64,000 bases of DNA, taken from the NCBI RefSeq assembly GCF_002095435.2, contig NZ_MJEJ02000052.1:124001-188000 (forward strand), given 5' to 3'. This document shows, one piece after another, positions 1 through 64,000 of this stretch (position 1 is its first letter; each line of letters begins with the position of its first letter). Below the pieces are notes generated by a model. It saw only the letters and a program-made list of their open reading frames with translations. It did not search any database and was not told the origin of the DNA. Source of the DNA: Williamsia sp. 1138 (lineage in GTDB: Bacteria; Actinomycetota; Actinomycetes; Mycobacteriales; Mycobacteriaceae). The position numbers and the translations under genes were made by a program.

Positions 1-332
1 TAGAGGTTGTTGTAGGTGCGGCCGTTCTCCAGTTCGGCGTACGACTCGGTCTCGACGGCAACCCGCTCGCCTTCTGCGGTCCACGCCAACGGCTTGAGCG
101 CAATCGCACCGTTCTTGGACGTCGACGACAAGCTGCTGAGCATCTCGCCGAACTCCTGCTTGTTCTTCGATCCGGAGATGCCGTCGATGGTGCCTGCCAC
201 CCACCAGGTGGCGGTCGGCGAGAGGAAGCTCAGAATCTTGTCGACGTCACCGGCGGAGAAGACCTTCATGAACTCGGCGACGAGCTCCTTGTTCTTCTCC
301 TCGATGCTGACGGTGGTGGCGGTGGTGCTCAC
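1..332 (-). CDS. NTF2/SnoaL-like protein, 3' end outside window
   Basis: Small alpha+beta-barrel protein of the nuclear transport factor 2/SnoaL superfamily; about 110 residues are visible and the C-terminus lies beyond the left edge. The N-terminus reads VSTTATTVSIEEKNKELVAEF, then 'FSAGDVDKILSFLSP' and 'ATWWVAGTIDG', typical of NTF2-like ketosteroid-isomerase or limonene-epoxide-hydrolase folds. A GTG start is chosen because GAGGAG lies 7 nt upstream. It points the same way as the catabolic operon upstream (485-5937), 152 nt away, and could act on an intermediate of it; that link is inferred. Substrate unknown. Confidence 0.75.
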   Translation of the reverse strand, partial: MSTTATTVSIEEKNKELVAEFMKVFSAGDVDKILSFLSPTATWWVAGTIDGISGSKNKQEFGEMLSSLSSTSKNGAIALKPLAWTAEGERVAVETESYAELENGRTYNNL

Positions 333-484
333 TGGCAGACTCCTCGAATCTAGACTCGGCTACCGAATACGTTGTGTCCGGTGCGATTTGGGATAACTGT
401 TCGTTGCACCCTCACGTTAACGGCCCTGTGGTCCCGGTCACTATCGGTGATTTCCGTGCCATTGTGGGTTGCCACAACGCCCGG

Positions 485-1213
485 TTACTGGCCTCCGCTG
501 AACGAGTTCATCAGTCCGCCGTCCGCGGGCACGATCGCGCCATACATGTAGGTTGCGGCGGCCACATCGACGATCACCTGGGCCACTTCCTGCGCTGTTC
601 CGGTGCGCCCGGCCGGGATCGACCGGACGATCTTGGCGCGGGCCCGTTCGCTCAACCCCGACGTCATGTCGGTATCCACAAAACCGGGAATGACCAGGTT
701 GACCCGGATGTTTTTCGGGGCGAGTTCAGCGGCGAGGACCTGGGTCAGTCCGCTGAGGCCTGCCTTGGCCGATCCGTACGCAACGTCACCCGGAAACCCG
801 CGAAAACCGACGACGGCTCCGACGTTCACGATCGACCCGCCGCCGCCGAGAAGGGGCAGGGTGGCCCGGCACATCTCGAACGCTGCGGTGAGGTTGGTGC
901 CCAGCACCAAGTCCCAGGAGTCGCGGCTCAGATCTTCGACGCGACCCCCGCGGTGGACGCCGGCCCCGTTGACGAGAACGTCGCAGGTGCCGAACTCCTC
1001 GGTGATGGTTGCCATCGCGCGATCGATCGAATCCCGGTCGGTGATATCGGTCTTCAACTCGAGGACCTGGTCAGGGAAGGAATAGGGGTTGGACGACACG
1101 CCGCGGGCCAGCGACGCCACCCGATCGCCGTTTGCGGTGGCCCGTTCGACCACCGCCCGGCCGATGCCGCGCGATCCGCCCGTGACGATCCACGTTTTCG
1201 GGGAGGTGCTCAT
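485..1213 (-). CDS. SDR family oxidoreductase (FabG-like)
   Basis: Predicted NAD(P)-dependent dehydrogenase/reductase of the classical short-chain family, 242 aa. The Rossmann motif TGGSRGIG is at residues 11-18, NGAG at 82-85, and the active-site Tyr/Lys pair is in YGSAK (146-150). The usual catalytic Ser, 13 residues before the Tyr, appears to be Ala133 ('NVGAVVG' where FabG has 'ISSVVG'), so activity may be altered. Its ATG overlaps the stop of the upstream hydrolase gene by 4 bp, so the two are translationally coupled; it is the last gene of the five-gene operon running 5937 to 485. Substrate unknown. Confidence 0.88.
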   Translation of the reverse strand: MSTSPKTWIVTGGSRGIGRAVVERATANGDRVASLARGVSSNPYSFPDQVLELKTDITDRDSIDRAMATITEEFGTCDVLVNGAGVHRGGRVEDLSRDSWDLVLGTNLTAAFEMCRATLPLLGGGGSIVNVGAVVGFRGFPGDVAYGSAKAGLSGLTQVLAAELAPKNIRVNLVIPGFVDTDMTSGLSERARAKIVRSIPAGRTGTAQEVAQVIVDVAAATYMYGAIVPADGGLMNSFSGGQ

Positions 1214-2010
1214 GCGGACAGGAATCCTGTCAGCTCGGCGAGGTACTTGTCTCTGTGCTCGAGGAACGGCGCGTGGCCGCAGTCGGCGAACTCGACGACT
1301 CTGGCATTCGCGTTCAGTGACGGGATCGCCTCGGCATTGGAGAAGGGCACAAATCCGTCTTCGCGACCGTGCAGCACCAGGATCGGGATATCGAGGGAGG
1401 TCAGGGGCTTGCGCAGGTCGATGGTGGCGAGGTCACGAAGCGAATCGTCGCCGCGGGGTCCCATCTCCATGAACATGCCCCAGATCCAGTTCAGGGTGTC
1501 GTCACTCGGTGCGGTGGCACACACGGCGCCGGCAACGGCCCGAAAGGTGTCGGCGCGGTTGCCTGCGGCACCGGCCAGGACGCCTTCGACGTCCTCGACT
1601 GTGCTGCCGTGCGGCCAGTCGTCTGTTCGGGTGTATCGGGGCGAAGCGCCGCCGGTGAGGACGAGTCCGCCTGCCTTCTCGCCCAACGCGGCCACTGCCT
1701 CGGTGGCAACACCGCCACCGAGCGACCAGCCGTTGATGACCGGGTTGTCCAGGTTCAGATGTTCCGCGAGCTTGGCCACATCCGCGCCGAGGGTGGCGAT
1801 GGAGACGTCGTCGAAGTCCTTGTCCGAGCGGCCACAAGCGCGCAGATCCACGAGCACGACCTCGTGGCCCGCGGCGCGGAGCGCGGGCGCGGTGGTGTCC
1901 CAGCACCGGGTGTTCGCGCCCCACCCGTGTACCAGCATGATGGGCCTGCCCTCACCGGCGTGGTGTTCGAAGTAGATCCGCTTGTCATTCTCTACCGCGA
2001 GATAACCCAT
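1210..2010 (-). CDS. alpha/beta hydrolase
   Basis: Soluble alpha/beta-hydrolase, 266 aa. The nucleophile elbow GWSLGGG puts the catalytic Ser at residue 96. The oxyanion region is LVHGWG (27-31), the acid is probably the Asp in 'LHGREDGFVPF' and the His is in 'CGHAPFLEH'. The ATG at 2010 has a strong AAGGAG site 6-7 nt upstream; longer readings in frame have no better start and run into the neighbouring gene. The gene overlaps the LLM gene upstream by 19 bp and the SDR downstream by 4 bp. In such operons it would hydrolyse an ester, lactone or ring-fission product; that role is inferred. Confidence 0.88.
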   Translation of the reverse strand: MGYLAVENDKRIYFEHHAGEGRPIMLVHGWGANTRCWDTTAPALRAAGHEVVLVDLRACGRSDKDFDDVSIATLGADVAKLAEHLNLDNPVINGWSLGGGVATEAVAALGEKAGGLVLTGGASPRYTRTDDWPHGSTVEDVEGVLAGAAGNRADTFRAVAGAVCATAPSDDTLNWIWGMFMEMGPRGDDSLRDLATIDLRKPLTSLDIPILVLHGREDGFVPFSNAEAIPSLNANARVVEFADCGHAPFLEHRDKYLAELTGFLSA

Positions 2011-3194
2011 GAGACTTCTCCTTCTTCTTGATGTTCCGACTCGGCGTCCGTGATGTCGAGATGTAGATGTGTGCTGGTCCAGTCGGCGTCGTCCTCGTCG
2101 CGCAGGGCGCGTGGGACCAGCGGGGGCAGGTCGCGAAAATGTGGGATCACCTTGTCGGCGAAGATCTTCATCGACTCGACGACGTGGTCGTGGTTCATGT
2201 CGCCGAACCGCATCCAGCAGATCAAGTGCTGCAACCCTGTTTCCTCGCGCAGGATCTCGATCTCGCGGATCAGTCCGTCGGCGTCGCCGACATAGACCAC
2301 GCCGCCTTCGCGCAAACCGCTGACCGTCATCCCGCCCGCCTCGCCCGCGGCCGCAGCCAGGTCCGCGTACCGCTCGTAGGTCTCCGGTGTCTCCGGGCCG
2401 TGCGGTGCATTGCTCATTGCGGAGTGGAAGTACCACTCGAGCGACTCCCGAGCGTTGTCGATGGCTTGCTCGACGGTGTCCGCCAGGTGGATCTGCCAGT
2501 TCATCGGGAAATCCATCGACAGCGGGCTGACGCCACGCTGCATCAGCGAGCGTTTGGCCTTGATGACAAAGCTGTTGAGCTCCGGCAACGTCATCAGCGT
2601 CGGGGTGATCAGCATGTTGTGCTCGTAGTCGGCGACCAAGTCAAACGATTCGGGGCTGATCGACGCCACATAGATCGGCGGTGTCGGGCGCTGCACCGGG
2701 GTGGGGCGGCAATCGGCGTCGAACACCTGAAAGTGCTTGCCGACGAACGTGTACGGCTCGCCGACGGGTTTCGTCCACAGGCCGGTGATGATCTGCAGAG
2801 CCTCGGCGAACACCTCACGGCTCACGGGCTGTTTGTCGGCGGCGCCCATCGACGCGAACTCATGAGGCTGATAGCCGCGGCCGACCCCGAAGTCGAGGCG
2901 GCCGTCGGAGAGCACGTCTACCATCGCGTAGTCTTCGGCCACCCGAACCGGCCAGTTGAAGGTCAGGTTGCTGACCGCGATGCCGATCCGCATGCGCTCG
3001 GTGCGAGCGGCAATGGCGGCCGCGGCGACTTGCGGCGACGGCATGGAGCCGTAGTCGCTGCCGTGGTGCTCGGCGAGCCAGACCTCGTCGAATCCGAGGT
3101 CTTCGGCAATGGTGACCTGCGTGAGCATCTCGTCGTAGGCACGGCGGAAGTCCTGGTCAGGACATTCCAACACGTAGAACACGCCGAACTTCAC
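1992..3194 (-). CDS. LLM class flavin-dependent oxidoreductase
   Basis: Bacterial-luciferase-like TIM-barrel enzyme using FMN or F420, 400 aa, slightly long for the family. Visible family features are 'GFDEVWLAEHH' near residue 35, 'RTERMRIGIAVS' near 65, 'DVLSDGRLDFGVGRGYQ' near 92-108 and 'TPPIYVAS' near 170. The start is GTG with GGAG upstream. It lies between the acyl-CoA ligase and the hydrolase, overlapping the latter by 19 bp. The operon carries a second LLM enzyme (4906-5937), suggesting two successive or paired oxidations. The cofactor cannot be told from the sequence alone. Confidence 0.88.
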   Translation of the reverse strand: MKFGVFYVLECPDQDFRRAYDEMLTQVTIAEDLGFDEVWLAEHHGSDYGSMPSPQVAAAAIAARTERMRIGIAVSNLTFNWPVRVAEDYAMVDVLSDGRLDFGVGRGYQPHEFASMGAADKQPVSREVFAEALQIITGLWTKPVGEPYTFVGKHFQVFDADCRPTPVQRPTPPIYVASISPESFDLVADYEHNMLITPTLMTLPELNSFVIKAKRSLMQRGVSPLSMDFPMNWQIHLADTVEQAIDNARESLEWYFHSAMSNAPHGPETPETYERYADLAAAAGEAGGMTVSGLREGGVVYVGDADGLIREIEILREETGLQHLICWMRFGDMNHDHVVESMKIFADKVIPHFRDLPPLVPRALRDEDDADWTSTHLHLDITDAESEHQEEGEVSWVISR

Positions 3195-3253
3195 GTCTGA
3201 TCTCCAATCACCGGGACGGATGGCGTCACGCCGTGAGCCCTGTGTGAGAAACG

Positions 3254-4909
3254 TTACGAACTACCACCGCCGGACGGAACAGCGTCGGCGGTAGCGGTTG
3301 TGGGATCCCACAAATCGACCTGCTCCGACGCCGAGCTTCGCAACGACTTTTTGTCGACCTTCCCGACGCTGGTGCGTGGCAGCGCGTCGGTGGGCACGAT
3401 CTGCTCGGGCAGCCACCATCTGGGAACGCGTTCGGCGAGTTCGTCGAGCACGCTGTGCGCCGACGGGTTCTTGCCGTGGTGGAAGACCACGAAGGCAACG
3501 GGCCGTTCCTGCCACCGCGGGTGCTTCACCGCGATGACGGCGGCGTCGGCGACGGCCGGGTTCTGCAGCAGTGCCTGCTCGAGCGCCACCGAGCTGATCC
3601 ACTCTCCACCGCTCTTGATGAGATCCTTCGCGCGGTCCACGATCTCGAGGAAGCCCTGTTCGTCGATGATGCCGATGTCGCCGGTGCGCAGCCAGCCGTC
3701 GACGAACTTGTCTGGGTGTGATTCGTTGTAATACGTCGTCGCGACCCACGGGCCACGCATCAGCACCTCGCCCTGGTACTTACCGTCCCGCGGCACCTCG
3801 GTACCGTCGGCGTCGACGAGCTTCCAGTGCAACCCCGGTAGCAACCGGCCCTGCTTGCGGACGTAGTCGTGCCGGAGTGAGGGATCGGTGTCCGCGGCGG
3901 CCGGAGGTCGGGAAAAGGTTGCCATGGGGGAGATCTCGGTCATGCCCCACCCTTGGAACACCCGAACGCCGAGCTTGTCCTCGAGGTCGGCGATCAACCT
4001 GACCGATGGCGTCGACCCACCGAGGACGAGAGCGCGGAGGCTGCTGAGATCGGTGCCCGTGGCGACCGAGTGATCGAGGAGGTCCACGGCGACCGTCGGG
4101 ACCATGCCGGTGTAGGTCACGGATTCATCCGCGATGATCGTGGCGATCTGGGACGGAGTCGGGTGGGGTCCGGGCAGGATCTGTTCTGCCCCGGACATCA
4201 ACGCCGCGAACGGGATTCCCCAGGCGTTGGCGTGGAACATCGGTACCACGTGGCACACCCGATCGCGTTCGCTGATCGCGTGACCGTCGGCAAGGCACGC
4301 GGCGAACGTGTGCAGGTACAGCGCGCGATGGGTGTACCCGACGCCTTTGGGGTCGCCGGTGGTCCCGGAGGTGTAGCAGAGCGCCGCGAGGTCGTTTTCG
4401 TCACGTGGTGGGATCTCGATCAGCGGAGTCGCGTTCTGGAGCAGCGCCTCGTAGTCCAGAAGCCCTGAATCCGAATCGGTTTCGTCGGTGAGCACGACGG
4501 TCATATCCGGTCGACGCGACCGGGCGACGTCCAGCAGCGGCAGCAGGGAGGCGTCGGCCACGATCATCGTGTCCTCGGCGTGGTCGACGATGTAGGCGAT
4601 CTCGTCGGGTTCCAGGCGCAGGTTCACGGTGTGCAGTACGGCGCCCGCCAGCGGTATCGCCATGTACAACTCGAGGTGGCGATGGTGATTCCACGCAAGC
4701 GTCGCGACCCGGTCGCCGGGTTTGATGCCGAGTTCGACGAGCGCTCCCGCCAGCCGGATCACGCGGTCGACGTACGTCGCGTAGTCGTAACGGTGCACCT
4801 CGACGCCCTCGTCGTAGGAGATGATCTCCTTGTGACCGAACATGTCCCGGGCGCGAAACAGGAAGTCGGTGATCAGCAGTTGACCGCCGCTCGGAGAGAG
4901 CTGGTTCAC
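3254..4909 (-). CDS. AMP-dependent acyl-CoA synthetase
   Basis: ANL-superfamily ligase, 551 aa: activates a carboxylic acid to acyl-AMP, then acyl-CoA. The P-loop-like motif 'YTSGTTGDPKG' is near residue 180, 'GWGMTEISP' near 320, 'GWLRTGDIG' near 415, the hinge/A8 region 'AKDLIKSGGEWIS' near 437, and the C-terminal catalytic Lys in 'LPRTSVGKVDKKS'. All motifs look intact. The GTG start overlaps the stop of the LLM gene upstream (GTGA), so the genes are coupled. It probably activates the acid produced or consumed by this operon; substrate unknown. Confidence 0.92.
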   Translation of the reverse strand: MNQLSPSGGQLLITDFLFRARDMFGHKEIISYDEGVEVHRYDYATYVDRVIRLAGALVELGIKPGDRVATLAWNHHRHLELYMAIPLAGAVLHTVNLRLEPDEIAYIVDHAEDTMIVADASLLPLLDVARSRRPDMTVVLTDETDSDSGLLDYEALLQNATPLIEIPPRDENDLAALCYTSGTTGDPKGVGYTHRALYLHTFAACLADGHAISERDRVCHVVPMFHANAWGIPFAALMSGAEQILPGPHPTPSQIATIIADESVTYTGMVPTVAVDLLDHSVATGTDLSSLRALVLGGSTPSVRLIADLEDKLGVRVFQGWGMTEISPMATFSRPPAAADTDPSLRHDYVRKQGRLLPGLHWKLVDADGTEVPRDGKYQGEVLMRGPWVATTYYNESHPDKFVDGWLRTGDIGIIDEQGFLEIVDRAKDLIKSGGEWISSVALEQALLQNPAVADAAVIAVKHPRWQERPVAFVVFHHGKNPSAHSVLDELAERVPRWWLPEQIVPTDALPRTSVGKVDKKSLRSSASEQVDLWDPTTATADAVPSGGGSS

Positions 4910-5937
4910 GCAGGCACCTCTGCTTTCGCGGCCAGGCGGGCACGGACCGCGGGCACGACGCGCGATGCCAGCAACTCGATGCGGGCGCTGCCGCTGTCCA
5001 CAGACTCTCCTGGTAGTTGCGCCCAGAAATGCACGTCTTTGATCTGCGGCGTCGCGCGCAGCATCGTCGTGAGGGAGTCGATCGCGGTGCCGGGGTCGTA
5101 CAAGGTGAACGAACCGGCCTCCAGGAGTTGCGCGGGGTCGGTGAACTGGGGGATCGATCCGACCGGACCGAACGCGCCCATGCCGATGTACATGTTGATC
5201 TGGTACATCGCGTACTCGCCGATCCGCGCCCACTCGCGCTCCGGGTCGTCGGCGACGATGGCCCACTGCCCGGCGTAGATCTTTCCGTCCGCACGCGATT
5301 TCCCGACCTTCTCGAGGGCGTCCAGGTACACCGCGTGGTGGTGGTTCTGAGTGCTCAGGAATCCGTCGCCGATGCGGGCGGCGCGTTCGATGGCGACGTC
5401 CGCCATGGCTCCGACAAGGAGGTCCGGCGTCGACTCGGGGACGGGCGTCACCGGCAGGCCCGGCTTGCTGAAGCGTTTGCCGGTGAACTCCTCGGGCGAC
5501 CCCGACCACGATCGACGGATGATCTCGGCGCCTTCCTCGAGCAGGCTGGGGCGGTTGATCAGGTTGCGGTCGAAGGCCTCGAACTCTGGAGCCCAGTAGC
5601 CCTGGCCGATGCCGAGCGAGAACCGGCCGCCGGTGAGCAGCGACAGCGTCGCGGCGTCCTCGGCCAGGCGGATCGGGTTGTGCAATGGCGAGACGACGAG
5701 GTTGGTGCCGATCCGCAGGGTGTTGGTGCGTTCACCGATCGCGCCGGCGAGAACGAACGGCGACGGGGTGTATCCGTCGTCCATGAAGTGGTGTTCGGTG
5801 AGCCAGACCGAATCGATGCCCATCGATTCCGCCCAGCTGATCTGGTCCATCGTCTGCTGATAGAAGCTCGCAAATCCTCGATCCGCCCCGGCGGGATTGC
5901 GGAAGTCGTACCAGAGTCCGAAACTGCAGTCGCTCAC
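4906..5937 (-). CDS. LLM class flavin-dependent oxidoreductase
   Basis: Second luciferase-like TIM-barrel oxidoreductase of the operon, 343 aa. 'SMGIDSVWLTEHHFMDD' lies near residue 40, 'RTNTLRIGTNLVVSPLHNP' near 70 and 'LLTGGRFSLGIGQGY' near 100, all family hallmarks. The GTG start follows GAGGAG at about 7 nt, the strongest ribosome site of the cluster, so this is probably the first gene of the operon 5937 to 485. Only about 30% similar by eye to the LLM protein at 1992-3194, so it is not a recent duplicate. Substrate and flavin cofactor unknown. Confidence 0.88.
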   Translation of the reverse strand: MSDCSFGLWYDFRNPAGADRGFASFYQQTMDQISWAESMGIDSVWLTEHHFMDDGYTPSPFVLAGAIGERTNTLRIGTNLVVSPLHNPIRLAEDAATLSLLTGGRFSLGIGQGYWAPEFEAFDRNLINRPSLLEEGAEIIRRSWSGSPEEFTGKRFSKPGLPVTPVPESTPDLLVGAMADVAIERAARIGDGFLSTQNHHHAVYLDALEKVGKSRADGKIYAGQWAIVADDPEREWARIGEYAMYQINMYIGMGAFGPVGSIPQFTDPAQLLEAGSFTLYDPGTAIDSLTTMLRATPQIKDVHFWAQLPGESVDSGSARIELLASRVVPAVRARLAAKAEVPA

Positions 5938-6054
5938 GTCGTCGTCTCCTCAGCAGCGGTGAATGTGTCCGCTTCCAGGAGACCTGCTGTGGTGCCGATC
6001 ACAAAGGGGTCCTCGGCGGGGGAGTTGTCGGGTTCCACAAGCACGGCTCTGCGC

Positions 6055-7410
6055 TCAGCGACGTGAGCGATCAATCCTCTCGCGGCCGCCGGTGATGTCG
6101 GCGCCGTCCGCGGCCTCCCGGCCCGCGGCCCAGCCGTGTGGGTTGGAGACCGACTGCGATGTCGAGGACATCGTCGGGAACTGTTCGGCGAAGGCTGCGT
6201 TCACGGCCTCATCCCGTTCGGTCATGATCGGCACCAGCGCGGAGCCGTAGGTGACCGTCGCCTCTGCTGCCGCGCGTTCGCGGGCCTCGGTGAGGCGTTC
6301 GCCGATCCGGGATGCATACGCCAGCAGGAATGATCGGCGGAAGCTCGGCGAGCGGCTGGCGCGGTCGCGGCCCGCTTCGGCCAGTGCGTGCGCGCTCTGC
6401 ACCAGCAGCGACGTGAAGAGTAGTTCGACGAGATCCAGGTCCACGGGCATCCCCACCACACTGACCAGGCCGTAGTGCTTGAACCAGATCACCTTGGCGG
6501 CGTTGGCGTCCGACACCGCCTGCACGAGTGACACCTTGGCCTCGGGATACGGGTTGTCGATGAGGAATCGTCGGGTCTCCACCTCGTCGGACAGTGAGAT
6601 GTGGCGCTTGGCTTCGAGCACCGCGCTGTCTATGGCATACCGCGTCATCAGGTCTTGAGCCTTGGCGGACAACGCCTCTGCTTCGGCGGCGTACGTGGTG
6701 GCCTCGGCTTTGGCCAGCAGGTTGCGGATGGTGTTGAGGACCTTGGTGTCTTTTCGGGGCGCCGATGTGCGCACGATGGGGACGTCCCACTCGGAGGGGA
6801 TGGCCATCAGCGGGGTCATCGACTGGAGGTACCGGATGCCCCCGATCACTGTGAGAAGAAGAGTCCAGAACGCGGTCGGGTCGGTGGTCGGTCGAGTCCG
6901 CAAGGTGTCCACCACCGACGAGATCGATCGTTCGCCATCGTCGACTCCGAGCTCATCGAGCTGTCGAAGCCAGTCGCCGGGAGCTTTCGCTCGGGCTGAT
7001 GTTCGCCTCGAGTGGGATCGCAGCGTTTCGAACGCCAGATACATCCCGAGCTTGTCCAGGTCGCGCGCTAGGGCGTGGAGGAACTCGCTCGGTTGCCAGC
7101 CGTTCAGGAACGCTTCGTCGACGGCCCAGTCGAGAACGCGAGCTGCATCGCGTCGGACCAGGACTGCGTGGCCTTTCTGCTCCAGGATCAGCACTTCGCG
7201 GATGACGTCGGTCAGCGCGTCCTGATCGTGGCTCGGCCCGACGGCGTACACCGAGCCGTCTCTGATCAGCTCGGAGATGTTGACGTTTTCGTCCTGCGCG
7301 CCTCGGTGGGCCTGATGCGTTTCCTGACCCTCGGGGCGGTGCCCGCCGGATGTTCGCTTCTGTTGCTTCTTCTTTTTCGCTGCGCGGCGCTGCTGGCTGC
7401 TACGGCTCAC
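6055..7410 (-). CDS. DUF2786 domain protein (paralogue 1)
   Basis: Protein of unknown function, 451 aa. A basic N-terminus (MSRSSQQRRAAKKKKQQKR) is followed by a helical region and, near residues 225-265, the DUF2786 core 'KVLNTIRNLLAKAEATTYA' and 'EAEALSAKAQDLMTRYAI'. The C-terminal half ('LLFTSLLVQSAHALAEA', 'RRSFLLAYASRIGERL') is shared with the protein at 11294-12595, to which it is clearly homologous along its length. GTG start with GAGGT upstream. A nucleic-acid role is sometimes suggested for the family because of the basic tail; nothing here proves it. Confidence 0.85.
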   Translation of the reverse strand: MSRSSQQRRAAKKKKQQKRTSGGHRPEGQETHQAHRGAQDENVNISELIRDGSVYAVGPSHDQDALTDVIREVLILEQKGHAVLVRRDAARVLDWAVDEAFLNGWQPSEFLHALARDLDKLGMYLAFETLRSHSRRTSARAKAPGDWLRQLDELGVDDGERSISSVVDTLRTRPTTDPTAFWTLLLTVIGGIRYLQSMTPLMAIPSEWDVPIVRTSAPRKDTKVLNTIRNLLAKAEATTYAAEAEALSAKAQDLMTRYAIDSAVLEAKRHISLSDEVETRRFLIDNPYPEAKVSLVQAVSDANAAKVIWFKHYGLVSVVGMPVDLDLVELLFTSLLVQSAHALAEAGRDRASRSPSFRRSFLLAYASRIGERLTEARERAAAEATVTYGSALVPIMTERDEAVNAAFAEQFPTMSSTSQSVSNPHGWAAGREAADGADITGGRERIDRSRR

Positions 7411-7447
7411 TGGTACCTCGATGCCCGTGGAACCTGATGTGCTTCGG

Positions 7448-7864
7448 TCACGATGCCACCGATACCCAGCGATGCCTGATATCCATCACTTGCGAGATCA
7501 ATTCGAAGTCATGGTCGTGGTGAACGACAACCAGGCCGTGTTGGCGAGCCAGGACCGCAGTCAGGAGGTCGATCACGCCTACCGCGCGGTGTCGTCCCTG
7601 GCCGGCAAGAACTCGCTGTACGTCGAAGGCGGATTTCCAGTGCTCGTCGTCTGCGGCGAGATACTCGTAGGAGAGACGACGGTTGTCCCGAACCCGTTCG
7701 TATTCGTCGGGTGTCCTGGCTGAGTACAACGCCTCGGCGTCAAGACCCGCCCACGTCGCCGCCTGGCCGCTCTCGATCAACGGGGCCACTTGTGATGCGA
7801 CCTGTGGACTCCGCATGCGCGCGGCTGCGCTGGTGTCGATCATGTACCTGGCGACTACCGCCAT
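7448..7864 (-). CDS. vapC: VapC-type PIN-domain ribonuclease toxin
   Basis: PIN-domain toxin of a type II toxin-antitoxin pair, 138 aa; the family cleaves RNA with Mg2+ bound by conserved acidic residues. Asp in 'YMIDTSAA' (residue 10), Glu in 'LDAEALYSA', Asp in 'GVIDLLTA' and Asp in 'HHDHDFELI' fit the PIN active site. The ATG at 7864 lies inside the 3' end of the antitoxin gene (10-bp overlap), the normal vapBC coupling, so I prefer it to a longer reading starting near 7921. The RNA target is unknown. Confidence 0.85.
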   Translation of the reverse strand: MAVVARYMIDTSAAARMRSPQVASQVAPLIESGQAATWAGLDAEALYSARTPDEYERVRDNRRLSYEYLAADDEHWKSAFDVQRVLAGQGRHRAVGVIDLLTAVLARQHGLVVVHHDHDFELISQVMDIRHRWVSVAS

Positions 7865-8061
7865 ACCTGATCCCGGATGTCCTTGTTTGCCATCGGTTCC
7901 ATCCCGCCATCTGACAGCCATTCGATCTCCCGCGCACGCGCAGACGTTGCGGCCGCATGACGCAATGCGGCGCGGACCGTATCGGAGACGCCGTTGGTCC
8001 CCAACTCGAGTTGGGCAGCCGCCAGCAGGTCGTCATCGAGCTCGATCAGACGTTTGGTCAT
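7855..8061 (-). CDS. vapB: VapB-type antitoxin
   Basis: 68-aa antitoxin encoded just upstream of and overlapping vapC. The N-terminus 'MTKRLIELDDDLLAAAQLELG' followed by 'VSDTVRAALRHAAA' is the ribbon-helix-helix DNA-binding pattern of VapB (DUF2191-like). The C-terminal tail 'EIEWLSDGGMEPMANKDIRDQVWR' would wrap the toxin. ATG at 8061 with GGAG close upstream. VapB proteins repress their own promoter; the AT-rich repeats at 8074-8103 are a candidate operator. Confidence 0.85.
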   Translation of the reverse strand: MTKRLIELDDDLLAAAQLELGTNGVSDTVRAALRHAAATSARAREIEWLSDGGMEPMANKDIRDQVWR

Positions 8062-8073
8062 GGGACTCCATGC

Positions 8074-8103
8074 GTATATGGGACGAGTCAATGCAGTATA
8101 TAT
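8074..8103. promoter_or_regulatory. candidate VapB operator
   Basis: GTATAT (8074-8079) and GTATATAT (8096-8103) start 22 bp apart in the otherwise GC-rich divergent region between vapB and the permease gene. Self-complementary AT-rich boxes spaced about two helical turns are common in RHH-repressor operators. This is pattern only. Confidence 0.35.
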
Positions 8104-8199
8104 CGGGTTCGCCGGACCTCGATGAACATGAGCATCGGACGGATTCGACGTCGGCTGGGTTTCCGGACGTTCGAACCACGATGCTTCAGACTGATCCCC

Positions 8200-9501
8200 A
8201 TGACTAAGCAAGAACCGCAGGCTCGAACGTCCTTTTTTGGCTGGCAACTGGCCGGCGACACGGACGTCATCGCCCCGCACGAGCGACTGAGTTGGCCGAA
8301 GACCGTAGGCATCGGTCTGCAGCACGTGGTCGCCATGTTCGGTGCCACCTTCCTGGTACCCGTGCTCACCGGCTTCCCGCCCGCGACGACGCTGCTGTTC
8401 TCCGGCATCGGCACCATCCTGTTCCTGCTCATCACCCGCAATCAGCTCCCCAGCTACCTCGGTTCGAGTTTCGCGATCATCGCGCCGGTGCTGGCCGCAA
8501 CCGCATCGCACGGTCAGGGGTCGGCGCTGGGCGGCATCGTCCTCGTTGGTGCGCTGCTGGTGGTGATCGGTGTTGTGGTCCACTTCGCGGGCACCGGCTG
8601 GATTCACGCGCTCATGCCCCCGATCGTCACCGGCACGATCGTGGCGCTGATCGGTCTGAACCTGGCGCCGACTGCGAAGACGAACTACGAGCAGGATGCG
8701 CTCACCGCGACGGTGGTGCTGGTGCTGCTGATCGCGTCGCTGGTCCTGTTCAAGGGGCTGATCGGCCGACTCGCCATCTTCGTCAGTGTGGTGCTCGGAT
8801 ACTTCTTCGCGTTGGTGCGCGACAAGGTCGACACCGACCCCATCGGTGCCGCCGACTGGATCGGCTTCCCGGAGTTCCAGTCACCGACCTTCCATCTGTC
8901 GGTGCTGCCGATGTTCCTGCCCGTGGTGCTCGTGCTCGTGGTCGAGAACATCGGTCACGTCAAGTCCATCAACACCATGACCGGACTGAACTACGACAAG
9001 AAGATCGGCCGCGCGCTCGCCGCCGACGGCCTGGCCACCGTGCTCGCCGGTAGCGGCGGCGGCTCCGCCACAACCACATACGCCGAGAACATCGGTGTCA
9101 TGGCCGCCACCAAGGTCTATTCCACGGCAGCGTACTGGGTCGCCGGTGTCGCGGCGATCCTGCTGGGCCTCTCACCCAAAGTCGGTGCCGTGATCGCGTC
9201 GGTGCCGCCGGGTGTGCTCGGCGGTGTGACGACCGCCCTCTACGGATTGGTCGGCATCCTGGGTGTGCACATCTGGGTGACCAACAAGGTCGACTTCTCC
9301 AAACCGGTCAACCAGTTCACCGCCGCGATCGCACTGGTGATCGGCATCGCCGACTTCTCCTGGACCGTCGGCGATCTGAGCTTCGGCGGTATCGCGCTCG
9401 GCGCCATTGCAGCGTTGCTGATCTACCACGTCATGCGAGTGGTGGGTGGCTGGCGGGGGACGGTGGTGGTCGACAAGGCAGACGTGGACTCACCGCACTG
9501 A
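8200..9501 (+). CDS. NCS2-family nucleobase permease (UraA-like)
   Basis: Integral-membrane nucleobase:cation symporter-2, 433 aa, predicted to import uracil or a related base with protons. About 12-14 hydrophobic segments run from 'VVAMFGATFLVPVLTG' near residue 40 to 'ALGAIAALLIYHVM' near 410. Family signatures include 'LPSYLGSSFAIIAP', 'GLNYDKKIGRALAADG' and 'GSGGGSATTTYAENIGVMA' (the conserved E-N-x-G). The ATG at 8200 begins a typical hydrophilic N-terminus. Its 3' end overlaps the convergent glycosyltransferase gene by 12 bp. Divergent from vapBC. Confidence 0.92.
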   Translation: MTKQEPQARTSFFGWQLAGDTDVIAPHERLSWPKTVGIGLQHVVAMFGATFLVPVLTGFPPATTLLFSGIGTILFLLITRNQLPSYLGSSFAIIAPVLAATASHGQGSALGGIVLVGALLVVIGVVVHFAGTGWIHALMPPIVTGTIVALIGLNLAPTAKTNYEQDALTATVVLVLLIASLVLFKGLIGRLAIFVSVVLGYFFALVRDKVDTDPIGAADWIGFPEFQSPTFHLSVLPMFLPVVLVLVVENIGHVKSINTMTGLNYDKKIGRALAADGLATVLAGSGGGSATTTYAENIGVMAATKVYSTAAYWVAGVAAILLGLSPKVGAVIASVPPGVLGGVTTALYGLVGILGVHIWVTNKVDFSKPVNQFTAAIALVIGIADFSWTVGDLSFGGIALGAIAALLIYHVMRVVGGWRGTVVVDKADVDSPH

Positions 9502-10974
9502 TTTGGTGACCTGACTGATGTTGAACTGCCAACGCTCCACGATGTGGAAGCCCAGTCTGGCCGGCACCCGGTAGGCGTACGTCTTGCCGAAAGGTATGCC
9601 CGGGGCGATTTCTGGCCCGACGTCGTGGGCGCCGAGTGCGGGGTCGCGCTCGGCGATCGTCCAGATGACGGAACACGCGTTGATCTTGTCGCTGATCAGG
9701 TGCGGGGCGATGTTGTCGTCCCACAGCCGACCCTGGTCGCGACCGGTTCTGCCGAGGCCGACATCGACCAGTTCGTCGTAAGCATCCGGACGGGCCGACA
9801 GCAGTGGTCGAATAGGCCCGGGTTCCCAGGAAACGTTGTCGTCGAGGAGCAAACAGTCGCCGGGAGAGGACTGTGCGGCAATGGTGTCGGCGACCTGGCT
9901 GTAGTCCATCTTGAACTTCGCGTAGTCGCCGCGCTGGGTGATCCAGTTGGGAATGGCGGCGAGGGCAAAGACCAGCAGCAGGGCGGCAATCGGCGCCGGC
10001 TTCCGGGCGACCGTCACCACGCTGACGCCGAGGAACAGCGCCGCGGCGGGAGCGGTGAACGAGAGATACCGGTCGACGTAAATCGGCTGGGAGATGATCG
10101 AGTACACCAGCAGCCCGACGGTGGGCACCACCATCCAGACCATCGAGATCGCAGCGGTCTCGGCCTGACCATCGAAAGACACCACCGCCCGTCGCCGAAA
10201 ATACAGCCAGGCGGCGATGGCGACGACCACGTACGCGAGAACTCCGAACAGGATCGAGAAGTCGAAGTACTGCGTGAGCAGCACGTGTCCGAACGTTGTG
10301 CGGTCGAGAGGGTCGATCCAACTGAGTTGCCCGGACTGGGCTCGCATGAAGATCAGGTACGGGATGAGCACGACGATCGCGGCGGTGGTGGAGATCGTCC
10401 ATGACCGCAGGACGAGGCGGGGTGCGCCGAGCATGACCAGTGCGCACAGGTGCACGGCAATCAGCATCAGCAGGTGAATGTTGATCAAGACGGCGAACAC
10501 CACGCCGATCGCGTACAGCAGCCACAGCCACCGGGAGGCCCGGCGGGCGGCCACCACGAGGACGACGGTCAACCACACCGACGCCAGCGTCGCGAGGGCA
10601 TAGGGTCGCGCTTCGATCCCCGCCGATGTGATCCGCGGTAGCACCGCGAAGATCACGCCAGCGCTCAGCGCCACCGCTCGTGTCGACAAGAGGCGCCCCA
10701 GCGTGACCACCCCGGCGGCCGCGAAGCCGACCGCGAGGCTGCTCGGTATCCGGGACGACAGCTCGGTCTGCGGAAAGATGTCGAACCACCCGTGCATCAG
10801 CAGGTAGTAGAACGTGTGCGCGGAGTCGGTGGAGGACACGAGGTCGAACAGTTCGGGCAAAGGCCTGGCCGACGCCGAGATGGTCGCCGCCTCGTCGTAC
10901 CAGAACGACGGGTTCGCCGATCCGACGACGCTGACCACCAGCGCCACCACAGCGACCGAGATCGCGTCGATCAC
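9490..10974 (-). CDS. polytopic membrane glycosyltransferase (GT-C fold, GT39-like)
   Basis: About ten transmembrane segments in 494 aa, starting at residue 3. The first periplasmic loop carries 'NPSFWYDEA' (residues 21-29) with the Asp-Glu pair typical of polyprenyl-phosphate-dependent GT-C enzymes, then 'DSAHTFYYLLMHGWF' and 'SSRIPSSLAVGFAAAG'. It probably moves a sugar from a lipid-phosphate donor to a cell-envelope acceptor on the outer face. GTG is the first usual start after an in-frame stop; its ribosome site is poor, and about 30 in-frame residues upstream could be translated only from an unusual start. Acceptor unknown. Confidence 0.8.
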   Translation of the reverse strand: MIDAISVAVVALVVSVVGSANPSFWYDEAATISASARPLPELFDLVSSTDSAHTFYYLLMHGWFDIFPQTELSSRIPSSLAVGFAAAGVVTLGRLLSTRAVALSAGVIFAVLPRITSAGIEARPYALATLASVWLTVVLVVAARRASRWLWLLYAIGVVFAVLINIHLLMLIAVHLCALVMLGAPRLVLRSWTISTTAAIVVLIPYLIFMRAQSGQLSWIDPLDRTTFGHVLLTQYFDFSILFGVLAYVVVAIAAWLYFRRRAVVSFDGQAETAAISMVWMVVPTVGLLVYSIISQPIYVDRYLSFTAPAAALFLGVSVVTVARKPAPIAALLLVFALAAIPNWITQRGDYAKFKMDYSQVADTIAAQSSPGDCLLLDDNVSWEPGPIRPLLSARPDAYDELVDVGLGRTGRDQGRLWDDNIAPHLISDKINACSVIWTIAERDPALGAHDVGPEIAPGIPFGKTYAYRVPARLGFHIVERWQFNISQVTKSVR

Positions 10975-11121
10975 TGGCGGGCGTCGGAGCGCAGAGCCCC
11001 GCGCAGCGGGCGACTCGGTGTCGGTCGTCAGGTCGCTTCTCCGTCCGAAAAATGGTTGCGAGTGCTCGTAATCGTCTCACGGCCGCCGACGGACGAACGC
11101 AGATGGCGGACGCTCGATACC

Positions 11122-11286
11122 TCATCTCGGCCCGTCCGACGGCGGACGCCTGGGCCAATGTCTGCCCTCGGGGGCTGGATACCGATCGAAGTCGTCCCCG
11201 AAGATGATCACGGCGCCGTTCTCATCGATCAACGCTGAACCGTAGATGTCGTCCCGGCCCCAGATCTGAAACCTGTACTCGACCAT
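11122..11286 (-). CDS. small hypothetical protein
   Basis: 54-aa acidic/aromatic protein beginning MVEYRFQIWGRDDIYGSAL. Codon third positions are G/C rich as in real genes here. It starts 8 nt before the end of the DUF2786 gene's 3' flank (stop at 11294) and lies in the same direction, so it may be co-transcribed as the last gene. No domain recognised. The ribosome site is weak, and a longer start at 11322 would overlap the upstream gene. Confidence 0.5.
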   Translation of the reverse strand: MVEYRFQIWGRDDIYGSALIDENGAVIIFGDDFDRYPAPEGRHWPRRPPSDGPR

Positions 11287-11293
11287 GTGGCTT

Positions 11294-12595
11294 CTACCGG
11301 CGATCGATCTTCTCGCGGCCACCGGTCAGGTCGGCAGTCTCGGCCGCCACCCGTCCCGCCACCCACCCCCGGGTGTTCGTGATCGAGTGTTTCACCGGGG
11401 TGGTGGCCGGGAACAGCTCGTCGAACACCGTACTGACGGCCTCGGTGCGCTCTGTCATGATCGGAACCAACGCAGTGCCGTAGTCGCCCGATGCTGCTCG
11501 GGCGGCGTGTTCGCGTGCCTGCGCCAGGCGTTCGCCGATTCGGGAGGCATAAGCGAGCAGGAAGGAGCGGCGGAAGCTCGGTATCCGACTGTCGGCATCT
11601 GAGCCGGCCTCCGTCAGCGCGCGGGCGCTCTGCACCAGCAGTGACGTGAACAGCAGGTCGCAGAGGTCGAGGTCGACGGGCATACCGACGATCGTGATCA
11701 GGCCGTAGTCCTTCAACCAGATCGACCGGACGCCGTTCACCCGTGAAACAGCCTGGAGAAGAGACGATTTCGCCTCGGGGTAGGGATTCTCGATCAGCAG
11801 GCGCCGAGAACTCACTTGGTCGGTCAGCGACATGTGCTCGCGTGCATCGATGACTGCATTGTCGATGGCGTACCGGGTCATCAGGTCCTGAGCCTTGGCG
11901 GACAATGCCTCCGCCTCGGCGGCGTACGAGGTGGACTCGGCTTTCGCGAGAAGACCACGGATCGTGTTGAGCACCTTGGAGTCTGGCTTGTTCGAGGGTG
12001 CTGTGACCGTCGCACCCCATTCCGTGGGGACGGGCATCAACGGTGTCAGCGGACCCAGGCGGTTGATGAAACCGATCATGGTCAGGACGGCTGCCCAGCC
12101 GTCGGATGCGGAATGGTCTTCTGTCAGGCGCCACTGCGTGAACGCGTCGGCTCCGGACGCCGACGTGGTGCACCCCGACTCATCCAACTGACCGACCCAT
12201 GCGCTCGGAGCGGAGGTTCGGGCGGACGTCCGGTGGGCGTGCGCGTGAACCAGGTCGATGGTCAGCCTGGTGGGCGACGCCCCGAGTTCGCGCCGCACCA
12301 CGTGGACCAGTTCTGCGGGTTGCCAGCCGAGGCTGAACACCTGGTCGATCGAGTCGTCGACGAACAGGCCGATGTCGCCGGCAACCGCTGCTGCACTGAC
12401 GGTTTCGCGACGGATCAGTTGGGTGATCACCCGACTCAGGACAAGGGACTCTGCGCCTCGACCGGTGCGGCATGCGATGCCGGTCCGGATCAGGTCATAG
12501 GTGGACTGTCGTGGGTCTTCGCGGGTGTGCGCGGCGTGGTTGTGAAGCTGGTTGCGTTGACGTGACGCGCGGCGGCGTCGATTGTTGCGGCTCAA
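11294..12595 (-). CDS. DUF2786 domain protein (paralogue 2)
   Basis: 433-aa paralogue of the protein at 6055-7410, with the same order: basic N-terminus (MSRNNRRRRASRQRNQ), helical middle, DUF2786 core 'KVLNTIRGLLAKAESTSYA' and 'AKAQDLMTRYAIDNAV' near residues 210-250, and conserved C-terminal half. I choose a TTG start at 12595 because the resulting N-terminus aligns with the paralogue's MSR-basic start and is preceded by a GGGGGGA site; an ATG at 12637 would add 14 unmatched residues. Function unknown. Confidence 0.8.
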   Translation of the reverse strand: MSRNNRRRRASRQRNQLHNHAAHTREDPRQSTYDLIRTGIACRTGRGAESLVLSRVITQLIRRETVSAAAVAGDIGLFVDDSIDQVFSLGWQPAELVHVVRRELGASPTRLTIDLVHAHAHRTSARTSAPSAWVGQLDESGCTTSASGADAFTQWRLTEDHSASDGWAAVLTMIGFINRLGPLTPLMPVPTEWGATVTAPSNKPDSKVLNTIRGLLAKAESTSYAAEAEALSAKAQDLMTRYAIDNAVIDAREHMSLTDQVSSRRLLIENPYPEAKSSLLQAVSRVNGVRSIWLKDYGLITIVGMPVDLDLCDLLFTSLLVQSARALTEAGSDADSRIPSFRRSFLLAYASRIGERLAQAREHAARAASGDYGTALVPIMTERTEAVSTVFDELFPATTPVKHSITNTRGWVAGRVAAETADLTGGREKIDRR

Positions 12596-12700
12596 AATGT
12601 CCCCCCGGATGCCTGAGCAGGCGACGTGGTGTCGCACTGGGTCAGACGTTAGAACAGGGGTCTGACACGACCCGGAAACCGTCGAGCAGGGGGGATGGGC

Positions 12701-13552
12701 TCAAAACGTATAGACCCGCTCGGCGTTCGCTGCGTAGAACCGCTCCTGTTCGTGCTCCGCGGCGGTACCGATGATCGATCCGAGCGTTTCCCGCAGCTGC
12801 GTGTAATCACCTGCCATATGTTCGATGGGAATGTTGCTCCCGAAAGCGACACGGTCCCAGCCGAACACATCGATCGCCTTCTCGATCCAGGGGCGCAGCG
12901 CCGTCTCGGACAGCTCGCGCGTGGTCATGCCGAGTCCGGAGATCTTGCACAGCGCACTCGTCTCGGCGGCATAGGAGCTGATTGCAGATTCCCACGCCGA
13001 CCGCGAGAACGGGTCTGTTCCGGCCGGCCACCCGGTGTGTTCGATGACCACATCGAGCTCGGGGTACCGTCGCAGGATCTCGACCCAGTCCGCAGCCGTG
13101 TCGGGTTGCGAGGACACCTCGAACATGAAGTTGTGGGCCTGCAGCCACGACAGCACGGTCTTGGCGGCCTCTGAGCCGGGTTCGAGGCCGTACAGGACTC
13201 GGACACCGCGAAAACGCGATGAGGCCGCCTGGCGCTCGAGATCGGTCATGAGTTTGCCTGCATCCAGAGTGGGGTCCACCGATCCGATGATGACCAGGTC
13301 GAGGTCGTTCTCACGGGCGTAGGCGTCGATCCATTCGGTTTCGTCGAGGTAGCTTCCGGTTTTGGTGACCGCGGAGACATGGACGAACTTGTTGACATCG
13401 AAATCACCTGCTGCCGTGCGGTAGTCGCCGATGAGGAAGTCCCGGTACAGGTCGGTGTCGACGCTGGTCGCGAAGTCCTCCAAGCCCGGGTACCAGTCAC
13501 GTCTGGAGACTTCCCACAGGTGGACGTGTGCGTCGACGATGTGTGTGGGCAT
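12701..13552 (-). CDS. amidohydrolase-2 family hydrolase
   Basis: Metal-dependent TIM-barrel hydrolase (amidohydrolase 2, COG3618-like), 283 aa. The N-terminal metal motif is 'IVDAHVHLWE' (HxH at residues 9-11). 'VVIEHTGWP' near 178 supplies another metal His, and 'VAFGSNIPIEH' near 242 is the place of the usual 'FGSDwP' motif. There Asn replaces the common Asp ligand, a point worth noting. ATG with GAGGAGG upstream. It starts 15 nt after the stop of the mycofactocin-type SDR, so the two form an operon. Family members hydrolyse lactones or decarboxylate aromatic acids; substrate unknown. Confidence 0.85.
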   Translation of the reverse strand: MPTHIVDAHVHLWEVSRRDWYPGLEDFATSVDTDLYRDFLIGDYRTAAGDFDVNKFVHVSAVTKTGSYLDETEWIDAYARENDLDLVIIGSVDPTLDAGKLMTDLERQAASSRFRGVRVLYGLEPGSEAAKTVLSWLQAHNFMFEVSSQPDTAADWVEILRRYPELDVVIEHTGWPAGTDPFSRSAWESAISSYAAETSALCKISGLGMTTRELSETALRPWIEKAIDVFGWDRVAFGSNIPIEHMAGDYTQLRETLGSIIGTAAEHEQERFYAANAERVYTF

Positions 13553-13567
13553 GGGGTGCCTCCTCGA

Positions 13568-14401
13568 CTACAGACGGCTCGCGGACGTGGCGAGATTGAC
13601 TTCGAGCACGGTGCCGCTGGTGTAGCCGGGGTCGTTCACCAGATACATCACGGCGCGGGTGACGTCTTCGGGTTCGAGCCACGGAATGCCGAGTGGACTC
13701 AACGCGGCAAATCGCGGTGTGGCGTCGTCGATCGTGGGGGAGTCGATGTCGGGGCAGAAGACGCCGAACGTGTTGGGATTCATCACCATCGGAGTGTTGA
13801 CAGTGGTGGGGCAGACGACGTTGGCCGTGATCCCGAACGGACCGTTCTCGATGGCGACGGTCTTGATGAGGCCGATGATGCCCCATTTGCTCGCACCGTA
13901 GTGTCCGAGGTTCGCCATGCCGCTGCGTCCGGCTCCGGATGAGATGGCGATGATGCGGCCGTATCCCGCCGACGACATCGTGGGTAGAACCGCGCGGACG
14001 CAGTTGAAGGTGCCGGTCAGGTTCGTGTCGATCATGTCTCGCCAGACCTCGTCGCTGATCTCGGCGACCGTGGAGAATCCGCAGATACCTGCGTTGGCGA
14101 TCAGGATCTCGACGCCGCCGAGATCGACGATCGTGCGCTGTACGAGGTCGTCGACGGCCTCGCTGTCGCGGACATCGACCACGGTCGCGGTGGCGACGCC
14201 GCCCTCGCTGCGGATCAAATCGACAGTGGCATCGAGGTCTTCTTCGGTCGGCATCTCGTAGGGGACGGTTCGGATCTGGTCTGCGATGTCGGCGACCACG
14301 ACGTGTGCACCCGCTGCGGCGAGAGCGCGAGCATGCGCGCGTCCTTGACCTCGGGCGCCGCCGGTGACGATGGCGACCCGTCCGTCCAGTTCACGTGCCA
14401 C
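13568..14401 (-). CDS. mycofactocin-type SDR oxidoreductase
   Basis: 277-aa short-chain dehydrogenase. 'GRVAIVTGGARGQGRAHA' is the Rossmann start, and the insertion 'IRTVPYEMPTEEDLDATVDL' after beta-2 is the mark of the mycofactocin-dependent subfamily that holds NAD non-exchangeably. The active site is 'IAISSGAGRSG...YGASK' (Ser, Tyr, Lys all present). GTG at 14401 is preferred because GGAGAGG lies about 7 nt upstream; the reading frame extends 27 codons further but without a ribosome site. Probably oxidises an alcohol feeding the downstream amidohydrolase. Confidence 0.87.
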   Translation of the reverse strand: MARELDGRVAIVTGGARGQGRAHARALAAAGAHVVVADIADQIRTVPYEMPTEEDLDATVDLIRSEGGVATATVVDVRDSEAVDDLVQRTIVDLGGVEILIANAGICGFSTVAEISDEVWRDMIDTNLTGTFNCVRAVLPTMSSAGYGRIIAISSGAGRSGMANLGHYGASKWGIIGLIKTVAIENGPFGITANVVCPTTVNTPMVMNPNTFGVFCPDIDSPTIDDATPRFAALSPLGIPWLEPEDVTRAVMYLVNDPGYTSGTVLEVNLATSASRL

Positions 14402-14558
14402 TGTCGGTCCTCTCCATGCACTGATCAGCCCAGCTCTCGTCAACGTAACAAGACTCCGGGGGCAGGTTGCCCGAATCTGCAATCTGCGCGCCGCAGCCTC
14501 AGGGTGGCTAAGTTGTGTCCAGGACTAACCGGCTAACCGGCTCGGGGGGAGCGACCGT

Positions 14559-15277
14559 ATGGCCAAGGTGATCGCGACCGGTGTTGGTCCGAGCTGAATA
14601 AGGCGGGCTCCACCGTGGCGGCGCTGTTCAATGACGCCGTCGACGGCACCTCGAACTTCGACATCGAGCGCACGATCCAGCGGTCGGTCTCATCAGTGGA
14701 GAAGGTGACCACTGTCGATCTGTTGCCGTCTTCGCTCGACCTCATCGAAGTGCAGGAGGAGCTGAGCGCCCTGCGCGTGGGAGCCGACGACACCCTGGCC
14801 GCGGTGAACATCCTCGGTACCGCGATCACACCCGTCGCTGACTCTTACGACTTCATACTCATCGACTGCCCGCCCAATGTCGGCCCGATCACCTTGAACG
14901 GCTTGGCCATGGCCGATGGCTACATCATCCCGACCATCCCGGATGTGTTGTCCACCTACGCGATCCCGCAGATCCAGCGTCGGGTCTCGGAGTTCAGCGA
15001 CGAGATCGGCAGGCACATCGTCGAATTGGGGGTGGTGATCACGAAGTTTCGGCTGAACTCGACCGTGCACCAGACCACGGTCCTGAAGCTCCGGCGCGAT
15101 CGGACCATCCAGAATGTGCTGCCGGACTACCTGCCGGAGTCGAACTCGATTGCGGGAGCTGCGGAGTTTCAACCGCACGCGACCTTGAAGGCGAAATACG
15201 GCACGCATGGGCAGTTCGACCGGTTCCGTGGGTTGGCGAGAACAGTGATGATCGAGGCCGAAGACAAATTGCGGTGA
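14559..15277 (+). pseudogene. parA-like partition ATPase, P-loop deleted
   Basis: Relic of a plasmid-type ParA. ATG at 14559 with a GGGGGGAG site encodes MAKVIATG, the normal ParA N-terminus, but the frame ends after 12 codons. From about 14585 a different frame encodes 'WSELNKAGSTVAALFNDA' and then a full ParA C-terminal part, including the Walker B region 'FILIDCPPNVGPITLNG', to the stop at 15277. The roughly 40-45 residues that should lie between, including the KGGVGKT P-loop, are missing and the frame is shifted. GTG 14615 could start a fragment of 220 aa, which could not bind ATP normally. No parB is seen nearby. Confidence 0.8.
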
Positions 15278-15945
15278 CCTGCGGAAACGTTTCGCTCGTC
15301 GACTAGTCCATAAGGATGGAACCCGCTGGGGCCGTTCGAGGACGAGTGGCTGTCTGAAACCCCGACACCCTGAGGTCTGCACAGGCTGAAGGCGACGACC
15401 AACGGCCAGATCAAATTCGCTGTCACGCAGATTCGTTCGGAAATACCCAACAGGTCGCCGCCCTGGGTCTCGTACAGCACCCAGCCGAGCAGGATGAGCA
15501 ACACACCTGCCGCAGTGAGCGAGGCCGTGGGGCGAAGCGCGCGCGGTGCGGCCTCAGACCGGGACAGTGCGGTCAACGGCCACAACGCATGCAGTCCCAG
15601 GTTGCCTGCGGCCACGACTAGGTGTGCGCCTTCATTCTGGTCGACGGGTAACAGCGCAACCAGCACACCGCACATCCCGGCGGCAACGAGGGTCACCCGT
15701 GCCGCCGCGCGTACACCCGTCAGGCCGAGACCTGTGACCATCGACAACGCACCGCTCAACCCGATACCCAGCGTCATCACCCACCCGCCGGGCTCGATCG
15801 TCGCGAGGTCGCTGATGGTCTGCCGAACTGCGTCGTAGCTGCCGGGCGCCATGACGCCCGCGATGATGGTGGTGGCCACCAGGACAATCGGTGCCGCCGC
15901 GCCAGAAAACAACGCGGACGTCCGCACTGACGCGGTCCTTGCCAT
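15169..15945 (-). CDS. DUF998 membrane protein with read-through tail
   Basis: Six-helix membrane protein of the DUF998 family (function unknown): 'APIVLVATTIIAGVMAPG', 'ISDLATIEPGGWVMTLGIG' and later hydrophobic segments to about residue 195. The last 40-50 residues ('SSSNGPSGFHPYGLVDERN' onward) are unlike the family, and the final 36 codons are antisense to the parA relic (109-bp overlap). The natural stop seems lost by the rearrangement that brought the relic here. ATG at 15945 has GAGGAG upstream. Confidence 0.75.
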   Translation of the reverse strand: MARTASVRTSALFSGAAAPIVLVATTIIAGVMAPGSYDAVRQTISDLATIEPGGWVMTLGIGLSGALSMVTGLGLTGVRAAARVTLVAAGMCGVLVALLPVDQNEGAHLVVAAGNLGLHALWPLTALSRSEAAPRALRPTASLTAAGVLLILLGWVLYETQGGDLLGISERICVTANLIWPLVVAFSLCRPQGVGVSDSHSSSNGPSGFHPYGLVDERNVSAGHRNLSSASIITVLANPRNRSNCPCVPYFAFKVACG

Positions 15946-16004
15946 GGCGGCTCCTCAGTCGTTGTACACGCGTCCGACGCTGATCACCAACGTACGGAAG
16001 GTTG

Positions 16005-16742
16005 TCACCAGCGCACGGGACCACCCGCGTCGACGAAGGTTCCCGAGGTAGCGGTGTCCGGCAACAGTGCGGCCCGCACCACCACCTCGGCGGCTTCGGC
16101 GGCGGTCAGCGGTGCCTGCGTTTTGTTGCCCGGAGTGAGATCGGTCTGGACGTACCCCGGGCACACCGACGTCACCTTGATCGGGGAGTCGACAAGCAGC
16201 TTCGACAGACCGATCGTGATGCTGTTGAGCGCAGCTTTCGACGCCTGATACGCAGGTACGATCATTGAGAAGTACTGCGACTGAGGGTCTTCCTGTTCGC
16301 GCAGCGAACCGACCGTACTGGAGACGTTCACGATGCGTCCCGCGTCGCTGCGCCGGAGCAGCGGCAGCATCGCCTCGATGACGTAGAGCGCACCCAAGGT
16401 GTTGGTCGCGAACGTCTGCGCAGCAGCTGAGGGGTGGATGAACTCGACGTCGCCGGCAGCGGTGGCCTCCGGCAGGATGCCCGCGTTGTTCACCAGCACG
16501 TCGAGATGGCCGTACCGGGCTCGGAGGCCATCGGCGGCGCACCGGGCGCTCTCGAACGAGCTGACGTCCAGAACCCGTCCGTCCGCGTCGATCCCACTGG
16601 CCTGCAGCTCGGCGACGGCCGACGCCACTCTGCCCGGAGTCCGCCCGCTGACGATGACCGTGTGGCCGGATCGCCCGAGCGCGGAGGCGACTGCAAGTCC
16701 AAGGCCACCTGTGGACCCGGTGATCAACACTGTTCTCGACAT
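16005..16742 (-). CDS. SDR family oxidoreductase
   Basis: 245-aa classical short-chain dehydrogenase. 'VLITGSTGGLGLA' at residues 5-17 binds the nucleotide; 'VLVNNAGIL' near 83 and the catalytic 'NVSSTVGS...YQASK' near 140-168 are complete. The chosen ATG at 16742 has GGAGAG about 6 nt upstream, better than the in-frame ATG four codons earlier. It runs toward the DUF998 gene, 59 nt away, possibly as one unit. Substrate unknown. Confidence 0.87.
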   Translation of the reverse strand: MSRTVLITGSTGGLGLAVASALGRSGHTVIVSGRTPGRVASAVAELQASGIDADGRVLDVSSFESARCAADGLRARYGHLDVLVNNAGILPEATAAGDVEFIHPSAAAQTFATNTLGALYVIEAMLPLLRRSDAGRIVNVSSTVGSLREQEDPQSQYFSMIVPAYQASKAALNSITIGLSKLLVDSPIKVTSVCPGYVQTDLTPGNKTQAPLTAAEAAEVVVRAALLPDTATSGTFVDAGGPVRW

Positions 16743-16877
16743 GATTCTCTCCAAAGTTCTGCGCCAACTCTTTTGGCACTTCGACGACTGTCTTTCTCAT
16801 CCTCTGTCCGCAGGGCGTTGCGTCGCTGGCGGGAATCGGACGTGGCGTTGACGGTGAGAGTCGGGAACACTGGTGGC

Positions 16878-17147
16878 ATGGCATCCGGAGGCGAGAAGGC
16901 ACCGAGCAGCGCCGCTCTGACGGACAAGATCCGTGAGCTGCTCAGCGCACGGTCGGCGGACTCGAGTATCTGCCCGTCCGACGTCGCCCGCGCGCTGAGT
17001 CCCGACGACTGGCGGCCGTTGATGGACCCGGTGCGCGAGGCGGCTGGTGCGATGGTCGAGGCCGGTGAGGTCGAGATCACCCAGAAGGGCGAGGTCGTCG
17101 ACCTGGGGACCGTGCGAGGACCGATCAGGATTCGCTGGCCACGCTGA
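16878..17147 (+). CDS. DUF3253 domain protein
   Basis: Small winged-helix-like protein of 89 aa. The DUF3253 pattern is clear: 'KIRELLSARSADSSICPSDV', then 'WRPLMDPVREAAGAMVEAGE' and 'VEITQKGEVVDL' ending in 'RGPIRIRWP'. Function unknown; it may act as an anti-sigma-like or nucleic-acid-binding factor, but nothing here shows it. ATG at 16878 has a weak ribosome site. It is divergent from the SDR at 16742 and followed by repeat A1. Confidence 0.75.
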   Translation: MASGGEKAPSSAALTDKIRELLSARSADSSICPSDVARALSPDDWRPLMDPVREAAGAMVEAGEVEITQKGEVVDLGTVRGPIRIRWPR

Positions 17148-17153
17148 CCGCGG

Positions 17154-17231
17154 AATCTGCTCCACTTCCAGCAATCTGCTCCGGTTTCAGGGCGCTGGAA
17201 GTGGAGCGGATTGCTAGAAGTGGAGCAGATT
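17154..17231. repeat. palindromic intergenic repeat, family A, copy 1
   Basis: A 78-bp element with a perfect 15-bp inverted repeat at its ends (AATCTGCTCCACTTC at 17154-17168 against 17217-17231) and a second inner pair (CTCCACTTCCAGC against GCTGGAAGTGGAG). It lies between the convergent ends of the DUF3253 gene and the hypothetical gene 17237-17923. Family A has a second copy at 17961-18036. It could fold as a transcription terminator for both genes, but the sequence conservation between copies is higher than terminators need. Confidence 0.85.
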
Positions 17232-17236
17232 GGCGG

Positions 17237-17923
17237 TCATGACGGGCGAGGACCGAATTTGCGGTCGATCTCCTCGAGCGTTTCTTTCATCCGGGCCTCT
17301 ACCTCCAGGAAACGCGGAGGGTGCAGTCCGGTCTGGGTTTTGGCCAATCGAATGTTGTGGTCGTAGACGTGCGTACGCCACAAGGAGCACGTGTCCGAGA
17401 CCATTCCGACTATCTCGCACATGTTCCCGAGGATCCAAACCGCGATCTGATCGGGATTGCGGTCGTCGTACCAGCCCGATGCCTCGTCCAGGTATTTCAT
17501 GATCCAGCTCGACAATTGTTCGAGATGTTCCATGCAGAGGTCAGACCGTCGTCGGAGGGCTGCGATGCGCGATGCCTTGCGGGCTGTGGGGGACGGCATG
17601 GCAGGCCACGACCGAGGGGTCAGTCGTTCGGGCGCGTCACCGGCCCATCCGTGCCCGCCGACGTCGAGATCGCCGTGTTCGCGGTGTATCTCGACCAGCG
17701 TGCGGTAGTCGGACAGTACCTCGCACATGTTCTCGCCGAGCGCTACGCGTAGGTCTTCGAGTGTGCGATCCACGAGATGCGGGTCGAAGTCCCACATCGC
17801 TTCTCCGATGTTGCTGATTGCGCATCCGAGTAGTTCGCCGGCATGTGTCATCTGCCGGGCGGCATGGTCGGCTTCCTCCCAGCGTTCGAACTCCGGATCT
17901 TCTGGCCACAGGTGTTCTGTCAT
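17237..17923 (-). CDS. hypothetical protein between two family-A repeats
   Basis: 228-aa soluble protein without a recognised domain. It is largely helical and rich in Trp, Cys and acidic residues; notable segments are 'ARQMTHAGELLGCAISNIG', 'ENMCEVLSDYRTLVEIHRE' and 'IVGMVSDTCSLWRTHVYDH'. The N-terminus MTEHLWPEDPEFERWEEADH is strongly acidic. ATG start without a strong ribosome site. It is bracketed by nearly identical palindromic repeats (A1 at 17154 and A2 at 17961), suggesting it was inserted or duplicated as a cassette. No function is proposed. Confidence 0.72.
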   Translation of the reverse strand: MTEHLWPEDPEFERWEEADHAARQMTHAGELLGCAISNIGEAMWDFDPHLVDRTLEDLRVALGENMCEVLSDYRTLVEIHREHGDLDVGGHGWAGDAPERLTPRSWPAMPSPTARKASRIAALRRRSDLCMEHLEQLSSWIMKYLDEASGWYDDRNPDQIAVWILGNMCEIVGMVSDTCSLWRTHVYDHNIRLAKTQTGLHPPRFLEVEARMKETLEEIDRKFGPRPS

Positions 17924-17960
17924 GGCGGGAGGTTAACGACGTCGTCTGACGCCCGAGACA

Positions 17961-18036
17961 GATGCTCCACTTCTAGCAATGTGCTCCGGTTTCAGGGCCC
18001 TGGAAGTGGAGCATCTCGCTAGAAGTGGAGCAGATT
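17961..18036. repeat. palindromic intergenic repeat, family A, copy 2
   Basis: Second family-A element, about 88% identical to copy 1 and in the same orientation. The perfect 15-bp inverted repeat is TGCTCCACTTCTAGC (17963-17977) against 18018-18032, with the shared inner block 'GTGCTCCGGTTTCAGGG'. It lies between the start of the hypothetical gene (17923) and the end of the ClC gene (18048). Confidence 0.85.
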
Positions 18037-18047
18037 GCGCTGTGGGG

Positions 18048-19373
18048 TCAGGGTTTTGGCTTCTGGGCGGCAAGCATGCGCTCGCGCAGACTGTCGTAGA
18101 TCGGCGGTTCGCCCGCGAGCTGCGCGACCAGGACGGCGGCGGCGGTGGCCGCGATCATCGGCACGGTGACCGACGTGGTGGCGGTCATCTCTATGACGAT
18201 GACGACCCCGGTGATGGGTGCCCGGACGACGGCACCGAAGAACGCCGCCATCCCGACAAGCGCCATCCCGACGGTCAGCGTCGAATCGACGCCCGGGACA
18301 AACACCTCCGCGATGCCGACGAACAACACGCCCCAGAGCGCGCCGACCGCCAGCAGTGGCGCGAACAGACCGCCGGGCGTCGCCGAGGCGTACGACAGTG
18401 GGCCGGCGATCATCCGGACGGCGAGATACCCGGCGATCACCGGCAGCGCAATGGTCCCGCCGCCGATCAGCTTCTGCGCCAGGGTGTCGCCGCCGCCGGC
18501 TGTGAGCGGATCGATCGCCAACAGCGCCCCGATGACAGCGCCGATCGCCGCGGCCTTGACGAACGCGGGGACGCGGCGCACTCGGCCGACGAGGTCGAGC
18601 AGCCCCAGGATCACGCGGTTGTAGAAGATCCCCAACAGACCGGTCAGCAAACCGAAGACGACGAACACGGGGAGCAGCACGATCGAGGGGGAGTCGACCG
18701 GCCCGACGAGGAAGTCCGGCCGATCGCCCATGATGATTCGTGAGCACCCGACCCCCACTGCGACCGCGAGCAGCGTCGGGATGACGGTCCGCAACCGGAA
18801 GGTCTTGGTGACCTCCTCGAAGACGAACAGGGCACCACCGACAGGCGCGTTGAAGGCCACGGCCAACCCGGCACCGGCCACGGAGGTCTGCATCAGGCGC
18901 ATGTCGTCGTCATCGAGGTGAGCGCGGCGGCCGGCCTCGGCGCCGATGGTGGCTCCCATGTGGACCGTCGGTCCCTCGCGGCCCAGGATCATTCCGGAGC
19001 CGATCGACAGCAATCCACCGATGAACTTCGCGGGAAGCACCCGCAGTGGCGGCGGACCCGCTTCACCTCGGGAGACGGCCTCGACGTGCTGGATGCCGCT
19101 ACCCGCGGCGAGTGGGATCTGCCGGACGATGAGAGCGGCCAGTGCTGCACCGGTCGCGGTGATGGCTATGGGGATGAGCCAACCGGGTCCGGGCAGTTCG
19201 TGGGCCCACCGGAGCATCTCGACGCGCCATTCGTCGGCTTCGCGAAGACACCATCGAAAAGCGCCGCCGATGAAGCCGATGGCGATGCCGGCAACGATGG
19301 CCAAGCCACACAGGGTCATGAGTCCGCGCGTCGATTCGCCGGCCTGACCTGACCCTTCTGAGGGCTCCGCCAT
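18048..19373 (-). CDS. clcA: ClC-family chloride channel/antiporter
   Basis: Ten or more membrane segments in 441 aa. ClC selectivity-filter motifs are present: 'AAGSGIQHVEA' near residue 90 (GSGIP-like, with Gln for Pro), 'GREGPTVHMGA' near 130 with the gating Glu, 'NAPVGGALFVFEEV' near 175 with the Glu associated with proton transport in antiporters, and 'SATPGGLFAPLLA' near 335. These favour a Cl-/H+ antiporter rather than a channel. No C-terminal CBS domains. ATG with GGGGAG upstream. Transcribed toward repeat A2. Confidence 0.9.
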   Translation of the reverse strand: MAEPSEGSGQAGESTRGLMTLCGLAIVAGIAIGFIGGAFRWCLREADEWRVEMLRWAHELPGPGWLIPIAITATGAALAALIVRQIPLAAGSGIQHVEAVSRGEAGPPPLRVLPAKFIGGLLSIGSGMILGREGPTVHMGATIGAEAGRRAHLDDDDMRLMQTSVAGAGLAVAFNAPVGGALFVFEEVTKTFRLRTVIPTLLAVAVGVGCSRIIMGDRPDFLVGPVDSPSIVLLPVFVVFGLLTGLLGIFYNRVILGLLDLVGRVRRVPAFVKAAAIGAVIGALLAIDPLTAGGGDTLAQKLIGGGTIALPVIAGYLAVRMIAGPLSYASATPGGLFAPLLAVGALWGVLFVGIAEVFVPGVDSTLTVGMALVGMAAFFGAVVRAPITGVVIVIEMTATTSVTVPMIAATAAAVLVAQLAGEPPIYDSLRERMLAAQKPKP

Positions 19374-19479
19374 CTTTTCTCCCCAAGTGGCCGACGAACA
19401 CCCGCATCACCCGATGCGCGGTACCTGTAGTTGTATCAAGTGGTGCACCTGAGTTTTCGATGAGCAGAAGGGTGAATCC

Positions 19480-20154
19480 ATGACGTCGCCGTACCCGGTG
19501 CCGCAACCGGAACCGCCGCCCAGGGGTCCGTCGCGTGTGGTGATAGGCCTGTTGATCGCGCTCGCCGTGCTCGTGACCGTTGGCCTGGCGGTCGTGGCCA
19601 TCGGGATCGTCATGGAAAACGACGGAACCGCGAACCGCGGTAGGTCCACGGTCACGGTGGTCGAGACCCCGGCATCGGCTCAGCAGAGCCCAGCGACCTC
19701 CACGCCGAGCGGGTCTTCCAGCACCCCGTCGACCACGACGACGAAGCCCACGCGATCGCCGGCCGGTCTGTTCGACAACGCGCCGCTCTCACCGGGCCTC
19801 TGCCAGACAAACGGACTGTGCCGGTTGTCGAGCCCGACGGGCAACTTCATGTGTTACATCGACGCCGCGCGCGCCACGTGCACGTCGCCGCGGGGCGAGA
19901 AGCTCGTCAACGGACAAACCGTGAACGCGATCTCGGTTGACGAAGCGGGGAACACCGAGCTCGCGACCCTGTCTGCGGGATCGGAGAAACTCCTCGACAG
20001 ACCCGAGATCGGCAAGCACGTCTTTCCGTACGGAAATCAGGTGTCTGCGTTCGGATTCACCTGTGCCGTGGGCGAATCGACCGGCGTCAGTTGCCGGCAG
20101 GACAGCAGTGGTAAGGGATTCAGTGTGACGAGGCAAGACTATTTCTTTTTCTGA
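19480..20154 (+). CDS. membrane-anchored secreted hypothetical protein
   Basis: 224 aa: a proline-rich cytoplasmic start (MTSPYPVPQPEPPPRG), one transmembrane helix at about 19-45, a Ser/Thr/Pro linker (about 60-95, probably exposed in the wall) and a C-terminal domain with several Cys ('CQTNGLCRLSSPTGNFMCYI', 'CTSPRGEK', 'GFTCAVGE', 'VSCRQ') that could form disulfides outside the cell. AGAAGG lies before the ATG. The domain resembles small extracytoplasmic proteins of mycobacteria and relatives; function unknown. Confidence 0.78.
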   Translation: MTSPYPVPQPEPPPRGPSRVVIGLLIALAVLVTVGLAVVAIGIVMENDGTANRGRSTVTVVETPASAQQSPATSTPSGSSSTPSTTTTKPTRSPAGLFDNAPLSPGLCQTNGLCRLSSPTGNFMCYIDAARATCTSPRGEKLVNGQTVNAISVDEAGNTELATLSAGSEKLLDRPEIGKHVFPYGNQVSAFGFTCAVGESTGVSCRQDSSGKGFSVTRQDYFFF

Positions 20155-20824
20155 CCCGCACGTACTGGATGATCCGGTAGCGGCCTCCCTCAACGGCTTT
20201 CACGCGCATCTCGCCGAGAAGTCGGGCCGGGTGCTGCGTTACCCGGCTGATGTCTCGCCCTTCATGGCTGTCCCGGCGGATCCGACACCGCAGGATTGGG
20301 CGAACGCGCTGTCGCTGATCGGGGCGGGGCACGCGATCGTCTTCGCGCCGTCGCCACTGACCCCGTCGATCCCCGCGGTGTCGCAGGGTCTGGGGTTGGT
20401 CCAGATGGTCGCGCGTGACGTCGCAGGTGCCCTCGATCCCGAGGTGGAGCAACTGACGTACGCGGACGTCCCCGAGATCCTCGCGCTCACGGCGCTGACG
20501 AAACCCGGCCCGTTCCTCGACCGCACGATCGAACTCGGCAACTATTACGGCCTGCGCTCCGACGGACACCTGGTCGCGATGGCGGGGGAACGGATGCGGG
20601 CGCCGGGCTGGACCGAGATCAGTGCCATCTGCACCGCGCCCGAACATCGCGGCAAAGGGTTGTCGGTGCGGCTGATTCGGACGCTCGTGCATCACATCAA
20701 CGACAGAGGCGAGCAGGTTTTCCTGCACGCTGTCGAGTCGAATCCGGCCATCGGTCTCTACGAGTCACTGGGGTTCGAGGTGAGACGTCGCCTCGTCGGG
20801 ACATCCCTCTCCGCGTCCACCTGA
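20141..20824 (+). CDS. GNAT N-acetyltransferase, unusual start
   Basis: GCN5-type acetyltransferase: 'GHLVAMAGERMRAPGWTEIS' and the acetyl-CoA motif 'AICTAPEHRGKGLSVRLI', ending 'HAVESNPAIGLYESLGFEV'. Homology-like sequence ('VLDDPVAASLNGFHAHLAE') extends upstream of the first usual start, GTG at 20231, yet there is no ATG, GTG or TTG in frame after the stop at 20126. I mark an ATT at 20141 because GAGG lies 7 nt upstream; CTG at 20165 or an indel are alternatives. The gene overlaps the 3' end of the preceding gene by 14 bp. Substrate unknown. Confidence 0.65.
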   Translation: MSFSDPHVLDDPVAASLNGFHAHLAEKSGRVLRYPADVSPFMAVPADPTPQDWANALSLIGAGHAIVFAPSPLTPSIPAVSQGLGLVQMVARDVAGALDPEVEQLTYADVPEILALTALTKPGPFLDRTIELGNYYGLRSDGHLVAMAGERMRAPGWTEISAICTAPEHRGKGLSVRLIRTLVHHINDRGEQVFLHAVESNPAIGLYESLGFEVRRRLVGTSLSAST

Positions 20825-20897
20825 CCCAGGCGACGGGTTGGCCTGCACGAACGCCGGCCACTGCTCATGATCGACCGGCGGATGGCACAGTCGTGGG

Positions 20898-21749
20898 GTG
20901 ACGACTTTCGACCAATCAGGTACGTACGTGGTGATCGGCGCGACCGGCGCGCAGGGCGGCGCTGTCGCAGCGGCTTTGTTGAGCCGGGGTCTGCCTGTTC
21001 GGGCTGTGGTGCGGCGACCGGATTCAGCAGGTGCGCTGCGCCTGGCCGACCGTGGCGCCGATCTCGCCGTGGCCGATCTCGATGATGCGCAGTCACTGGC
21101 CGCCGCGTTCGCGGGCGCCGCCGGCGTGTTCGCCCTGACGACCCCGTTCGAGCGCGGTCCGGAGGAAGAGGTGACGCAGGGGCGGTCGATCCTCGATGCC
21201 GCGTCGAGCGCGGGCGTCGGGCACCTGGTGTTCTCATCTGTCGCCAGTGCCGACCAGCACACCGGGGTTCCGCACTTCGAGAGCAAGGTGGTCGTAGAGG
21301 CCGCATTGGCTGAGTCCGGGATTGCGCACACGATCGTCGGACCGACGTACTTCTACGACAACCTGCTGGGCGGTATCGACCAGGTCCAGCAGGGTGTGCT
21401 CGACTTGCCGCTGCCTCCGGACGTCCCTCTGCAGCAGTTGTCGCGTCGCGATCTGGGTGAGTTCGTCGCGACCGTGTTCGCCGATCCGCAGCGCTTCCTC
21501 GGGGTGCGCATCGACATCGCCTCCGACAATCCGACGCCGACGCAGATGGCCGCGTCCCTGAGTCGGCGGCTCGGGCGAGAGGTGCGGCTGCACAGCGGTG
21601 ATCCGGCTCAGATCGAGTCTCCGGACATGCGGGCGATGTTCGGGTTTCTCGCGGCCACCGGGTACTCCGCCGACCTGTCGGGTCTGCGGCAGAACTTTCC
21701 CGAAGTGGGCTGGCAGTCCTTCGACGCCTGGGTCGATCAAGCCCTGTGA
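20898..21749 (+). CDS. NmrA-like NAD(P)-binding protein
   Basis: 283-aa atypical short-chain dehydrogenase of the NmrA group. 'YVVIGATGAQGGAVAAALL' near residue 10 is the dinucleotide-binding loop; 'HLVFSSVASADQHTGVPHF' near 115-135 and 'SKVVVEAALAESGIAHTIV' follow the family order. The usual active-site Tyr is absent, as in NmrA proteins that sense the NAD(P) redox state or reduce quinones and isoflavones. GTG start with a weak ribosome site; ends 67 nt before the CofH-like gene. Confidence 0.82.
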   Translation: MTTFDQSGTYVVIGATGAQGGAVAAALLSRGLPVRAVVRRPDSAGALRLADRGADLAVADLDDAQSLAAAFAGAAGVFALTTPFERGPEEEVTQGRSILDAASSAGVGHLVFSSVASADQHTGVPHFESKVVVEAALAESGIAHTIVGPTYFYDNLLGGIDQVQQGVLDLPLPPDVPLQQLSRRDLGEFVATVFADPQRFLGVRIDIASDNPTPTQMAASLSRRLGREVRLHSGDPAQIESPDMRAMFGFLAATGYSADLSGLRQNFPEVGWQSFDAWVDQAL

Positions 21750-21816
21750 GCTCTGGGTGAATGCGTATCGGGGCACTTGGACGAAGGCCGCGCGTGGCTC
21801 GATCTAGAGTCGTGGG

Positions 21817-22935
21817 ATGACGTTGCGTAGTTCCTGGGCCGAAGACAGTCGGCTACCCGGGAATCAGGTGGCGCCGGTCCTGCGGTCGCTCGTGGCCGAC
21901 CCGTCGTCGCTGGAGGATGGGCAGTGGGCCATTCTATTGGGTGCTCAGGGCCCTGAGCTGGACGAACTCTGCGCCATCGCAGATTCTGCCCGTCGCGACG
22001 TGGTGGGTGACGAGCTGACGTTCGTGGCCAACCGCAACCTGGAGACCGGTGCGGTGATCGGGTCGGGCGCAGAGGCGTCGCTCGAGGACCTCGTCGCCGA
22101 GGCCTGGACGCTCGGTGCGACCGAGATCTGTTTGCAGGGCCCGGTACCGCAGTCCGAGTCGGCAGACGCCTACCTCGGTGTGGTCAGGAGCATCCGAGCC
22201 GCTGCCCCCGATCTGCACCTGCATGCCTACCGGGTGCCCGAGGTCCGAGACGCGGCGAGCAGGCTGAGCCTCACGCCTCGCCAATTCCTGGAGGCGGCAC
22301 GCGACGCCGGTGTCGGGACGGTGCCGGGTACCGCCGCCCAGGTGCTCGACGACGAGGTGCGAGAAGTCCTGAGCCCGGGCGGCCTGTCGGTGGCGGAATG
22401 GGTCGAGACCATCACCACCGCGCACGACGTCGGTCTCCGATCGACCGCGACGATGCTCTACGGCCATGTCGAACGACCGGAGCAGCAGATCGCGCACCTG
22501 CGACTGCTCGTCGACATCCAACGGCAGACCGGTGGGTTCACCGAATTGATCCTGATGCCGCTGCTCCCCGAGAACGCGCCGCCGCATCTGCGGGCCGGGG
22601 CGGTGCGGGGACCTTCGCCGTACGAGACGCGGGCCCTGCATGCGGTAGCTCGGTTGCTGACCGTCGGTGCCATCGATCACCTGCAGGCCGCGTGGACCAA
22701 ACTCGATGACGTCTCGCTGGACGCCGTGCTCCGCGGCGGCGCCGACGACGTCGGAGGCGTCCTGATCGACGGCAGCCTGAGGCCGGACGCCGGCCCCGAG
22801 AGTGGGCGGCAACTGGTGCCCGCCCGCGTTGGTGAGCTCGCCGCGGCGCTGGGTCGGACAACACGTCAGCGCACCACTCTGTACGAGACCGCCCCCGACG
22901 AGCGGCAAACCGTGCTCCAGAAGGTGTTCGCGTGA
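21817..22935 (+). CDS. CofH/FbiC-like protein lacking the radical-SAM cluster motif
   Basis: 372-aa protein that follows the C-terminal (CofH) half of F420-precursor synthase FbiC: 'DVVGDELTFVANRNLETG', 'EAWTLGATEICLQGP', 'GTVPGTAAQVLDDEVREVL', 'TTAHDVGLRSTATMLYGHVE', 'QTGGFTELILMPLLP' and 'GGADDVGGVLID'. Where FbiC has CX3CX2C just after 'RNI/L', this protein has 'ETGAVIGSGAEAS' and no cysteines; only two Cys are visible overall. It therefore cannot bind the usual [4Fe-4S] cluster. Its stop overlaps the monooxygenase start (GTGA), so the two are coupled. Perhaps it is a non-catalytic binding or scaffold protein. Confidence 0.8.
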   Translation: MTLRSSWAEDSRLPGNQVAPVLRSLVADPSSLEDGQWAILLGAQGPELDELCAIADSARRDVVGDELTFVANRNLETGAVIGSGAEASLEDLVAEAWTLGATEICLQGPVPQSESADAYLGVVRSIRAAAPDLHLHAYRVPEVRDAASRLSLTPRQFLEAARDAGVGTVPGTAAQVLDDEVREVLSPGGLSVAEWVETITTAHDVGLRSTATMLYGHVERPEQQIAHLRLLVDIQRQTGGFTELILMPLLPENAPPHLRAGAVRGPSPYETRALHAVARLLTVGAIDHLQAAWTKLDDVSLDAVLRGGADDVGGVLIDGSLRPDAGPESGRQLVPARVGELAAALGRTTRQRTTLYETAPDERQTVLQKVFA

Positions 22936-24428
22936 GCGGGCCGTTGCCCGAGTACGTCGACGTCGCGATCGTCGGCGCGGGGTTCGCCGGACTGGGTATG
23001 GCCATCCGTACCGCCAGGCGCGGAAGCGAGAGCTTCGTGGTTCTCGAACGTGGCGACTCTGTCGGCGGCACCTGGCGTGACAACAGGTATCCGGGCGTCT
23101 CCTGCGACGTGCCGGCGCATGTGTACTCGTACTCGTTCCGGCCACCAGGGGATTGGGATTCGCTGTTCGCCGAAGGCGCCGCGATCCACGACTATCTCGA
23201 GCAGGCGGCCACTGACGAGGGAATTCGTCCCCATCTGCACCTGAACGTCGACGTCACCGAGACCCGTTGGTTGCCCGACGAACTCTGCTGGTCGGTCTCG
23301 AGCACCGCAGGCGAGTTGCGCGCGCGGGTCCTGGTCGTCGCCGTCGGGCGCCTGGCGAACCCCATGGTGCCGGAGTTCGACGGCGCCCAGTCGTTCCCGG
23401 GCAAGGTCTTCCACACCGCTCAATGGGACAGCGAGGCGCCGATCGACGGCGCCCGCGTCGGAGTGGTGGGGACCGGTGCCTCGGCGGTCCAGCTGGTCCC
23501 CGAACTCGCCCGGCGGGCAGGGGAGTTGGTGGTCTTCTCGCGTTCGGCGCCCTACGTCGTCCCGCGCGGCGATCGGGAATACAGCCCGGCAGAGCGAGAA
23601 CATCTGCGCGTCAAGGCGAACGCGGATCGGTTGCGGGCGGAGTTGTTCGAAGAAGCCGACAAGGCGTTTGCTCAGAGGCGGGGTCTGCACCCTGCCATCG
23701 ACGAGATCCGTGACCGCGCGCTCGGTCATCTCCACGCGCAGGTGAGCGACCCCCGTCTGCGCGCCGACCTCACCCCGCACTACGAGATCGGTTGCAAGCG
23801 AATACTGCTCAGCGACGAGTTCTTTCCCACCATGACCAGATCGCACGTCACGCTCGAGCCGTCGGCGCTGGCGAAGTTCGATGGATCGCGGGCCGTCGCC
23901 GCCAGCGGGAACTCGTATGAGCTGGACACGGTCGTGTTGGCAACGGGATTCGAGGCCGCGCGCCCGGAGTTCGCCACCCGGATCGTGGGTGTCGGCGGTG
24001 AGCGTCTCTCGGAGCACTGGCAGGCGGGCATGGTGTCGTACGCGTCGACCGCAGTCAGCGGCTATCCGAACATGTTCGTACTGGACGGGCCCAACGCCGC
24101 GCTCGGCCACAACTCGGCGATCTTCATGATCGAGACGCAGATCGACTACGTCCTCGGTGCGATGGATCACCTGACCGCGGGTGGTCCGATCGCCCTCGAG
24201 GTGATGGCCGCGGCCGAACAGGCCTACACCCGGGAGATCGACGAGCGTAGTGCCTCGACGGTCTGGCTCAGCGGTTGCAGCAGTTGGTATCTCGATCCAC
24301 TCAGCCGCCGGCTCACGCTGCTGTGGCCGGGTACGGGTCAGTCGTTCCGAGACCGCAACGGGACGTTCGACCCCTACCACTACGAGCGCGTCTGGGCTCC
24401 GGACTGGGTGGACCTTCCGGTCAGCTGA
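22932..24428 (+). CDS. flavin-binding monooxygenase (Baeyer-Villiger type)
   Basis: 498-aa FAD/NADPH enzyme. 'VAIVGAGFAGLGMAI' near residue 11 binds FAD, 'GGTWRDNRYPGVSCDVPAH' near 46-64 is the typical BVMO stretch, 'FPGKVFHTAQWD' near 155-166 matches the BVMO fingerprint FxGxxxHTxxW(P/D), and 'VGVVGTGASAVQ' binds NADPH. It should insert oxygen next to a ketone or oxidise a heteroatom. GTG start, translationally coupled to the CofH-like gene. Ends 91 nt before the CMD gene and its promoter. Substrate unknown. Confidence 0.9.
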   Translation: MSGPLPEYVDVAIVGAGFAGLGMAIRTARRGSESFVVLERGDSVGGTWRDNRYPGVSCDVPAHVYSYSFRPPGDWDSLFAEGAAIHDYLEQAATDEGIRPHLHLNVDVTETRWLPDELCWSVSSTAGELRARVLVVAVGRLANPMVPEFDGAQSFPGKVFHTAQWDSEAPIDGARVGVVGTGASAVQLVPELARRAGELVVFSRSAPYVVPRGDREYSPAEREHLRVKANADRLRAELFEEADKAFAQRRGLHPAIDEIRDRALGHLHAQVSDPRLRADLTPHYEIGCKRILLSDEFFPTMTRSHVTLEPSALAKFDGSRAVAASGNSYELDTVVLATGFEAARPEFATRIVGVGGERLSEHWQAGMVSYASTAVSGYPNMFVLDGPNAALGHNSAIFMIETQIDYVLGAMDHLTAGGPIALEVMAAAEQAYTREIDERSASTVWLSGCSSWYLDPLSRRLTLLWPGTGQSFRDRNGTFDPYHYERVWAPDWVDLPVS

Positions 24429-24446
24429 GCCCACGGCGGTATCGGC

Positions 24447-24473
24447 TGTCACGTTTCGGCGAGCTGTCTCGTC
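24447..24473 (+). promoter_or_regulatory. ECF41-type promoter
   Basis: TGTCACG (24447-24453), exactly 16 nt, then CGTC (24470-24473). The reported ECF41 target consensus is TGTCACA-N16-CGTC, so only the last base of the -35 element differs. It lies 46 nt upstream of the CMD-family gene, and an ECF41 sigma factor gene is next to that gene, which is the known arrangement of the group. Confidence 0.8.
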
Positions 24474-24519
24474 TCCCTGGTAGCGGCGCACCGGGCGCCG
24501 GCACAGGGAGGAGTCCACA

Positions 24520-25104
24520 GTGACACGGATACCGGCAGTAACTCCAGCGCAGGCCGGCTTCATGGTCAGAGGAACCTATCGATACGCCGCGCGCAGATTC
24601 GGTTCGGTGCCCGAACCGATGGCGGTATACGCGCATCACCCCGGCTTGTTGATGGCATTCGGGGTCAGCGAGACCGCGGTCGAGAAGGCGTCGACGGCCT
24701 TGCCCGCGAACATCCGGGAAATCGCGGTGTACCGGGTGGCGTGGACCGTCGGTTGTTCGTGGTGCGTCGACTTCGGGGCCATGTTGCAGCGTCTCGATGA
24801 TCTTGATGTCGATCGACTCGAGCACATCGCCGACTACGAGACCTCACCGCTTTACACCGACGACGAACGCGCCGTGATCGCCTACGCGGATGCGATGACC
24901 GCGACGCCGATGACGGTGACGGACGAGCAGGTCGCTGACCTGCAGCGGCGGTTCGGGAACAAGGGCGTCATCGAGCTCACCTATCAGATAGGACTGGAGA
25001 ACCAGCGCGCCCGCGTCAACGCGGCACTCGGCATCACCGATCAGGGCTTTTCGACCGACTCTTGCCGGGTGCCGTGGGCTGATGAGGCGGACGCGACGAG
25101 CTGA
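24520..25104 (+). CDS. carboxymuconolactone decarboxylase (CMD/AhpD) family protein
   Basis: 194-aa helical protein with the AhpD-like redox motif 'GCSWCVDFGAM' (CxxC near residues 86-89, His replaced further on). This is the 'C' of the COE genes (CMD, oxidoreductase, epimerase) that accompany ECF41 sigma factors. GTG start with GGAGG upstream. Preceded by an ECF41 promoter; its 3' end overlaps the convergent sigma gene by 64 bp. A peroxide- or thiol-linked redox role is likely, but no substrate is known for the group. Confidence 0.88.
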   Translation: MTRIPAVTPAQAGFMVRGTYRYAARRFGSVPEPMAVYAHHPGLLMAFGVSETAVEKASTALPANIREIAVYRVAWTVGCSWCVDFGAMLQRLDDLDVDRLEHIADYETSPLYTDDERAVIAYADAMTATPMTVTDEQVADLQRRFGNKGVIELTYQIGLENQRARVNAALGITDQGFSTDSCRVPWADEADATS

Positions 25105-26003
25105 TCAGGCTGTATCGCAGCGAGTTTGGCCGGGTCGGCGATGTCGTAGATGGCTGCCACACGACCATCTTTGACGACGTAGCTGATGGCGCGGGGTGGT
25201 GAGGCCCGGCGGTCACCGAGGGCCTCCCACCCATTGCTGTACGACCCGAGTTCGCCGTTGATCCGGACCGGGATCTGATCGGTCAGGGTGTCGGCACCGT
25301 CGTAGCGCCGCGCCAGTCCGAAGAGGAAGCGGGCGACACCGACAGCACCGTGAATCGGTTTCACGGCGGTCGGTGCAGTACGGTTCGCATCGCCGACGAT
25401 CATCGCCTCCGGATCAAGCGCTGAGACAACGGCATCCATATCGCCGGACAGCAGCGCCGCGACGAGGCGACCGATGGCTTCGGCTTGTTCGGAGTCCGGT
25501 ACCGGCGCCGGTGCTGCCGCGACGATCCGCCGCGCGCGAGAGGCGAGCTGTCGAGCGGCGGGCACTTCGATGCCCAGGACCGCCGCGACCTCGGCGAACG
25601 GAACCGCGAACCCGTCGTGCATGACAAAGGCCACTCGCATTGCAGGGCTGAGGGTTTCCAGGACAACCATGGCCGCATACCGGCTGTCTTCGCTGGTGAT
25701 CACGGACTGCAGAGGGTCTCCGGACTCGAGGGTGAACGGCGTCACAATCGGCTCCGGAAGCCACTGGCCCACAGAGCGCTCTCGGCGTGCGGCCGCAGAC
25801 TTGAGCCGGTCCAGACAGATCCGTCCGACGACCGTCGACAGCCATGCGCCCAGATCATTTATTGTTTCGGTATCACTGTCGGACAATCGAATCCAGGACT
25901 CCTGCACCGCGTCCTCGGCGTCGGCGAGGCTGCCTGTGATGCGATAGGCCACCGACAGCAGCCGTCCGCGTTGATCTTCGAATCGATCCGCGAGCGAAAC
26001 CAT
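25041..26003 (-). CDS. ECF41-group RNA polymerase sigma factor (SigJ-like)
   Basis: 320 aa. Sigma region 2 'GSLADAEDAVQESWIRL' is near residue 24 and region 4 'VPFAEVAAVLGIEVPAARQL' near 135. The linker 'GQWLPEPIVTP' carries the WLPEP motif of ECF41 factors, and the last 130 residues form the SnoaL-like domain that regulates sigma activity in this group in place of an anti-sigma factor. Its conserved segments appear as 'GDANRTAPTAVKPIHG' and 'DIADPAKL', the latter a variant of the NPDKL motif. The start has a weak ribosome site. Controls the convergent CMD gene by inference. Confidence 0.9.
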   Translation of the reverse strand: MVSLADRFEDQRGRLLSVAYRITGSLADAEDAVQESWIRLSDSDTETINDLGAWLSTVVGRICLDRLKSAAARRERSVGQWLPEPIVTPFTLESGDPLQSVITSEDSRYAAMVVLETLSPAMRVAFVMHDGFAVPFAEVAAVLGIEVPAARQLASRARRIVAAAPAPVPDSEQAEAIGRLVAALLSGDMDAVVSALDPEAMIVGDANRTAPTAVKPIHGAVGVARFLFGLARRYDGADTLTDQIPVRINGELGSYSNGWEALGDRRASPPRAISYVVKDGRVAAIYDIADPAKLAAIQPDQLVASASSAHGTRQESVEKP

Positions 26004-26029
26004 GCTGTCGATGGTAGTTCCGTACGCCC

Positions 26030-26062
26030 GTGGGGGCGAGGCCCTGTGAACCTCGCCCCCAC
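26030..26062 (-). terminator. strong hairpin downstream of the phenol hydroxylase gene
   Basis: Perfect 12-bp stem GTGGGGGCGAGG (26030-26041) / CCTCGCCCCCAC (26051-26062) with a 9-nt loop, 10 nt after the stop of the oxygenase gene. There is no T-run, as is usual for high-GC actinobacterial terminators. It may also protect the sigma gene from antisense reading. Confidence 0.7.
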
Positions 26063-26072
26063 GCGCGAGGGG

Positions 26073-27695
26073 CTACTTGTTGCCGAAGTAGCTCACGTCA
26101 TCGTTGTTGATGAGGTCGGGAACGGTCCAGCCGTCCAGGTCGTATTCGGCGAGACACTGTTCGGCCAGACCCTTCATCTGATCCACGCCACCACGATTCT
26201 GGGCGGCGAACAGCAGTTCGGCCTTGACGTTCTCGTGGTTGCCCGAATAGTTCCGTTCGTACAGCTCGTGGCGTCCTCCGAACTCCGAGCCGATCGAATC
26301 CCACAGCGCCTTCATCACTTTGACGCGATCAACTGCGGTGATACCGTCCGAGCCGCGGACGTACTTGTCGAGGTAGGGCCGAACGTCGGGGCTGTTGAAG
26401 TCGGCGGAACTCGAGGGCAGGTAGATCAAACCCGAGGCGACGTCTTGTTCGATGATCTCCTTGATACGTGGGTAACCCTGCATCATGAACATCCGGTAGG
26501 TCAGACCGTATTCGAGCCTGGGGATGACGGTGTCCCCGATCCAGGGTTCGGGGTTGTGGGCCATCGCGTCGGTGAGGGTCCAGAACAGGTTGCGCCAACC
26601 GATGACCTCACCGACTCGGGTCTGCACGCCGCGGAAGCCGCCGGATCCGGTGGCGTCGAGGGCCTTCATGAGCAGTCCGGCGATGAAGTCGAGTTTGACG
26701 GCCAGGCGGGTGCAGCCCTGGAAGGTGAAGCGTGGCAGGAATCCTGACTGCGGGAAGAATGCGTTGATCTTCTCGACGTCGCCGTACATGAAGACGTTCT
26801 CCCAGGGCACCAGCACCTTGTCGAAGATGAAGATGGTGTCGTTCTCGTCCATCCGACTCGACAGCGGGTAGTCGAAGGGCGTGCCCATCACCGCGGCGTT
26901 CTGGGTGTAGGACGACCGGCAGATGAGTTTCACGCCTGGCGCGTCCATCGGCACCGTGCAGATGAGCGCGAACTGCTTCTTCTTGATGGGCAGGCCGTAG
27001 TGCGCGATGAAGTTGTAGTTGGTGATCGCGGACCCGGTGGCGACGACTTTGGCGCCGGACACGATGAGGCCGGCGTCTGTTTCCTTCTCCACCTTCATGA
27101 ACACGTCGCCGACCTCGTCGGGCGGCAACTGGCGGTCGACCGGGGGGTTGATGATCGCGTGGTTCCAGTACAGGACCTTCTCCTGCGATTCGCGATACCA
27201 CCGTTCGGCGTTGGCCTGGAAGGGCGAATACAGCTCTTTGTTCGCGTGCAGCGTGCCGAGGAAGCTGGCCTTGTAGTCGGGTGAACGTCCCATCCAGCCA
27301 TAAGTCTTTCGGGCCCAGGTCGCAATGGCGTCGCGCTCTTTGATGAGGTCTGCGGAACTGGTCGAGGCCTTGAAGAAGGGCATGGTCACTCCGCCGTTGC
27401 CGGTGTCGGTGGGAACCGTCACCTTGTCGACGTCGGGGCCGGTGTGCATGGAGTCGTACAGACGCGCGGTCATCCGGATGGGGTTACGGAATGCCGCATG
27501 GGTGGTGACGTCTTTGACGCGTTCGCCGTGGAGCCAGATCTCCCGGTCGTCACGTAGTGACTCGATGTACTCGTCGCCGGTCATCGGGCGCGACGCGAAG
27601 TTCTTGGTGTTGTTCGCCGGATGGTCGGCGGCTGGGTTGACCTGCGTGGGGTCGACGTTGAGGGGCGCGCTTTCGCGGTCTTCGACGGTGGTCAT
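26073..27695 (-). CDS. pheA1: two-component phenol hydroxylase, oxygenase subunit (HpaB family)
   Basis: 540-aa FADH2-dependent aromatic hydroxylase of the 4-hydroxyphenylacetate 3-hydroxylase/PheA1 family: phenol plus O2 and reduced flavin give catechol. Family blocks include '[20 protein letters not shown]' near residue 37, '[14 protein letters not shown]' near 137, '[11 protein letters not shown]' near 177, and '[20 protein letters not shown]'. ATG with AAGGAG upstream, 11 nt after the reductase stop. The position beside a flavin reductase, an AraC regulator and catABC makes phenol more likely than 4-hydroxyphenylacetate. Confidence 0.9.
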
Positions 27696-27706
27696 GATGT
27701 CTCCTT

Positions 27707-28285
27707 TTATCGAGGGGTTGGGCTCAGGTGAGCTGAATTGAGATGAAGGGGAACGAAGCTGGTGTCGGCGTCGAACCAGCCGCGATGGGGGTCGTCCATG
27801 GATCCCAGCCACGCCGAGCTGGCCGATGTCGGGCCGAGGTCGTGAAAAGCGCTGCGGTAGTAAAGCAGTGGCTGTTTGTCAGTGGTTTCGGCGTCGACGA
27901 TCTCGCCGATGAAGATGAGGTGATCGCCGCCGTCGTATTCCGCCCACGATGTGCAGGACAGCGTGGCGGCCGCCCCGCACAGGACGGGGGCGGTGAGCCC
28001 GTCCGCCCAGACCGGACCGGGCTCGGTGGGCCGGCCCGCGAAGTGCATCGCAATGTCCACCTGGTCGGCCGCGAGGATGTTCACGGCAAACGGGGCGCCG
28101 CTGAGAAACCCGCATGCCTTCGACTTGCGAGTCATGGTGACCTGGCACAGACGTGGTTCCATCGAGATCGCGGTGAATGCGGTGACCGTGGCCCCGTGAG
28201 GTTCACCGTCGGCATTTGTGCAGGTGATGACCGTGACGCCGCTGGCAAACTGGCCGAAAATGTTTCGCACTCTGCCTTTGTCCAT
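27707..28285 (-). CDS. pheA2: flavin reductase component of phenol hydroxylase
   Basis: 192-aa NAD(P)H:flavin oxidoreductase that supplies reduced FAD to the oxygenase. '[20 protein letters not shown]', '[19 protein letters not shown]', '[11 protein letters not shown]' and '[11 protein letters not shown]' are the flavin-reductase-domain blocks. ATG at 28285 with GGAGG 7-8 nt upstream; longer in-frame readings would run into the regulatory region. First gene of the pheA2-pheA1 operon, divergent from the AraC regulator across 153 bp. Confidence 0.9.
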
Positions 28286-28356
28286 CGTCAACGCCTCCTT
28301 TCGGATCGCCGGAATGTGGTGTAGAACACTATTGCGACCCGGCGGCCACACCGCGA

Positions 28357-28390
28357 TCCGCCAAACGCGGAGTCCATCCGGCAAACGCGG
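28357..28390. promoter_or_regulatory. direct-repeat operator for the AraC-type regulator
   Basis: TCCGCCAAACGCGG (28357-28370) and TCCGGCAAACGCGG (28377-28390): 13 of 14 bases identical, same orientation, start-to-start 20 bp (two helical turns). This is the normal layout of AraC/XylS-family sites. It lies in the divergent region between pheA2 and the regulator. Confidence 0.75.
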
Positions 28391-28438
28391 CGAGAATCGA
28401 AGGGCCGGGGTCACGGAGCTCGAGGAGGTGTGCCGACA

Positions 28439-29380
28439 ATGCAGACTCACGCCGCCGCGGGCCGCTCACCTGACTGGGAGGAAGCGTCAGAGGAGGTGTC
28501 GGACGCCTACTTCCCCCACGTGCTGACGCCCCTGAGCAGGGGCAGCAACGCCGAAGACGTGGTGGTGAACACCGTCGATCTCGGCCCCGTGAGAATCGCT
28601 CGAATCGGCTGGGGCGCAGAGGTGTCAGTCGAGACCGACCATCCTGGTGCCTACGCCGTGAACATCCCCCTGCGGGGCAGGCTGGAGTCGCGCACTGCCC
28701 GCGACAGTGTGGTGTCCACGCCGGGGCTCGCAACGGTGAATCCGCCGGACACCCCGACGCTCATCACCCGGTGGAGTAGCGCCTGCACCATCGTCGGGGT
28801 CCGCATCGACCGAGACCACCTGCACCGCGAGCTCAGCCGGATGATGGCGCGCCCTGACATCCGGTTGCCCGCTCAGATCGACCTCCGCGGATCCGCGGGT
28901 GCTGGTTGGCTGCGGATGGTGCACGCCATCCACTCAGAAGCCGGCGACGACGAGTTGTGGCAGAACCCGGTTGTCGCGCAGCAGCTCTCCGGAGCCCTGA
29001 CCACCGCGCTCGTCCTCGCTGCCGTCGGGGAATCGGAGGCGGATCAGCAGCAGATCCGCCCGAGGATCGTCACGAGGGTCGTCGATGCGATCCACGTCGA
29101 CCCGAGTCGGGCATGGACCGCAACGGACATGGCGGACGCCGCCGGCGTGAGCGTGCGCCGGTTGCAAGAGGGGTTTCGGGAATACGTAGGGATGAGTCCT
29201 CGCGAGTACCTCAACGATGTGCGCCTCGCCCGGGTCAACCGCGAGCTGAGTGATCCGGGTGCCGGAATGTCGGTGACCGACGTCGCGATGAAGTGGGGTT
29301 TCACCCATACCGGCCGGTTCGCCGCCACGTATCGCCGCAAATATGGCGAGAGTCCGTCGGACACGTTGCGCCACGCCTGA
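28439..29380 (+). CDS. pheR: AraC-family transcriptional regulator
   Basis: 313 aa. The N-terminal AraC-binding-like domain includes 'GAYAVNIPLRGRLESR'; the C-terminal double HTH includes 'WTATDMADAAGVSVRRLQEG', 'GMSPREYLNDVRLARVNREL' and 'SVTDVAMKWGFTHTGRFAAT' (family signature). ATG at 28439 is chosen because GAGGAGG lies about 8 nt upstream; the GTG nine bases earlier sits directly on that site. Divergent from pheA2A1, as the phenol regulator is in Rhodococcus. Predicted activator with phenol as effector. Confidence 0.87.
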   Translation: MQTHAAAGRSPDWEEASEEVSDAYFPHVLTPLSRGSNAEDVVVNTVDLGPVRIARIGWGAEVSVETDHPGAYAVNIPLRGRLESRTARDSVVSTPGLATVNPPDTPTLITRWSSACTIVGVRIDRDHLHRELSRMMARPDIRLPAQIDLRGSAGAGWLRMVHAIHSEAGDDELWQNPVVAQQLSGALTTALVLAAVGESEADQQQIRPRIVTRVVDAIHVDPSRAWTATDMADAAGVSVRRLQEGFREYVGMSPREYLNDVRLARVNRELSDPGAGMSVTDVAMKWGFTHTGRFAATYRRKYGESPSDTLRHA

Positions 29381-29439
29381 CCCCCCGTCATCCAAGGGTC
29401 AAAGACTTGACATCCCGTGTGACTGGGCGCACAGTAGCT

Positions 29440-30376
<937 letters not shown>

Positions 30377-30382
30377 ACGGTC

Positions 30383-31504
30383 GTGCCCGATCTCAAGATC
30401 GTCGATGTCGAGACCCGCATCATCGACGTGCCCCTGGTCCGCGCTCACAAGTTCGCGACCACATCGATGGATGCCCAACCGATCCTGTTGGTGTCCATCC
30501 GAACCGATGGCGGAGTGATCGGGCGCGGCGAAGGTGTGGTCCCCGGCGGGCCGTGGTGGGGTGGCGAGTCGGTCGAGACGATGAAGTCGATCGTCGACCG
30601 CTACATCACTCCGGTTCTGCTGGGCCGCACGGTCGATGACGTCACCGGCATCATGCTCGACATCGAAAGGGTGGTCGCACAGGCGCGGTTCGCCAAGGCC
30701 GCCGTCGAGATCGCGCTGCACGACGCGTGGGCGCGTTGCCTCGATCTGCCGGTGCACGCCCTCATCGGCGGTGCGTTCCGGAACAGCGTCGATGTCACCT
30801 GGGCGCTCGGTGCTGCGCCGGTCGCCGAGATACTCGCCGAAGCCGCCGAGAAGCTCGATGCGCGCCTGCATTTCAGCTTCAAACTGAAGATGGGCGCACT
30901 GGACCCCGCGGTCGATACGCAGCGGATCCTCGACATCGTGGCGGGATTGGACGGTCGCGCAGGCGTCCGTGTGGATGTCAACGCGCGCTGGGATCGCTTC
31001 ACCGCGCTGAAGTACCTGCCACGGTTGGCCGATGGTGGCGTCGAACTCATCGAGCAACCCACCCCGGGCGAACAGATCGATGTGCTCGCCGAGTTGAATC
31101 ACCTGCTCCCGATCCCCGTGATGGCCGACGAGAGTGTGTCGACGCCTCATGACACGCTCGAGGTCGTTCGCCAAGGAGCGGCGGACGTGATCGCGATCAA
31201 GACCACCAAATGTGGTGGGCTGGCGAAGAGCCGGGAGATCGCGGCCATCGCCAAGTCCGCGGGTATCGCATGCCACGGGGCGACGTCGATCGAGGGCCCC
31301 ATCGGCACCGCCGCGTCGATCCACTTCGCGTGCAGTGAGCCGGCCATCAACTTCGGGACCGAACTCTTTGGCCCGCTGCTGTTTTCCGTCGAACTGCTGC
31401 AAGAACCGTTGCGTTACGCTGACGGAAAGGTTCATCTCCCGGAAGGGCCGGGACTCGGTGTCGAGCTCGACATGGACATGGTGGACAAGCTCACCCGGGA
31501 CTGA
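30383..31504 (+). CDS. catB: muconate cycloisomerase
   Basis: 373-aa enolase-superfamily enzyme: cis,cis-muconate to (+)-muconolactone. The K-x-K motif is at Lys167/Lys169 ('FSFKLKMG'). Mn2+ ligands are in 'VRVDVNARWD', 'ELIEQPTPGE' and 'VMADESVST', and the second catalytic Lys in 'VIAIKTTKCGG'. GTG start 6 nt after catA, with a GGAGAG site overlapping the catA stop. All catalytic residues seen. Confidence 0.94.
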   Translation: MPDLKIVDVETRIIDVPLVRAHKFATTSMDAQPILLVSIRTDGGVIGRGEGVVPGGPWWGGESVETMKSIVDRYITPVLLGRTVDDVTGIMLDIERVVAQARFAKAAVEIALHDAWARCLDLPVHALIGGAFRNSVDVTWALGAAPVAEILAEAAEKLDARLHFSFKLKMGALDPAVDTQRILDIVAGLDGRAGVRVDVNARWDRFTALKYLPRLADGGVELIEQPTPGEQIDVLAELNHLLPIPVMADESVSTPHDTLEVVRQGAADVIAIKTTKCGGLAKSREIAAIAKSAGIACHGATSIEGPIGTAASIHFACSEPAINFGTELFGPLLFSVELLQEPLRYADGKVHLPEGPGLGVELDMDMVDKLTRD

Positions 31505-31528
31505 TTTGACCCGATTCTCTCGAAAGGC

Positions 31529-31819
31529 ATGACCGCAGTGGCACTCTTTCATGTACGCATGGACGTCGACATCCCGCGCGACCTCGACCCCGACGAGCGG
31601 GCAGAGACACTGGCCCGGGAGAAGAAGTACTCCCAGGATCTCCAGCACTCAGGCAAGTGGGTGCACATCTGGCGCATCACGGGAAAGTTCAGCAACATCA
31701 GCATCTTTGACGTCGAGACACCGGATGAGCTGCACGAGATCCTCTGGAATCTGCCGCTGTTCCCGTACATGACGATCGACGTCACGCCGCTGAACAAACA
31801 CGCGTCGTCGATCAAGTAG
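31529..31819 (+). CDS. catC: muconolactone delta-isomerase
   Basis: 96-aa decameric ferredoxin-like enzyme: muconolactone to 3-oxoadipate enol-lactone. 'LFHVRMDVDIPRDLDPD', 'LQHSGKWVHIWRITGKFSN' and 'LHEILWNLPLFPYMTIDVTP' match CatC over the full length. ATG with GAAAGG upstream; 24 nt after catB. Last gene of catABC, followed by palindromic repeat B1. Confidence 0.95.
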   Translation: MTAVALFHVRMDVDIPRDLDPDERAETLAREKKYSQDLQHSGKWVHIWRITGKFSNISIFDVETPDELHEILWNLPLFPYMTIDVTPLNKHASSIK

Positions 31820-31836
31820 GTCCCCCGCACGCACCC

Positions 31837-31907
31837 ACAAACCCACCCGGTTCGGTCAAACCCACGAGTCTCAAACCCGTGGGTTTGACCGGAACGGGTG
31901 GGTTTGT
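31837..31907. repeat. palindromic intergenic repeat, family B, copy 1
   Basis: 71-bp hairpin element starting ACAAACCCACCCGG and ending CGGGTGGGTTTGT, arms about 28 bp with a few mismatches around a loop that includes 'CGAGTCTCAAAC'. It lies 18 nt after catC and may end its transcript. Copies 2 and 3 are at 32932 and 37246. Confidence 0.85.
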
Positions 31908-31999
31908 CGTTATCCACAGTGTGACGATCGATCCACAGGTTGGTCGATGGGGACCTGATTGCAGGTGGTCGAGAGTGCCGACGCCCCGATGATTGATCC

Positions 32000-32932
32000 A
32001 TGGACCTCACACCCGACCAGGACGGCTTGATCCGTCGGACCAATCATCGAGGCAACGGCGGAGAAGACTCCCAACTGCGCCGAGCAGGCAGACACGGAAA
32101 GGTCGTTCGGATAACCCGCGGGGTCTACCGAACGGTCGAACCCGACGAGAGTAGTCGCGACCCAGACTTCGACGAGACCTATCGCGAACTTGTCATCGCG
32201 GTTGCCGGACGGACCGAACAGCGGGTGGTGAGCCACTCATCGGCAGCAGCGTTGCACGGTCTGAATCAGCTGGCCCCGGACCAGCGTCGCGTCCACTTCT
32301 ATGTGAAGGACGGAGGCCGCCGCGGGCGTGAGGTACACCTGCACGAAGGCACCATCTCCACGTCAGACGTCACGGTGGTCGACGGCGTGCTCCTGACCAA
32401 GCTCGCTCTGACCGCCTGCGACGTCGCGCGTGGGGGATCGTTCCGGCAAGCTGTCGTGGTACTGGATCATGCTCTTCGCCTAGGTGTCAGCCGCCCTGAA
32501 CTGAGATCCATTGCCGAGCGCTTCGCGTCGACGAAAGGTATCGCGACACTCCGCCAGGCCCTCGAAGTCGCTGACGCCAACTCGGAATCGGTGGGAGAGT
32601 CCCTCAGCCGCGCATTGATGATCGAATGGTGCGAAATACCGACTCCGGACCTCCAGACCGAATACCGCAACGAGCACGGGGATCTCATCGCGCGGGTCGA
32701 CTTCGACTGGAGCGGAAAGGTGGTCGGCGAGTTCGACGGAAAGGTCAAGTACCAGAAGCATCGGCGCGCAGGCGAATCTGCCACCGATGTGGTCATCCGC
32801 GAAAAGGTCCGGGAAGACCGTCTCCGGGAGGAGGGCGTCACGGTGATTCGGTGGGTGTGGGACGACTTCAAGAAGCCGCAGGCGTTGCGGTCCCGAATCC
32901 GGAAGGCGCTCGCCCACGCCGGCGTGATTTAA
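32000..32932 (+). CDS. AbiEi-type antitoxin-like protein with C-terminal DUF559-like domain
   Basis: 310-aa protein of the 'AbiEi antitoxin-domain' family common in actinobacteria. N-terminal HTH ('LIRRTNHRGNGGEDSQLRRA', 'GKVVRITRGVYRTVEP'), a middle part with 'VVSHSSAAALHGL' and 'TKLALTACDVARGGSFRQAV', and a C-terminal nuclease-like fold 'ARVDFDWSGKVVGEFDGKVK' with 'REDRLREEGVTVIRWVWDDF' (Vsr/DUF559-like D-E-K pattern). No toxin partner is adjacent. It interrupts the cat-pca region between repeats B1 and B2, suggesting later insertion. Confidence 0.75.
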   Translation: MDLTPDQDGLIRRTNHRGNGGEDSQLRRAGRHGKVVRITRGVYRTVEPDESSRDPDFDETYRELVIAVAGRTEQRVVSHSSAAALHGLNQLAPDQRRVHFYVKDGGRRGREVHLHEGTISTSDVTVVDGVLLTKLALTACDVARGGSFRQAVVVLDHALRLGVSRPELRSIAERFASTKGIATLRQALEVADANSESVGESLSRALMIEWCEIPTPDLQTEYRNEHGDLIARVDFDWSGKVVGEFDGKVKYQKHRRAGESATDVVIREKVREDRLREEGVTVIRWVWDDFKKPQALRSRIRKALAHAGVI

Positions 32933-33007
32933 CCGCAGACCCACCCGTTCCGGTCAACCCACGAGTCTCAGACCCGTGGGTTTGACCAGAACGGGTGGTT
33001 TTGCGGT
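32932..33007. repeat. palindromic intergenic repeat, family B, copy 2
   Basis: 76-bp hairpin with outer ACCGCA/TGCGGT ends and the family core 'CCACCCGTTCCGGTCAA' opposite 'TTGACCAGAACGGGTGG'. It fills the convergent gap between the AbiEi-like gene and pcaJ, ending at the pcaJ stop; a bidirectional terminator role is possible. Confidence 0.85.
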
Positions 33008-33648
33008 CAGGCGGGGGCTTCGACGAGGATGGTGGCGGCGGTGGCGGACTGGACTTCTTCGAGGGTGACGCCGGGTGCCAATTCGACGAGCTTCAGGCCG
33101 TCGGGGGTCACGTCGAGTACCGCGAGATCAGTGATGATCCTTTGCACACAGGCTTTCCCGGTGAGCGGGAGAGCGCAGACGTCGAGAATCTTGGGAGCGC
33201 CCTTGCGGGTGACGTGTTCCATCATCACGATGACCTTGCGGGCACCGTGGACGAGGTCCATCGCGCCGCCCATGCCCTTGACCATCTGGCCGGGGACCAT
33301 CCAGTTGGCGAGGTCGCCGGTGGCGCTGACCTGCATCGCACCGAGTACGGCGACGTCGACGTGGCCGCCCCGGATCATCGCGAACGAATCGGCCGAATCG
33401 AAGTAGGAAGCACCGGGATTGACGGTGATGGTCTCTTTGCCCGCGTTGATCAACTCCGGGTCGAGTTCCTCTTCGGTCGGATAGGGTCCGACGCCCAGGA
33501 CACCGTTCTCCGAATGTAGTTCGACGGAGATGGTGGCGGGCAAGTAGTTGGGGACCAGGGTCGGCATGCCGATGCCGAGGTTGACGTACTGGCCGTCCTC
33601 GAGCTCGAGTGCGACCCTGGCCGCCATCTCTTCACGTGTCAAACTCAT
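33007..33648 (-). CDS. pcaJ: 3-oxoadipate CoA-transferase, subunit B
   Basis: 213-aa beta subunit of the succinyl-CoA:3-oxoadipate CoA-transferase. '[18 protein letters not shown]' near residue 20 and the catalytic Glu in '[15 protein letters not shown]' near 47 are conserved, as is '[16 protein letters not shown]'. ATG overlaps the pcaI stop by 4 bp. Works with PcaI to make 3-oxoadipyl-CoA for PcaF. Confidence 0.92.
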
Positions 33649-34394
33649 GCGCGCACAGTCCTTTTCTCGATGCCCACATCCACCTTGCCCACGTGGACCA
33701 CTCGCTGGACGTGGATGCCGGGGGTATGGACCTGATCTGGATCGATTTCACCGGGCTCGACCAGTTCTTCGACCTGGGCGATGGTGATCCGGCCTGCCGT
33801 TGCGGCCGGAGGATTGAAGTTGCGGGCACTGCGCCGGTAGATGAGGTTGCCGTGGCGGTCACCCTTCCAGGCGTGTACGAGTGCGAAGTCGGTGACGATT
33901 CCCTGTTCCAGAACGTATGCGGTGCCATCGAACTCGCGGGTCTCCTTCGGGGGACTCGCTACGAGGACGCCGCCCGAGCCGTCATATCGCAGCGGTAGGC
34001 CACCATCGGCCACAGGAGTGCCGACACCCGCGGGGGTGAAGAACGCCGGGATGCCTGCGCCGCCGGCGCGCATTCGCTCGGCGAGGGTGCCCTGCGGGGT
34101 GAGTTCGACCTCGAGTTCGCCTGACAGGTACTGCCTCGCGAACTCTTCGTTCGATCCGACGTAGGAAGAGATGGTGCGCCGGATGCGGTGCTCCGCCAGC
34201 AGCAGTCCGAGTCCGAACCCATTGGTGCCGCAGTTGTTGCTGACGGTCTCCAGGTCGGTCGCACCCTGGTCGAGGACGGCGCGGATCAAGATTTCCGGCA
34301 CGCCGACCAGGCCGAACCCGCCGACGGCGAGTGAGGCGCCGTCCGGGATGTCGGCGACCGCTGCCGCTGCTGAGGTGATCACTTTGTCGAGCAT
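33645..34394 (-). CDS. pcaI: 3-oxoadipate CoA-transferase, subunit A
   Basis: 249-aa alpha subunit. '[20 protein letters not shown]' near residue 18 is the GGF-G coenzyme-A motif, followed by '[15 protein letters not shown]', '[19 protein letters not shown]' and '[14 protein letters not shown]'. The ATG at 34394 is only 20 nt from the first GTAC operator and lacks a clear ribosome site, so the mRNA may be nearly leaderless. First gene of pcaIJ, divergent from pcaD. Confidence 0.92.
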
Positions 34395-34413
34395 GTAGAC
34401 ACAGTACCCAGGT

Positions 34414-34447
34414 GTACGCGTATAGTACAAGTGTACGGATAGCGTAC
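34414..34447. promoter_or_regulatory. double IclR-type operator between pcaI and pcaD
   Basis: Two GTAC-N7-GTAC sites: 34414-34428 (GTACGCGTATAGTAC) and 34433-34447 (GTACGGATAGCGTAC), centres 19 bp apart. This matches the pair upstream of catA. They fill the 76-bp divergent region, so a regulator bound here would control both pcaIJ and pcaD-iclR-pcaF. Confidence 0.75.
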
Positions 34448-34470
34448 GACAACGAGTGGCGGAGGCAGAG

Positions 34471-35241
34471 ATGACGTACGAACTGGCCGGCAGTGTCGGC
34501 GGCGACGACACTGCGCAGCAGACGATCGTGTTCCTGGGATCCTTGGGCTCTGACCGGTCCATGTGGCAGCCACAGATGGCCGACCTCGGAGCGGACCACC
34601 GCGTCATTGCGCTGGACGTGCGGGGGCACGGTGAGTCGCCCACACCGGCGGGCCCGTACACGGTCCCCGACCTGGCTGACGACGTCCTGACAACTCTTGT
34701 CGCCCTCGGTGCGGGAACCGTCCACCTCGTCGGATTGTCGCTCGGGGGAGCGATTGCGCAGCAGATCGCCCTCGTCGCGCCGGAGCGGGTGTCCACCATG
34801 ACCCTGCTGTGCACCTCGGCCCGATTCGGTGAGCCACAGCCCTGGCTCGACCGTGCTGCCACCGTGCGGGCCTCAGGTACCTCCGCCATCGCGGACGCGG
34901 TTGTCGAGAGGTGGTTCACCCTCGGGTTGGCTGATGAGGACCGAGACCTGGTCGACCGTGCGCGGGCGATGGTGAAGGCCACCGACGATGAAGGCTACGC
35001 CGCGTGCTGTGAGGCCCTGGCCGAGTGGGACTCCCGTCCGCAGCTACCGTCTGTCACCACCGCGACACTGGCGATCGCGGGTGCCCAGGATCCGGCGACG
35101 CCGCCGGAACACCTGCAACTGATCGCTGATCTGATACCCGGTGCGAGGATCGAGATCCTCGACCCCGGTGCACATCTGGTCAATCTCGAACAGGCGGCGG
35201 TGGTTTCGTCGCTGATCCGCGAGCATGTGGCGACGCGATGA
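34471..35241 (+). CDS. pcaD: 3-oxoadipate enol-lactonase
   Basis: 256-aa alpha/beta hydrolase opening 3-oxoadipate enol-lactone to 3-oxoadipate. Nucleophile Ser90 in 'GLSLGGA', oxyanion loop 'FLGSLGSDRSMW' (21-32), 'LDVRGHGESP', and the His in 'DPGAHLVNLEQ'. It stands alone, not fused to PcaC as in PcaL of some actinobacteria. ATG 34471 has GGAGG 6 nt upstream, better than the in-frame GTG at 34456. Its stop overlaps the next gene (ATGA). Confidence 0.9.
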   Translation: MTYELAGSVGGDDTAQQTIVFLGSLGSDRSMWQPQMADLGADHRVIALDVRGHGESPTPAGPYTVPDLADDVLTTLVALGAGTVHLVGLSLGGAIAQQIALVAPERVSTMTLLCTSARFGEPQPWLDRAATVRASGTSAIADAVVERWFTLGLADEDRDLVDRARAMVKATDDEGYAACCEALAEWDSRPQLPSVTTATLAIAGAQDPATPPEHLQLIADLIPGARIEILDPGAHLVNLEQAAVVSSLIREHVATR

Positions 35242-36011
35242 CCGGTGCGTCCGGCGATCACGTCCAATCGCTGGCCCGGGGACTGGCGGTCATCCGGGCC
35301 TTCGACGTCGACCGTCCTCGCCAGACCGTCAGTGAGGTGGCTCTGCGAACCGAACTCTCGCGTCCGGCCGCGCGGAGGTTTCTGCTGACCCTTCACGATC
35401 TCGGTTATGTCGGCACGGACGGCACCGCCTTCTGGCTGACCCCACGCGTACTCGATCTCGGATACAGCTACCTGTCGTCGCTCTCCCTGCCCGAGGTCGC
35501 GGGCCCACATCTCGAGGCGCTGGCGGCGCGCGTCCACGAGTCCGCATCGGTGTCGATCCTCGACGGTGACGACGTGGTCTACGTGGCCCGGGTTCCGGTG
35601 AGCCGGATCATGACGGTCTCGATCACGATCGGCACCCGGTTCCCCGCCTACGCCACCTCGATGGGCCGGGTACTCCTTGCCGCACTGGGCGATTCCGATC
35701 TGAGCGAGCACCTGGACCGGGTCACCCCGCAACCGCTCACTGCCCACACCAAGACCGCGACCGCTGACCTACGTGAATCCATCCGCGCTGCGGGAGAGCA
35801 GGGCTTCTGCATCGTCGACGGCGAATTGGAGGCCGGTCTGCGCTCACTCGCTGCCCCGATCCACGGTAGAGACGGGTCAGTGATCGCGGCCGTGAACATC
35901 TCGACCCAATCCGTGCGTTACAGCCTGGACGGGATTCGCGACGACCTGCTCCCCGAACTACTGCGCACCGCCACCGCCATCACCGCTGACATCGCCCGCA
36001 CCACCCACTGA
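35238..36011 (+). CDS. IclR-family regulator (PcaR/CatR-like)
   Basis: 257 aa. Winged HTH 'QTVSEVALRTELSRPAARRF' with 'LLTLHDLGYVGTDG', then the effector domain ('VHESASVSILDGDDVVYVAR', 'GTRFPAYATSMGRVLLA', 'EAGLRSLAAPIHGRDGSVI'). It lies inside the pcaD-pcaF operon and is the best candidate to bind the GTAC-N7-GTAC sites at 34414 and 29440. The effector is probably a pathway intermediate such as 3-oxoadipate or muconate. A paralogue is at 39333. Confidence 0.88.
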   Translation: MTGASGDHVQSLARGLAVIRAFDVDRPRQTVSEVALRTELSRPAARRFLLTLHDLGYVGTDGTAFWLTPRVLDLGYSYLSSLSLPEVAGPHLEALAARVHESASVSILDGDDVVYVARVPVSRIMTVSITIGTRFPAYATSMGRVLLAALGDSDLSEHLDRVTPQPLTAHTKTATADLRESIRAAGEQGFCIVDGELEAGLRSLAAPIHGRDGSVIAAVNISTQSVRYSLDGIRDDLLPELLRTATAITADIARTTH

Positions 36012-36032
36012 AAAATCTGAAGGAGAACACCC

Positions 36033-37244
36033 ATGCCCGAAGCCGTGATCTGCGAACCGCTGCGTACCCCGGTAGGCCGTTTCGGCGGAGTCTTCAAAGA
36101 TATTGCGCCACAGACACTGGCGGCCGCCGTGATTCGCGAGATCGTGGCCCGCACGGGTGTCTCCGGCGACCAGATCGACGACGTGATCCTCGGTCAGGCG
36201 ACACCGAACGGCGAAGCGCCCGCCATCGGCCGGGTCGCTGCACTCGACGCCGGATTGGGTATCGGGGTGCCGGGCCTGCAGGTCGATAGACGCTGCGGAT
36301 CCGGACTCCAGGCGGTGCTGCAAGCCTGCATGCAGGTGGCCACCGGGGCCGGCGATCTCATCATTGCCGGTGGCGCGGAATCGATGAGTCAGGCCGAGTT
36401 CTACACCGACGCGATCCGATGGGGTGTCAAGGGATCTGGCGTCGACTTGCAGGATCGACTGGCTCGTGGCCGGGTGACCGCCGGCGGGATCAACTTCCCG
36501 GTGCCCGGCGGCATGATCGAGACCGCCGAGAACCTGCGTGCCGAGTTCGGCATCAGTCGAGCCGACCAGGACGCCCTCGCTGTGCAGTCCCATCAGCGGG
36601 CCGTGGCCGCGCAGGACAACGGGATCTTCGACCAAGAGATCGTGGGCATCGAGGTTCCGCAGCGAAAAGGCGACCCCCAGGTGGTGACCGTCGACGAGCA
36701 TCCGCGTCGCGACACGAACGTGGAGTCGCTGGCGAAACTGAAGCCGATCCGGCTCAAGATCGACCCGGACTCCACCGTCACCGCAGGCAACGCAAGCGGA
36801 CAGAACGATGGTGCCGCACTGTGCATCGTCACCACGCCCGAGAAAGCGGCCGAACTGGGACTTCGCCCGCTGGCCCGGCTGTCGTCGTGGGCGGTCAGCG
36901 GTGTCGAACCGGCACGGATGGGTATCGGTCCGGTGCCCGCCGTCAACAAGGTGTTGGGCCGTCTCGGCCTGACCCTCGACGACATGGACGTCATCGAACT
37001 CAACGAAGCCTTTGCGGCACAGGCACTCGCGGTGCTTCAGAGCCTGCAGATCGAGGCCAACGATGAGCGGCTCAACCCCAACGGGTCGGGAATCTCGTTG
37101 GGGCACCCGGTCGGGGCGACCGGCGCACGCATCCTGGCGACCCTGCTCCGTGAATTGGACCGTCGCGACGCCCGCTGGGGCCTGGAGACGATGTGCATCG
37201 GCGGCGGCCAGGGCCTGGCCGCAGTGTTCGAACGCATCGCCTGA
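36033..37244 (+). CDS. pcaF: 3-oxoadipyl-CoA thiolase
   Basis: 403-aa thiolase cleaving 3-oxoadipyl-CoA to succinyl-CoA and acetyl-CoA, the last step of the pathway. Acyl-enzyme Cys88 in 'DRRCGSGLQA', His358 in 'SLGHPVGATGAR' and Cys388 in 'MCIGGGQG' are present. Family blocks 'GGAESMSQAEFY' and 'ELNEAFAAQALAVL' are intact. ATG with AAGGAG upstream. Context makes 3-oxoadipyl-CoA the likely substrate rather than acetoacetyl-CoA. Confidence 0.92.
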   Translation: MPEAVICEPLRTPVGRFGGVFKDIAPQTLAAAVIREIVARTGVSGDQIDDVILGQATPNGEAPAIGRVAALDAGLGIGVPGLQVDRRCGSGLQAVLQACMQVATGAGDLIIAGGAESMSQAEFYTDAIRWGVKGSGVDLQDRLARGRVTAGGINFPVPGGMIETAENLRAEFGISRADQDALAVQSHQRAVAAQDNGIFDQEIVGIEVPQRKGDPQVVTVDEHPRRDTNVESLAKLKPIRLKIDPDSTVTAGNASGQNDGAALCIVTTPEKAAELGLRPLARLSSWAVSGVEPARMGIGPVPAVNKVLGRLGLTLDDMDVIELNEAFAAQALAVLQSLQIEANDERLNPNGSGISLGHPVGATGARILATLLRELDRRDARWGLETMCIGGGQGLAAVFERIA

Positions 37245-37245
37245 C

Positions 37246-37318
37246 AACAAACCCACCCGTTCTGGTCAAACCCACGAGGCTCGAACCCCTGGGTTTGACC
37301 AGAACGGGTGGGTTTGTT
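37246..37318. repeat. palindromic intergenic repeat, family B, copy 3
   Basis: The most perfect family-B copy: two 29-bp arms (37246-37274 and 37290-37318) match without mismatch around a 15-nt loop. It begins 1 nt after the pcaF stop and ends 9 nt before the pirin stop, filling the convergent gap. Confidence 0.9.
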
Positions 37319-37327
37319 CTGGTGAGG

Positions 37328-38116
37328 TCAGCTCGCGATCGACGCGTGCATCTCCCACACGATGATCTCGGCGGCGCTGTCGGTCGTCACGAGCTGACCG
37401 CCGCCGCCCCGGACGCGCACGGCATCGCCTTCGCCCAGCGGTCCGACGCCTTCCATCGACGCTTCTCCTCGTGCGACGAACACGTGTAGCAGCGGCGCGT
37501 CGGGCAGGGCCACGGGGGTCTGACCGGCTTGCATTCGGGCGACGTGCATGGCCGCGTACTTGTTCTTGATCCGGATCGCCGAATGGTCGACGTATTCGGG
37601 CATGCCCGTCGCGACGGGGATCAGACCGCCGGACAACAGTTCTCCGTCGATCTCGAGTTGCTCATAGCCGGGCGTGATTCCCGATTCATCCGGGATCACC
37701 CACATCTGGATGAAGTGCACCGGCTCGTCGTGTTTGTCGGCAGCCGTTCCCGACATGCTGTCGAGGCGCCAGGAGTCGTTCTTCTCCGAGTGCATGATTC
37801 CGGTGCCCGCGCTCATCCGCTGAGCGAGTCCGGGATAGATGACCCCGGTGTGTCCGATCGAGTCCTGGTGGACCAGCGATCCCTGCAGCACCCAGGTGAC
37901 GATCTCCATGTCGCGGTGGGGGTGGGTGTCGAAGCCCTGTCCGGGGACGACGATGTCGTCGTTGTTCACCATCAGCAGGCCATGGTGGGTGTTCTTCTGG
38001 TCGTAATGGTGGCCGAAGGAGAAGGAGTGCTTGGAGTCGAGCCAGCCGGCGTTCGTCTTGAATCTGTCGTCGGCGCGGCGGACGTCGAAGTATGCGGAGG
38101 TGGTCGGAGCGGTCAT
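37328..38116 (-). CDS. pirin family protein
   Basis: 262-aa double-cupin protein. The N-terminal cupin has the metal motif 'GQGFDTHPHRDMEIVTWVL' near residue 58 and 'GTGIMHSEKND' near 105; some pirins oxidise quercetin-like catechols, others act in regulation. ATG start. Downstream of the VOC gene (31-nt gap) in a two-gene operon divergent from a MarR regulator. I infer a role against catechol or quinone products of the neighbouring pathway. Confidence 0.88.
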   Translation of the reverse strand: MTAPTTSAYFDVRRADDRFKTNAGWLDSKHSFSFGHHYDQKNTHHGLLMVNNDDIVVPGQGFDTHPHRDMEIVTWVLQGSLVHQDSIGHTGVIYPGLAQRMSAGTGIMHSEKNDSWRLDSMSGTAADKHDEPVHFIQMWVIPDESGITPGYEQLEIDGELLSGGLIPVATGMPEYVDHSAIRIKNKYAAMHVARMQAGQTPVALPDAPLLHVFVARGEASMEGVGPLGEGDAVRVRGGGGQLVTTDSAAEIIVWEMHASIAS

Positions 38117-38147
38117 GTCAGAGGGCCTTTCGTGCAGGAACGCAGAG

Positions 38148-38657
38148 TCAGAGGACGTGATTGCCGTACATTTCGCCGAGGGGGTCGGCGATGAGTTCGA
38201 GGCGTGCGCCGTCGGGGTCGCGGAAGTACAGCGAGACCTCGCTGTGCTCGATCAGTTCCACTCCGGCGTCGATCAGCTTGGTGCGCAGCGCTTCCCACCG
38301 GGTAGGCTCGACGCTGATGGCCACGTGATGCAGCCCGCCGAGGACTTCCTGGTACGGGCCGACGTCGAGGCCGGGGAAGTCGAAAAAGGCCAGCAGGTTG
38401 TTGTTACCGATGTCGAAGAAGAAGTGCGACGACCCCGGGTAGTCACGGTTCTCGATGAGTTCGGTGAGGGGGAACTCCAGCAGGTCCTGGTAGAACCGCA
38501 CGGTCTGTTCGACGTCGCTGCTCACCAGGGCCGTGTGGTGCAGCCCGCGAGCCGATGACGCCGGGCGCGTCGACGGGTCTTTGAGGTATTGGTCTCGGAT
38601 CCGATCGCGCTGGGCGGCGAACTCTTGCTCACGCTGTTCTTCGGCTGCGCTGGTCAT
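38148..38657 (-). CDS. VOC family (glyoxalase/dioxygenase-like) protein
   Basis: 169 aa. 'RGLHHTALVSSDVEQTVRFY' near residue 38 and 'GGLHHVAISVEPTRWEAL' near 107 give the two His of a VOC metal site, with Glu in 'GARLELIADP' near 155. Resembles the MhqO/ring-cleavage branch of the superfamily. ATG 38657 has GAGGGG upstream; longer readings would run through the operator. First gene of the VOC-pirin operon. Confidence 0.85.
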   Translation of the reverse strand: MTSAAEEQREQEFAAQRDRIRDQYLKDPSTRPASSARGLHHTALVSSDVEQTVRFYQDLLEFPLTELIENRDYPGSSHFFFDIGNNNLLAFFDFPGLDVGPYQEVLGGLHHVAISVEPTRWEALRTKLIDAGVELIEHSEVSLYFRDPDGARLELIADPLGEMYGNHVL

Positions 38658-38686
38658 GGCTTCCCCTCTGTCTCTCTGGTCGAAAA

Positions 38687-38739
38687 CTAGTTGCTTTGTC
38701 AACGACATCGACATTACTCCATCTAGTTGCTTTGTCAAC
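38687..38739. promoter_or_regulatory. duplicated MarR operator
   Basis: The 17-bp sequence CTAGTTGCTTTGTCAAC occurs twice in the same orientation (38687-38703, 38723-38739). Each contains the palindrome AGTTG-N6-CAACT or its near form. It lies between the divergent VOC and MarR genes, so autoregulation and repression of VOC-pirin are expected. Confidence 0.8.
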
Positions 38740-38749
38740 TACTTTCGAT

Positions 38750-39238
38750 ATGCTGGTGCTCGTGGAAGAAACCCGCTGGCTCGACGACGATGAACACCAG
38801 GCCTGGCGCGCCTATCTCGACGCCACCCGGCTGTTGCTGCGGACGCTGGACCAGCAGCTCACCCGGGACTCCGGCATCTCGTTCACCGACTTCGAGTTGC
38901 TCGTCATCCTGTCGGAGGCGCCGGACCGCAGGCTGCGGATGCGCGAGTTGGCGGACGCGATGACGACCACCCGTGGCGGCGCCACCCGTGCGATCGGTCG
39001 TCTGGTCGACGCCGGGTGGGTCCGGCGTGTCGAGTGCGAGGACGACAAACGGGGCATGATGGCCGAGCTGACCGATGCGGGCGTCGACAAACTCGCCGCC
39101 GCCAGTCCCGGACATGTGGACCAGGTGCGCCGCAGCATGTTCGACCTGTTCTCCGATGGCGATGTGGCGGTGCTCGGGCGGGCCTTCGGCGACATGCGCA
39201 CGCAGTTCCTCGGTGGCGGCGACCAGTCCGATCGCTGA
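38750..39238 (+). CDS. MarR-family regulator
   Basis: 162-aa winged-helix repressor: 'GISFTDFELLVILSEAPDRR', 'LRMRELADAMTTTRGGATRA', 'IGRLVDAGWVRRVECEDDKR' (DNA-binding wing) and 'AELTDAGVDKLAAA'. No clear ribosome site; ATG 38750 starts about 11 nt after the second operator, so the message may be leaderless. GTG at 38762 is an alternative. Divergent from VOC-pirin, reminiscent of MhqR, which senses quinones. Confidence 0.82.
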   Translation: MLVLVEETRWLDDDEHQAWRAYLDATRLLLRTLDQQLTRDSGISFTDFELLVILSEAPDRRLRMRELADAMTTTRGGATRAIGRLVDAGWVRRVECEDDKRGMMAELTDAGVDKLAAASPGHVDQVRRSMFDLFSDGDVAVLGRAFGDMRTQFLGGGDQSDR

Positions 39239-39332
39239 AGCCGGGGCGAGGTCGCGACACCGGGGCTGAGGATGCCCGACGAAGCTGTCCGCAGTGCGTA
39301 CGGTGTAACCGCAGAGAGTAAGGGGACTGGCG

Positions 39333-40133
39333 GTGACCGACAGCGCTGAGCCGGCCGCGGGCATCGACCGCGATCGTGACTACATCCAGAGCATCGAGCG
39401 TGGATTCGCGGTGCTCTTGGCGTTCGACGCGTCCCGTCCCAATCCCACCCTCGCCGAACTCGCCACGGTCACCGAGCTCTCGCGGCCCGCGGTTCGGCGC
39501 ATCCTGCTGACGCTGCAACGACTCGGGTACGTCGCCGGCGCCGGCGGCCGGTGGTCCCTGACCCCGCGGGTGCTCAGTATCGGCCAGCATTACACCGCGT
39601 CCCACTCCCTTGCGGACACAGCGATGCCCCACCTGCTGCGCATCGTCGAGACCGTCCACGAATCCGCGTCACTGGGGGTCCTCGACGGCGCCGACGTCGT
39701 CTACGCGGCGCGCGTGCCGGTCCGCCGGATCATGAGCATCAACGTGTCTGTGGGAACCCGCATTCCGGCCTACGCGACCTCCATGGGACGGGTTCTGCTG
39801 GCCTGGTCGGGCCCGGACGTCGTCCGGTCGGTGGTGGCGCAGTCGAATTTCGACGACCAGCTCACCCCGAGCACGGTGTCGTCGGGCGCCGAACTCGAAC
39901 GCGAGTTGGACGTCGTTCGGCGGCAGGGTTATGCGCTCACCGCCCAGGAGCTCGAGGTGGGTCTGATCTCGGTGGCCGCACCCGTCCGGGATGCGAACGG
40001 GGTGGTGGTCGGGGCGCTGGCGTGTTCGACTTCTTCGGCCCGCGCGACACCGGAGGCCTTCGAGTCGGAGGTGGCGGGGTTCCTCGTGTCTGTTGCTGCG
40101 GACTTCAGTGGCGACCTCGGCGGACGGCGCTGA
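39333..40133 (+). CDS. IclR-family regulator
   Basis: 266 aa, paralogue of the regulator at 35238. HTH 'PTLAELATVTELSRPAVRRI' and 'LLTLQRLGYVAGAGG', then 'VHESASLGVLDGADVVYAAR' and 'GTRIPAYATSMGRVLLAW'. The recognition helix 'SRPAxRRxLLTL' is almost the same in both, so they may bind the same GTAC-type sites. GTG with AAGGGGA upstream. Could be the catechol-branch (CatR/PcaR) regulator; which IclR serves which operon is open. Confidence 0.86.
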   Translation: MTDSAEPAAGIDRDRDYIQSIERGFAVLLAFDASRPNPTLAELATVTELSRPAVRRILLTLQRLGYVAGAGGRWSLTPRVLSIGQHYTASHSLADTAMPHLLRIVETVHESASLGVLDGADVVYAARVPVRRIMSINVSVGTRIPAYATSMGRVLLAWSGPDVVRSVVAQSNFDDQLTPSTVSSGAELERELDVVRRQGYALTAQELEVGLISVAAPVRDANGVVVGALACSTSSARATPEAFESEVAGFLVSVAADFSGDLGGRR

Positions 40134-40284
40134 GCGGGCGACCCCCTGCCCGAACCCGCGCATTTAAGTTCGCGGTGATCCAAACCCACCTCACCTACGC
40201 CGACCACGGTGTCCTTGGCTTCGGCCGTTGCGCGGGCGTAACCACCGTTTGATTGTCTTCACGGCCGCGCCTACCGTCGAACCG

Positions 40285-40380
40285 AATCATCAAGAGCGGC
40301 CGAGAGACCCGGATTGTCGACGTCGCAGCAACCCATTCGCCGCAGGGCGAGCGTGGGTGCTACCGCCGGGACCGATGAAG
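40285..40380 (+). ncRNA. SAM riboswitch candidate (SAM-I/S-box-like)
   Basis: The leader of the operon shows: P1 TCATC/GATGA (40287-40291 with 40374-40378); the AAGAG turn; P2 GCGGC/GTCGC (40296-40300 with 40322-40326); the core 'GCAGCAACCC' at 40325-40334; P3 ACCCA/TGGGT (40331-40335 with 40354-40358) extended by CGCC/GGCG; and 'GGTGCTACCGCC'. CCCGG at 40308-40312 can pair with CCGGG at 40366-40370, the expected pseudoknot. These are the conserved elements of SAM-I-clan aptamers in the right order. It ends 32 nt before the GTG of the first LLM gene, so control of translation is plausible. Identified by eye, not by covariance model. Confidence 0.72.
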
Positions 40381-40411
40381 GGCGTGTTGTGTCATTTGTG
40401 CAGGAGTCCGC

Positions 40412-41479
40412 GTGAAGTTTCTGTTGATCACGCTGATCACCCATACCCCCGACCCCATCACCGGACTCACGCCGACGCCGGCGGAGCGCTTCCGGGAGGT
40501 CGTCGACAACGCCGTACTGGCCGAGGAACTCGGATTCGACGGGTACGGGGTGGGGGAGCGGCACGAGCGGCCGTTCATCTCGTCATCGCCCCCGGTGGTG
40601 TTGAGCAACATCGCTGCCAGGACATCGACGATCGAACTGTTCACCGCGGTGACCACTTTGAGTCTGCTCGACCCTGTGCGGGCGTTCGAGGACTACTCGA
40701 CTCTGGACAATCTCTCCGGCGGGCGTCTGCAACTCATGATCGGCAAGGGCAACGGCGCAGCGCAAGCGAAGCTGTTCCACGTCACCGAAGCCGATCAGTG
40801 GGAGCGCAACCGCGAGGGCTACGAGCTGTTCCGGCAGCTGTGGGAGAACGACACGGTCACGTGGGAGGGCACCTACCGACCATCGTTGACCGAGGCAGAG
40901 GCGCTTCCTCGGCCGCTACAGAAGCAGATCCGCATCTGGCACGGCAGCGCCACCAGTCGGGAATCGGTGGATCTGGCAGCAGCTTTCGGTGATCCGCTGT
41001 TCTCTGCGAATGTCACCAATCCGATCGAGCCCTACGCCGAGCTGATCGACTATTACCGCGAGCGGTGGGTGCACTACGGCCACGACCCGGCGGCTGCGCT
41101 GGTCGGTGCAGGTTCTGCAGGGTATTACGCCACGAAGAACTCGCAGGACGCGGTCAACACCTACCGCCCGATCTACGACGCCACCCTGGCCAGGATCGAG
41201 TCCTTCGGCCTTCCCAAGGTGTTCCCGACCCTCGAGGACGCGATCGAGCGGAGTTCGCTGCTGCTCGGGAGTCCGCAGCAGGTGATCGACAAAGTGTTGC
41301 GCTACCACGAGAAGTTCGGCCACGAGGTCATGCACCTGCACGCCGACGCGAGCGGGCTGACCGACGCCCAGCACCGTGATTCTCTGGAGCTGTTCCAGAG
41401 CGAGATAGCTCCGGCGCTCCGAAAGGAGATCCCGAGCCGGCCGATCTCCGCGCGCGTTTCGGCGGGGGTGCCGGCATGA
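40412..41479 (+). CDS. LLM class monooxygenase (first gene of SAM-riboswitch operon)
   Basis: 355-aa luciferase-like enzyme: 'ELGFDGYGVGERHERPFISS' near residue 40, 'LDNLSGGRLQLMIGKGNG' near 100 and 'LLLGSPQQVIDKVLRYHEKF' near 285. Related sequences are annotated as FMN-dependent monooxygenases. GTG with AGGAG 7 nt upstream. Overlaps the next gene (ATGA). Control by the SAM riboswitch suggests a role in sulfur or methionine supply; needs reduced flavin from a reductase that is not in the operon. Confidence 0.87.
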   Translation: MKFLLITLITHTPDPITGLTPTPAERFREVVDNAVLAEELGFDGYGVGERHERPFISSSPPVVLSNIAARTSTIELFTAVTTLSLLDPVRAFEDYSTLDNLSGGRLQLMIGKGNGAAQAKLFHVTEADQWERNREGYELFRQLWENDTVTWEGTYRPSLTEAEALPRPLQKQIRIWHGSATSRESVDLAAAFGDPLFSANVTNPIEPYAELIDYYRERWVHYGHDPAAALVGAGSAGYYATKNSQDAVNTYRPIYDATLARIESFGLPKVFPTLEDAIERSSLLLGSPQQVIDKVLRYHEKFGHEVMHLHADASGLTDAQHRDSLELFQSEIAPALRKEIPSRPISARVSAGVPA

Positions 41480-42591
41480 GCAGGGTGCCGCTGTCGATCC
41501 TGGATCTGTCGCCCATCAGCGAGGGTTCGGACGCGGCGACAGCCTTAAAGAACTCGGTGGATCTTGCGCAGCACGCGGAGCTGTGGGGCTATCGCCGGTT
41601 CTGGCTGGCCGAACACCACTTCGTGGCGGTCGCGAGCTCGTCTCCGACCGTCGTCGTCGGGCAGATCGCCGCTGCGACATCCACGATCCGTGTCGGCTCC
41701 GCAGCGGTGCAGGTGGGTCAACGAACCGCGGTCTCCGTCGTCGAGGAGTGGGGCATCCTCGACGCGTTCCATCCAGGACGCCTCGACCTCGGCCTCGGGC
41801 GGTCTGGGCAACGTCGCTCGGAAGCCCAGAACGCCCAGGCGACGCCTCTGGCGCCCGATAGGGTGCGCGAGGTCGTCGACGGTGTGATCATCCCGGCGCC
41901 GGTCGATCTGACCACTGCGCTGAAAACATCCCGACTGGCCGCGACCTTTGAGGTCCTGACCCAGCCCGGTTCGACACCGCCCGACTTCGGGGACCAGGTC
42001 GCCGACATCGAGGCGCTGCTCGGAGGTACCTACAGCACCACCGGTGGTGTGGAACTGCACGCACATCCGGGCGAGAACGCCGACCTGCAACTGTGGATCT
42101 TCGGCAGCAGCAAAGGACAGAGTGCACAGGTCGCGGGTGCGCGCGGCTTGCCGTTCGTGGCCAACTATCACGTCAGTCCTGCAACGACATTCGAAGCGGT
42201 CGAGGCCTACCGAGAAGCGTTCACACCGTCGAAGACACTCACCGAGCCGTATGTGGTGGTCTCGGCGGATGTGGTCGTCGCCGACGACGACGCGACCGCG
42301 ACGCGGCTGGCGTCGTCATTTCCGCAGTGGGTGCACAGCATCCGGAGCGGCCACGGCGCCATCGCCTACCCCGACCCCGCGACGGTCGCGCCGTTGTCCG
42401 CCGAGCAGTTCGACCTCGTCGCCGACCGCGTCGAAACGCAGTTCGTCGGCAGCGCCGACACCGTGGTCGGACGGCTCGAAGCTCTGCAGAAGCTCAGCGG
42501 AGCAGACGAACTCGTGATCACCTCCGTCACCCATCAGCACGACGACCGGCTCCGGTCACATGAACTGCTCGCCAAGGCGTGGGGTGTGTGA
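41476..42591 (+). CDS. LLM class monooxygenase (MsnO8/luciferase-group-1-like)
   Basis: 371 aa. 'LSILDLSPISEGSDAATALK' at the start is the typical N-terminus of the MsnO8-like group, followed by 'GYRRFWLAEHHFVAVASSS', 'RVGSAAVQVG' and 'DAFHPGRLDLGLGRSG'. It is translationally coupled to the gene before and followed 55 nt later by the SsuD-like gene. Group members are often found in sulfonate or sulfide-utilisation loci. Substrate unknown. Confidence 0.86.
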   Translation: MSRVPLSILDLSPISEGSDAATALKNSVDLAQHAELWGYRRFWLAEHHFVAVASSSPTVVVGQIAAATSTIRVGSAAVQVGQRTAVSVVEEWGILDAFHPGRLDLGLGRSGQRRSEAQNAQATPLAPDRVREVVDGVIIPAPVDLTTALKTSRLAATFEVLTQPGSTPPDFGDQVADIEALLGGTYSTTGGVELHAHPGENADLQLWIFGSSKGQSAQVAGARGLPFVANYHVSPATTFEAVEAYREAFTPSKTLTEPYVVVSADVVVADDDATATRLASSFPQWVHSIRSGHGAIAYPDPATVAPLSAEQFDLVADRVETQFVGSADTVVGRLEALQKLSGADELVITSVTHQHDDRLRSHELLAKAWGV

Positions 42592-42646
42592 CCAACTCTC
42601 CGGCGGGCGTCCCCGCCACCGCGAACTGTTCAGATAGGACGAAAAC

Positions 42647-43756
42647 ATGCCAGTAGAGTTCCTCGGGATCGCCGCCACCAACGACGGCACCGAGATCCAT
42701 CCGCGTACGAGCGCCAGTGCGTTCGACAAGGAATACACCCTCAAACTCGCTCGCGCACACGAAGATTTCGGCTGGGATCGTATCTTGTTCGCCTACGGCG
42801 CAGGTGCACCGGAGCCTGCGGCCGCCGCGTCGTACATCGTCAGCAACCTCGAGCGCATCCAGATCCTGCTGGCGCACCGGCCCAATGTCTCGTACCCCAC
42901 ATTCGCGGCCAAGACCTTCGCCACGCTCGACCAGATCTCGGGTGGACGGGTCACCGTGCACGTCATCACCGGTGGCAACGACACCGAGCAGCAGCGCGAG
43001 GGTGACTTCCTGTCCAAGGACGAGCGGTACGACCGCACCCGGGAGTACATCCAGATCGTCAAGAAGGTCTGGACCTCCCACGAGCCGTTCGATCACCACG
43101 GCACGCATTATCAGTTCAACGACTTCGTCTCCGACATCTTCCCGGTAGCTCAGCCCCGGCCCAACATCTCGTTCGGTGGGTCGTCGGCAGCGGCTTACGC
43201 GGTCGGCGGCGCCGAAGCGGACATCTATGCGTTGTGGGGTGAGCCTCTCGAGAACACCGCCGAGCAGATCGCCTCGATTACCGATTCGGCCGCTGCTGCA
43301 GGTCGAGAGAAGCGACCGCGCCTGCAGGTCGCCTTCCGGCCGATCATTGCCCCCACCGACGAATTGGCCTGGCAAAAAGCCGAATCCATTGTCGAGCAGC
43401 TGCATGCCCGGGCCGCGGGAGGAGCTGCCATCTCCCGTAGGCATTCCCTGACGGCGCCGCAGAACGCGGGATCGCAGCGGTTGCTCGGTATCGCCGATTC
43501 GGTTGATCGTTTCGGGGCTGCGGGCTGGACGGCCACGGCGAAGGCCACCGGCGGCGCCGGCAACTCGAATGCGCTGGTCGGTTCACCGGAGACGGTGGCA
43601 GCCGCTCTGCTCGAGTACTACGACCTCGGGATCGAGATCCTCTCGGCCCGCGGTTACGACCTCCTCGACGACGCCATCGATTTCGGACGATACGTCATAC
43701 CCATCGTACGCGAAGAGGTCGCCAAACGGGACAAGCGGATCCAGGGCGCGGCGTGA
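42647..43756 (+). CDS. SsuD-like FMNH2-dependent monooxygenase
   Basis: 369 aa, resembling alkanesulfonate monooxygenase: 'RPNVSYPTFAAKTFATLDQI', 'GGRVTVHVITGGNDTEQQRE' and 'LSKDERYDRTREYIQIVKKV', then 'PNISFGGSSAAAYAVGGAEA' and 'YALWGEPLENTAEQI'. These match SsuD positions that hold FMNH2 and the sulfonate. ATG with AGGACGA upstream. The fourth monooxygenase, at 49044, belongs to the same subgroup. Confidence 0.87.
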   Translation: MPVEFLGIAATNDGTEIHPRTSASAFDKEYTLKLARAHEDFGWDRILFAYGAGAPEPAAAASYIVSNLERIQILLAHRPNVSYPTFAAKTFATLDQISGGRVTVHVITGGNDTEQQREGDFLSKDERYDRTREYIQIVKKVWTSHEPFDHHGTHYQFNDFVSDIFPVAQPRPNISFGGSSAAAYAVGGAEADIYALWGEPLENTAEQIASITDSAAAAGREKRPRLQVAFRPIIAPTDELAWQKAESIVEQLHARAAGGAAISRRHSLTAPQNAGSQRLLGIADSVDRFGAAGWTATAKATGGAGNSNALVGSPETVAAALLEYYDLGIEILSARGYDLLDDAIDFGRYVIPIVREEVAKRDKRIQGAA

Positions 43757-43849
43757 CGAGCAGCAGTTAGAACTGCACTGATTCTATCGAAGATATTGGT
43801 GCACAACCATTTAGCGTAGTTGTTCTGCCCGGATCCATGGAGGAAATCG

Positions 43850-45475
43850 ATGATCGCACGTATGTCCCGCCCGCTGATGGCCGTTGCCGGCGCGGCGCTG
43901 ATGTCGGCAACGCTGCTCAGTGCCTGCGGCTCCGACGGCTCCTCGGGCGGAGGTGACGCCGGCCCGGCGCAATCGGGAGGCACGTTGCGCTACGGACTCT
44001 CGCAGGCTCCGACGTGCTCGGACCCCGCGCAGGGTGCCAGCAACCAGACGATCTATGTGACGCGCCAGGTGGTCGATTCGTTGACCGACCAGGATCCGAA
44101 GACCGGCGACATCACACCATGGCTCGCGGAGAGCTGGGAGATCAGTCCGGACGCGACGTCGTTCACGTTCAAGCTCAAGGATGGTGTCACGTTCAGTGAC
44201 GGCACGCCGGTCACAGCCGATTCGGTCAAGAAGAACTTCGATGCCATCGGAACACTCGGTGCAGCGAAGGCTCCGCTGGCCGGTAGCTACCTGTCGGGTT
44301 ACACGGGTACGACGGTCGTCAACCCGCTGACCGCGCAGGTGAACTTCGCCCAGCCGAACGCGCAGTTCCTCCAGGCCACCTCGACCTCCCAGCTCGGCCT
44401 GCAGGCCGACGCCACCGTCAGCCAGACTGCGGAGCAGCGGTGCCTCGGCGCCAACATCGGCAGTGGCCCGTTCACCTACTCCGACTGGCAGCAGGACCGT
44501 TCGGTGTCTCTCGCCAAGCGTGTCGGCTACAACTGGTCGTCGCCGGTCTTCGCGCACACCGGCGAGGCATACCTCGACACGATCGACTTCACGGTGATCC
44601 CCGAATCGGGTGTGCGCACCGGATCGTTGTCGTCTGATCAGCTCGATGCGGTCAGTGACGCACTGCCCCAGGACGCGCCGCAGATCGAGGCCACCGGCGG
44701 CGAGGTTCTCACCACCCCGAACCCGGGCGTGCCGTTCGGCTTTCAACCCAACGTCTCCCGTGGTGTCCTCGCTGATCCCGCAGTGCGACAGGCCCTCATC
44801 CCGGCGATCAATCGCCAAGAACTGATCGAGACCGTCCTCAACGACGACTTCAAGGTCGCGACGGGTTCACTGGCCGCCAACACCCCCGGATACAAAGATC
44901 TGTCGTCGGAGGTGACGTTCGATCAAGACAAGGCGAAGTCCATCCTCGACAAGGCCGGATGGATCGAAGGCAGCGACGGCATCCGCGAGAAGGACGGACA
45001 GAAGCTCTCGTTCACGCTCTCGTTCAGCGCGGTGTTCGCCGGCAACCAGGCGATTCTCGAACTGGTGCAGCAGCAGCTCAAGCAGGTCGGGGTCGACCTG
45101 AAGCTGGGCCTGGTCTCCAACGCCGAGTTCACGGCACTGCAGAGCAGCGGCGACTACGACGCGGTGTACTACAACACCACCCGCGCCGACGGTGACATCC
45201 TGCGCACCACCTTCGGTCTGGAGAGCCGTAACCTGAACAAGCGCGGCCCGATCCCGGCCCTGGACGACGCCCTCACCGCTCAGCTGGCGGCGACGGACAA
45301 GGCCCAGCGCGACGGCTACCTCGCCACCGCGCAGGAACAGATCATCTCGAACGGGCTGTGGGTACCGACCACCGAACTCTCTCAGATCATCGGAAAGTCC
45401 CCGAAGGCACAGGATCTGAAGTTCGACGCCTCTGCGCGGCTGGTGTTCTTCGACACCTGGATCTCCGGGAGCTGA
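43850..45475 (+). CDS. ABC transporter substrate-binding lipoprotein (family 5)
   Basis: 541-aa DppA/OppA/NikA-type receptor. A signal peptide with the lipobox 'TLLSAC' puts the lipidated Cys at residue 26, followed by a Ser/Gly linker. 'GTLRYGLSQAPTCSDPAQGA' and 'LAESWEISPDATSFTFKLKD' with 'VTFSDGTPVTADSVKKNFDA' are SBP-bac-5 signatures. ATG 43850 with GGAGGA upstream. Expected to bind the imported compound outside the membrane and hand it to the permeases encoded just after. Ligand unknown; a small organosulfur compound or peptide is inferred. Confidence 0.92.
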   Translation: MIARMSRPLMAVAGAALMSATLLSACGSDGSSGGGDAGPAQSGGTLRYGLSQAPTCSDPAQGASNQTIYVTRQVVDSLTDQDPKTGDITPWLAESWEISPDATSFTFKLKDGVTFSDGTPVTADSVKKNFDAIGTLGAAKAPLAGSYLSGYTGTTVVNPLTAQVNFAQPNAQFLQATSTSQLGLQADATVSQTAEQRCLGANIGSGPFTYSDWQQDRSVSLAKRVGYNWSSPVFAHTGEAYLDTIDFTVIPESGVRTGSLSSDQLDAVSDALPQDAPQIEATGGEVLTTPNPGVPFGFQPNVSRGVLADPAVRQALIPAINRQELIETVLNDDFKVATGSLAANTPGYKDLSSEVTFDQDKAKSILDKAGWIEGSDGIREKDGQKLSFTLSFSAVFAGNQAILELVQQQLKQVGVDLKLGLVSNAEFTALQSSGDYDAVYYNTTRADGDILRTTFGLESRNLNKRGPIPALDDALTAQLAATDKAQRDGYLATAQEQIISNGLWVPTTELSQIIGKSPKAQDLKFDASARLVFFDTWISGS

Positions 45476-45477
45476 TC

Positions 45478-46479
45478 ATGGGCCGGTACGTCGGATTGAG
45501 GGCATTGCAGGCGATCGTCGTCCTGTGGGCATCCTTCACGGTTGCTTTCGTGATCCTGTTCATCTTGCCGTCCGATCCGGTCAGCATTGCGGTGCAGGGT
45601 AATTCGGCAACTCCGGTCGATCAGCAGGCGGTCGAAGACCTGCAGGCGCGGTATGGGCTCGACCAGTCGCTGCTCTCGCAGTACTGGACCTCTCTGTCGC
45701 ACGCGGTCCGGGGTGACTTCGGCACATCGATCTCGACGGGGCAGCCGGTGACCACCGCGATCGGCGACGCGTTGCCGAACACCCTGGCGCTGGCAGTCTC
45801 TGCGGTGGTCCTCGCCGTCCTGTTCGGTGGTCTGATCGCCTTCGCGACCACCTACACCAAGGCCCAGTGGTTGCGCACCGCCTTGCAGGCGCTGCCCCCG
45901 CTGGGTGTCGCGGTGCCGACCTTCTGGGTGGGATTGATGCTGTTGCAGTTCTTCTCGTTCGACCTGAAGATCTTTCCGGCATTCGGCGACAAGGGGTTCT
46001 CGTCGCTGGTGCTGCCGGCGATCACCCTGGCCCTACCGACGGGCGCCGTGATCGCGCAGGTCCTGGCCTCGAGCATGGGCACCACCTGGCGACAGCCGTT
46101 CGTCGAGACCGCGCAGGCCAAAGGGGCGAGCCGGATTCGGGTCGTGCTGCACCATGTGGTCCGGCTGGCGAGCATTCCGGCGCTGACCATCGCCGGCGTG
46201 CTGTTCGGCAACCTGCTGGCCAGCGCGGTCGTCGTGGAGACGGTGTTCTCCCGCGCCGGCGTCGGCCGGCTGATGCAGACCTCGGTCATGGCCCAGGACA
46301 TCCCCGTGGTGCTGGGGATCGTCGTGTTCTCGACGGTAGCGTTCGTCGTCATCAACCTGGTCGTCGACCTGCTGTATCCGCTGATCGATCCGAGGATCGT
46401 CGAGTCCTTCCGGAAAAAGCCGGCTGCGCCCGACAAGGCCACACCGGCGGTCGACGACGCGGAGGTCGCTCATGTCTGA
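45478..46479 (+). CDS. ABC transporter permease (DppB-like)
   Basis: 333 aa, six transmembrane helices. N-terminus 'MGRYVGLRALQAIVVLWASF' is typical, followed by 'RYGLDQSLLSQYWTSL' and the EAA loop 'FVETAQAKGASRIRVVLHHV' contacting the ATPase. The ATG lies 2 nt after the receptor stop, and the gene overlaps the next permease by 8 bp. Confidence 0.92.
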   Translation: MGRYVGLRALQAIVVLWASFTVAFVILFILPSDPVSIAVQGNSATPVDQQAVEDLQARYGLDQSLLSQYWTSLSHAVRGDFGTSISTGQPVTTAIGDALPNTLALAVSAVVLAVLFGGLIAFATTYTKAQWLRTALQALPPLGVAVPTFWVGLMLLQFFSFDLKIFPAFGDKGFSSLVLPAITLALPTGAVIAQVLASSMGTTWRQPFVETAQAKGASRIRVVLHHVVRLASIPALTIAGVLFGNLLASAVVVETVFSRAGVGRLMQTSVMAQDIPVVLGIVVFSTVAFVVINLVVDLLYPLIDPRIVESFRKKPAAPDKATPAVDDAEVAHV

Positions 46480-47383
46480 TCTCATCCTGGCCGACAACGA
46501 GATCCGCGAGGTCGAGGCCGCAGCATCGGAACCCGTTGGTGTGGAGACCCGGCGCAGGCCTGCACGCAGGTTCGGCGTACGTGGTCTGTCGCAGTACGCC
46601 GTGCTCGCGATCTCGGTGATCGTGGTACTCGTCGTCATCGGATTCGCCCTCTTCCCGTCGGTGTTCGCGAGCGGAGACCCACTGACCGGTGTCCCTGCCG
46701 ACAAGTTCCAAGCCCCCAGCGCCCAGCACTGGTTCGGCACCGACAACATCGGCCGGGATGTCTACACCCGGGTCGTGCACGGGTCCGGATTGTCGCTGAC
46801 CGCGACGTTGCTGGCGGTGGGCATCGCGCTCGTCGCCGGTACCCTGATCGGGTTGCTCGCAGGGTCCATCGGCGGCATCGTGGACGCGTTCTTCATGCGT
46901 GTCGTCGATGTGCTGCTGTCGATCCCGGCACTGCTGCTGTCGCTGGCGCTGGTCACCGCGCTCGGATTCGGCACGGTCAACGTCGCGATCGCGGTCGGTG
47001 TCGCCATGGTGGCCAGCTTCGCTCGCGTCACGCGATCCGAGGTCCTGCGCGTGCGGCGGGCGACGTACGTCGAAGCGGCCTTCGCGTCCGGGGTCCGCTG
47101 GCCCACGGTCCTGTTCCGGCACATCCTCCGCAACTCCTACGCTCCGGTGATCTCCCTCGCCGCCGTGGAATTCGGTATGGCGATCCTGGCCGTCTCGGCA
47201 TTGAGCTTCTTGGGTTTCGGCGCCGTGCCGCCGACACCGGAGTGGGGGTCCCTGATCGCTGAAGGACGTAACTACCTCGCCGTGGCCTGGTGGATGACCA
47301 CGCTGCCCGGACTCGTCATCATCGCGGTGGTGCTCTCCGCCCATCGCATCGGACATCAATTCGACCGGGGTGGACACCGATGA
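46472..47383 (+). CDS. ABC transporter permease (DppC-like)
   Basis: 303 aa, partner permease. An N-terminal cytoplasmic stretch, then 'SAQHWFGTDNIGRDVYTRVV' (family signature), and the EAA loop 'YVEAAFASGVRWPTVLFRHI' with 'LSFLGFGAVPPTPEWGSLIA'. Overlaps both neighbours by a few bases, so the transporter genes are made together. Confidence 0.92.
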   Translation: MSDLILADNEIREVEAAASEPVGVETRRRPARRFGVRGLSQYAVLAISVIVVLVVIGFALFPSVFASGDPLTGVPADKFQAPSAQHWFGTDNIGRDVYTRVVHGSGLSLTATLLAVGIALVAGTLIGLLAGSIGGIVDAFFMRVVDVLLSIPALLLSLALVTALGFGTVNVAIAVGVAMVASFARVTRSEVLRVRRATYVEAAFASGVRWPTVLFRHILRNSYAPVISLAAVEFGMAILAVSALSFLGFGAVPPTPEWGSLIAEGRNYLAVAWWMTTLPGLVIIAVVLSAHRIGHQFDRGGHR

Positions 47384-49047
47384 GCAACGCGACTCCGGTC
47401 CTGCAGATCAAGGGACTACACGTTCAGTACGGTTCCGGTGCCGACGTTGCCAACGCGGTCGACGGCATCGACCTGGAGGTCGCCCATGGGGAGGTCGTCG
47501 CGGTCGTCGGCGAATCCGGGTCGGGTAAGTCGACCACCGCGCAAGCCATCATCGGGTTGCTGTCCGGAACCGGGAAGATCGTCGCGGGATCGGTGAGTTT
47601 TAGAGGTAACCGGATCGACAACATCCCCGATCGGGCACTGGAGAAGATCCGGGGCGCACACATCGGATTGGTACCGCAGGACCCGACGACCTCGCTGAAT
47701 CCGGTGACGCGAATCGGCGAGCAGGTGGGTGAAGTCCTCCGGATCCACGGACGGGCCAATCGCCGCACCGCCACGGTGGAGGCGCTCCGCATTCTCACCG
47801 AAGCCGGCCTGGACAACCCGGAACTCCGGATCCGGCAGTACCCGCAGGACCTTTCGGGTGGGCAGCGGCAACGGGTGCTGATTGGCATCGCCCTGGCGTG
47901 CGAGCCGGAACTGATCATCGCGGACGAACCGACGAGTGCACTCGACGTCACTGTGCAACGCCGGATCCTCGATCACCTCGACGAGCGGATCGCCGCCACC
48001 GGCGCTGCCGTTCTGCTCATCACCCATGACCTCGGGGTCGCGGCCGACCGCGCCGATCGGATCGTGGTCATGAGCGAGGGCACGATCGTGGAGACCGGTA
48101 CCGCGCAGCAGGTGCTGACGAATCCGCAGCACGAGTACACCCAGAAGCTCCTCGCTGCGGCACCGAGCATGACCGCGGTGTCCGGGGTCTCCGTTCGCAC
48201 ACCGCGCGCGGCAGCAGATGGTCCGCCGGTGTTGTCGGTACGACATCTGACCAAGACCTTCCGGGTCGGCCGGGGCAGCTCTCTCACCGCGGTCGACGAT
48301 GTCTCGTTCGACTTGCCGCGGGGACAGACGTTCTCGCTGGTCGGGGAGTCGGGTTCCGGTAAATCGACGACCGCCCGGATCGTCGCACGGCTGGAGACCG
48401 CGTCCTCGGGCTCCGTCGACTTCGAGGGCGCCCCGATCACCGATCTGCGCGGAAAGGCGCTGCGGGAGTTGCGGCGCCGCGTACAGCTCGTCCACCAGAA
48501 CCCGTATGCATCTCTGGATCCCAAGCTCACGATCGACAAGATCGTGGCCGAACCGTTGCAGGCCTTCGGTATCGGCTCCGCGCAGGAACGGCGCGACAAG
48601 GTGCGCGAGCTGCTCGACCAGGTGGCACTGGGGGACAAGTACCTGTCCCGCCACCCGGCGCAGCTCTCCGGTGGTCAGCGGCAGCGCGTCGCGATCGCCC
48701 GCGCCCTAGCCCTGAACCCGCAGCTCGTCGTCCTCGACGAACCGGTGTCGGCGCTCGACGTCTCCGTGCAGGCGCAGATCCTCGATCTGCTCGCGAGGCT
48801 GCAACGTGAGTACGACCTGAGCTACCTCTTCATCTCCCACGACCTCGCGGTGGTCCGCCAGATCAGTGACGGTGTCGCGGTGATGAGGCGGGGTCACATC
48901 GTCGAAACCGGGCCCATCGCGGATGTTTTCGACAACCCATCGCACGAGTACACGCGTGAACTACTCGATGCGATTCCAGGGCAGGCGATTCCAGGGCAGG
49001 CCATTCCAGGAAAGACGAGCTCCGGAAACCGGGTGGCTGTGTCGTGA
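47380..49047 (+). CDS. ABC transporter, fused double ATPase (DppD-DppF type)
   Basis: 555 aa with two complete nucleotide-binding domains in one chain: 'GESGSGKST' near residues 43 and 325, signature 'LSGGQRQR' near 165 and 430, and Walker B 'LIIADEPTSALD' and 'LVVLDEPVSALD'. Energises the importer encoded by the three preceding genes. The C-terminus carries a threefold AIPGQ/K repeat from a 15-bp tandem repeat (48970-49014). ATG overlaps the permease stop; its own stop overlaps the next start (GTGA). Confidence 0.93.
   Translation: MSNATPVLQIKGLHVQYGSGADVANAVDGIDLEVAHGEVVAVVGESGSGKSTTAQAIIGLLSGTGKIVAGSVSFRGNRIDNIPDRALEKIRGAHIGLVPQDPTTSLNPVTRIGEQVGEVLRIHGRANRRTATVEALRILTEAGLDNPELRIRQYPQDLSGGQRQRVLIGIALACEPELIIADEPTSALDVTVQRRILDHLDERIAATGAAVLLITHDLGVAADRADRIVVMSEGTIVETGTAQQVLTNPQHEYTQKLLAAAPSMTAVSGVSVRTPRAAADGPPVLSVRHLTKTFRVGRGSSLTAVDDVSFDLPRGQTFSLVGESGSGKSTTARIVARLETASSGSVDFEGAPITDLRGKALRELRRRVQLVHQNPYASLDPKLTIDKIVAEPLQAFGIGSAQERRDKVRELLDQVALGDKYLSRHPAQLSGGQRQRVAIARALALNPQLVVLDEPVSALDVSVQAQILDLLARLQREYDLSYLFISHDLAVVRQISDGVAVMRRGHIVETGPIADVFDNPSHEYTRELLDAIPGQAIPGQAIPGKTSSGNRVAVS
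48970..49014 (+). repeat. 15-bp tandem repeat, three copies, in coding sequence
   Basis: GCGATTCCAGGGCAG at 48970-48984 and 48985-48999, then GCCATTCCAGGAAAG at 49000-49014. In frame, it encodes AIPGQ-AIPGQ-AIPGK at the tail of the ATPase. Probably slippage in a non-essential tail. Confidence 0.85.
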
Positions 49048-50177
49048 CCCGCATCGCTCCGAGATTCCACTGGTTCCTGCCCACGGGCGGCGACGACGAG
49101 AGGCTCGGCGCGCGCTCGCACGGGGTGTCGATAGCCAGTGGGTACGTCGCGGACGCCGCCGCATCCGATGGGCATCGCGATGCGTCACTCGAGTATCTGA
49201 CCGAATTGGCCAGGACCGTCGACGAACTCGGCTACGAAGCCGTCCTGACACCCACCGGCGGGCATTGCGAAGACGCCTGGCTCGTGACAGCGGCGCTGAT
49301 ACCCGCAACCCGGCGCCTCAAGTTCCTCGTCGCGTTCCGGCCCGGTGCGGTCGCGCCCGTGCTCGCCGCCCAGATGGTCAGCACCTTCGACAGACTCTCC
49401 TCGGGGCGTATCCTGCTCAATGTCGTTGTCGGGGGCGACGATGCCGAGCAACGGTCATTCGGTGACACCCTGGGAAAAGACGAGCGGTATGCGCGTGCCG
49501 ACCAGTTTCTCGAGATCACCCGGGATGTCGGGCTGGGCAAACCCGTTCAGGTCGACGGGCCGTACTACACGATCGACCGACCGCGGTCGCCTGGCTTCGC
49601 CGGCCATCCGAGCGTTCCGATGCCGGATGTGTACCTCGGCGGATCGTCGACGGCGGCGATCGACGTGGCGGCCCGACGGGCCGACGTCTTCCTCACCTGG
49701 GGTGAACCGCCGGCTGCCGTCGGCGAGAAACTCGCGCAGGTCAAGCAACGGGCCGCTGATCTGGGGCGAACCATCCGCGGGGGCATCCGGTTGCATGTCA
49801 TCGCCCGCGACACCGCGGAGCAGGCCTGGCAGGCGGCGGACGACCTCATCGCCGGCGTCGACGCCGACACCATCTCGGCACGTCAGCAACAACTGGCCGC
49901 CATCGGATCCGAAGGTCAGCGGCGGATGCTCGCGCTGCATGGCGGCGATCGGGACAACCTGGTCGTCGGACCCAATTTGTGGGCCGGCATCGGACTGATC
50001 CGCGGCGGCGCAGGCACGGCGCTGGTCGGCAGTCACGACGAAATCGCCGACCGCATCGACGAATACCGGGACGCGGGTATCGAGGAGTTCATCTTCTCCG
50101 GCTATCCGCACATCGAAGAAGCCCGACACTTCGGCGTCGGTGTCCTCCCGAAGTACCGGTCGGGGCAGCGGATCTAG
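49044..50177 (+). CDS. SsuD-like FMNH2-dependent monooxygenase (last gene of operon)
   Basis: 377 aa. 'PRFHWFLPTGGDDERLGARS' at the start is typical of SsuD; 'KFLVAFRPGAVAPVLAAQMV', 'GRILLNVVVGGDDAEQRSFG', 'LGKDERYARADQFLEITRDV' and the C-terminal 'FIFSGYPHIEEARHFGVGVL' strengthen this. Predicted to cleave a C-S bond of a sulfonate to release sulfite, using reduced FMN. GTG overlaps the ATPase stop, so importer and enzyme are coupled. Confidence 0.9.
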   Translation: MTRIAPRFHWFLPTGGDDERLGARSHGVSIASGYVADAAASDGHRDASLEYLTELARTVDELGYEAVLTPTGGHCEDAWLVTAALIPATRRLKFLVAFRPGAVAPVLAAQMVSTFDRLSSGRILLNVVVGGDDAEQRSFGDTLGKDERYARADQFLEITRDVGLGKPVQVDGPYYTIDRPRSPGFAGHPSVPMPDVYLGGSSTAAIDVAARRADVFLTWGEPPAAVGEKLAQVKQRAADLGRTIRGGIRLHVIARDTAEQAWQAADDLIAGVDADTISARQQQLAAIGSEGQRRMLALHGGDRDNLVVGPNLWAGIGLIRGGAGTALVGSHDEIADRIDEYRDAGIEEFIFSGYPHIEEARHFGVGVLPKYRSGQRI

Positions 50178-50223
50178 GATCCGTTTCGCCGGGTTCGCGC
50201 TTCCGGGCCTGTAGTTTCAAGCC

Positions 50224-50970
50224 ATGCACTTCATCGACAGCCTGGTCGACGGCGGAAAGCTGCCGATGTTCTTGCTGTTCCTGTCGTTCCTGGTCACCTT
50301 CATCGTGACCCGGACCATCACCCGCATGATCCGCGCGGGCAAGGGGCCGTTCAAGGACAACGTCTCTGGCGGCGTCCACATCCACCATTCGATACCGGGC
50401 ATCATCTTGACGGTCGTCGGCGCCTTCACGTCGGTCGGCGTCGACGGGCATTCGCCGTGGGCCGAGGTGAGTGCGGTGATGATCGGAATCGGTTCGTCAC
50501 TGGTGCTGGACGAGTTCGCGCTGATCCTGCATCTGAGCGACGTGTATTGGTCGTCGCAGGGTCAGCTGTCGGTGCAGTTGGTGTCACTGACCATCGCCTT
50601 ACTCGGCCTGGTCCTGCTCGGGGTCAATCCGATCGCCGAGACCACCGGCTTCACCGGTGGACACGCCGTGGTGCTGGCGTATGTGCCGATCCACATTTTT
50701 GTCCTGCTCGTCTGCGTCGAAAAGGGGAAGTACTCGACGGCGGCGATCGGTGCCTTCATCCCACCAGTCGCGTGGGCGGGAGCGGCGCGGCTGGCGCGCC
50801 CCAAGTCACGGTGGGCTCACAAGCGGTACTCGCCCGCGAAACAGCAGTCCGCCCGCCACCGCGCCGACCGCTTCGACGAGCGGTTCGGGCAGTGGGGCCT
50901 GGACGTCGAGGACCTGGTGGCGGGCAAACCGACCGCGAGCCCGTCCGCGGTCACTCAGCCGTCGAAGTGA
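50224..50970 (+). CDS. hypothetical integral membrane protein
   Basis: 248 aa with about six hydrophobic segments ('LPMFLLFLSFLVTFIVT', 'IPGIILTVVGAFTSVGV', 'LTIALLGLVLLGV', 'VLAYVPIHIFVLLVCVE'), a conserved-looking 'GGVHIHHSIPG' near residue 49 and a basic C-terminal tail. Similar proteins occur in actinobacteria without known function. No ribosome site seen. 46 nt after the SsuD-like gene and convergent with terD; whether it belongs to the sulfur operon is unclear. Confidence 0.75.
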   Translation: MHFIDSLVDGGKLPMFLLFLSFLVTFIVTRTITRMIRAGKGPFKDNVSGGVHIHHSIPGIILTVVGAFTSVGVDGHSPWAEVSAVMIGIGSSLVLDEFALILHLSDVYWSSQGQLSVQLVSLTIALLGLVLLGVNPIAETTGFTGGHAVVLAYVPIHIFVLLVCVEKGKYSTAAIGAFIPPVAWAGAARLARPKSRWAHKRYSPAKQQSARHRADRFDERFGQWGLDVEDLVAGKPTASPSAVTQPSK

Positions 50971-50971
50971 C

Positions 50972-51550
50972 TCATCCGATGTTGACGCCGTAGTCGCGGG
51001 CGATCCCGGCGAGACCCGAGGCGTAGCCCTGGCCGATGGCCCGGAACTTCCACTCACCGCCGCGACGGTAGATCTCACCGAAAACCATTGCGGTCTCGGT
51101 GGATGCGTCCTCGCTGAGGTCGTAGCGCGCGAGCTCGCGGCCATCAGACTGATCGACAACGCGGATGAAGGCTCCGTGGACCTGCCCGAAGCTCTGGCCG
51201 AGGGTGTCGGCGTCGTGGATGGTCACGGGGAAGATGATCGACTCGACCTCGGGGGAGAGCGCCTTGAGGTCGACGTTGATCGACTCGTCGTCGCCCTCGC
51301 CCTCGCCGGTCCGGTTGTCACCGGTGTGCTCGATCGCGCCGTCAGGTGAGCGAAGGTTGTTGTAGAACACGAAAAAGTTGTCGTTGATCACCCGCTTGCC
51401 GGAGTTGATACCCAGTGCGCTGGCGTCGAGGTCGTAGTCGGCGCCGGTCGTCGACCGCACATCCCATCCGAGACCGACACTCACGGCCGTGAGATTCGGT
51501 GCCTCTTTGCTCAGCGATACGTTTCCGCCCTTGGCCAGACTGACTGACAT
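50972..51550 (-). CDS. TerD family calcium-binding stress protein
   Basis: 192 aa, full-length TerD: 'MSVSLAKGGNVSLSKEAPNL', 'GLGWDVRSTTGADYDLDASA' (Ca2+-binding acidic segment), 'FFVFYNNLRSPDGAIEHTGD' and 'RRGGEWKFRAIGQGYASGLA'. The family is linked to tellurite resistance and general envelope stress. ATG with GGAGGA upstream. Alone here, with no other ter genes in view. Confidence 0.92.
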   Translation of the reverse strand: MSVSLAKGGNVSLSKEAPNLTAVSVGLGWDVRSTTGADYDLDASALGINSGKRVINDNFFVFYNNLRSPDGAIEHTGDNRTGEGEGDDESINVDLKALSPEVESIIFPVTIHDADTLGQSFGQVHGAFIRVVDQSDGRELARYDLSEDASTETAMVFGEIYRRGGEWKFRAIGQGYASGLAGIARDYGVNIG

Positions 51551-51652
51551 CTTTATCGTCCTCCGTCGATCGATATGGACTGTGCTCTTCTCTGGTGATC
51601 AGCTCACCCAAGCCTACCGATGGCGTGGAGTCCGTGGTTTACAGTCGCGAGC

Positions 51653-52447
51653 ATGCGTATCGACCTCAGCGGAAAGACAGCATTGGTGACCGGTTCGAGC
51701 CAGGGCATCGGATGGGCCATCGCGAAGGGCCTCGCCGAGGCCGGAGCGAAGGTGGCGATCAACGGGCGAGATCAGGGGAAGGTCGACGCGGCGGTGCGCG
51801 ACATGCAGATCAGTGTCCCGGATGCCGATCTGGTGCCGGTGGCCTTCGACGTCACGACGTCCGACGGGGTGAACGGTTTGCTCGGTGAGCTCCCGGCCGT
51901 CGACATCCTGATCAACAATCTGGGTATCTTCGGCGCCGAGCCCGCACTGGAGATCTCCGATGACGAGTGGCGCCGGTACTTCGAGGTGAACGTCTTGGCC
52001 GCCGTACGCCTGATCCGGAGCTACTTGCCGGGCATGACCGAAAGCGGTTGGGGCCGAGTGCAAAACATTGCCAGTGACTCCGCGATCGTGATTCCCACGG
52101 AGATGATCCACTACGGCATGTCGAAAACCGCTCTGCTCGCCGTCAGTCGTGGGTTCGCGAAGGAAGCGGCCGGAACGGGTGTGACCGTCAACTCGGTGAT
52201 CGCCGGACCCACGCACACCGGTGGCGTCGAGGACTTCGTCTACCAACTCGTCGACAGCAATCTTCAGTGGGACGAGGCGCAACGTGAGTTCATGCGGCTC
52301 CACCGCCCACAATCACTGCTGCAACGCCTGATCGAGCCCGAGGAGATCGCCAACATGTGCGTGTACCTGGCGTCGCCACAGGCGTCGGCGACCACCGGGG
52401 CAGCGGTGCGCGTCGACGGTGGATACGTCGATTCCATCGTGCCCTGA
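51653..52447 (+). CDS. SDR family oxidoreductase
   Basis: 264 aa. 'ALVTGSSQGIGWAIA' near residue 10 binds the dinucleotide. 'ILINNLGIFG' replaces the usual NNAG, and 'NIASDSA...YGMSK' gives Ser, Tyr and Lys. C-terminal 'TTGAAVRVDGGYVDSIVP' is normal. ATG 51653 has no good ribosome site. Convergent with the acyl ligase across repeat C1. Substrate unknown. Confidence 0.86.
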   Translation: MRIDLSGKTALVTGSSQGIGWAIAKGLAEAGAKVAINGRDQGKVDAAVRDMQISVPDADLVPVAFDVTTSDGVNGLLGELPAVDILINNLGIFGAEPALEISDDEWRRYFEVNVLAAVRLIRSYLPGMTESGWGRVQNIASDSAIVIPTEMIHYGMSKTALLAVSRGFAKEAAGTGVTVNSVIAGPTHTGGVEDFVYQLVDSNLQWDEAQREFMRLHRPQSLLQRLIEPEEIANMCVYLASPQASATTGAAVRVDGGYVDSIVP

Positions 52448-52470
52448 CACCCGCCGACCGTGCCGTTACA

Positions 52471-52589
52471 GCCGCCGACCGTGCCAATACTGAAATCGAC
52501 TGGGCCAAAAGATCATTGCGTGAGCATTTATTGGTACGCGTAATGACAACTTCGGCACAGTCGAAGGTGTTATTGGCACGGTCAGCGGG
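52471..52589. repeat. intergenic repeat, family C, copy 1
   Basis: About 120 bp beginning GCCGCCGACCGTGCCAATAC and ending near TTATTGGCACGGTCAGCGG, so its ends are inverted copies of each other. It includes the conserved inner block 'TGAAATCGACTGG' and 'ATCATTGCG'. A partial extra copy of the first 15 bases is at 52451-52465. It fills the convergent gap between the SDR and the acyl ligase. Confidence 0.82.
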
Positions 52590-52600
52590 GTTGTTCGGGG

Positions 52601-54178
52601 TCAGTCGCCGGCGTCGGCGATCGCGTTGTAGCGATCCCGTAGATCGCGCTTGAGGATTTTGCCGCTGGGATTCTTGGGCAAGGCGTCCGCGGCGATGACG
52701 TACTTCGGGATCTTGTACCGTGCCAGATGCCCTCGGCAGTACTCGATGATCGCGTGCTCGTCGACGGCGTCGCCTGCGGTCGGCACGATGACTGCGACGA
52801 TCGCCTCGATCCACCGCGGATGGGGGACACCGAACACCGCGGCCTCCTGGACGCCCGGGATCTCGAAGAGCACTTCTTCGACCTCGCGGCTGGCGACGTT
52901 TTCGCCACCGGTTTTGATCATGTCCTTCTGGCGGTCGACGACCCACAGGTAGCCCTCGTCGTCGAGGAAACCGAGATCTCCGCTGTGGAACCAGCCGCCG
53001 CGGAATGCCTCCGCGGTCTTCTCCGGGAGGTTGAGGTAGCCGATGGTGGCCTGCGGACTGCGGTGGACGATCTCGCCGACGGTGCCGGCAGGCACCGGCT
53101 GGAGGGTTTCGTCGACGATCTGGGTCTGCACGTTCAATGCGGGCCGGCCCGCTGAACCACCCCGGGTCGTCTGGTCCTCGGGGCCCAGAGCTGTTGCCAA
53201 CGAGGCCATCTCGGTCTGCCCGTAAAAGTTCCAGAGCCGGAGCTCGGGGAGCAGAGTGGTCATCTCCCGCAGGATCTCGGACGGCAACGCCGAGGCGCCG
53301 TAGTAGCCCTTGCGTAGGGATGCGATGCGGTCGGGTGTGAAGACCGGTGAGCGCAGCAGCGCGATCCAGACCGTCGGCGGACAGAACAGCTTGGTCGCGC
53401 GCTCGTCGGCGATGGCCCGCAGGAGTAACGCGGGGTCAGGTCGATCGACGATGACGCTGGTGGCCCCGAGGAAGATGTCGGTGCACAGGAAATTGTCGAG
53501 TTGGGCACAGTGATAGAGGGGGAGCGCGTGTACCTCTATGTCGTCGGCCGTCATCGCGCCGGTGACGATGCAGCTCATGTACTGCCACATCAGGGAGTGG
53601 CTGGTGTGCATCGCGCCCTTGGGCCGGGACTCGGTGCCTGAGGTGTACATGATCCGGATCAGGTCGTCGTCGTCCACGGCGACGTCGGGCACCTCACCTG
53701 CAGCGCTGCCAGTCCACTCGGCGATCGAGGGCCATGACGAGCCTTCGCCAAGAGGAATTGACGTCCTCAGCCGGATCGAGGTCGTGACGGATTCCGCCGC
53801 CAGTTCGGCGGTCGGGACGAGTGCGTCTTCGACCACAAATGCGTCGGCCTCGCAGTCGTCGAGGATGTAGGCGATCTCCGGCGCCGTCAGCATGAAGTTG
53901 ATGGGCACCACCACCACGCCGATCCGAGCGGCGCCGAACACCACCACGGGGTACTGCCAACAGTTGTGGGACAGCACCGCCAGTCGGTCGCTTTTTCGCA
54001 GGCCACCGGCGTGAAGACCGGCAGCGACTCGATCGATCATGTCGTCGAGTTCACGGTAGGTCAGCCGGACGTCGCGGTGGACAACCGCGGTCTTGTCGGG
54101 GTATAGCACCGCCGATCGGCGGGGGATGTCGCCGATAGCCTGACTGCGAGCAACCTGAATCGGGAGGTCGTCGATCAT
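52601..54178 (-). CDS. AMP-dependent acyl-CoA synthetase
   Basis: 525-aa ANL-superfamily ligase. 'IMYTSGTESRPKGAMHTSHS' near residue 175 (Glu replaces the usual Thr after SGT), 'FYGQTEMAS' near 315, 'GWFHSGDLGFLDDEGYLWVV' near 400, 'KDMIKTGGENVASREVE' near 425 and 'LPKNPSGKILKRDLR' at the end with the catalytic Lys. ATG with AAAGGTG upstream. Divergent from the LuxR regulator, which may control it. Confidence 0.9.
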   Translation of the reverse strand: MIDDLPIQVARSQAIGDIPRRSAVLYPDKTAVVHRDVRLTYRELDDMIDRVAAGLHAGGLRKSDRLAVLSHNCWQYPVVVFGAARIGVVVVPINFMLTAPEIAYILDDCEADAFVVEDALVPTAELAAESVTTSIRLRTSIPLGEGSSWPSIAEWTGSAAGEVPDVAVDDDDLIRIMYTSGTESRPKGAMHTSHSLMWQYMSCIVTGAMTADDIEVHALPLYHCAQLDNFLCTDIFLGATSVIVDRPDPALLLRAIADERATKLFCPPTVWIALLRSPVFTPDRIASLRKGYYGASALPSEILREMTTLLPELRLWNFYGQTEMASLATALGPEDQTTRGGSAGRPALNVQTQIVDETLQPVPAGTVGEIVHRSPQATIGYLNLPEKTAEAFRGGWFHSGDLGFLDDEGYLWVVDRQKDMIKTGGENVASREVEEVLFEIPGVQEAAVFGVPHPRWIEAIVAVIVPTAGDAVDEHAIIEYCRGHLARYKIPKYVIAADALPKNPSGKILKRDLRDRYNAIADAGD

Positions 54179-54213
54179 GGTCGAGCACCTTTCGCGGAAG
54201 CAGGATTGCAGTG

Positions 54214-54246
54214 ACTACGTAGTACTGGGGAGGTCATACGAGTACT
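54214..54246. promoter_or_regulatory. candidate operator between acyl ligase and LuxR gene
   Basis: The divergent gap holds the palindrome ACTACGTAGT (54214-54223) running into AGTACT (54221-54226), with a second AGTACT at 54241-54246, 20 bp further on. Such paired palindromic boxes suit a dimeric LuxR-type regulator. Pattern only. Confidence 0.4.
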
Positions 54247-54285
54247 CTCTGTGGACATGTGGTCCAGGACACGGGAGCCGGCGCA

Positions 54286-55056
54286 GTGACGACCGATCCG
54301 GTGTGGCAGGACCAGCTCTCGCGCAAACAGATGCTCGGCATCCTCGCGGTGCTTGAGCAATGCGACAACGCGACCGGCGGGCAAGCGTTCAAGGAGTCGC
54401 TGGTCGATGCAATCTCGACCTATTTTGACGTCCGTGATGTGACGTTTTTCCACGGTCCGACCTTTCCCGAGATCTTCGACGATCCAGCTCCGCTGCTGAC
54501 CGGCGCGACCGAACCACTGCTGACCGTCTACCACGAGGCCTGGCAGGACAAGGACGTCTTCGCGTTGCCGCAGGCGCGGCGGGTGCTCACCGGAAACGGC
54601 TTCGCCACGCTCGACGAGCTGTCGCGGTTGCCGATGCCGCAGCGCTCGTACGTGGTCGACTACCTCAATCCCAACGACATGGACACGGCGTCGGCGATGC
54701 ACCTGCCGTTGGCGGACGGGGAGGCGCTGATCGGCATGTTCGACCAGGTCCGGACCTGGGACGAGACCGACGTGCTCGCGGTGCGGGTTCTGGCGAAACA
54801 GCTGCGGGCACGTACGGCGACGATCGCGGCCGCCGTCGAACAGTGCGTGGTCGATCCGCTCGAGCATCTGACACCCCGGCAGATCGAGGTCGCCGAACTG
54901 GTGAGCGACGGGTTGAGCAACGCCGAGATCGCCCGCGAACTGTCGCTGTCGGAGTTGTCGATCAAGAAGTACATCAGCCGCATCTTCGACGTCACCGGAC
55001 ACCGGAACCGGTCGGAGCTCGCGACGGCGGTCCTTCGGCGCGGCCATCGCGCTTAG
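54286..55056 (+). CDS. LuxR-family transcriptional regulator
   Basis: 256 aa. C-terminal HTH 'LTPRQIEVAELVSDGLSNAE' and 'IARELSLSELSIKKYISRIF' is the classical LuxR/GerE domain. The N-terminal 190 residues form a GAF/autoinducer-like sensor without a recognised name. GTG 54286 has GGAG about 8 nt upstream; GTG 54259 would add nine residues without a ribosome site. Divergent from the acyl ligase and probably its regulator. Confidence 0.85.
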   Translation: MTTDPVWQDQLSRKQMLGILAVLEQCDNATGGQAFKESLVDAISTYFDVRDVTFFHGPTFPEIFDDPAPLLTGATEPLLTVYHEAWQDKDVFALPQARRVLTGNGFATLDELSRLPMPQRSYVVDYLNPNDMDTASAMHLPLADGEALIGMFDQVRTWDETDVLAVRVLAKQLRARTATIAAAVEQCVVDPLEHLTPRQIEVAELVSDGLSNAEIARELSLSELSIKKYISRIFDVTGHRNRSELATAVLRRGHRA

Positions 55057-55064
55057 AGCTGTGA

Positions 55065-55430
55065 TCACGCGCCCGACGTGGGTGTGTAGGCGATCACGGT
55101 CAGCCCACTCGTTGCCAGCAGCGTCACGCGGGTCTCGTGTGCACCTTGTGAGCGGTCACCGATCTGCCACCCGAGCGCAAGGGCGCGCTCGAGTGTCTTG
55201 TTCAACTCCGATGTCCGAGCGAGGAGGGACCACGGGGGTCCGTCGACCTCGTCGGACACGCTGAGCTCGTTCCACGCGGCCCATGCGGTGTTGTCGGTGA
55301 ACTTCGGGGTTCCGAGGACCGCCGATACGTCGCTGAACGATGCCGCCCATCGATCGCTCGCGTACATGACCGTCACCTTCTCGAACAGTTTGCCAAAGCC
55401 GTTGATCGGCAACAATTCTTGTTCACTCAT
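55065..55430 (-). CDS. hypothetical protein, last gene of LLM operon
   Basis: 121 aa, no domain recognised. 'GKLFEKVTVMYASDRWAASF', 'NTAWAAWNELSVSDEVDGPP' and 'LERALALGWQIGDRSQGAHE' suggest a small soluble alpha+beta protein. ATG; follows the flavin reductase gene by 55 nt in the same direction, so it probably belongs to that operon. Confidence 0.68.
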   Translation of the reverse strand: MSEQELLPINGFGKLFEKVTVMYASDRWAASFSDVSAVLGTPKFTDNTAWAAWNELSVSDEVDGPPWSLLARTSELNKTLERALALGWQIGDRSQGAHETRVTLLATSGLTVIAYTPTSGA

Positions 55431-55485
55431 CGGAGATCCCCGCTTTCGTATGTGGCAGGTTGTGCCGGGCCCCTATCCTGCACGG

Positions 55486-56019
55486 TCACGGGTGGGCCCG
55501 GAGACCATGGAAGGTCGAACGATGGAAGACCAGCGGCTCGCTGGGTGCGGGAACGGCCAGGGCGTCAACCCGACCGACCACGAGATCGTGGTCGCCAATG
55601 GGCTGATCAAGGTGGACGCTGCAATCGATCCACGCGTGCGCCCCGGTGAGGCGCGGGACACCGTTGGTGGCCGGGCTCCAGGTGACGTCGACGAACTTGT
55701 CCGTGCCGCTGCGAGCGAACTTTCGCGCCAGCAGGTGCTGGTCCTGCGCCAGGACGTTGACGCAGAACCGACCGTTCTCGATCACGTGCGGCAGGGTGGT
55801 CGAGTCTTGTCCCGCGAAGAATCCGACGAGCGGCGGATCGATCGAGATCGACGTGAATGATCCCACCGTCATGCCGGCCGGCGCACCCGTCACGTCGATC
55901 GTGGTAATAATGACCACGCCGGAACTGAAGTGTGCCAGTGCTTCTCGGAAAGACTCGCTCACTCCGGCGGGATCGGTGGCGCTGATCGTGGCTGATGCTT
56001 CGGTGGTGTTGGTTGTCAT
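55486..56019 (-). CDS. flavin reductase domain protein
   Basis: 177-aa NAD(P)H:FMN oxidoreductase. 'FREALAHFSSGVVIITTIDV', 'GMTVGSFTSISIDPPLVGFF', 'GRFCVNVLAQDQHLLARKFA' and 'DHDLVVGRVDAL' are the family blocks. ATG 56019 with GAGAGG upstream. In an operon with an LLM monooxygenase and an SRPBCC protein, it is the natural supplier of reduced FMN. It might also serve the reductase-less operon at 40412-50177, but that is conjecture. Confidence 0.9.
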   Translation of the reverse strand: MTTNTTEASATISATDPAGVSESFREALAHFSSGVVIITTIDVTGAPAGMTVGSFTSISIDPPLVGFFAGQDSTTLPHVIENGRFCVNVLAQDQHLLARKFARSGTDKFVDVTWSPATNGVPRLTGAHAWIDCSVHLDQPIGDHDLVVGRVDALAVPAPSEPLVFHRSTFHGLRAHP

Positions 56020-56081
56020 GGGTTCCTCTCGATCGGCTGCCGAAGCCGGTGCGTCGTTACGCCCCGGCTTCGGCAGCGCGC

Positions 56082-56495
56082 CTACACTCCGACGACCTGG
56101 GCCTTCAGTTCGGTCAGTGCATCGGAGTAGATGCCCTCGATGGCGGTGACCAGACCAGCTTCGACCTCCGCGGATTCGGCACCGAAGTCGGCGGACCACT
56201 TCACGACGCCGGCGTCGTCGCCGTCCTCGAGCACCAGGATCGTGGATTGATAGTGCTGCAACGGGAGTGGACCGTCGATGTACTGGTAGGTATATGTGCG
56301 CGCCGCGTCGAGGTGCTCGATGATCCGCTCACGAGCCGGCTCTCCGTCGGTGAAGACAACGTGCCGGACGTCGTCCTCCATTCTGGATGAACTGATGGCG
56401 GGAATCCACGCTGCGACGTCGGCGATGTTGCCGATCCGCTCCCAGAGCGTGTCGGCGGAGACCGGAAAACGTCGTTCGACATTGACAGTGGCCAT
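56082..56495 (-). CDS. SRPBCC (polyketide-cyclase-like) protein
   Basis: 137-aa START/Bet v1-like fold: 'VNVERRFPVSADTLWERIGN', 'IADVAAWIPAISSSRMEDDV', 'RTYTYQYIDGPLPLQHYQST' and 'GLVTAIEGIYSDALTELKAQ' at the end. It has a deep hydrophobic pocket in the family, suited to binding or cyclising a small molecule. ATG 56495 begins 5 nt after the LLM stop. Probably binds the substrate or product of the LLM enzyme. Confidence 0.84.
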   Translation of the reverse strand: MATVNVERRFPVSADTLWERIGNIADVAAWIPAISSSRMEDDVRHVVFTDGEPARERIIEHLDAARTYTYQYIDGPLPLQHYQSTILVLEDGDDAGVVKWSADFGAESAEVEAGLVTAIEGIYSDALTELKAQVVGV

Positions 56496-56500
56496 GACGA

Positions 56501-57670
56501 CTACACCCGTCCCAGCTCGGCTTCGTACTTCTTCGTCATGTGTTCGACGGCCTTGACGTGTTCGGCGGCCTGGCCTTCGCGCACGGCCTGGGCGCGGGCG
56601 GCGGCATCGAGCATCGGCTGTGCCTGACCCTGGAAGTACGGCATCACGTCTTGCGCGAACAGTTCGTACGAGCGGCGGGTCGCTTGCGGGTTGGCCCAAT
56701 CATGGCCCTGGATAAGCAATGTGCCGAATCCGCCGGACTGGTCTACGAGACGCTGGACCTGCACGCGGGCTTCCTCGGCCGTACCGATCACACCGATGCC
56801 CGAGGTATTGATGAAGTCGATCATCTCTTCGCAATTGGTGCCCCGGACGTCCATCTGCGGGAACGCGGCGACGTGCTGGAGGTAGTTGAACCAGTACTCG
56901 ATGCCATGGGCGACGTCCTTGTACGCCTGCTCTTTGGTCTCCGCGATGTGGAACGGCCCCACGAGGCGCCAGGTGGACCGATCGACCTCGTCTGTACGAC
57001 CCGACTGCGCGGCAAACTCTTCGAGCATGCCCCAATGATGTTGCAGGGCGCTGAAACCGTCTGCGGTCAGGGTCGCGGCAATCGAGAGCAGGCCGATTCC
57101 GTACTTGCCGGCGAGACGGGCTCCGGTCGGCGAAGCGATGGCAGCGACGACGACGTCGAAGAGAGGGTCGGAGTACGGCGCCATCTGGATTTTGGCGTCG
57201 AAGAGTTCGTGGGTGCGGGTCTTGGCTGTGACGGTCTCGCCGCGCAAGAGCCGCATGATGATGTCGGTGTTCTCCGCCAACAACTCTCGGGTGTCGATCT
57301 GCGACAGACCCAGCATCGCGGCGTCGGTGGGCAGCGAGCCCGGGCCGAGGCCGAACAGTGCACGGCCCTGGGTGAGGTGATCGAGCATCACCATGCGTTC
57401 GGCCGCCCACAACGGATTGTGGTACGACACGGAGGTGACGCCGGTGCCGAGCTTGATGCGACTGGTGCGTTCACCGGCGGCTGCGATCATGATCTCCGGG
57501 GATGCGTATATCTCGGCTCCGGCGGAGTGGTGCTCGCCGAACCAGGCCTCGTCGTAGCCGAGGGCCTCGAGGTACTGAACGAATTCCAGGTCACGCTGCA
57601 ATAGCAACGTCGGATTCTGTCCCGGTGTGTGGATCGGCGCGAGGAAGGTTCCGAACTTCAACCTGCTCAT
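56501..57670 (-). CDS. LLM class flavin-dependent monooxygenase
   Basis: 389 aa. 'LKFGTFLAPIHTPGQNPTLL' at the start, 'GYDEAWFGEHHSAGAEIYAS' near 45 and 'LDHLTQGRALFGLGPGSLPT' near 97 place it in the luciferase-like monooxygenase branch near limonene and alkanal enzymes. ATG with AGGGAG upstream. First gene of a four-gene operon with an SRPBCC protein, a flavin reductase and a hypothetical protein. Substrate unknown. Confidence 0.88.
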   Translation of the reverse strand: MSRLKFGTFLAPIHTPGQNPTLLLQRDLEFVQYLEALGYDEAWFGEHHSAGAEIYASPEIMIAAAGERTSRIKLGTGVTSVSYHNPLWAAERMVMLDHLTQGRALFGLGPGSLPTDAAMLGLSQIDTRELLAENTDIIMRLLRGETVTAKTRTHELFDAKIQMAPYSDPLFDVVVAAIASPTGARLAGKYGIGLLSIAATLTADGFSALQHHWGMLEEFAAQSGRTDEVDRSTWRLVGPFHIAETKEQAYKDVAHGIEYWFNYLQHVAAFPQMDVRGTNCEEMIDFINTSGIGVIGTAEEARVQVQRLVDQSGGFGTLLIQGHDWANPQATRRSYELFAQDVMPYFQGQAQPMLDAAARAQAVREGQAAEHVKAVEHMTKKYEAELGRV

Positions 57671-57802
57671 GTGGCACTCCCTTGTGTGATGTAGACAACA
57701 ACACCACTGACGCTATGGCTGCCACTGCTGACGGCGTAAGTCCGCAAAAGTAGACACTCCGCCCGTCGCCTGCGCCAAGCGACCGTCGACGAGCCAATCC
57801 GC

Positions 57803-57918
57803 CCGCCGACCGTGCCGATACTGAAATCGACTGGACCAAAACATCATTGCGCGAGAAGTTATTGGCACGCTCGATGACGACTTCGGCACGGTCGACGGTG
57901 ATATCGGCACGCCCGGGG
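57803..57918. repeat. intergenic repeat, family C, copy 2
   Basis: About 116 bp, close to copy 1 in sequence and in the same orientation: starts CCGCCGACCGTGCCGATACT, shares 'TGAAATCGACTGGACCAAAA' with one change, and ends near GATATCGGCACG. It lies 4 nt beyond the DUF1445 stop, in the 252-bp gap before the LLM gene; the rest of that gap (57671-57802) holds nothing else I can name apart from the LLM promoter region. Confidence 0.82.
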
Positions 57919-57922
57919 GACG

Positions 57923-58714
57923 TCAGGGGACGAGGTAGTCGCTGTCCCGGGCATCGGTGATCACCATGTGACCGGGGGCATGACCGATGGCCAGCGCCGG
58001 CCGCGACTCCATGACCGCGGCCTGAGGTGTCACGCCGCAGGCCCAGAACACCGGGATCTCGCCGGGCCGGATCTCGACTGCGTCGCCGAAATCGGGGACA
58101 CCTAGATCGTCGATACCGATCGCCCCGGGATCGCCGATGTGAACGGGAGCCCCGTGGACGGCTGGGTAGCGCGAGGTGACGCGCACGGCGGTCGCGACGA
58201 GATCGGCAGGTACCGGACGCATCGACACCACTTCTGGCCCGTGCAGACTTCCGGCCGGGCGGCATCGCTTCGACGTGCGGTACATCGGCACGTTGCGGCC
58301 CTGTTCGATGTGGCGCACGGGTACTCCGGCGTCGAGGAGTGCGGCTTCGAAGGTGAAGCTGCAGCCGATCAGGAAGGACACCAGGTCGGGGCGCCACCAC
58401 GACGTGACGTCGATCGTCTCGGCGACCATCTCTCCGTGCTCGTAGACGCGGTAGAGCGGGACGTCGGTGCGGATGTCGCCGTCGCCCAGCAGTGGCCCGG
58501 TGACGTCGCCGGCATCGATCACATCGAGCACCGGGCAGGACTTCGGATTGCGCTGCGCGAAGAGCAGGAAATCGTAGGCGTCCGCGCGGGGCAGTGTCAG
58601 GAGGTTGGCTTGCGTCCAGCCGGGTGCCCATCCTGCGGTGGGTGTCACGAGACCCTCGCGGAAGAGTGCACGCGCGGCGTTCGGATCGATGGCAGCGGCA
58701 TCGGGGTGTGTCAT
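57923..58714 (-). CDS. DUF1445 (YcsI-like) putative hydro-lyase
   Basis: 263 aa. '[20 protein letters not shown]' and '[20 protein letters not shown]' open the family; '[20 protein letters not shown]' near 110, '[15 protein letters not shown]' near 140 and '[20 protein letters not shown]' near 228 are its hallmarks. Members are called putative hydro-lyases or D-glutamate cyclases. ATG 58714 overlaps the pxpC stop. As in the B. subtilis ycsF-kip region it sits with 5-oxoprolinase genes. Confidence 0.9.
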
Positions 58715-59589
58715 CGCCGACTCCAATGCAAGCGCACCGACTGACCGGGACGAATCTGCGCCGCGACATCGGTGTCTTCATCGACGAGGACCGCTACCAC
58801 GGGATAACCACCGGTCAGGGGGTGGTCGGCCAAGAAGATCACCGGTTCGCCGTTCGGCGGCACCTGGACCGATCCGCGCACCAAACCTTCGCTGGGTAGC
58901 TGCCGGTCCTCGTCGCGGTGCCGGAGCCCGGGAGCCCTGCCGCTCAAGCGCATTCCCACGCGGTCACTGTGATCGGACGCCCGCCAGACCGTATGCACCA
59001 GATCGTCGATGTCGACGACCCAATCGTCTCGCGGTCCACGCAGCACATTCAACTCGACCTCGCCGGCCGCGGGTGTGGCGACGGCGGCGACATCGAGATC
59101 CGGGAGATCGCCGGGTCGCTGTCCGATGGCCAAGGTGTCGCCCTCGGCGAGACGCTCGGGTCCGAGCCCGGACAGGGTGTCGGTGCTCCGCGAGCCCAAG
59201 GTGGGTTCCACGACGACACCGCCGCGAACGGCGACGTACGCGCGTAGACCCGCACGTGCCGTCCCGAGCGTGAGGGTGCCGCTGGCGGGGACGACGAACG
59301 CGGCATTGCGGCCGACGGGCACCGGTCCGGAGCCGCTGTCCACCAACACCTCCAGGTCGGCGCCGGTCACCGCGAACCAGGTCTCGTCGCCGGCGCGCAG
59401 GGACAGCCCGCCGAGCGTCACCTCCAGCGCGGCAGCTCCCTCGGGGTTGGCGAGAAGACGGTTGGCCAGGCCGTACGACCGGCGATCGGCGGCACCTGAT
59501 CGCCCGACACCCAACGCGGCCAGGCCCGCCCGGCCACCGTCCTGGACGGTGGCCAGGGGACCGGTGGCGAGAATCTCGAGTGAACTCAT
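58711..59589 (-). CDS. pxpC: 5-oxoprolinase subunit C (KipA-like)
   Basis: 292 aa. '[20 protein letters not shown]' and '[20 protein letters not shown]' open the carboxyltransferase-like domain; '[20 protein letters not shown]' and '[20 protein letters not shown]' follow. With PxpA and PxpB it opens 5-oxoproline to glutamate using ATP. ATG overlaps the pxpB stop (ATGA). Confidence 0.91.
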
Positions 59590-60200
59590 GACTCGGCCCT
59601 CCGAAACTGGACCCGCGTTCCCGGCTGCAGCAGTGCCGGGGGGTCGCGGTCGACGTCCCACATCGGTAAGTCCGTGTGTCCCAGCAATTGCCAGCCACCG
59701 GGGGACGACCGGGGGTAGATCCCGCTGAACTCCCCAGCCAACCCGACAGCCCCGGCCGGGACCTTGGTGCGCGAGGTGTCGCGGCGCGGCACCTCCAATC
59801 GGGCATCTCCGCCGATGAGATAAGCGAAACCCGGTGCGAAGCCTCCGAACGCGACCTTCCACGCGGTTCCCGTATGTGCCTCGATGACCTCGTCGACGTC
59901 GAGGCCGGTCAGGCGGGCGATGTCGTCGAGGTCGGGGCCGTCGTAGACCACCGCCACCTCGACCACGGGTCCGTCGTCGAGTGTTGTTGTCTCGGTGGGC
60001 GACAGGGCTTTCAGGTCTTTCTGAAGGCGAGGTATCACCTGCGGTGCGTCACCGATCACCAACACGGTCCGGGCGCCGGGCACCAGGTCGACCACCCCGG
60101 GCAGGGCGGCGTCGCGAATCGCTGTGGTCCAACCGATCACCTCATCGGTGTCGGCGACCTCGAGAAGCAGTGCACGGTCACCGTAGTTCAGCAGATTCAC
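59586..60200 (-). CDS. pxpB: 5-oxoprolinase subunit B (KipI-like)
   Basis: 204 aa. '[19 protein letters not shown]' at the start, '[19 protein letters not shown]', and '[20 protein letters not shown]' with '[20 protein letters not shown]' near 117-155 are the AHS1 hallmarks. GTG overlaps the pxpA stop. Forms the PxpBC complex. Confidence 0.91.
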
Positions 60201-60938
60201 GTGAATGCCTCCAGATCAACACCTTCGGATGTCAGTAGCTCCCGCACCGCCCGTGCCATCTCTATGGCCGCAGGTGAATCACCATGCACACACACCGAAT
60301 CCACGTCCACGGAGACGACCGAACCATCGACGGCCTCGACGTGACCGTCGGTGACCATCCTCAGCACCCGCGCTGCCACCTCGGCCGGATCATGCAGAAC
60401 CGCGCCGGGTTCCTTCCTCGACACAAGAGTCGCCTTTGGCGTGTACCCGCGGTCGGCGAACGCCTCTCGCACCACCCGTAGTCCCTGTTGTTCCCCGAGC
60501 GCCAGCAGCCGAGAACCGGGGAGACCGAGCAGTGCCAATCCTGGGTCCACCGAGATGATCGCGTCGACGACCGCCTGTGCGTGCTCCTCGTGATGAACCG
60601 CCGTGTTGTACAGCGCGCCATGGGGTTTGACGTACGTGACGCGTCCGCCTGCCGCACCGGCCAGTGCCTGTAGGCCGCCGATCTGGTAGACGATGTCGTC
60701 GGTCAGTTCTGTCTTCGAGGCGTCGACGAAGCGGCGACCGAATCCGGCGAGGTCGCGATACGCCACCTGCGCGCCGATGCGGACGCGGCGTTCGACCGAC
60801 CAGCGTGCCGTCCGGGCAATGGTGCTGGGGTCGCCGGCGTGGAATCCGCAGGCGATGTTCGCGCTGGTCACCAGGTCGAGCATCGCCTTGTCGTCGCCGA
60901 GTTCCCAGCGGCCGAAGGATTCGCCGATGTCAGATCAT
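60197..60938 (-). pseudogene. pxpA: 5-oxoprolinase subunit A (LamB/YcsF), broken start
   Basis: From 60931 downward the frame encodes [20 protein letters not shown] and then a complete LamB/YcsF protein ('[20 protein letters not shown]', 'VKPHGALYN', '[20 protein letters not shown]'). PxpA should begin about MxIDLNADIGE. Here an in-frame TGA (60937-60935) precedes 'SDIGE' and no start codon lies between it and ATG 60883, while an ATG at 60938 is out of frame. The first codons appear lost by a small deletion. A product from 60883 (228 aa) would lack the conserved N-terminal strand. Confidence 0.68.
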
Positions 60939-61013
60939 CCTCGCAGATGCGGACGTCGGCACCAGCGTCTGGCGAGATGAATCTGAATATAGTATCAGTT
61001 TGCGCAAGCCGAT

Positions 61014-61514
61014 CTACTGCGGTAGGGCCGCCGATACCTTGCGCAGCAACGTGATCAATTGCGCCCGCTCCTGCGGGCTCAGTGATTCGAGGATCTTGGT
61101 GTCCCGGGCGAGCCGGCGTGGGAACTGGGTGTCGACGAGTTCGCGGCCGGCTTCGGTGAGCTCGAGTAGCACCACCCGACCGTCCCGGTCCGAGCGACGT
61201 CTGCGCACCAGTCCGATGTCCGAGAGGCGTTCGGTGAGTTTGGTGATCGAGGCGCCACTGAGCATCGTCGTCGAGACCACCTCGCTGGCCCGAAGTGGCC
61301 GCTGTGCCCTGGCGAGGGCGCCGAGCACGTCGAACTCCGAGCGGCCGATGGAATGCGCCTCGAGGTCGCGGTCGAGGGAGTGCGTCAGCGCAGAGGCGAT
61401 GCGGTTGATGCGGCCGAGAACCTCGACGGGCGTCGTGTCGAGGTCGGGGTAGGCCTCTGCCCACTCGCGTCCGATCCGTTCGACGATGTCGTTCGGCGCG
61501 CTGTCTGACGTCAC
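61014..61514 (-). CDS. MarR-family regulator
   Basis: 166 aa. 'SIGRSEFDVLGALARAQRPL', 'RASEVVSTTMLSGASITKLT', 'ERLSDIGLVRRRRSDRDGRV' (wing) and 'ELTEAGRELVDT' are MarR features. GTG start, weak ribosome site. Divergent from the FUSC exporter with a palindrome between them, and upstream of the pxp genes, which it may also control. Confidence 0.87.
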   Translation of the reverse strand: MTSDSAPNDIVERIGREWAEAYPDLDTTPVEVLGRINRIASALTHSLDRDLEAHSIGRSEFDVLGALARAQRPLRASEVVSTTMLSGASITKLTERLSDIGLVRRRRSDRDGRVVLLELTEAGRELVDTQFPRRLARDTKILESLSPQERAQLITLLRKVSAALPQ

Positions 61515-61546
61515 CGGCTCATCGTAACCGTCTCCTGATATTTAGT

Positions 61547-61564
61547 TCACTAGTAAAATAGTGA
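61547..61564. promoter_or_regulatory. MarR operator between marR and FUSC exporter
   Basis: TCACTA-N6-TAGTGA (61547-61552 and 61559-61564), perfect arms, in an AT-rich patch. It immediately precedes TAAAAT (61565-61570), a good -10 box for the exporter gene, so bound repressor would block it. Confidence 0.75.
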
Positions 61565-61591
61565 TAAAATACCGTGGTGCCCGATACCTTG

Positions 61592-62737
61592 ATGTCCACA
61601 ACCACTGTGCTGTCTGAACAGGCCCGCCGGAGTGGGGCGGCGTTCCGTCATCTCTGCTCTCCGCGCACCTGGTGGAGCGCCGCGGTGACGCTGAACCGCG
61701 GAAACACCGCGATTGCGCCCGCGGTTCGCGTAGGTGTCGCAGTCGGTCTCGTCCTTGTTGTGGGTGGTCTCCTCGGTCACCGGGACCTCGCCGGATTCGC
61801 CGCACTGGGGTCGCTGACCTCGGCATTCTGTCGGGCAGATCCCTATCGTGTGCGCCTTCCGAGGCTGCTGGTCGTCGGTGGGGCGGTGGTGCTCTACGTC
61901 GGACTCGGGGCGATCCTCGGTGCGTCGGGCTCGTCGATCGCCGTGCAGGTCGTGGCGGTGTCTCTGGCCGCCGGGTTGGCCGCGCTGCTCGTGTCGGCGT
62001 TGCGGCTGATGGGCCCGGGAGCGGTGGTGTTGATCTTTGCCGCAGCGGGTGCTGCCGGGTTCGCCACGACGGTGGGTGACGTGGGACGACTGATGGCCGC
62101 TGCGATCGTCGGGTCGTTCGTGGGCATCGCGGCCTCGCTCGCACCCTGGGCGTGGGATGCGTTCCGAGGCGACGACGGGCACCGGATCGCCGAACGCGCG
62201 GGTGTCCTTGTCGCTCTGCGCGGTGTCCTCGGTCGCCGTCTGCTCATGCGGTCGGCGCGCATCGTTGCTGCATGCGCGATCGCGGCCACCATCGCCGTGG
62301 CCGCCGGCCTGCAACATCCGATGTGGGCTGCCATGGGAGCGCTCGCGAGCCTGCAGGGAATCGACTACCACGCCACCGTGCACCGTGGAGTGCAGCGGCT
62401 ACTCGGAAATCTCGGCGGCGCTGCGGTGGCGATCGCCTTGCTGGCGCTACCGCTGGGTTACTGGGGTGCCGTGGCGCTCATCGTGGTGCTACAAGTGGCC
62501 GCCGAGATCCTCGCCACCGTCAACTACGCACTGTGTTCTCTGGCAGTGACCCCGATGGCCCTGCTGCTCACCGGACTCGGCGCCGGCCTGACCGCCGACG
62601 TCGCGGTCGACCGAGTGGCAGACACTGCGGTGGGGGTGGTGTGCGGCGTGGTGCTGGCAGCCTTGACGGTGGCCCATCACGAGTTCGCAGGCAGTGACCC
62701 GATCCCCGTGGTGAGCAGCTCCGCGAGTTCGAGGTAG
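61592..62737 (+). CDS. FUSC-family membrane exporter
   Basis: 381 aa (fusaric-acid-resistance/aromatic-acid-efflux type), with about ten to twelve hydrophobic segments: 'VRVGVAVGLVLVVGGLLGHR', 'LLVVGGAVVLYVGLGAILG', and after a loop 'ACAIAATIAVAAGLQHPMWA', 'GYWGAVALIVVLQVAAEILA'. The start is uncertain: GTG 61574 or 61577 lie at the expected transcription start and could be leaderless; ATG 61592 is marked. Convergent, 61-bp overlap, with the TetR gene. Probably exports weak or aromatic acids. Confidence 0.8.
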   Translation: MSTTTVLSEQARRSGAAFRHLCSPRTWWSAAVTLNRGNTAIAPAVRVGVAVGLVLVVGGLLGHRDLAGFAALGSLTSAFCRADPYRVRLPRLLVVGGAVVLYVGLGAILGASGSSIAVQVVAVSLAAGLAALLVSALRLMGPGAVVLIFAAAGAAGFATTVGDVGRLMAAAIVGSFVGIAASLAPWAWDAFRGDDGHRIAERAGVLVALRGVLGRRLLMRSARIVAACAIAATIAVAAGLQHPMWAAMGALASLQGIDYHATVHRGVQRLLGNLGGAAVAIALLALPLGYWGAVALIVVLQVAAEILATVNYALCSLAVTPMALLLTGLGAGLTADVAVDRVADTAVGVVCGVVLAALTVAHHEFAGSDPIPVVSSSASSR

Positions 62738-63279
62738 GCCTGTGAATCGTCGAGTCCTACAGCTTCTTTGATGCCGCGCTGCTGAATGCGCACCATGACG
62801 GAGGCGGCGACGTCGGCGACGAAAGCGGCGTGGACGTCCCGGACGTCACCGGCCGCAGCGCCCTCGATGATGAGATCGCGTACCCGCTCGGCCGCGGCCC
62901 GGGTGTTGTGCTCGTACACATCTCGGGCAGGCGGGTAGGCGGCAAGATCATCCATGAACTGTTCGGACGCCGGGGCCAGTGCGGCCCCGACCGCCGTCAG
63001 ATACGCCGTGAGCCGGGCGCGGGTTCCGACTCCGGTGGCCACTGCGCCCTCGACTTCTGCGGTCGCGGCCCGAAAGAAGTGCACGGTGACCGCTTGGACG
63101 AGGTTTCCTTTGCTGCCCGCCAAGGTGTACAGCGTGGATTTCGAGCAACGCAACCGGGCGGCGATCTCGTCGAGGGTCAGGTGCGCGAACCCCTCGGACA
63201 GGAAAAGCCGGACGAGCGAGTCGAACAATTCGGCCCGGCGCGCGGTGGCATGAACTCCTGGGGCGGTGGTCGGGACCAT
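62677..63279 (-). CDS. TetR-family regulator
   Basis: 200 aa. HTH 'LFLSEGFAHLTLDEIAARLR' and 'CSKSTLYTLAGSKGNLVQAV', then an all-helical effector domain ('ASEQFMDDLAAYPPARDVYE'). ATG 63279. Divergent from the acyl-CoA dehydrogenase; AGTACTG boxes between the two suggest it represses both. The effector is probably an acyl-CoA. Confidence 0.88.
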   Translation of the reverse strand: MVPTTAPGVHATARRAELFDSLVRLFLSEGFAHLTLDEIAARLRCSKSTLYTLAGSKGNLVQAVTVHFFRAATAEVEGAVATGVGTRARLTAYLTAVGAALAPASEQFMDDLAAYPPARDVYEHNTRAAAERVRDLIIEGAAAGDVRDVHAAFVADVAASVMVRIQQRGIKEAVGLDDSQAYLELAELLTTGIGSLPANS

Positions 63280-63287
63280 GGCTTGAT

Positions 63288-63346
63288 AGTACTGCTTGAC
63301 GACGTCCAGTACTGTTATGAGTACTGAAGCTCGCGTGCCAGTACTG
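63288..63346. promoter_or_regulatory. four AGTACTG operator boxes
   Basis: AGTACTG occurs at 63288-63294, 63308-63314, 63320-63326 and 63340-63346 (starts 20, 12 and 20 bp apart), filling the divergent gap between the tetR and acyl-CoA dehydrogenase genes. The core AGTACT is itself palindromic. Likely TetR sites, two per promoter. Confidence 0.7.
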
Positions 63347-63375
63347 TCGCGCGAGGACGACCAAGGGAGATCGCG

Positions 63376-64000
63376 ATGTCCGTCAACCGGCTGCTGCCCA
63401 CCGAAGAGGCCCGTGACCTGGTGCAATTGGCGAGTGATGTCGCCGACAAGACCTTGAGGCCCATAGTCGACGAATACGAGAAGGGCGAGAAGTACCCGGA
63501 CGAGGCTTTCACAGTGCTGGGTCAGACGGGGCTGCTGAGCCTCCCGTATCCCGAGGAGTGGGGCGGTGGCGGTCAGCCGTATGAGGTGTACCTGCAGGTC
63601 CTCGAAGAGCTCGCCGCGCGCTGGGCCGCAGTCGCCGTGGCGGTCAGTGTGCACAGCCTCTCGTGCCATCCGCTGATGATGTTCGGTACCGAGGAGCAGA
63701 AGCAGCGCTGGCTTCCGGAGATGCTCGGAGGCGAGAAGATCGGTGCGTACAGCCTGTCGGAACCGCAGGCCGGTTCCGATGCCGCGGCGCTGAACTGCAA
63801 AGCCGAGGCCACAGGCGGCGGTTACCGGGTGACCGGGGCCAAGGCCTGGATCACCCACGGTGGTGTCGCAGATTTCTACAACCTCTTCGCGCGCACTGGT
63901 GAAGGGTCAAAAGGCATCTCGTGTTTCCTGGTTCCCGGCGACACCGAAGGTCTGACCTTCGGCAAGCCCGAAGAGAAGATGGGCTTGGCCGCGGTCCCGA
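63376..64000 (+). CDS. acyl-CoA dehydrogenase, 3' end outside window
   Basis: 208 residues visible of about 380. 'ARDLVQLASDVADKTLRPIV', 'GLLSLPYPEEWGGGGQPYEV', 'GTEEQKQRWLPEMLGGEKIG', the FAD/substrate motif 'AYSLSEPQAGSDAAALNC' near 125-142 and 'GAKAWITHGGVADFYNLFAR'. The catalytic Glu lies beyond the edge. ATG with AAGGGAGA upstream. Introduces a double bond in an acyl-CoA; chain type unknown. Confidence 0.92.
   Translation, partial: MSVNRLLPTEEARDLVQLASDVADKTLRPIVDEYEKGEKYPDEAFTVLGQTGLLSLPYPEEWGGGGQPYEVYLQVLEELAARWAAVAVAVSVHSLSCHPLMMFGTEEQKQRWLPEMLGGEKIGAYSLSEPQAGSDAAALNCKAEATGGGYRVTGAKAWITHGGVADFYNLFARTGEGSKGISCFLVPGDTEGLTFGKPEEKMGLAAVP

Follow-up and report, generated by a model that had tools for sequence, protein, structure and literature searches.

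In Bacillus, S-box riboswitches use terminators. The SAM-I (S-box) class, described by RF00162, has a P1-P2-P3 layout, a GCAACC and GGUGC core and a pseudoknot from a loop to J3/4, and stands before sulfur genes. Flavin-dependent luciferase-like monooxygenases (LLM) that oxidise sulfur compounds and cut their C-S bonds, as we propose here for Williamsia, are described for Bacillus CmoO/CmoJ (PMC10863075) and for the yxe S-(2-succino)cysteine route (PMC9706529), in the available parts of both papers. In Corynebacterium glutamicum, the ssu/seu genes encode several monooxygenases that serve sulfonates and sulfonate esters when sulfate is short, and they are activated by the protein SsuR (available part of PMC1779776). 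According to the accessible portions of PMC8557817 and PMC7661421, LLMs and ABC importers low in cysteine and methionine are raised in Rhodococcus qingshengii IGTS8 and in Gordonia NB4-1Y, respectively, when sulfate is replaced. Actinobacterial cysteine leader peptides (NF042934; excerpt of PMC1262725) are short ORFs with Cys codons before sulfur genes; such ORFs also occur after the S-boxes of the relatives studied here.

The window analysed here, a stretch of 64,000 nucleotides from Williamsia sp. 1138 (a host placed by its nearest named relatives in Williamsia rather than in Gordonia or Rhodococcus), contains a SAM-I aptamer followed by eight plus-strand genes, which encode four LLMs and one family-5 ABC importer (Table 1). 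The leader shares the layout, core and pseudoknot of RF00162, but is compact, lacks P4, scores below threshold and stands ahead of importer and LLM genes. As in C. glutamicum there are several monooxygenases, with a SAM-I leader where that species has SsuR, a comparison made by description and not by sequence. At E<=1e-70, gene C had no match in the 2-3 Mb genomes of genus g3, which we tentatively take to be Corynebacterium. Compared with the salvage that uses CmoO and CmoJ (presumably the same protein as YtnJ), the operon lacks a GNAT gene, a YtnJ-like LLM and a deacetylase; its LLMs include SsuD-like ones, and its importer is of family 5. The Rhodococcus and Nocardia versions of the cluster share the GNAT, an ABC importer and the YtnJ-like LLM with Bacillus S-alkylcysteine salvage, that is, much of the CmoO/CmoJ toolkit as given in the available part of PMC10863075.

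In the available protein lists of PMC8557817 and PMC7661421, nothing orthologous to the window operon was identified, and the word riboswitch is absent from both main texts. The accessible part of PMC8557817 reports IGTS8_peg5783-5785 (TcyC ATPase, TcyA, SoxA) as raised in dibenzothiophene-grown, sulfate-free R. qingshengii; part of the S-box cluster in R. qingshengii IEGM 1359 (L186) corresponds to this trio, solely in the names and order of the genes. Among the matches listed in the open-licence literature, none described a SAM-I riboswitch before this operon or joined to a cysteine leader peptide.

Gene content of the operon

The gene families named by the sequence-only reading (an LLM, an MsnO8-like LLM, two SsuD-like LLMs, a lipoprotein receptor, permeases and a fused ATPase) agree with the profile searches. 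Its seven or eight same-strand, mostly overlapping genes proved to be eight, with overlaps at 4 of the 7 junctions once the starts were corrected (A/B 4 nt, PermB/PermC 8 nt, PermC/ATPase 4 nt and ATPase/D 4 nt); gaps of 55, 93 and 2 nt separate B/C, C/SBP and SBP/PermB. The family-5 importer set is complete, with a solute-binding lipoprotein (SBP), two permeases and two ATPase domains. The SBP has a lipobox, LLSAC, read from the sequence, and scores 340.6 bits against TIGR04028, below the cut-off of 468.5. Gene D matches PDB 7jv3 with an E of 2e-112. As A, C, D and the SBP all stay below the curated functional-family cut-offs, homology names no substrate.

Table 1. Leader and operon features, in window positions.
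Feature	Position	Strand	Basis or remark
Promoter-like TTGATT-N17-TACCGT	40249..40277	+	read from sequence
SAM-I (S-box) aptamer	40285..40381	+	RF00162, own model R1, covariation
P1 helix TCATC/GATGA	40287-40291 with 40374-40378	+	
P2 helix	40296-40300/40322-40326	+	
P3 helix	from 40328	+	
Pseudoknot CCCGG/CCGGG	40308-40312 with 40366-40370	+	
Shine-Dalgarno AGGAG, gene A	40402..40406	+	23 nt past P1; similar spacing in other Williamsia leaders
Gene A, LLM, 355 aa	40412..41479	+	nearest TIGR04036 (CE1758 family), below its cut-off
Gene B, MsnO8-family LLM, 371 aa	41476..42591	+	TIGR03558 288 bits, above cut-off 166.95
Gene C, SsuD-like LLM, 369 aa	42647..43756	+	TIGR03565 208.9 bits, below cut-off 518.2
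Possible relic of second S-box (3' P1 strand and Shine-Dalgarno), before SBP gene	43828..43849	+	alignment
SBP, family 5	43850..45475	+	PF00496 244.3 bits; start corrected
ABC permease 1 (PermB), DppB/NikB type	45478..46479	+	start corrected
ABC permease 2 (PermC), DppC/NikC type	46472..47383	+	
Fused double ABC ATPase	47380..49047	+	two ABC_tran stretches; start corrected
Gene D, SsuD-like LLM, 377 aa	49044..50177	+	TIGR03565 434.1 bits, below cut-off 518.2

The operon contains no flavin reductase gene, as had been noted before together with the consequence that one must be borrowed, and PF01613 matches nine places in the genome, of which two lie within the window (27836-28255 and 55501-55935, both on the minus strand). 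An HsaB-like flavin reductase at 55486-56199, the genome's best PF01613 match, was rejected as the partner, since nothing ties it to the operon.

Cysteine plus methionine make up 2.76% of residues in the window, and three of its 48 other proteins of at least 150 aa also lie near 0.5-0.6%. The LLMs are extremely depleted: past the start, genes B and C have neither Cys nor Met and gene A has no Cys and 2 Met, giving counts of 0, 0 and 2 against about 10 expected for each. The LLM families have mean values of 0.2-1.1%, compared with 2.39% in 201 other proteins.

The SAM-I leader and its conservation

A whole-window Rfam search at the gathering score listed nothing, and the leader was found once the threshold was lowered locally: cmscan in a 351-base search matched the full RF00162 model (1-108) at 40284-40381 on the plus strand, with 35.5 bits against a gathering score of 44.4 and an E of 1.6e-6. 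The P4 stretch of RF00162 is deleted in this alignment. No other RF00162 match was reported in the genome at E<=10, with 150 of 403 first-look candidates scored. SAM-IV (RF00634) was reported at E<=0.1 in three other places of the genome and neither at the leader nor in the local cmscan; the SAM-I/IV variant RF01725 was unlisted in the cmscan of the leader, which shows the best clan member only. With our own model, R1, the leader scored 85.7 bits (E 3.4e-20), being itself one of the 42 rows of the model, and it is the only strong place in the host genome, a second one being weak (21.6 bits, E 0.095). The folding energy is no better than that of shuffled sequences (z +1.72; 189 of 200 shuffled versions are equally or more stable), so the case for an S-box rests on homology and covariation.

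A strict regular expression for ATCAAGAG leaders gave three places, and a looser one recovered the leader family. In the alignment of 42 leaders, taken from 49 full-pattern matches, 96.4% of 1210 cells are paired, compared with 33-45% in slid controls; double-sided changes occur in 8 pairs and 49 cells, and 0 of 500 shuffles were as high on these measures. Pair 27/92 of the pseudoknot occurs as UA, UG and CG. The P1-P2-P3 layout and the pseudoknot are therefore backed by covariation. In five Williamsia-group leaders P1, P2, the base of P3 and the pseudoknot are kept within diverging flanking sequence; a CG pair of P1 is replaced by UA, and P2 shows GU or UA. RF00162 scoring of relatives covered eight loci: in six (L036, L037, L040, L053, L062 and L069) all ten compact leaders, found beforehand by pattern, reach the cut-off with 44.6-54.9 bits, as do the SAM-I leaders of L088 and L089. 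The proposal of an S-box-like leader is thus borne out by a significant match, by ten homologous leaders that pass and by conserved, covarying pairing that includes the pseudoknot, although the window leader itself stays below the Rfam cut-off.

R1 matches occur in 45 of 151 genomes of the family, from 13 of 31 genera, and the other 106 genomes have none. In the host genus the leader is present in 5/5 genomes with an SBP orthologue and in 0/4 without. An R1 match accompanies 77 of 80 named SBP loci, many of them in genomes from which R1 was built. R1 does not report the possible relic before the SBP gene; at the same position a complete S-box with its promoter occurs in W. faeni (L035/L130; R1 76.9 bits).

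Transcription is predicted, from the sequence, to start near 40284, where the aptamer begins. The pattern TTGnnn-N16-18-TAnnnT, chosen after the window had been inspected, ends 0-15 nt 5' of the aptamer in 41 of 129 distinct upstream regions, compared with 3 of 20,000 random 70-mers; a general promoter scanner did not list the window element. Gene A starts with GTG at 40412, 33 nt after the end of P1, and no terminator is listed between aptamer and gene. In relatives, the Shine-Dalgarno sequence sits at P1. P1-coupled occlusion of this site was not seen in Williamsia: in RNAfold secondary structures of five Williamsia leaders, calculated without the pseudoknot, its accessibility was the same with P1 forced or barred.

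Across 80 named relatives, all 88 plus-strand S-boxes found by pattern precede an importer, LLM or GNAT gene of one sulfur cluster. The next recognised gene within 700 nt is a family-5 SBP in 31 cases, a cystine-type permease in 40, gene A in 10, GNAT in 6 and gene B in 1. The gene set varies between relatives. B and D are missing from the W. muralis stretch, W. faeni carries two extra LLMs (six in total), and most Rhodococcus and Nocardia stretches have a YtnJ-like LLM in place of C and D; in tblastn searches of 61 stretches (the window and 60 others), 5 contained C and 6 contained D. Additional genes in relatives encode a YtnJ-like LLM (PDB 1tvl, E 1.1e-73), a GNAT and a cystine-type importer. 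GNAT and YtnJ-type genes are also present in the second cluster of the host (L091) and absent from the window operon, an absence that counts against an S-alkylcysteine route here. No deacetylase was found among the gene families scanned.

Cysteine leader peptides downstream of S-boxes

In 44 of the 88 cases a short leader peptide with Cys codons lies directly 3' of the S-box, its ribosome site touching P1. Against NF042934, six of nine such peptides from relatives reach the 27-bit cut-off and three score 22.5-24.9. They adjoin the SAM-I aptamer directly, unlike the known actinobacterial cysteine leader peptides in the descriptions available. No such peptide was found in the Williamsia leaders. 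The frame MKGVLCHLCR.. from ATG 40375 was rejected, as it has no early stop, is not conserved in either W. muralis or W. faeni and does not match NF042934.

This arrangement, read from the sequences, suggests that SAM and cysteine control may act in series. We tentatively propose, at somewhat short of even chances, that in Rhodococcus and Nocardia this S-box family acts as the gate to a cysteine attenuator, with P1 running by its 3' strand into the Shine-Dalgarno sequence of a peptide ending in ..H(V/I)DLCR..C, and that the importer genes would open only at low SAM and low cysteine. S-boxes directly on LLM or GNAT genes would answer to SAM alone, and the window operon would be the one-input form.

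Proposed function and alternative explanations

We consider it likely that the operon serves to scavenge sulfur and is under repression by S-adenosylmethionine (SAM). The transcript would begin at the aptamer, from the predicted promoter; when SAM is plentiful, the aptamer would bind it, fold and lower the expression of the eight genes, thus acting as a switch in Williamsia. When SAM falls, the importer would take up organic sulfur compounds, and the four LLMs, dependent on FMNH2 and fed by a flavin reductase encoded outside the operon, would oxidise them and cut their C-S bonds, so that the sulfur could be assimilated. The two monooxygenases free of Cys and Met past the start lend independent support to a role in sulfur starvation. 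The clusters of relatives suggest that sulfur is salvaged by cutting C-S bonds in S-alkylcysteine-type compounds and in sulfonates. As substrates we prefer S-alkyl and other S-conjugated cysteine derivatives together with alkanesulfonates, handled by a versatile set of scavenging enzymes and not by a single pathway; that gene B performs a CmoO-type step is a guess.

The sequence-only reading had proposed that the operon is dedicated to the stepwise desulfurisation of a single complex organosulfur compound; each LLM would then take one step. Its SAM-I family leader and sulfur-starvation signature stand, as does the union of four different LLMs and one importer in a single unit of overlapping genes under one leader. 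However, the LLM set shifts even between close relatives such as W. muralis and W. faeni while importer and S-box persist; the successive steps of a fixed route should remain linked, which makes such a pathway improbable, and a broad scavenging module fits better. An operon for sulfonates and sulfonate esters like ssu/seu of C. glutamicum, with a family-5 importer and SAM control, is conceivable though doubtful. Gene D is near alkanesulfonate monooxygenases (PDB 7jv3 and 1m41), gene C is SsuD-like, and C. glutamicum carries its seu monooxygenases and ssuD2 in cg1147-cg1156 (available part of PMC1779776), but both D and C fall under the SsuD equivalog cut-off and are scarce among the 61 stretches, and the importer belongs to family 5.

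The best solved relatives of the SBP are nickel-binding proteins and AgaA, which point to no single ligand, and the fused ATPase exceeds the cut-offs of NikD (424.7/318.7 bits), NikE (398.3/332.6), CntD (407.3/380) and CntF (408/385), in scores that sum its two halves. Nevertheless, an importer for a metal chelator, nickel or a peptide, with LLMs acting on a metallophore and a secondary S-box link, seems very unlikely: NikA (174.2 of 393 bits), NikB (209.5 of 447) and NikC (221.2 of 358.5) cut-offs are missed, the SBP and both permeases are also under the Opp equivalog cut-offs, and S-box linkage and Cys/Met depletion fit limitation of sulfur, not of metal. That the Williamsia leader resembles an S-box by chance, or has decayed and lost its function, would agree with its sub-threshold Rfam score, unconvincing folding energy and lack of a visible expression platform; the compensating pairs kept by the five Williamsia-group leaders in diverged flanks, and the R1 score to which the window leader contributes one of 42 rows, make this a most improbable explanation.

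Under the preferred reading of a SAM-repressed scavenging operon, an RNA switch ties poorly annotated importers and LLMs to sulfur supply in the 13 genera with R1 matches, and so indicates when their expression is to be expected. Fuel desulfurisation and the degradation of fluorinated sulfonates are research topics in Rhodococcus and Gordonia. The accessible part of PMC8557817 states that the way in which desulfurising strains take up their sulfur source is unknown. If the serial arrangement in the relatives is true, one 5' leader would naturally sense both sulfur end products in two layers and be, working as it looks, a compact natural logic gate.

The SAM-I leader and its relatives

The sequence-only reading had placed an S-box-like (SAM-I) aptamer before the operon. 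In a local cmscan at lowered threshold, RF00162 matched this leader over the full model length with 35.5 bits (E 1.6e-6), under the Rfam gathering score of 44.4. No other match was reported in the 6.08 Mb host genome at E ≤ 10, with 150 of 403 first-look candidates scored. The minimum free energy fold of the window leader showed no gain over shuffled sequences and is uninformative; the reality of the leader was therefore judged from its relatives.

Sixty regions around matches to the family-5 solute-binding lipoprotein (SBP) gene were fetched, mostly orthologues at 60-94% identity, with three at 41-49% and one being the host's own 35% paralogue. The leader was present in 40 regions by a loose pattern and in 37 by the full pattern, with two copies in 12. 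Of 49 full-pattern matches, window counted, 42 were aligned, the other seven (two each in L038, L041 and L042, one in L063) being near copies or long-looped. In this alignment, 96.4% of 1210 cells pair on the SAM-I structure, pseudoknot included, and two-sided changes affect 8 pairs and 49 cells, which are counts of sequences, not of evolutionary events. The P1 pair 3/102 is CG in 36 leaders and UA in 6 (the window, four other Williamsia-type sequences and one Dietzia relative). At pseudoknot pair 27/92, 16 leaders have UA, 15 UG and 11 CG. These covariation values were attained by 0 of 500 shuffles. Slid structures were 33-45% paired, a control that somewhat favours the tested structure because the latter was drawn from the known SAM-I architecture and these same sequences. 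At gathering level, eight relatives' loci gave 13 matches, 12 SAM-I and one SAM-IV; ten of the 12 are all ten compact pattern-found leaders of six loci, the other two lying in L088 and L089. The full-length, though sub-gathering, match together with the covarying, conserved pairing of the relatives' leaders upholds the proposed aptamer.

A promoter-like element precedes the aptamer, so that transcription should start at the latter. Of 129 distinct upstreams, 41 have such an element, by a pattern picked after the window had been seen, ending 0-15 nt 5' of the aptamer, versus 3 of 20,000 random 70-mers. In many relatives the P1 3' strand (GATGG) continues into GGAGG, which serves the following ORF (gene A in Nocardia L058 and L067) as its Shine-Dalgarno, and SAM-stabilised P1 should therefore mask that site. 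In Williamsia leaders the Shine-Dalgarno lies 23 nt past P1, and constrained folding of five of them, pseudoknot left out, gave no effect of P1 on it. The scan listed no terminator between the window aptamer and gene A. By analogy with the relatives, our guess is that the window leader would control translation.

Operon genes and sulfur sparing

Gene and family scans bore out the eight same-strand genes, with four luciferase-like monooxygenases (LLMs A-D) and a family-5 importer; 4 of the 7 junctions overlap, and the longest-ORF starts of three genes are less likely than those at 43850, 45478 and 47380. The nearest named orthologues are in W. soli (94%), W. muralis (91%) and W. faeni (85%). 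The record NZ_JNYV01000002.1 (L129/L034), titled Kitasatospora arboriphila NRRL B-24581, holds Williamsia-type sequence (SBP 90% identical, genes arranged much as in W. muralis) and is probably mislabelled. An HsaB-like flavin reductase gene lies beside another LLM gene 5 kb past the operon; its product might serve the operon's LLMs in trans.

Features of the window, the host genome (G000) and relative L088
Feature	Location	Strand	Remark
Promoter-like TTGATT-N17-TACCGT	40249-40277	+	sequence
RF00162 match (leader)	40285-40381
Gene order after leader		+	A (LLM), B (MsnO8-family LLM), C (SsuD-like LLM), family-5 SBP lipoprotein, two permeases, fused double ATPase, D (SsuD-like LLM)
Possible S-box relic	43828-43849		before SBP
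HsaB-like flavin reductase	55486-56199	-
Neighbouring LLM gene	56504-57670	-
Second host locus L091	G000:C5:57179-74795		other contig than window
Two SAM-IV riboswitches, L091	C5:64540-64653; 64865-64983	-; +	between divergent aminotransferase and SBP genes
Third host SAM-IV riboswitch	G000:C24:145752-145861	+
SAM-I and SAM-IV riboswitches, L088	13744-13833; 13998-14112	-; +	divergent, ~165 nt between

B (371 aa) and C (369 aa) contain zero Cys and zero Met beyond the start, and A has 2 Met, with about 10 Cys+Met expected in each at a background of 2.76% (53 other window proteins, from our own simple gene caller); the uncorrected binomial values are 3.2e-5, 3.4e-5 and 3.1e-3. Across loci, Cys+Met averages 0.67% in A, 0.31% in B, 0.21% in C, 1.06% in D, 0.78% in SBP and 0.48% in a YtnJ-like LLM, compared with 2.39% in 201 other proteins. 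Depletion is only mild in the permeases and D, and about 0.5-0.6% is also found in 3 of 48 other window proteins. Sulfur-starvation proteins of Gordonia NB4-1Y (PMC7661421) and R. qingshengii IGTS8 (PMC8557817) are likewise reported to be poor in Cys/Met. The depletion is evidence independent of the riboswitch.

The S-box regulon across relatives

R1, our model of the 42 aligned leaders, matched 45 of 151 family genomes and 13 of 31 genera. In the host genus it matched 5 of 9 genomes, exactly the five with an SBP orthologue. At class level R1 found matches of E ≤ 1e-4 in 98 of 296 genomes, with only 16 matches of at least 60 bits; those under 60 bits are probably ordinary SAM-I elements. R1 matched 77 of 80 named SBP loci (97 matches), these being the best 80 of 399 by SBP similarity, with many genomes also used in making R1. 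By pattern, the same loci hold 88 plus-strand S-boxes, followed within 700 nt by a cystine-type permease (40), SBP (31), A (10), GNAT (6) or B (1) as next recognised gene, a count in which intervening genes outside the query set go unseen.

The common Rhodococcus/Nocardia order, with numerous variations, is S-box, permease, ATPase, TcyA-like SBP, FAD oxidase, GNAT, S-box, SBP5, permease, permease, ATPase, LLM, YtnJ-like LLM, DUF1684, MsnO8 LLM. The best solved relative of the YtnJ-like LLM is B. subtilis YtnJ (1tvl), which we take to be CmoJ. The CmoO/CmoJ route, as described in PMC10863075, comprises acetylation, sulfoxidation, C-S cleavage and deacetylation. According to PMC8557817, peg5783-5785 of R. 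qingshengii IGTS8 (TcyC ATPase, TcyA, SoxA) are up when dibenzothiophene replaces sulfate; they fit L186, from R. qingshengii IEGM 1359, by gene names and order alone.

In many relatives (L186 from 8649, L140 from 1377, L102 and others) the aptamer is immediately followed by a Cys-codon leader peptide, H[VI]DLCR..C, with a Shine-Dalgarno next to or overlapping P1. Among 75 distinct sequences downstream of S-boxes, 50 hold a short ORF of this kind (..RLHVDLCRLSTSICHS; pattern D[LIV][CR]R), and a slightly different pattern found one after 44 of the 88 S-boxes in named loci, before importer genes only (44 of 71; 0 of 17 before A, B or GNAT). Six of nine scanned peptides reached the 27-bit cut-off of NF042934 ('putative leader peptide'), the other three scoring 22.5-24.9. 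Cys leader peptides upstream of actinobacterial cys operons are already known (PMC1262725); among top-ranked matches in open-licence literature there was no precedent for one joined to a SAM-I aptamer. In other genera (L119, L121, L122, L123, L099) such combined leaders stand ahead of other genes, including, from first residues, an OsmC-like ORF and an SBP-looking lipoprotein.

Variation of the operon and its meaning

W. faeni carries six LLMs (A, B, C, F5-type, YtnJ-like, D) and a second promoter with an intact S-box directly 5' of SBP. In the window, as in three further genomes of Williamsia type, this locus has neither the YtnJ-like gene nor the pre-SBP S-box. In the window a tail CCCGGATCCATGGAGG..ATG persists before SBP and looks like the relic of a second S-box after deletion; R1 gives no match at this relic. 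L091, the host's second importer/LLM locus, holds a GNAT, two LLMs (one of YtnJ-like family), an Hsp90 gene, a class-V aminotransferase, an SBP5 importer, FAD oxidase, GST and an MsnO8-type LLM. With SAM-I on the window operon and SAM-IV at L091, one genome bears both leader classes on two related importer/LLM loci. Judged by its first residues, the gene after the third SAM-IV riboswitch looks like O-acetylhomoserine sulfhydrylase.

The SAM-I leader, the sulfur-sparing genes and the importer/LLM linkage support the sulfur-scavenging part of the earlier proposal; a dedicated stepwise route for one complex compound is unlikely. We favour reading the operon as a sulfur-sparing scavenging set under SAM repression, with an interchangeable complement of LLMs. 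This kind of system is already known; what is new is the combination of genes and leader, and the compact, P4-less S-box regulon.
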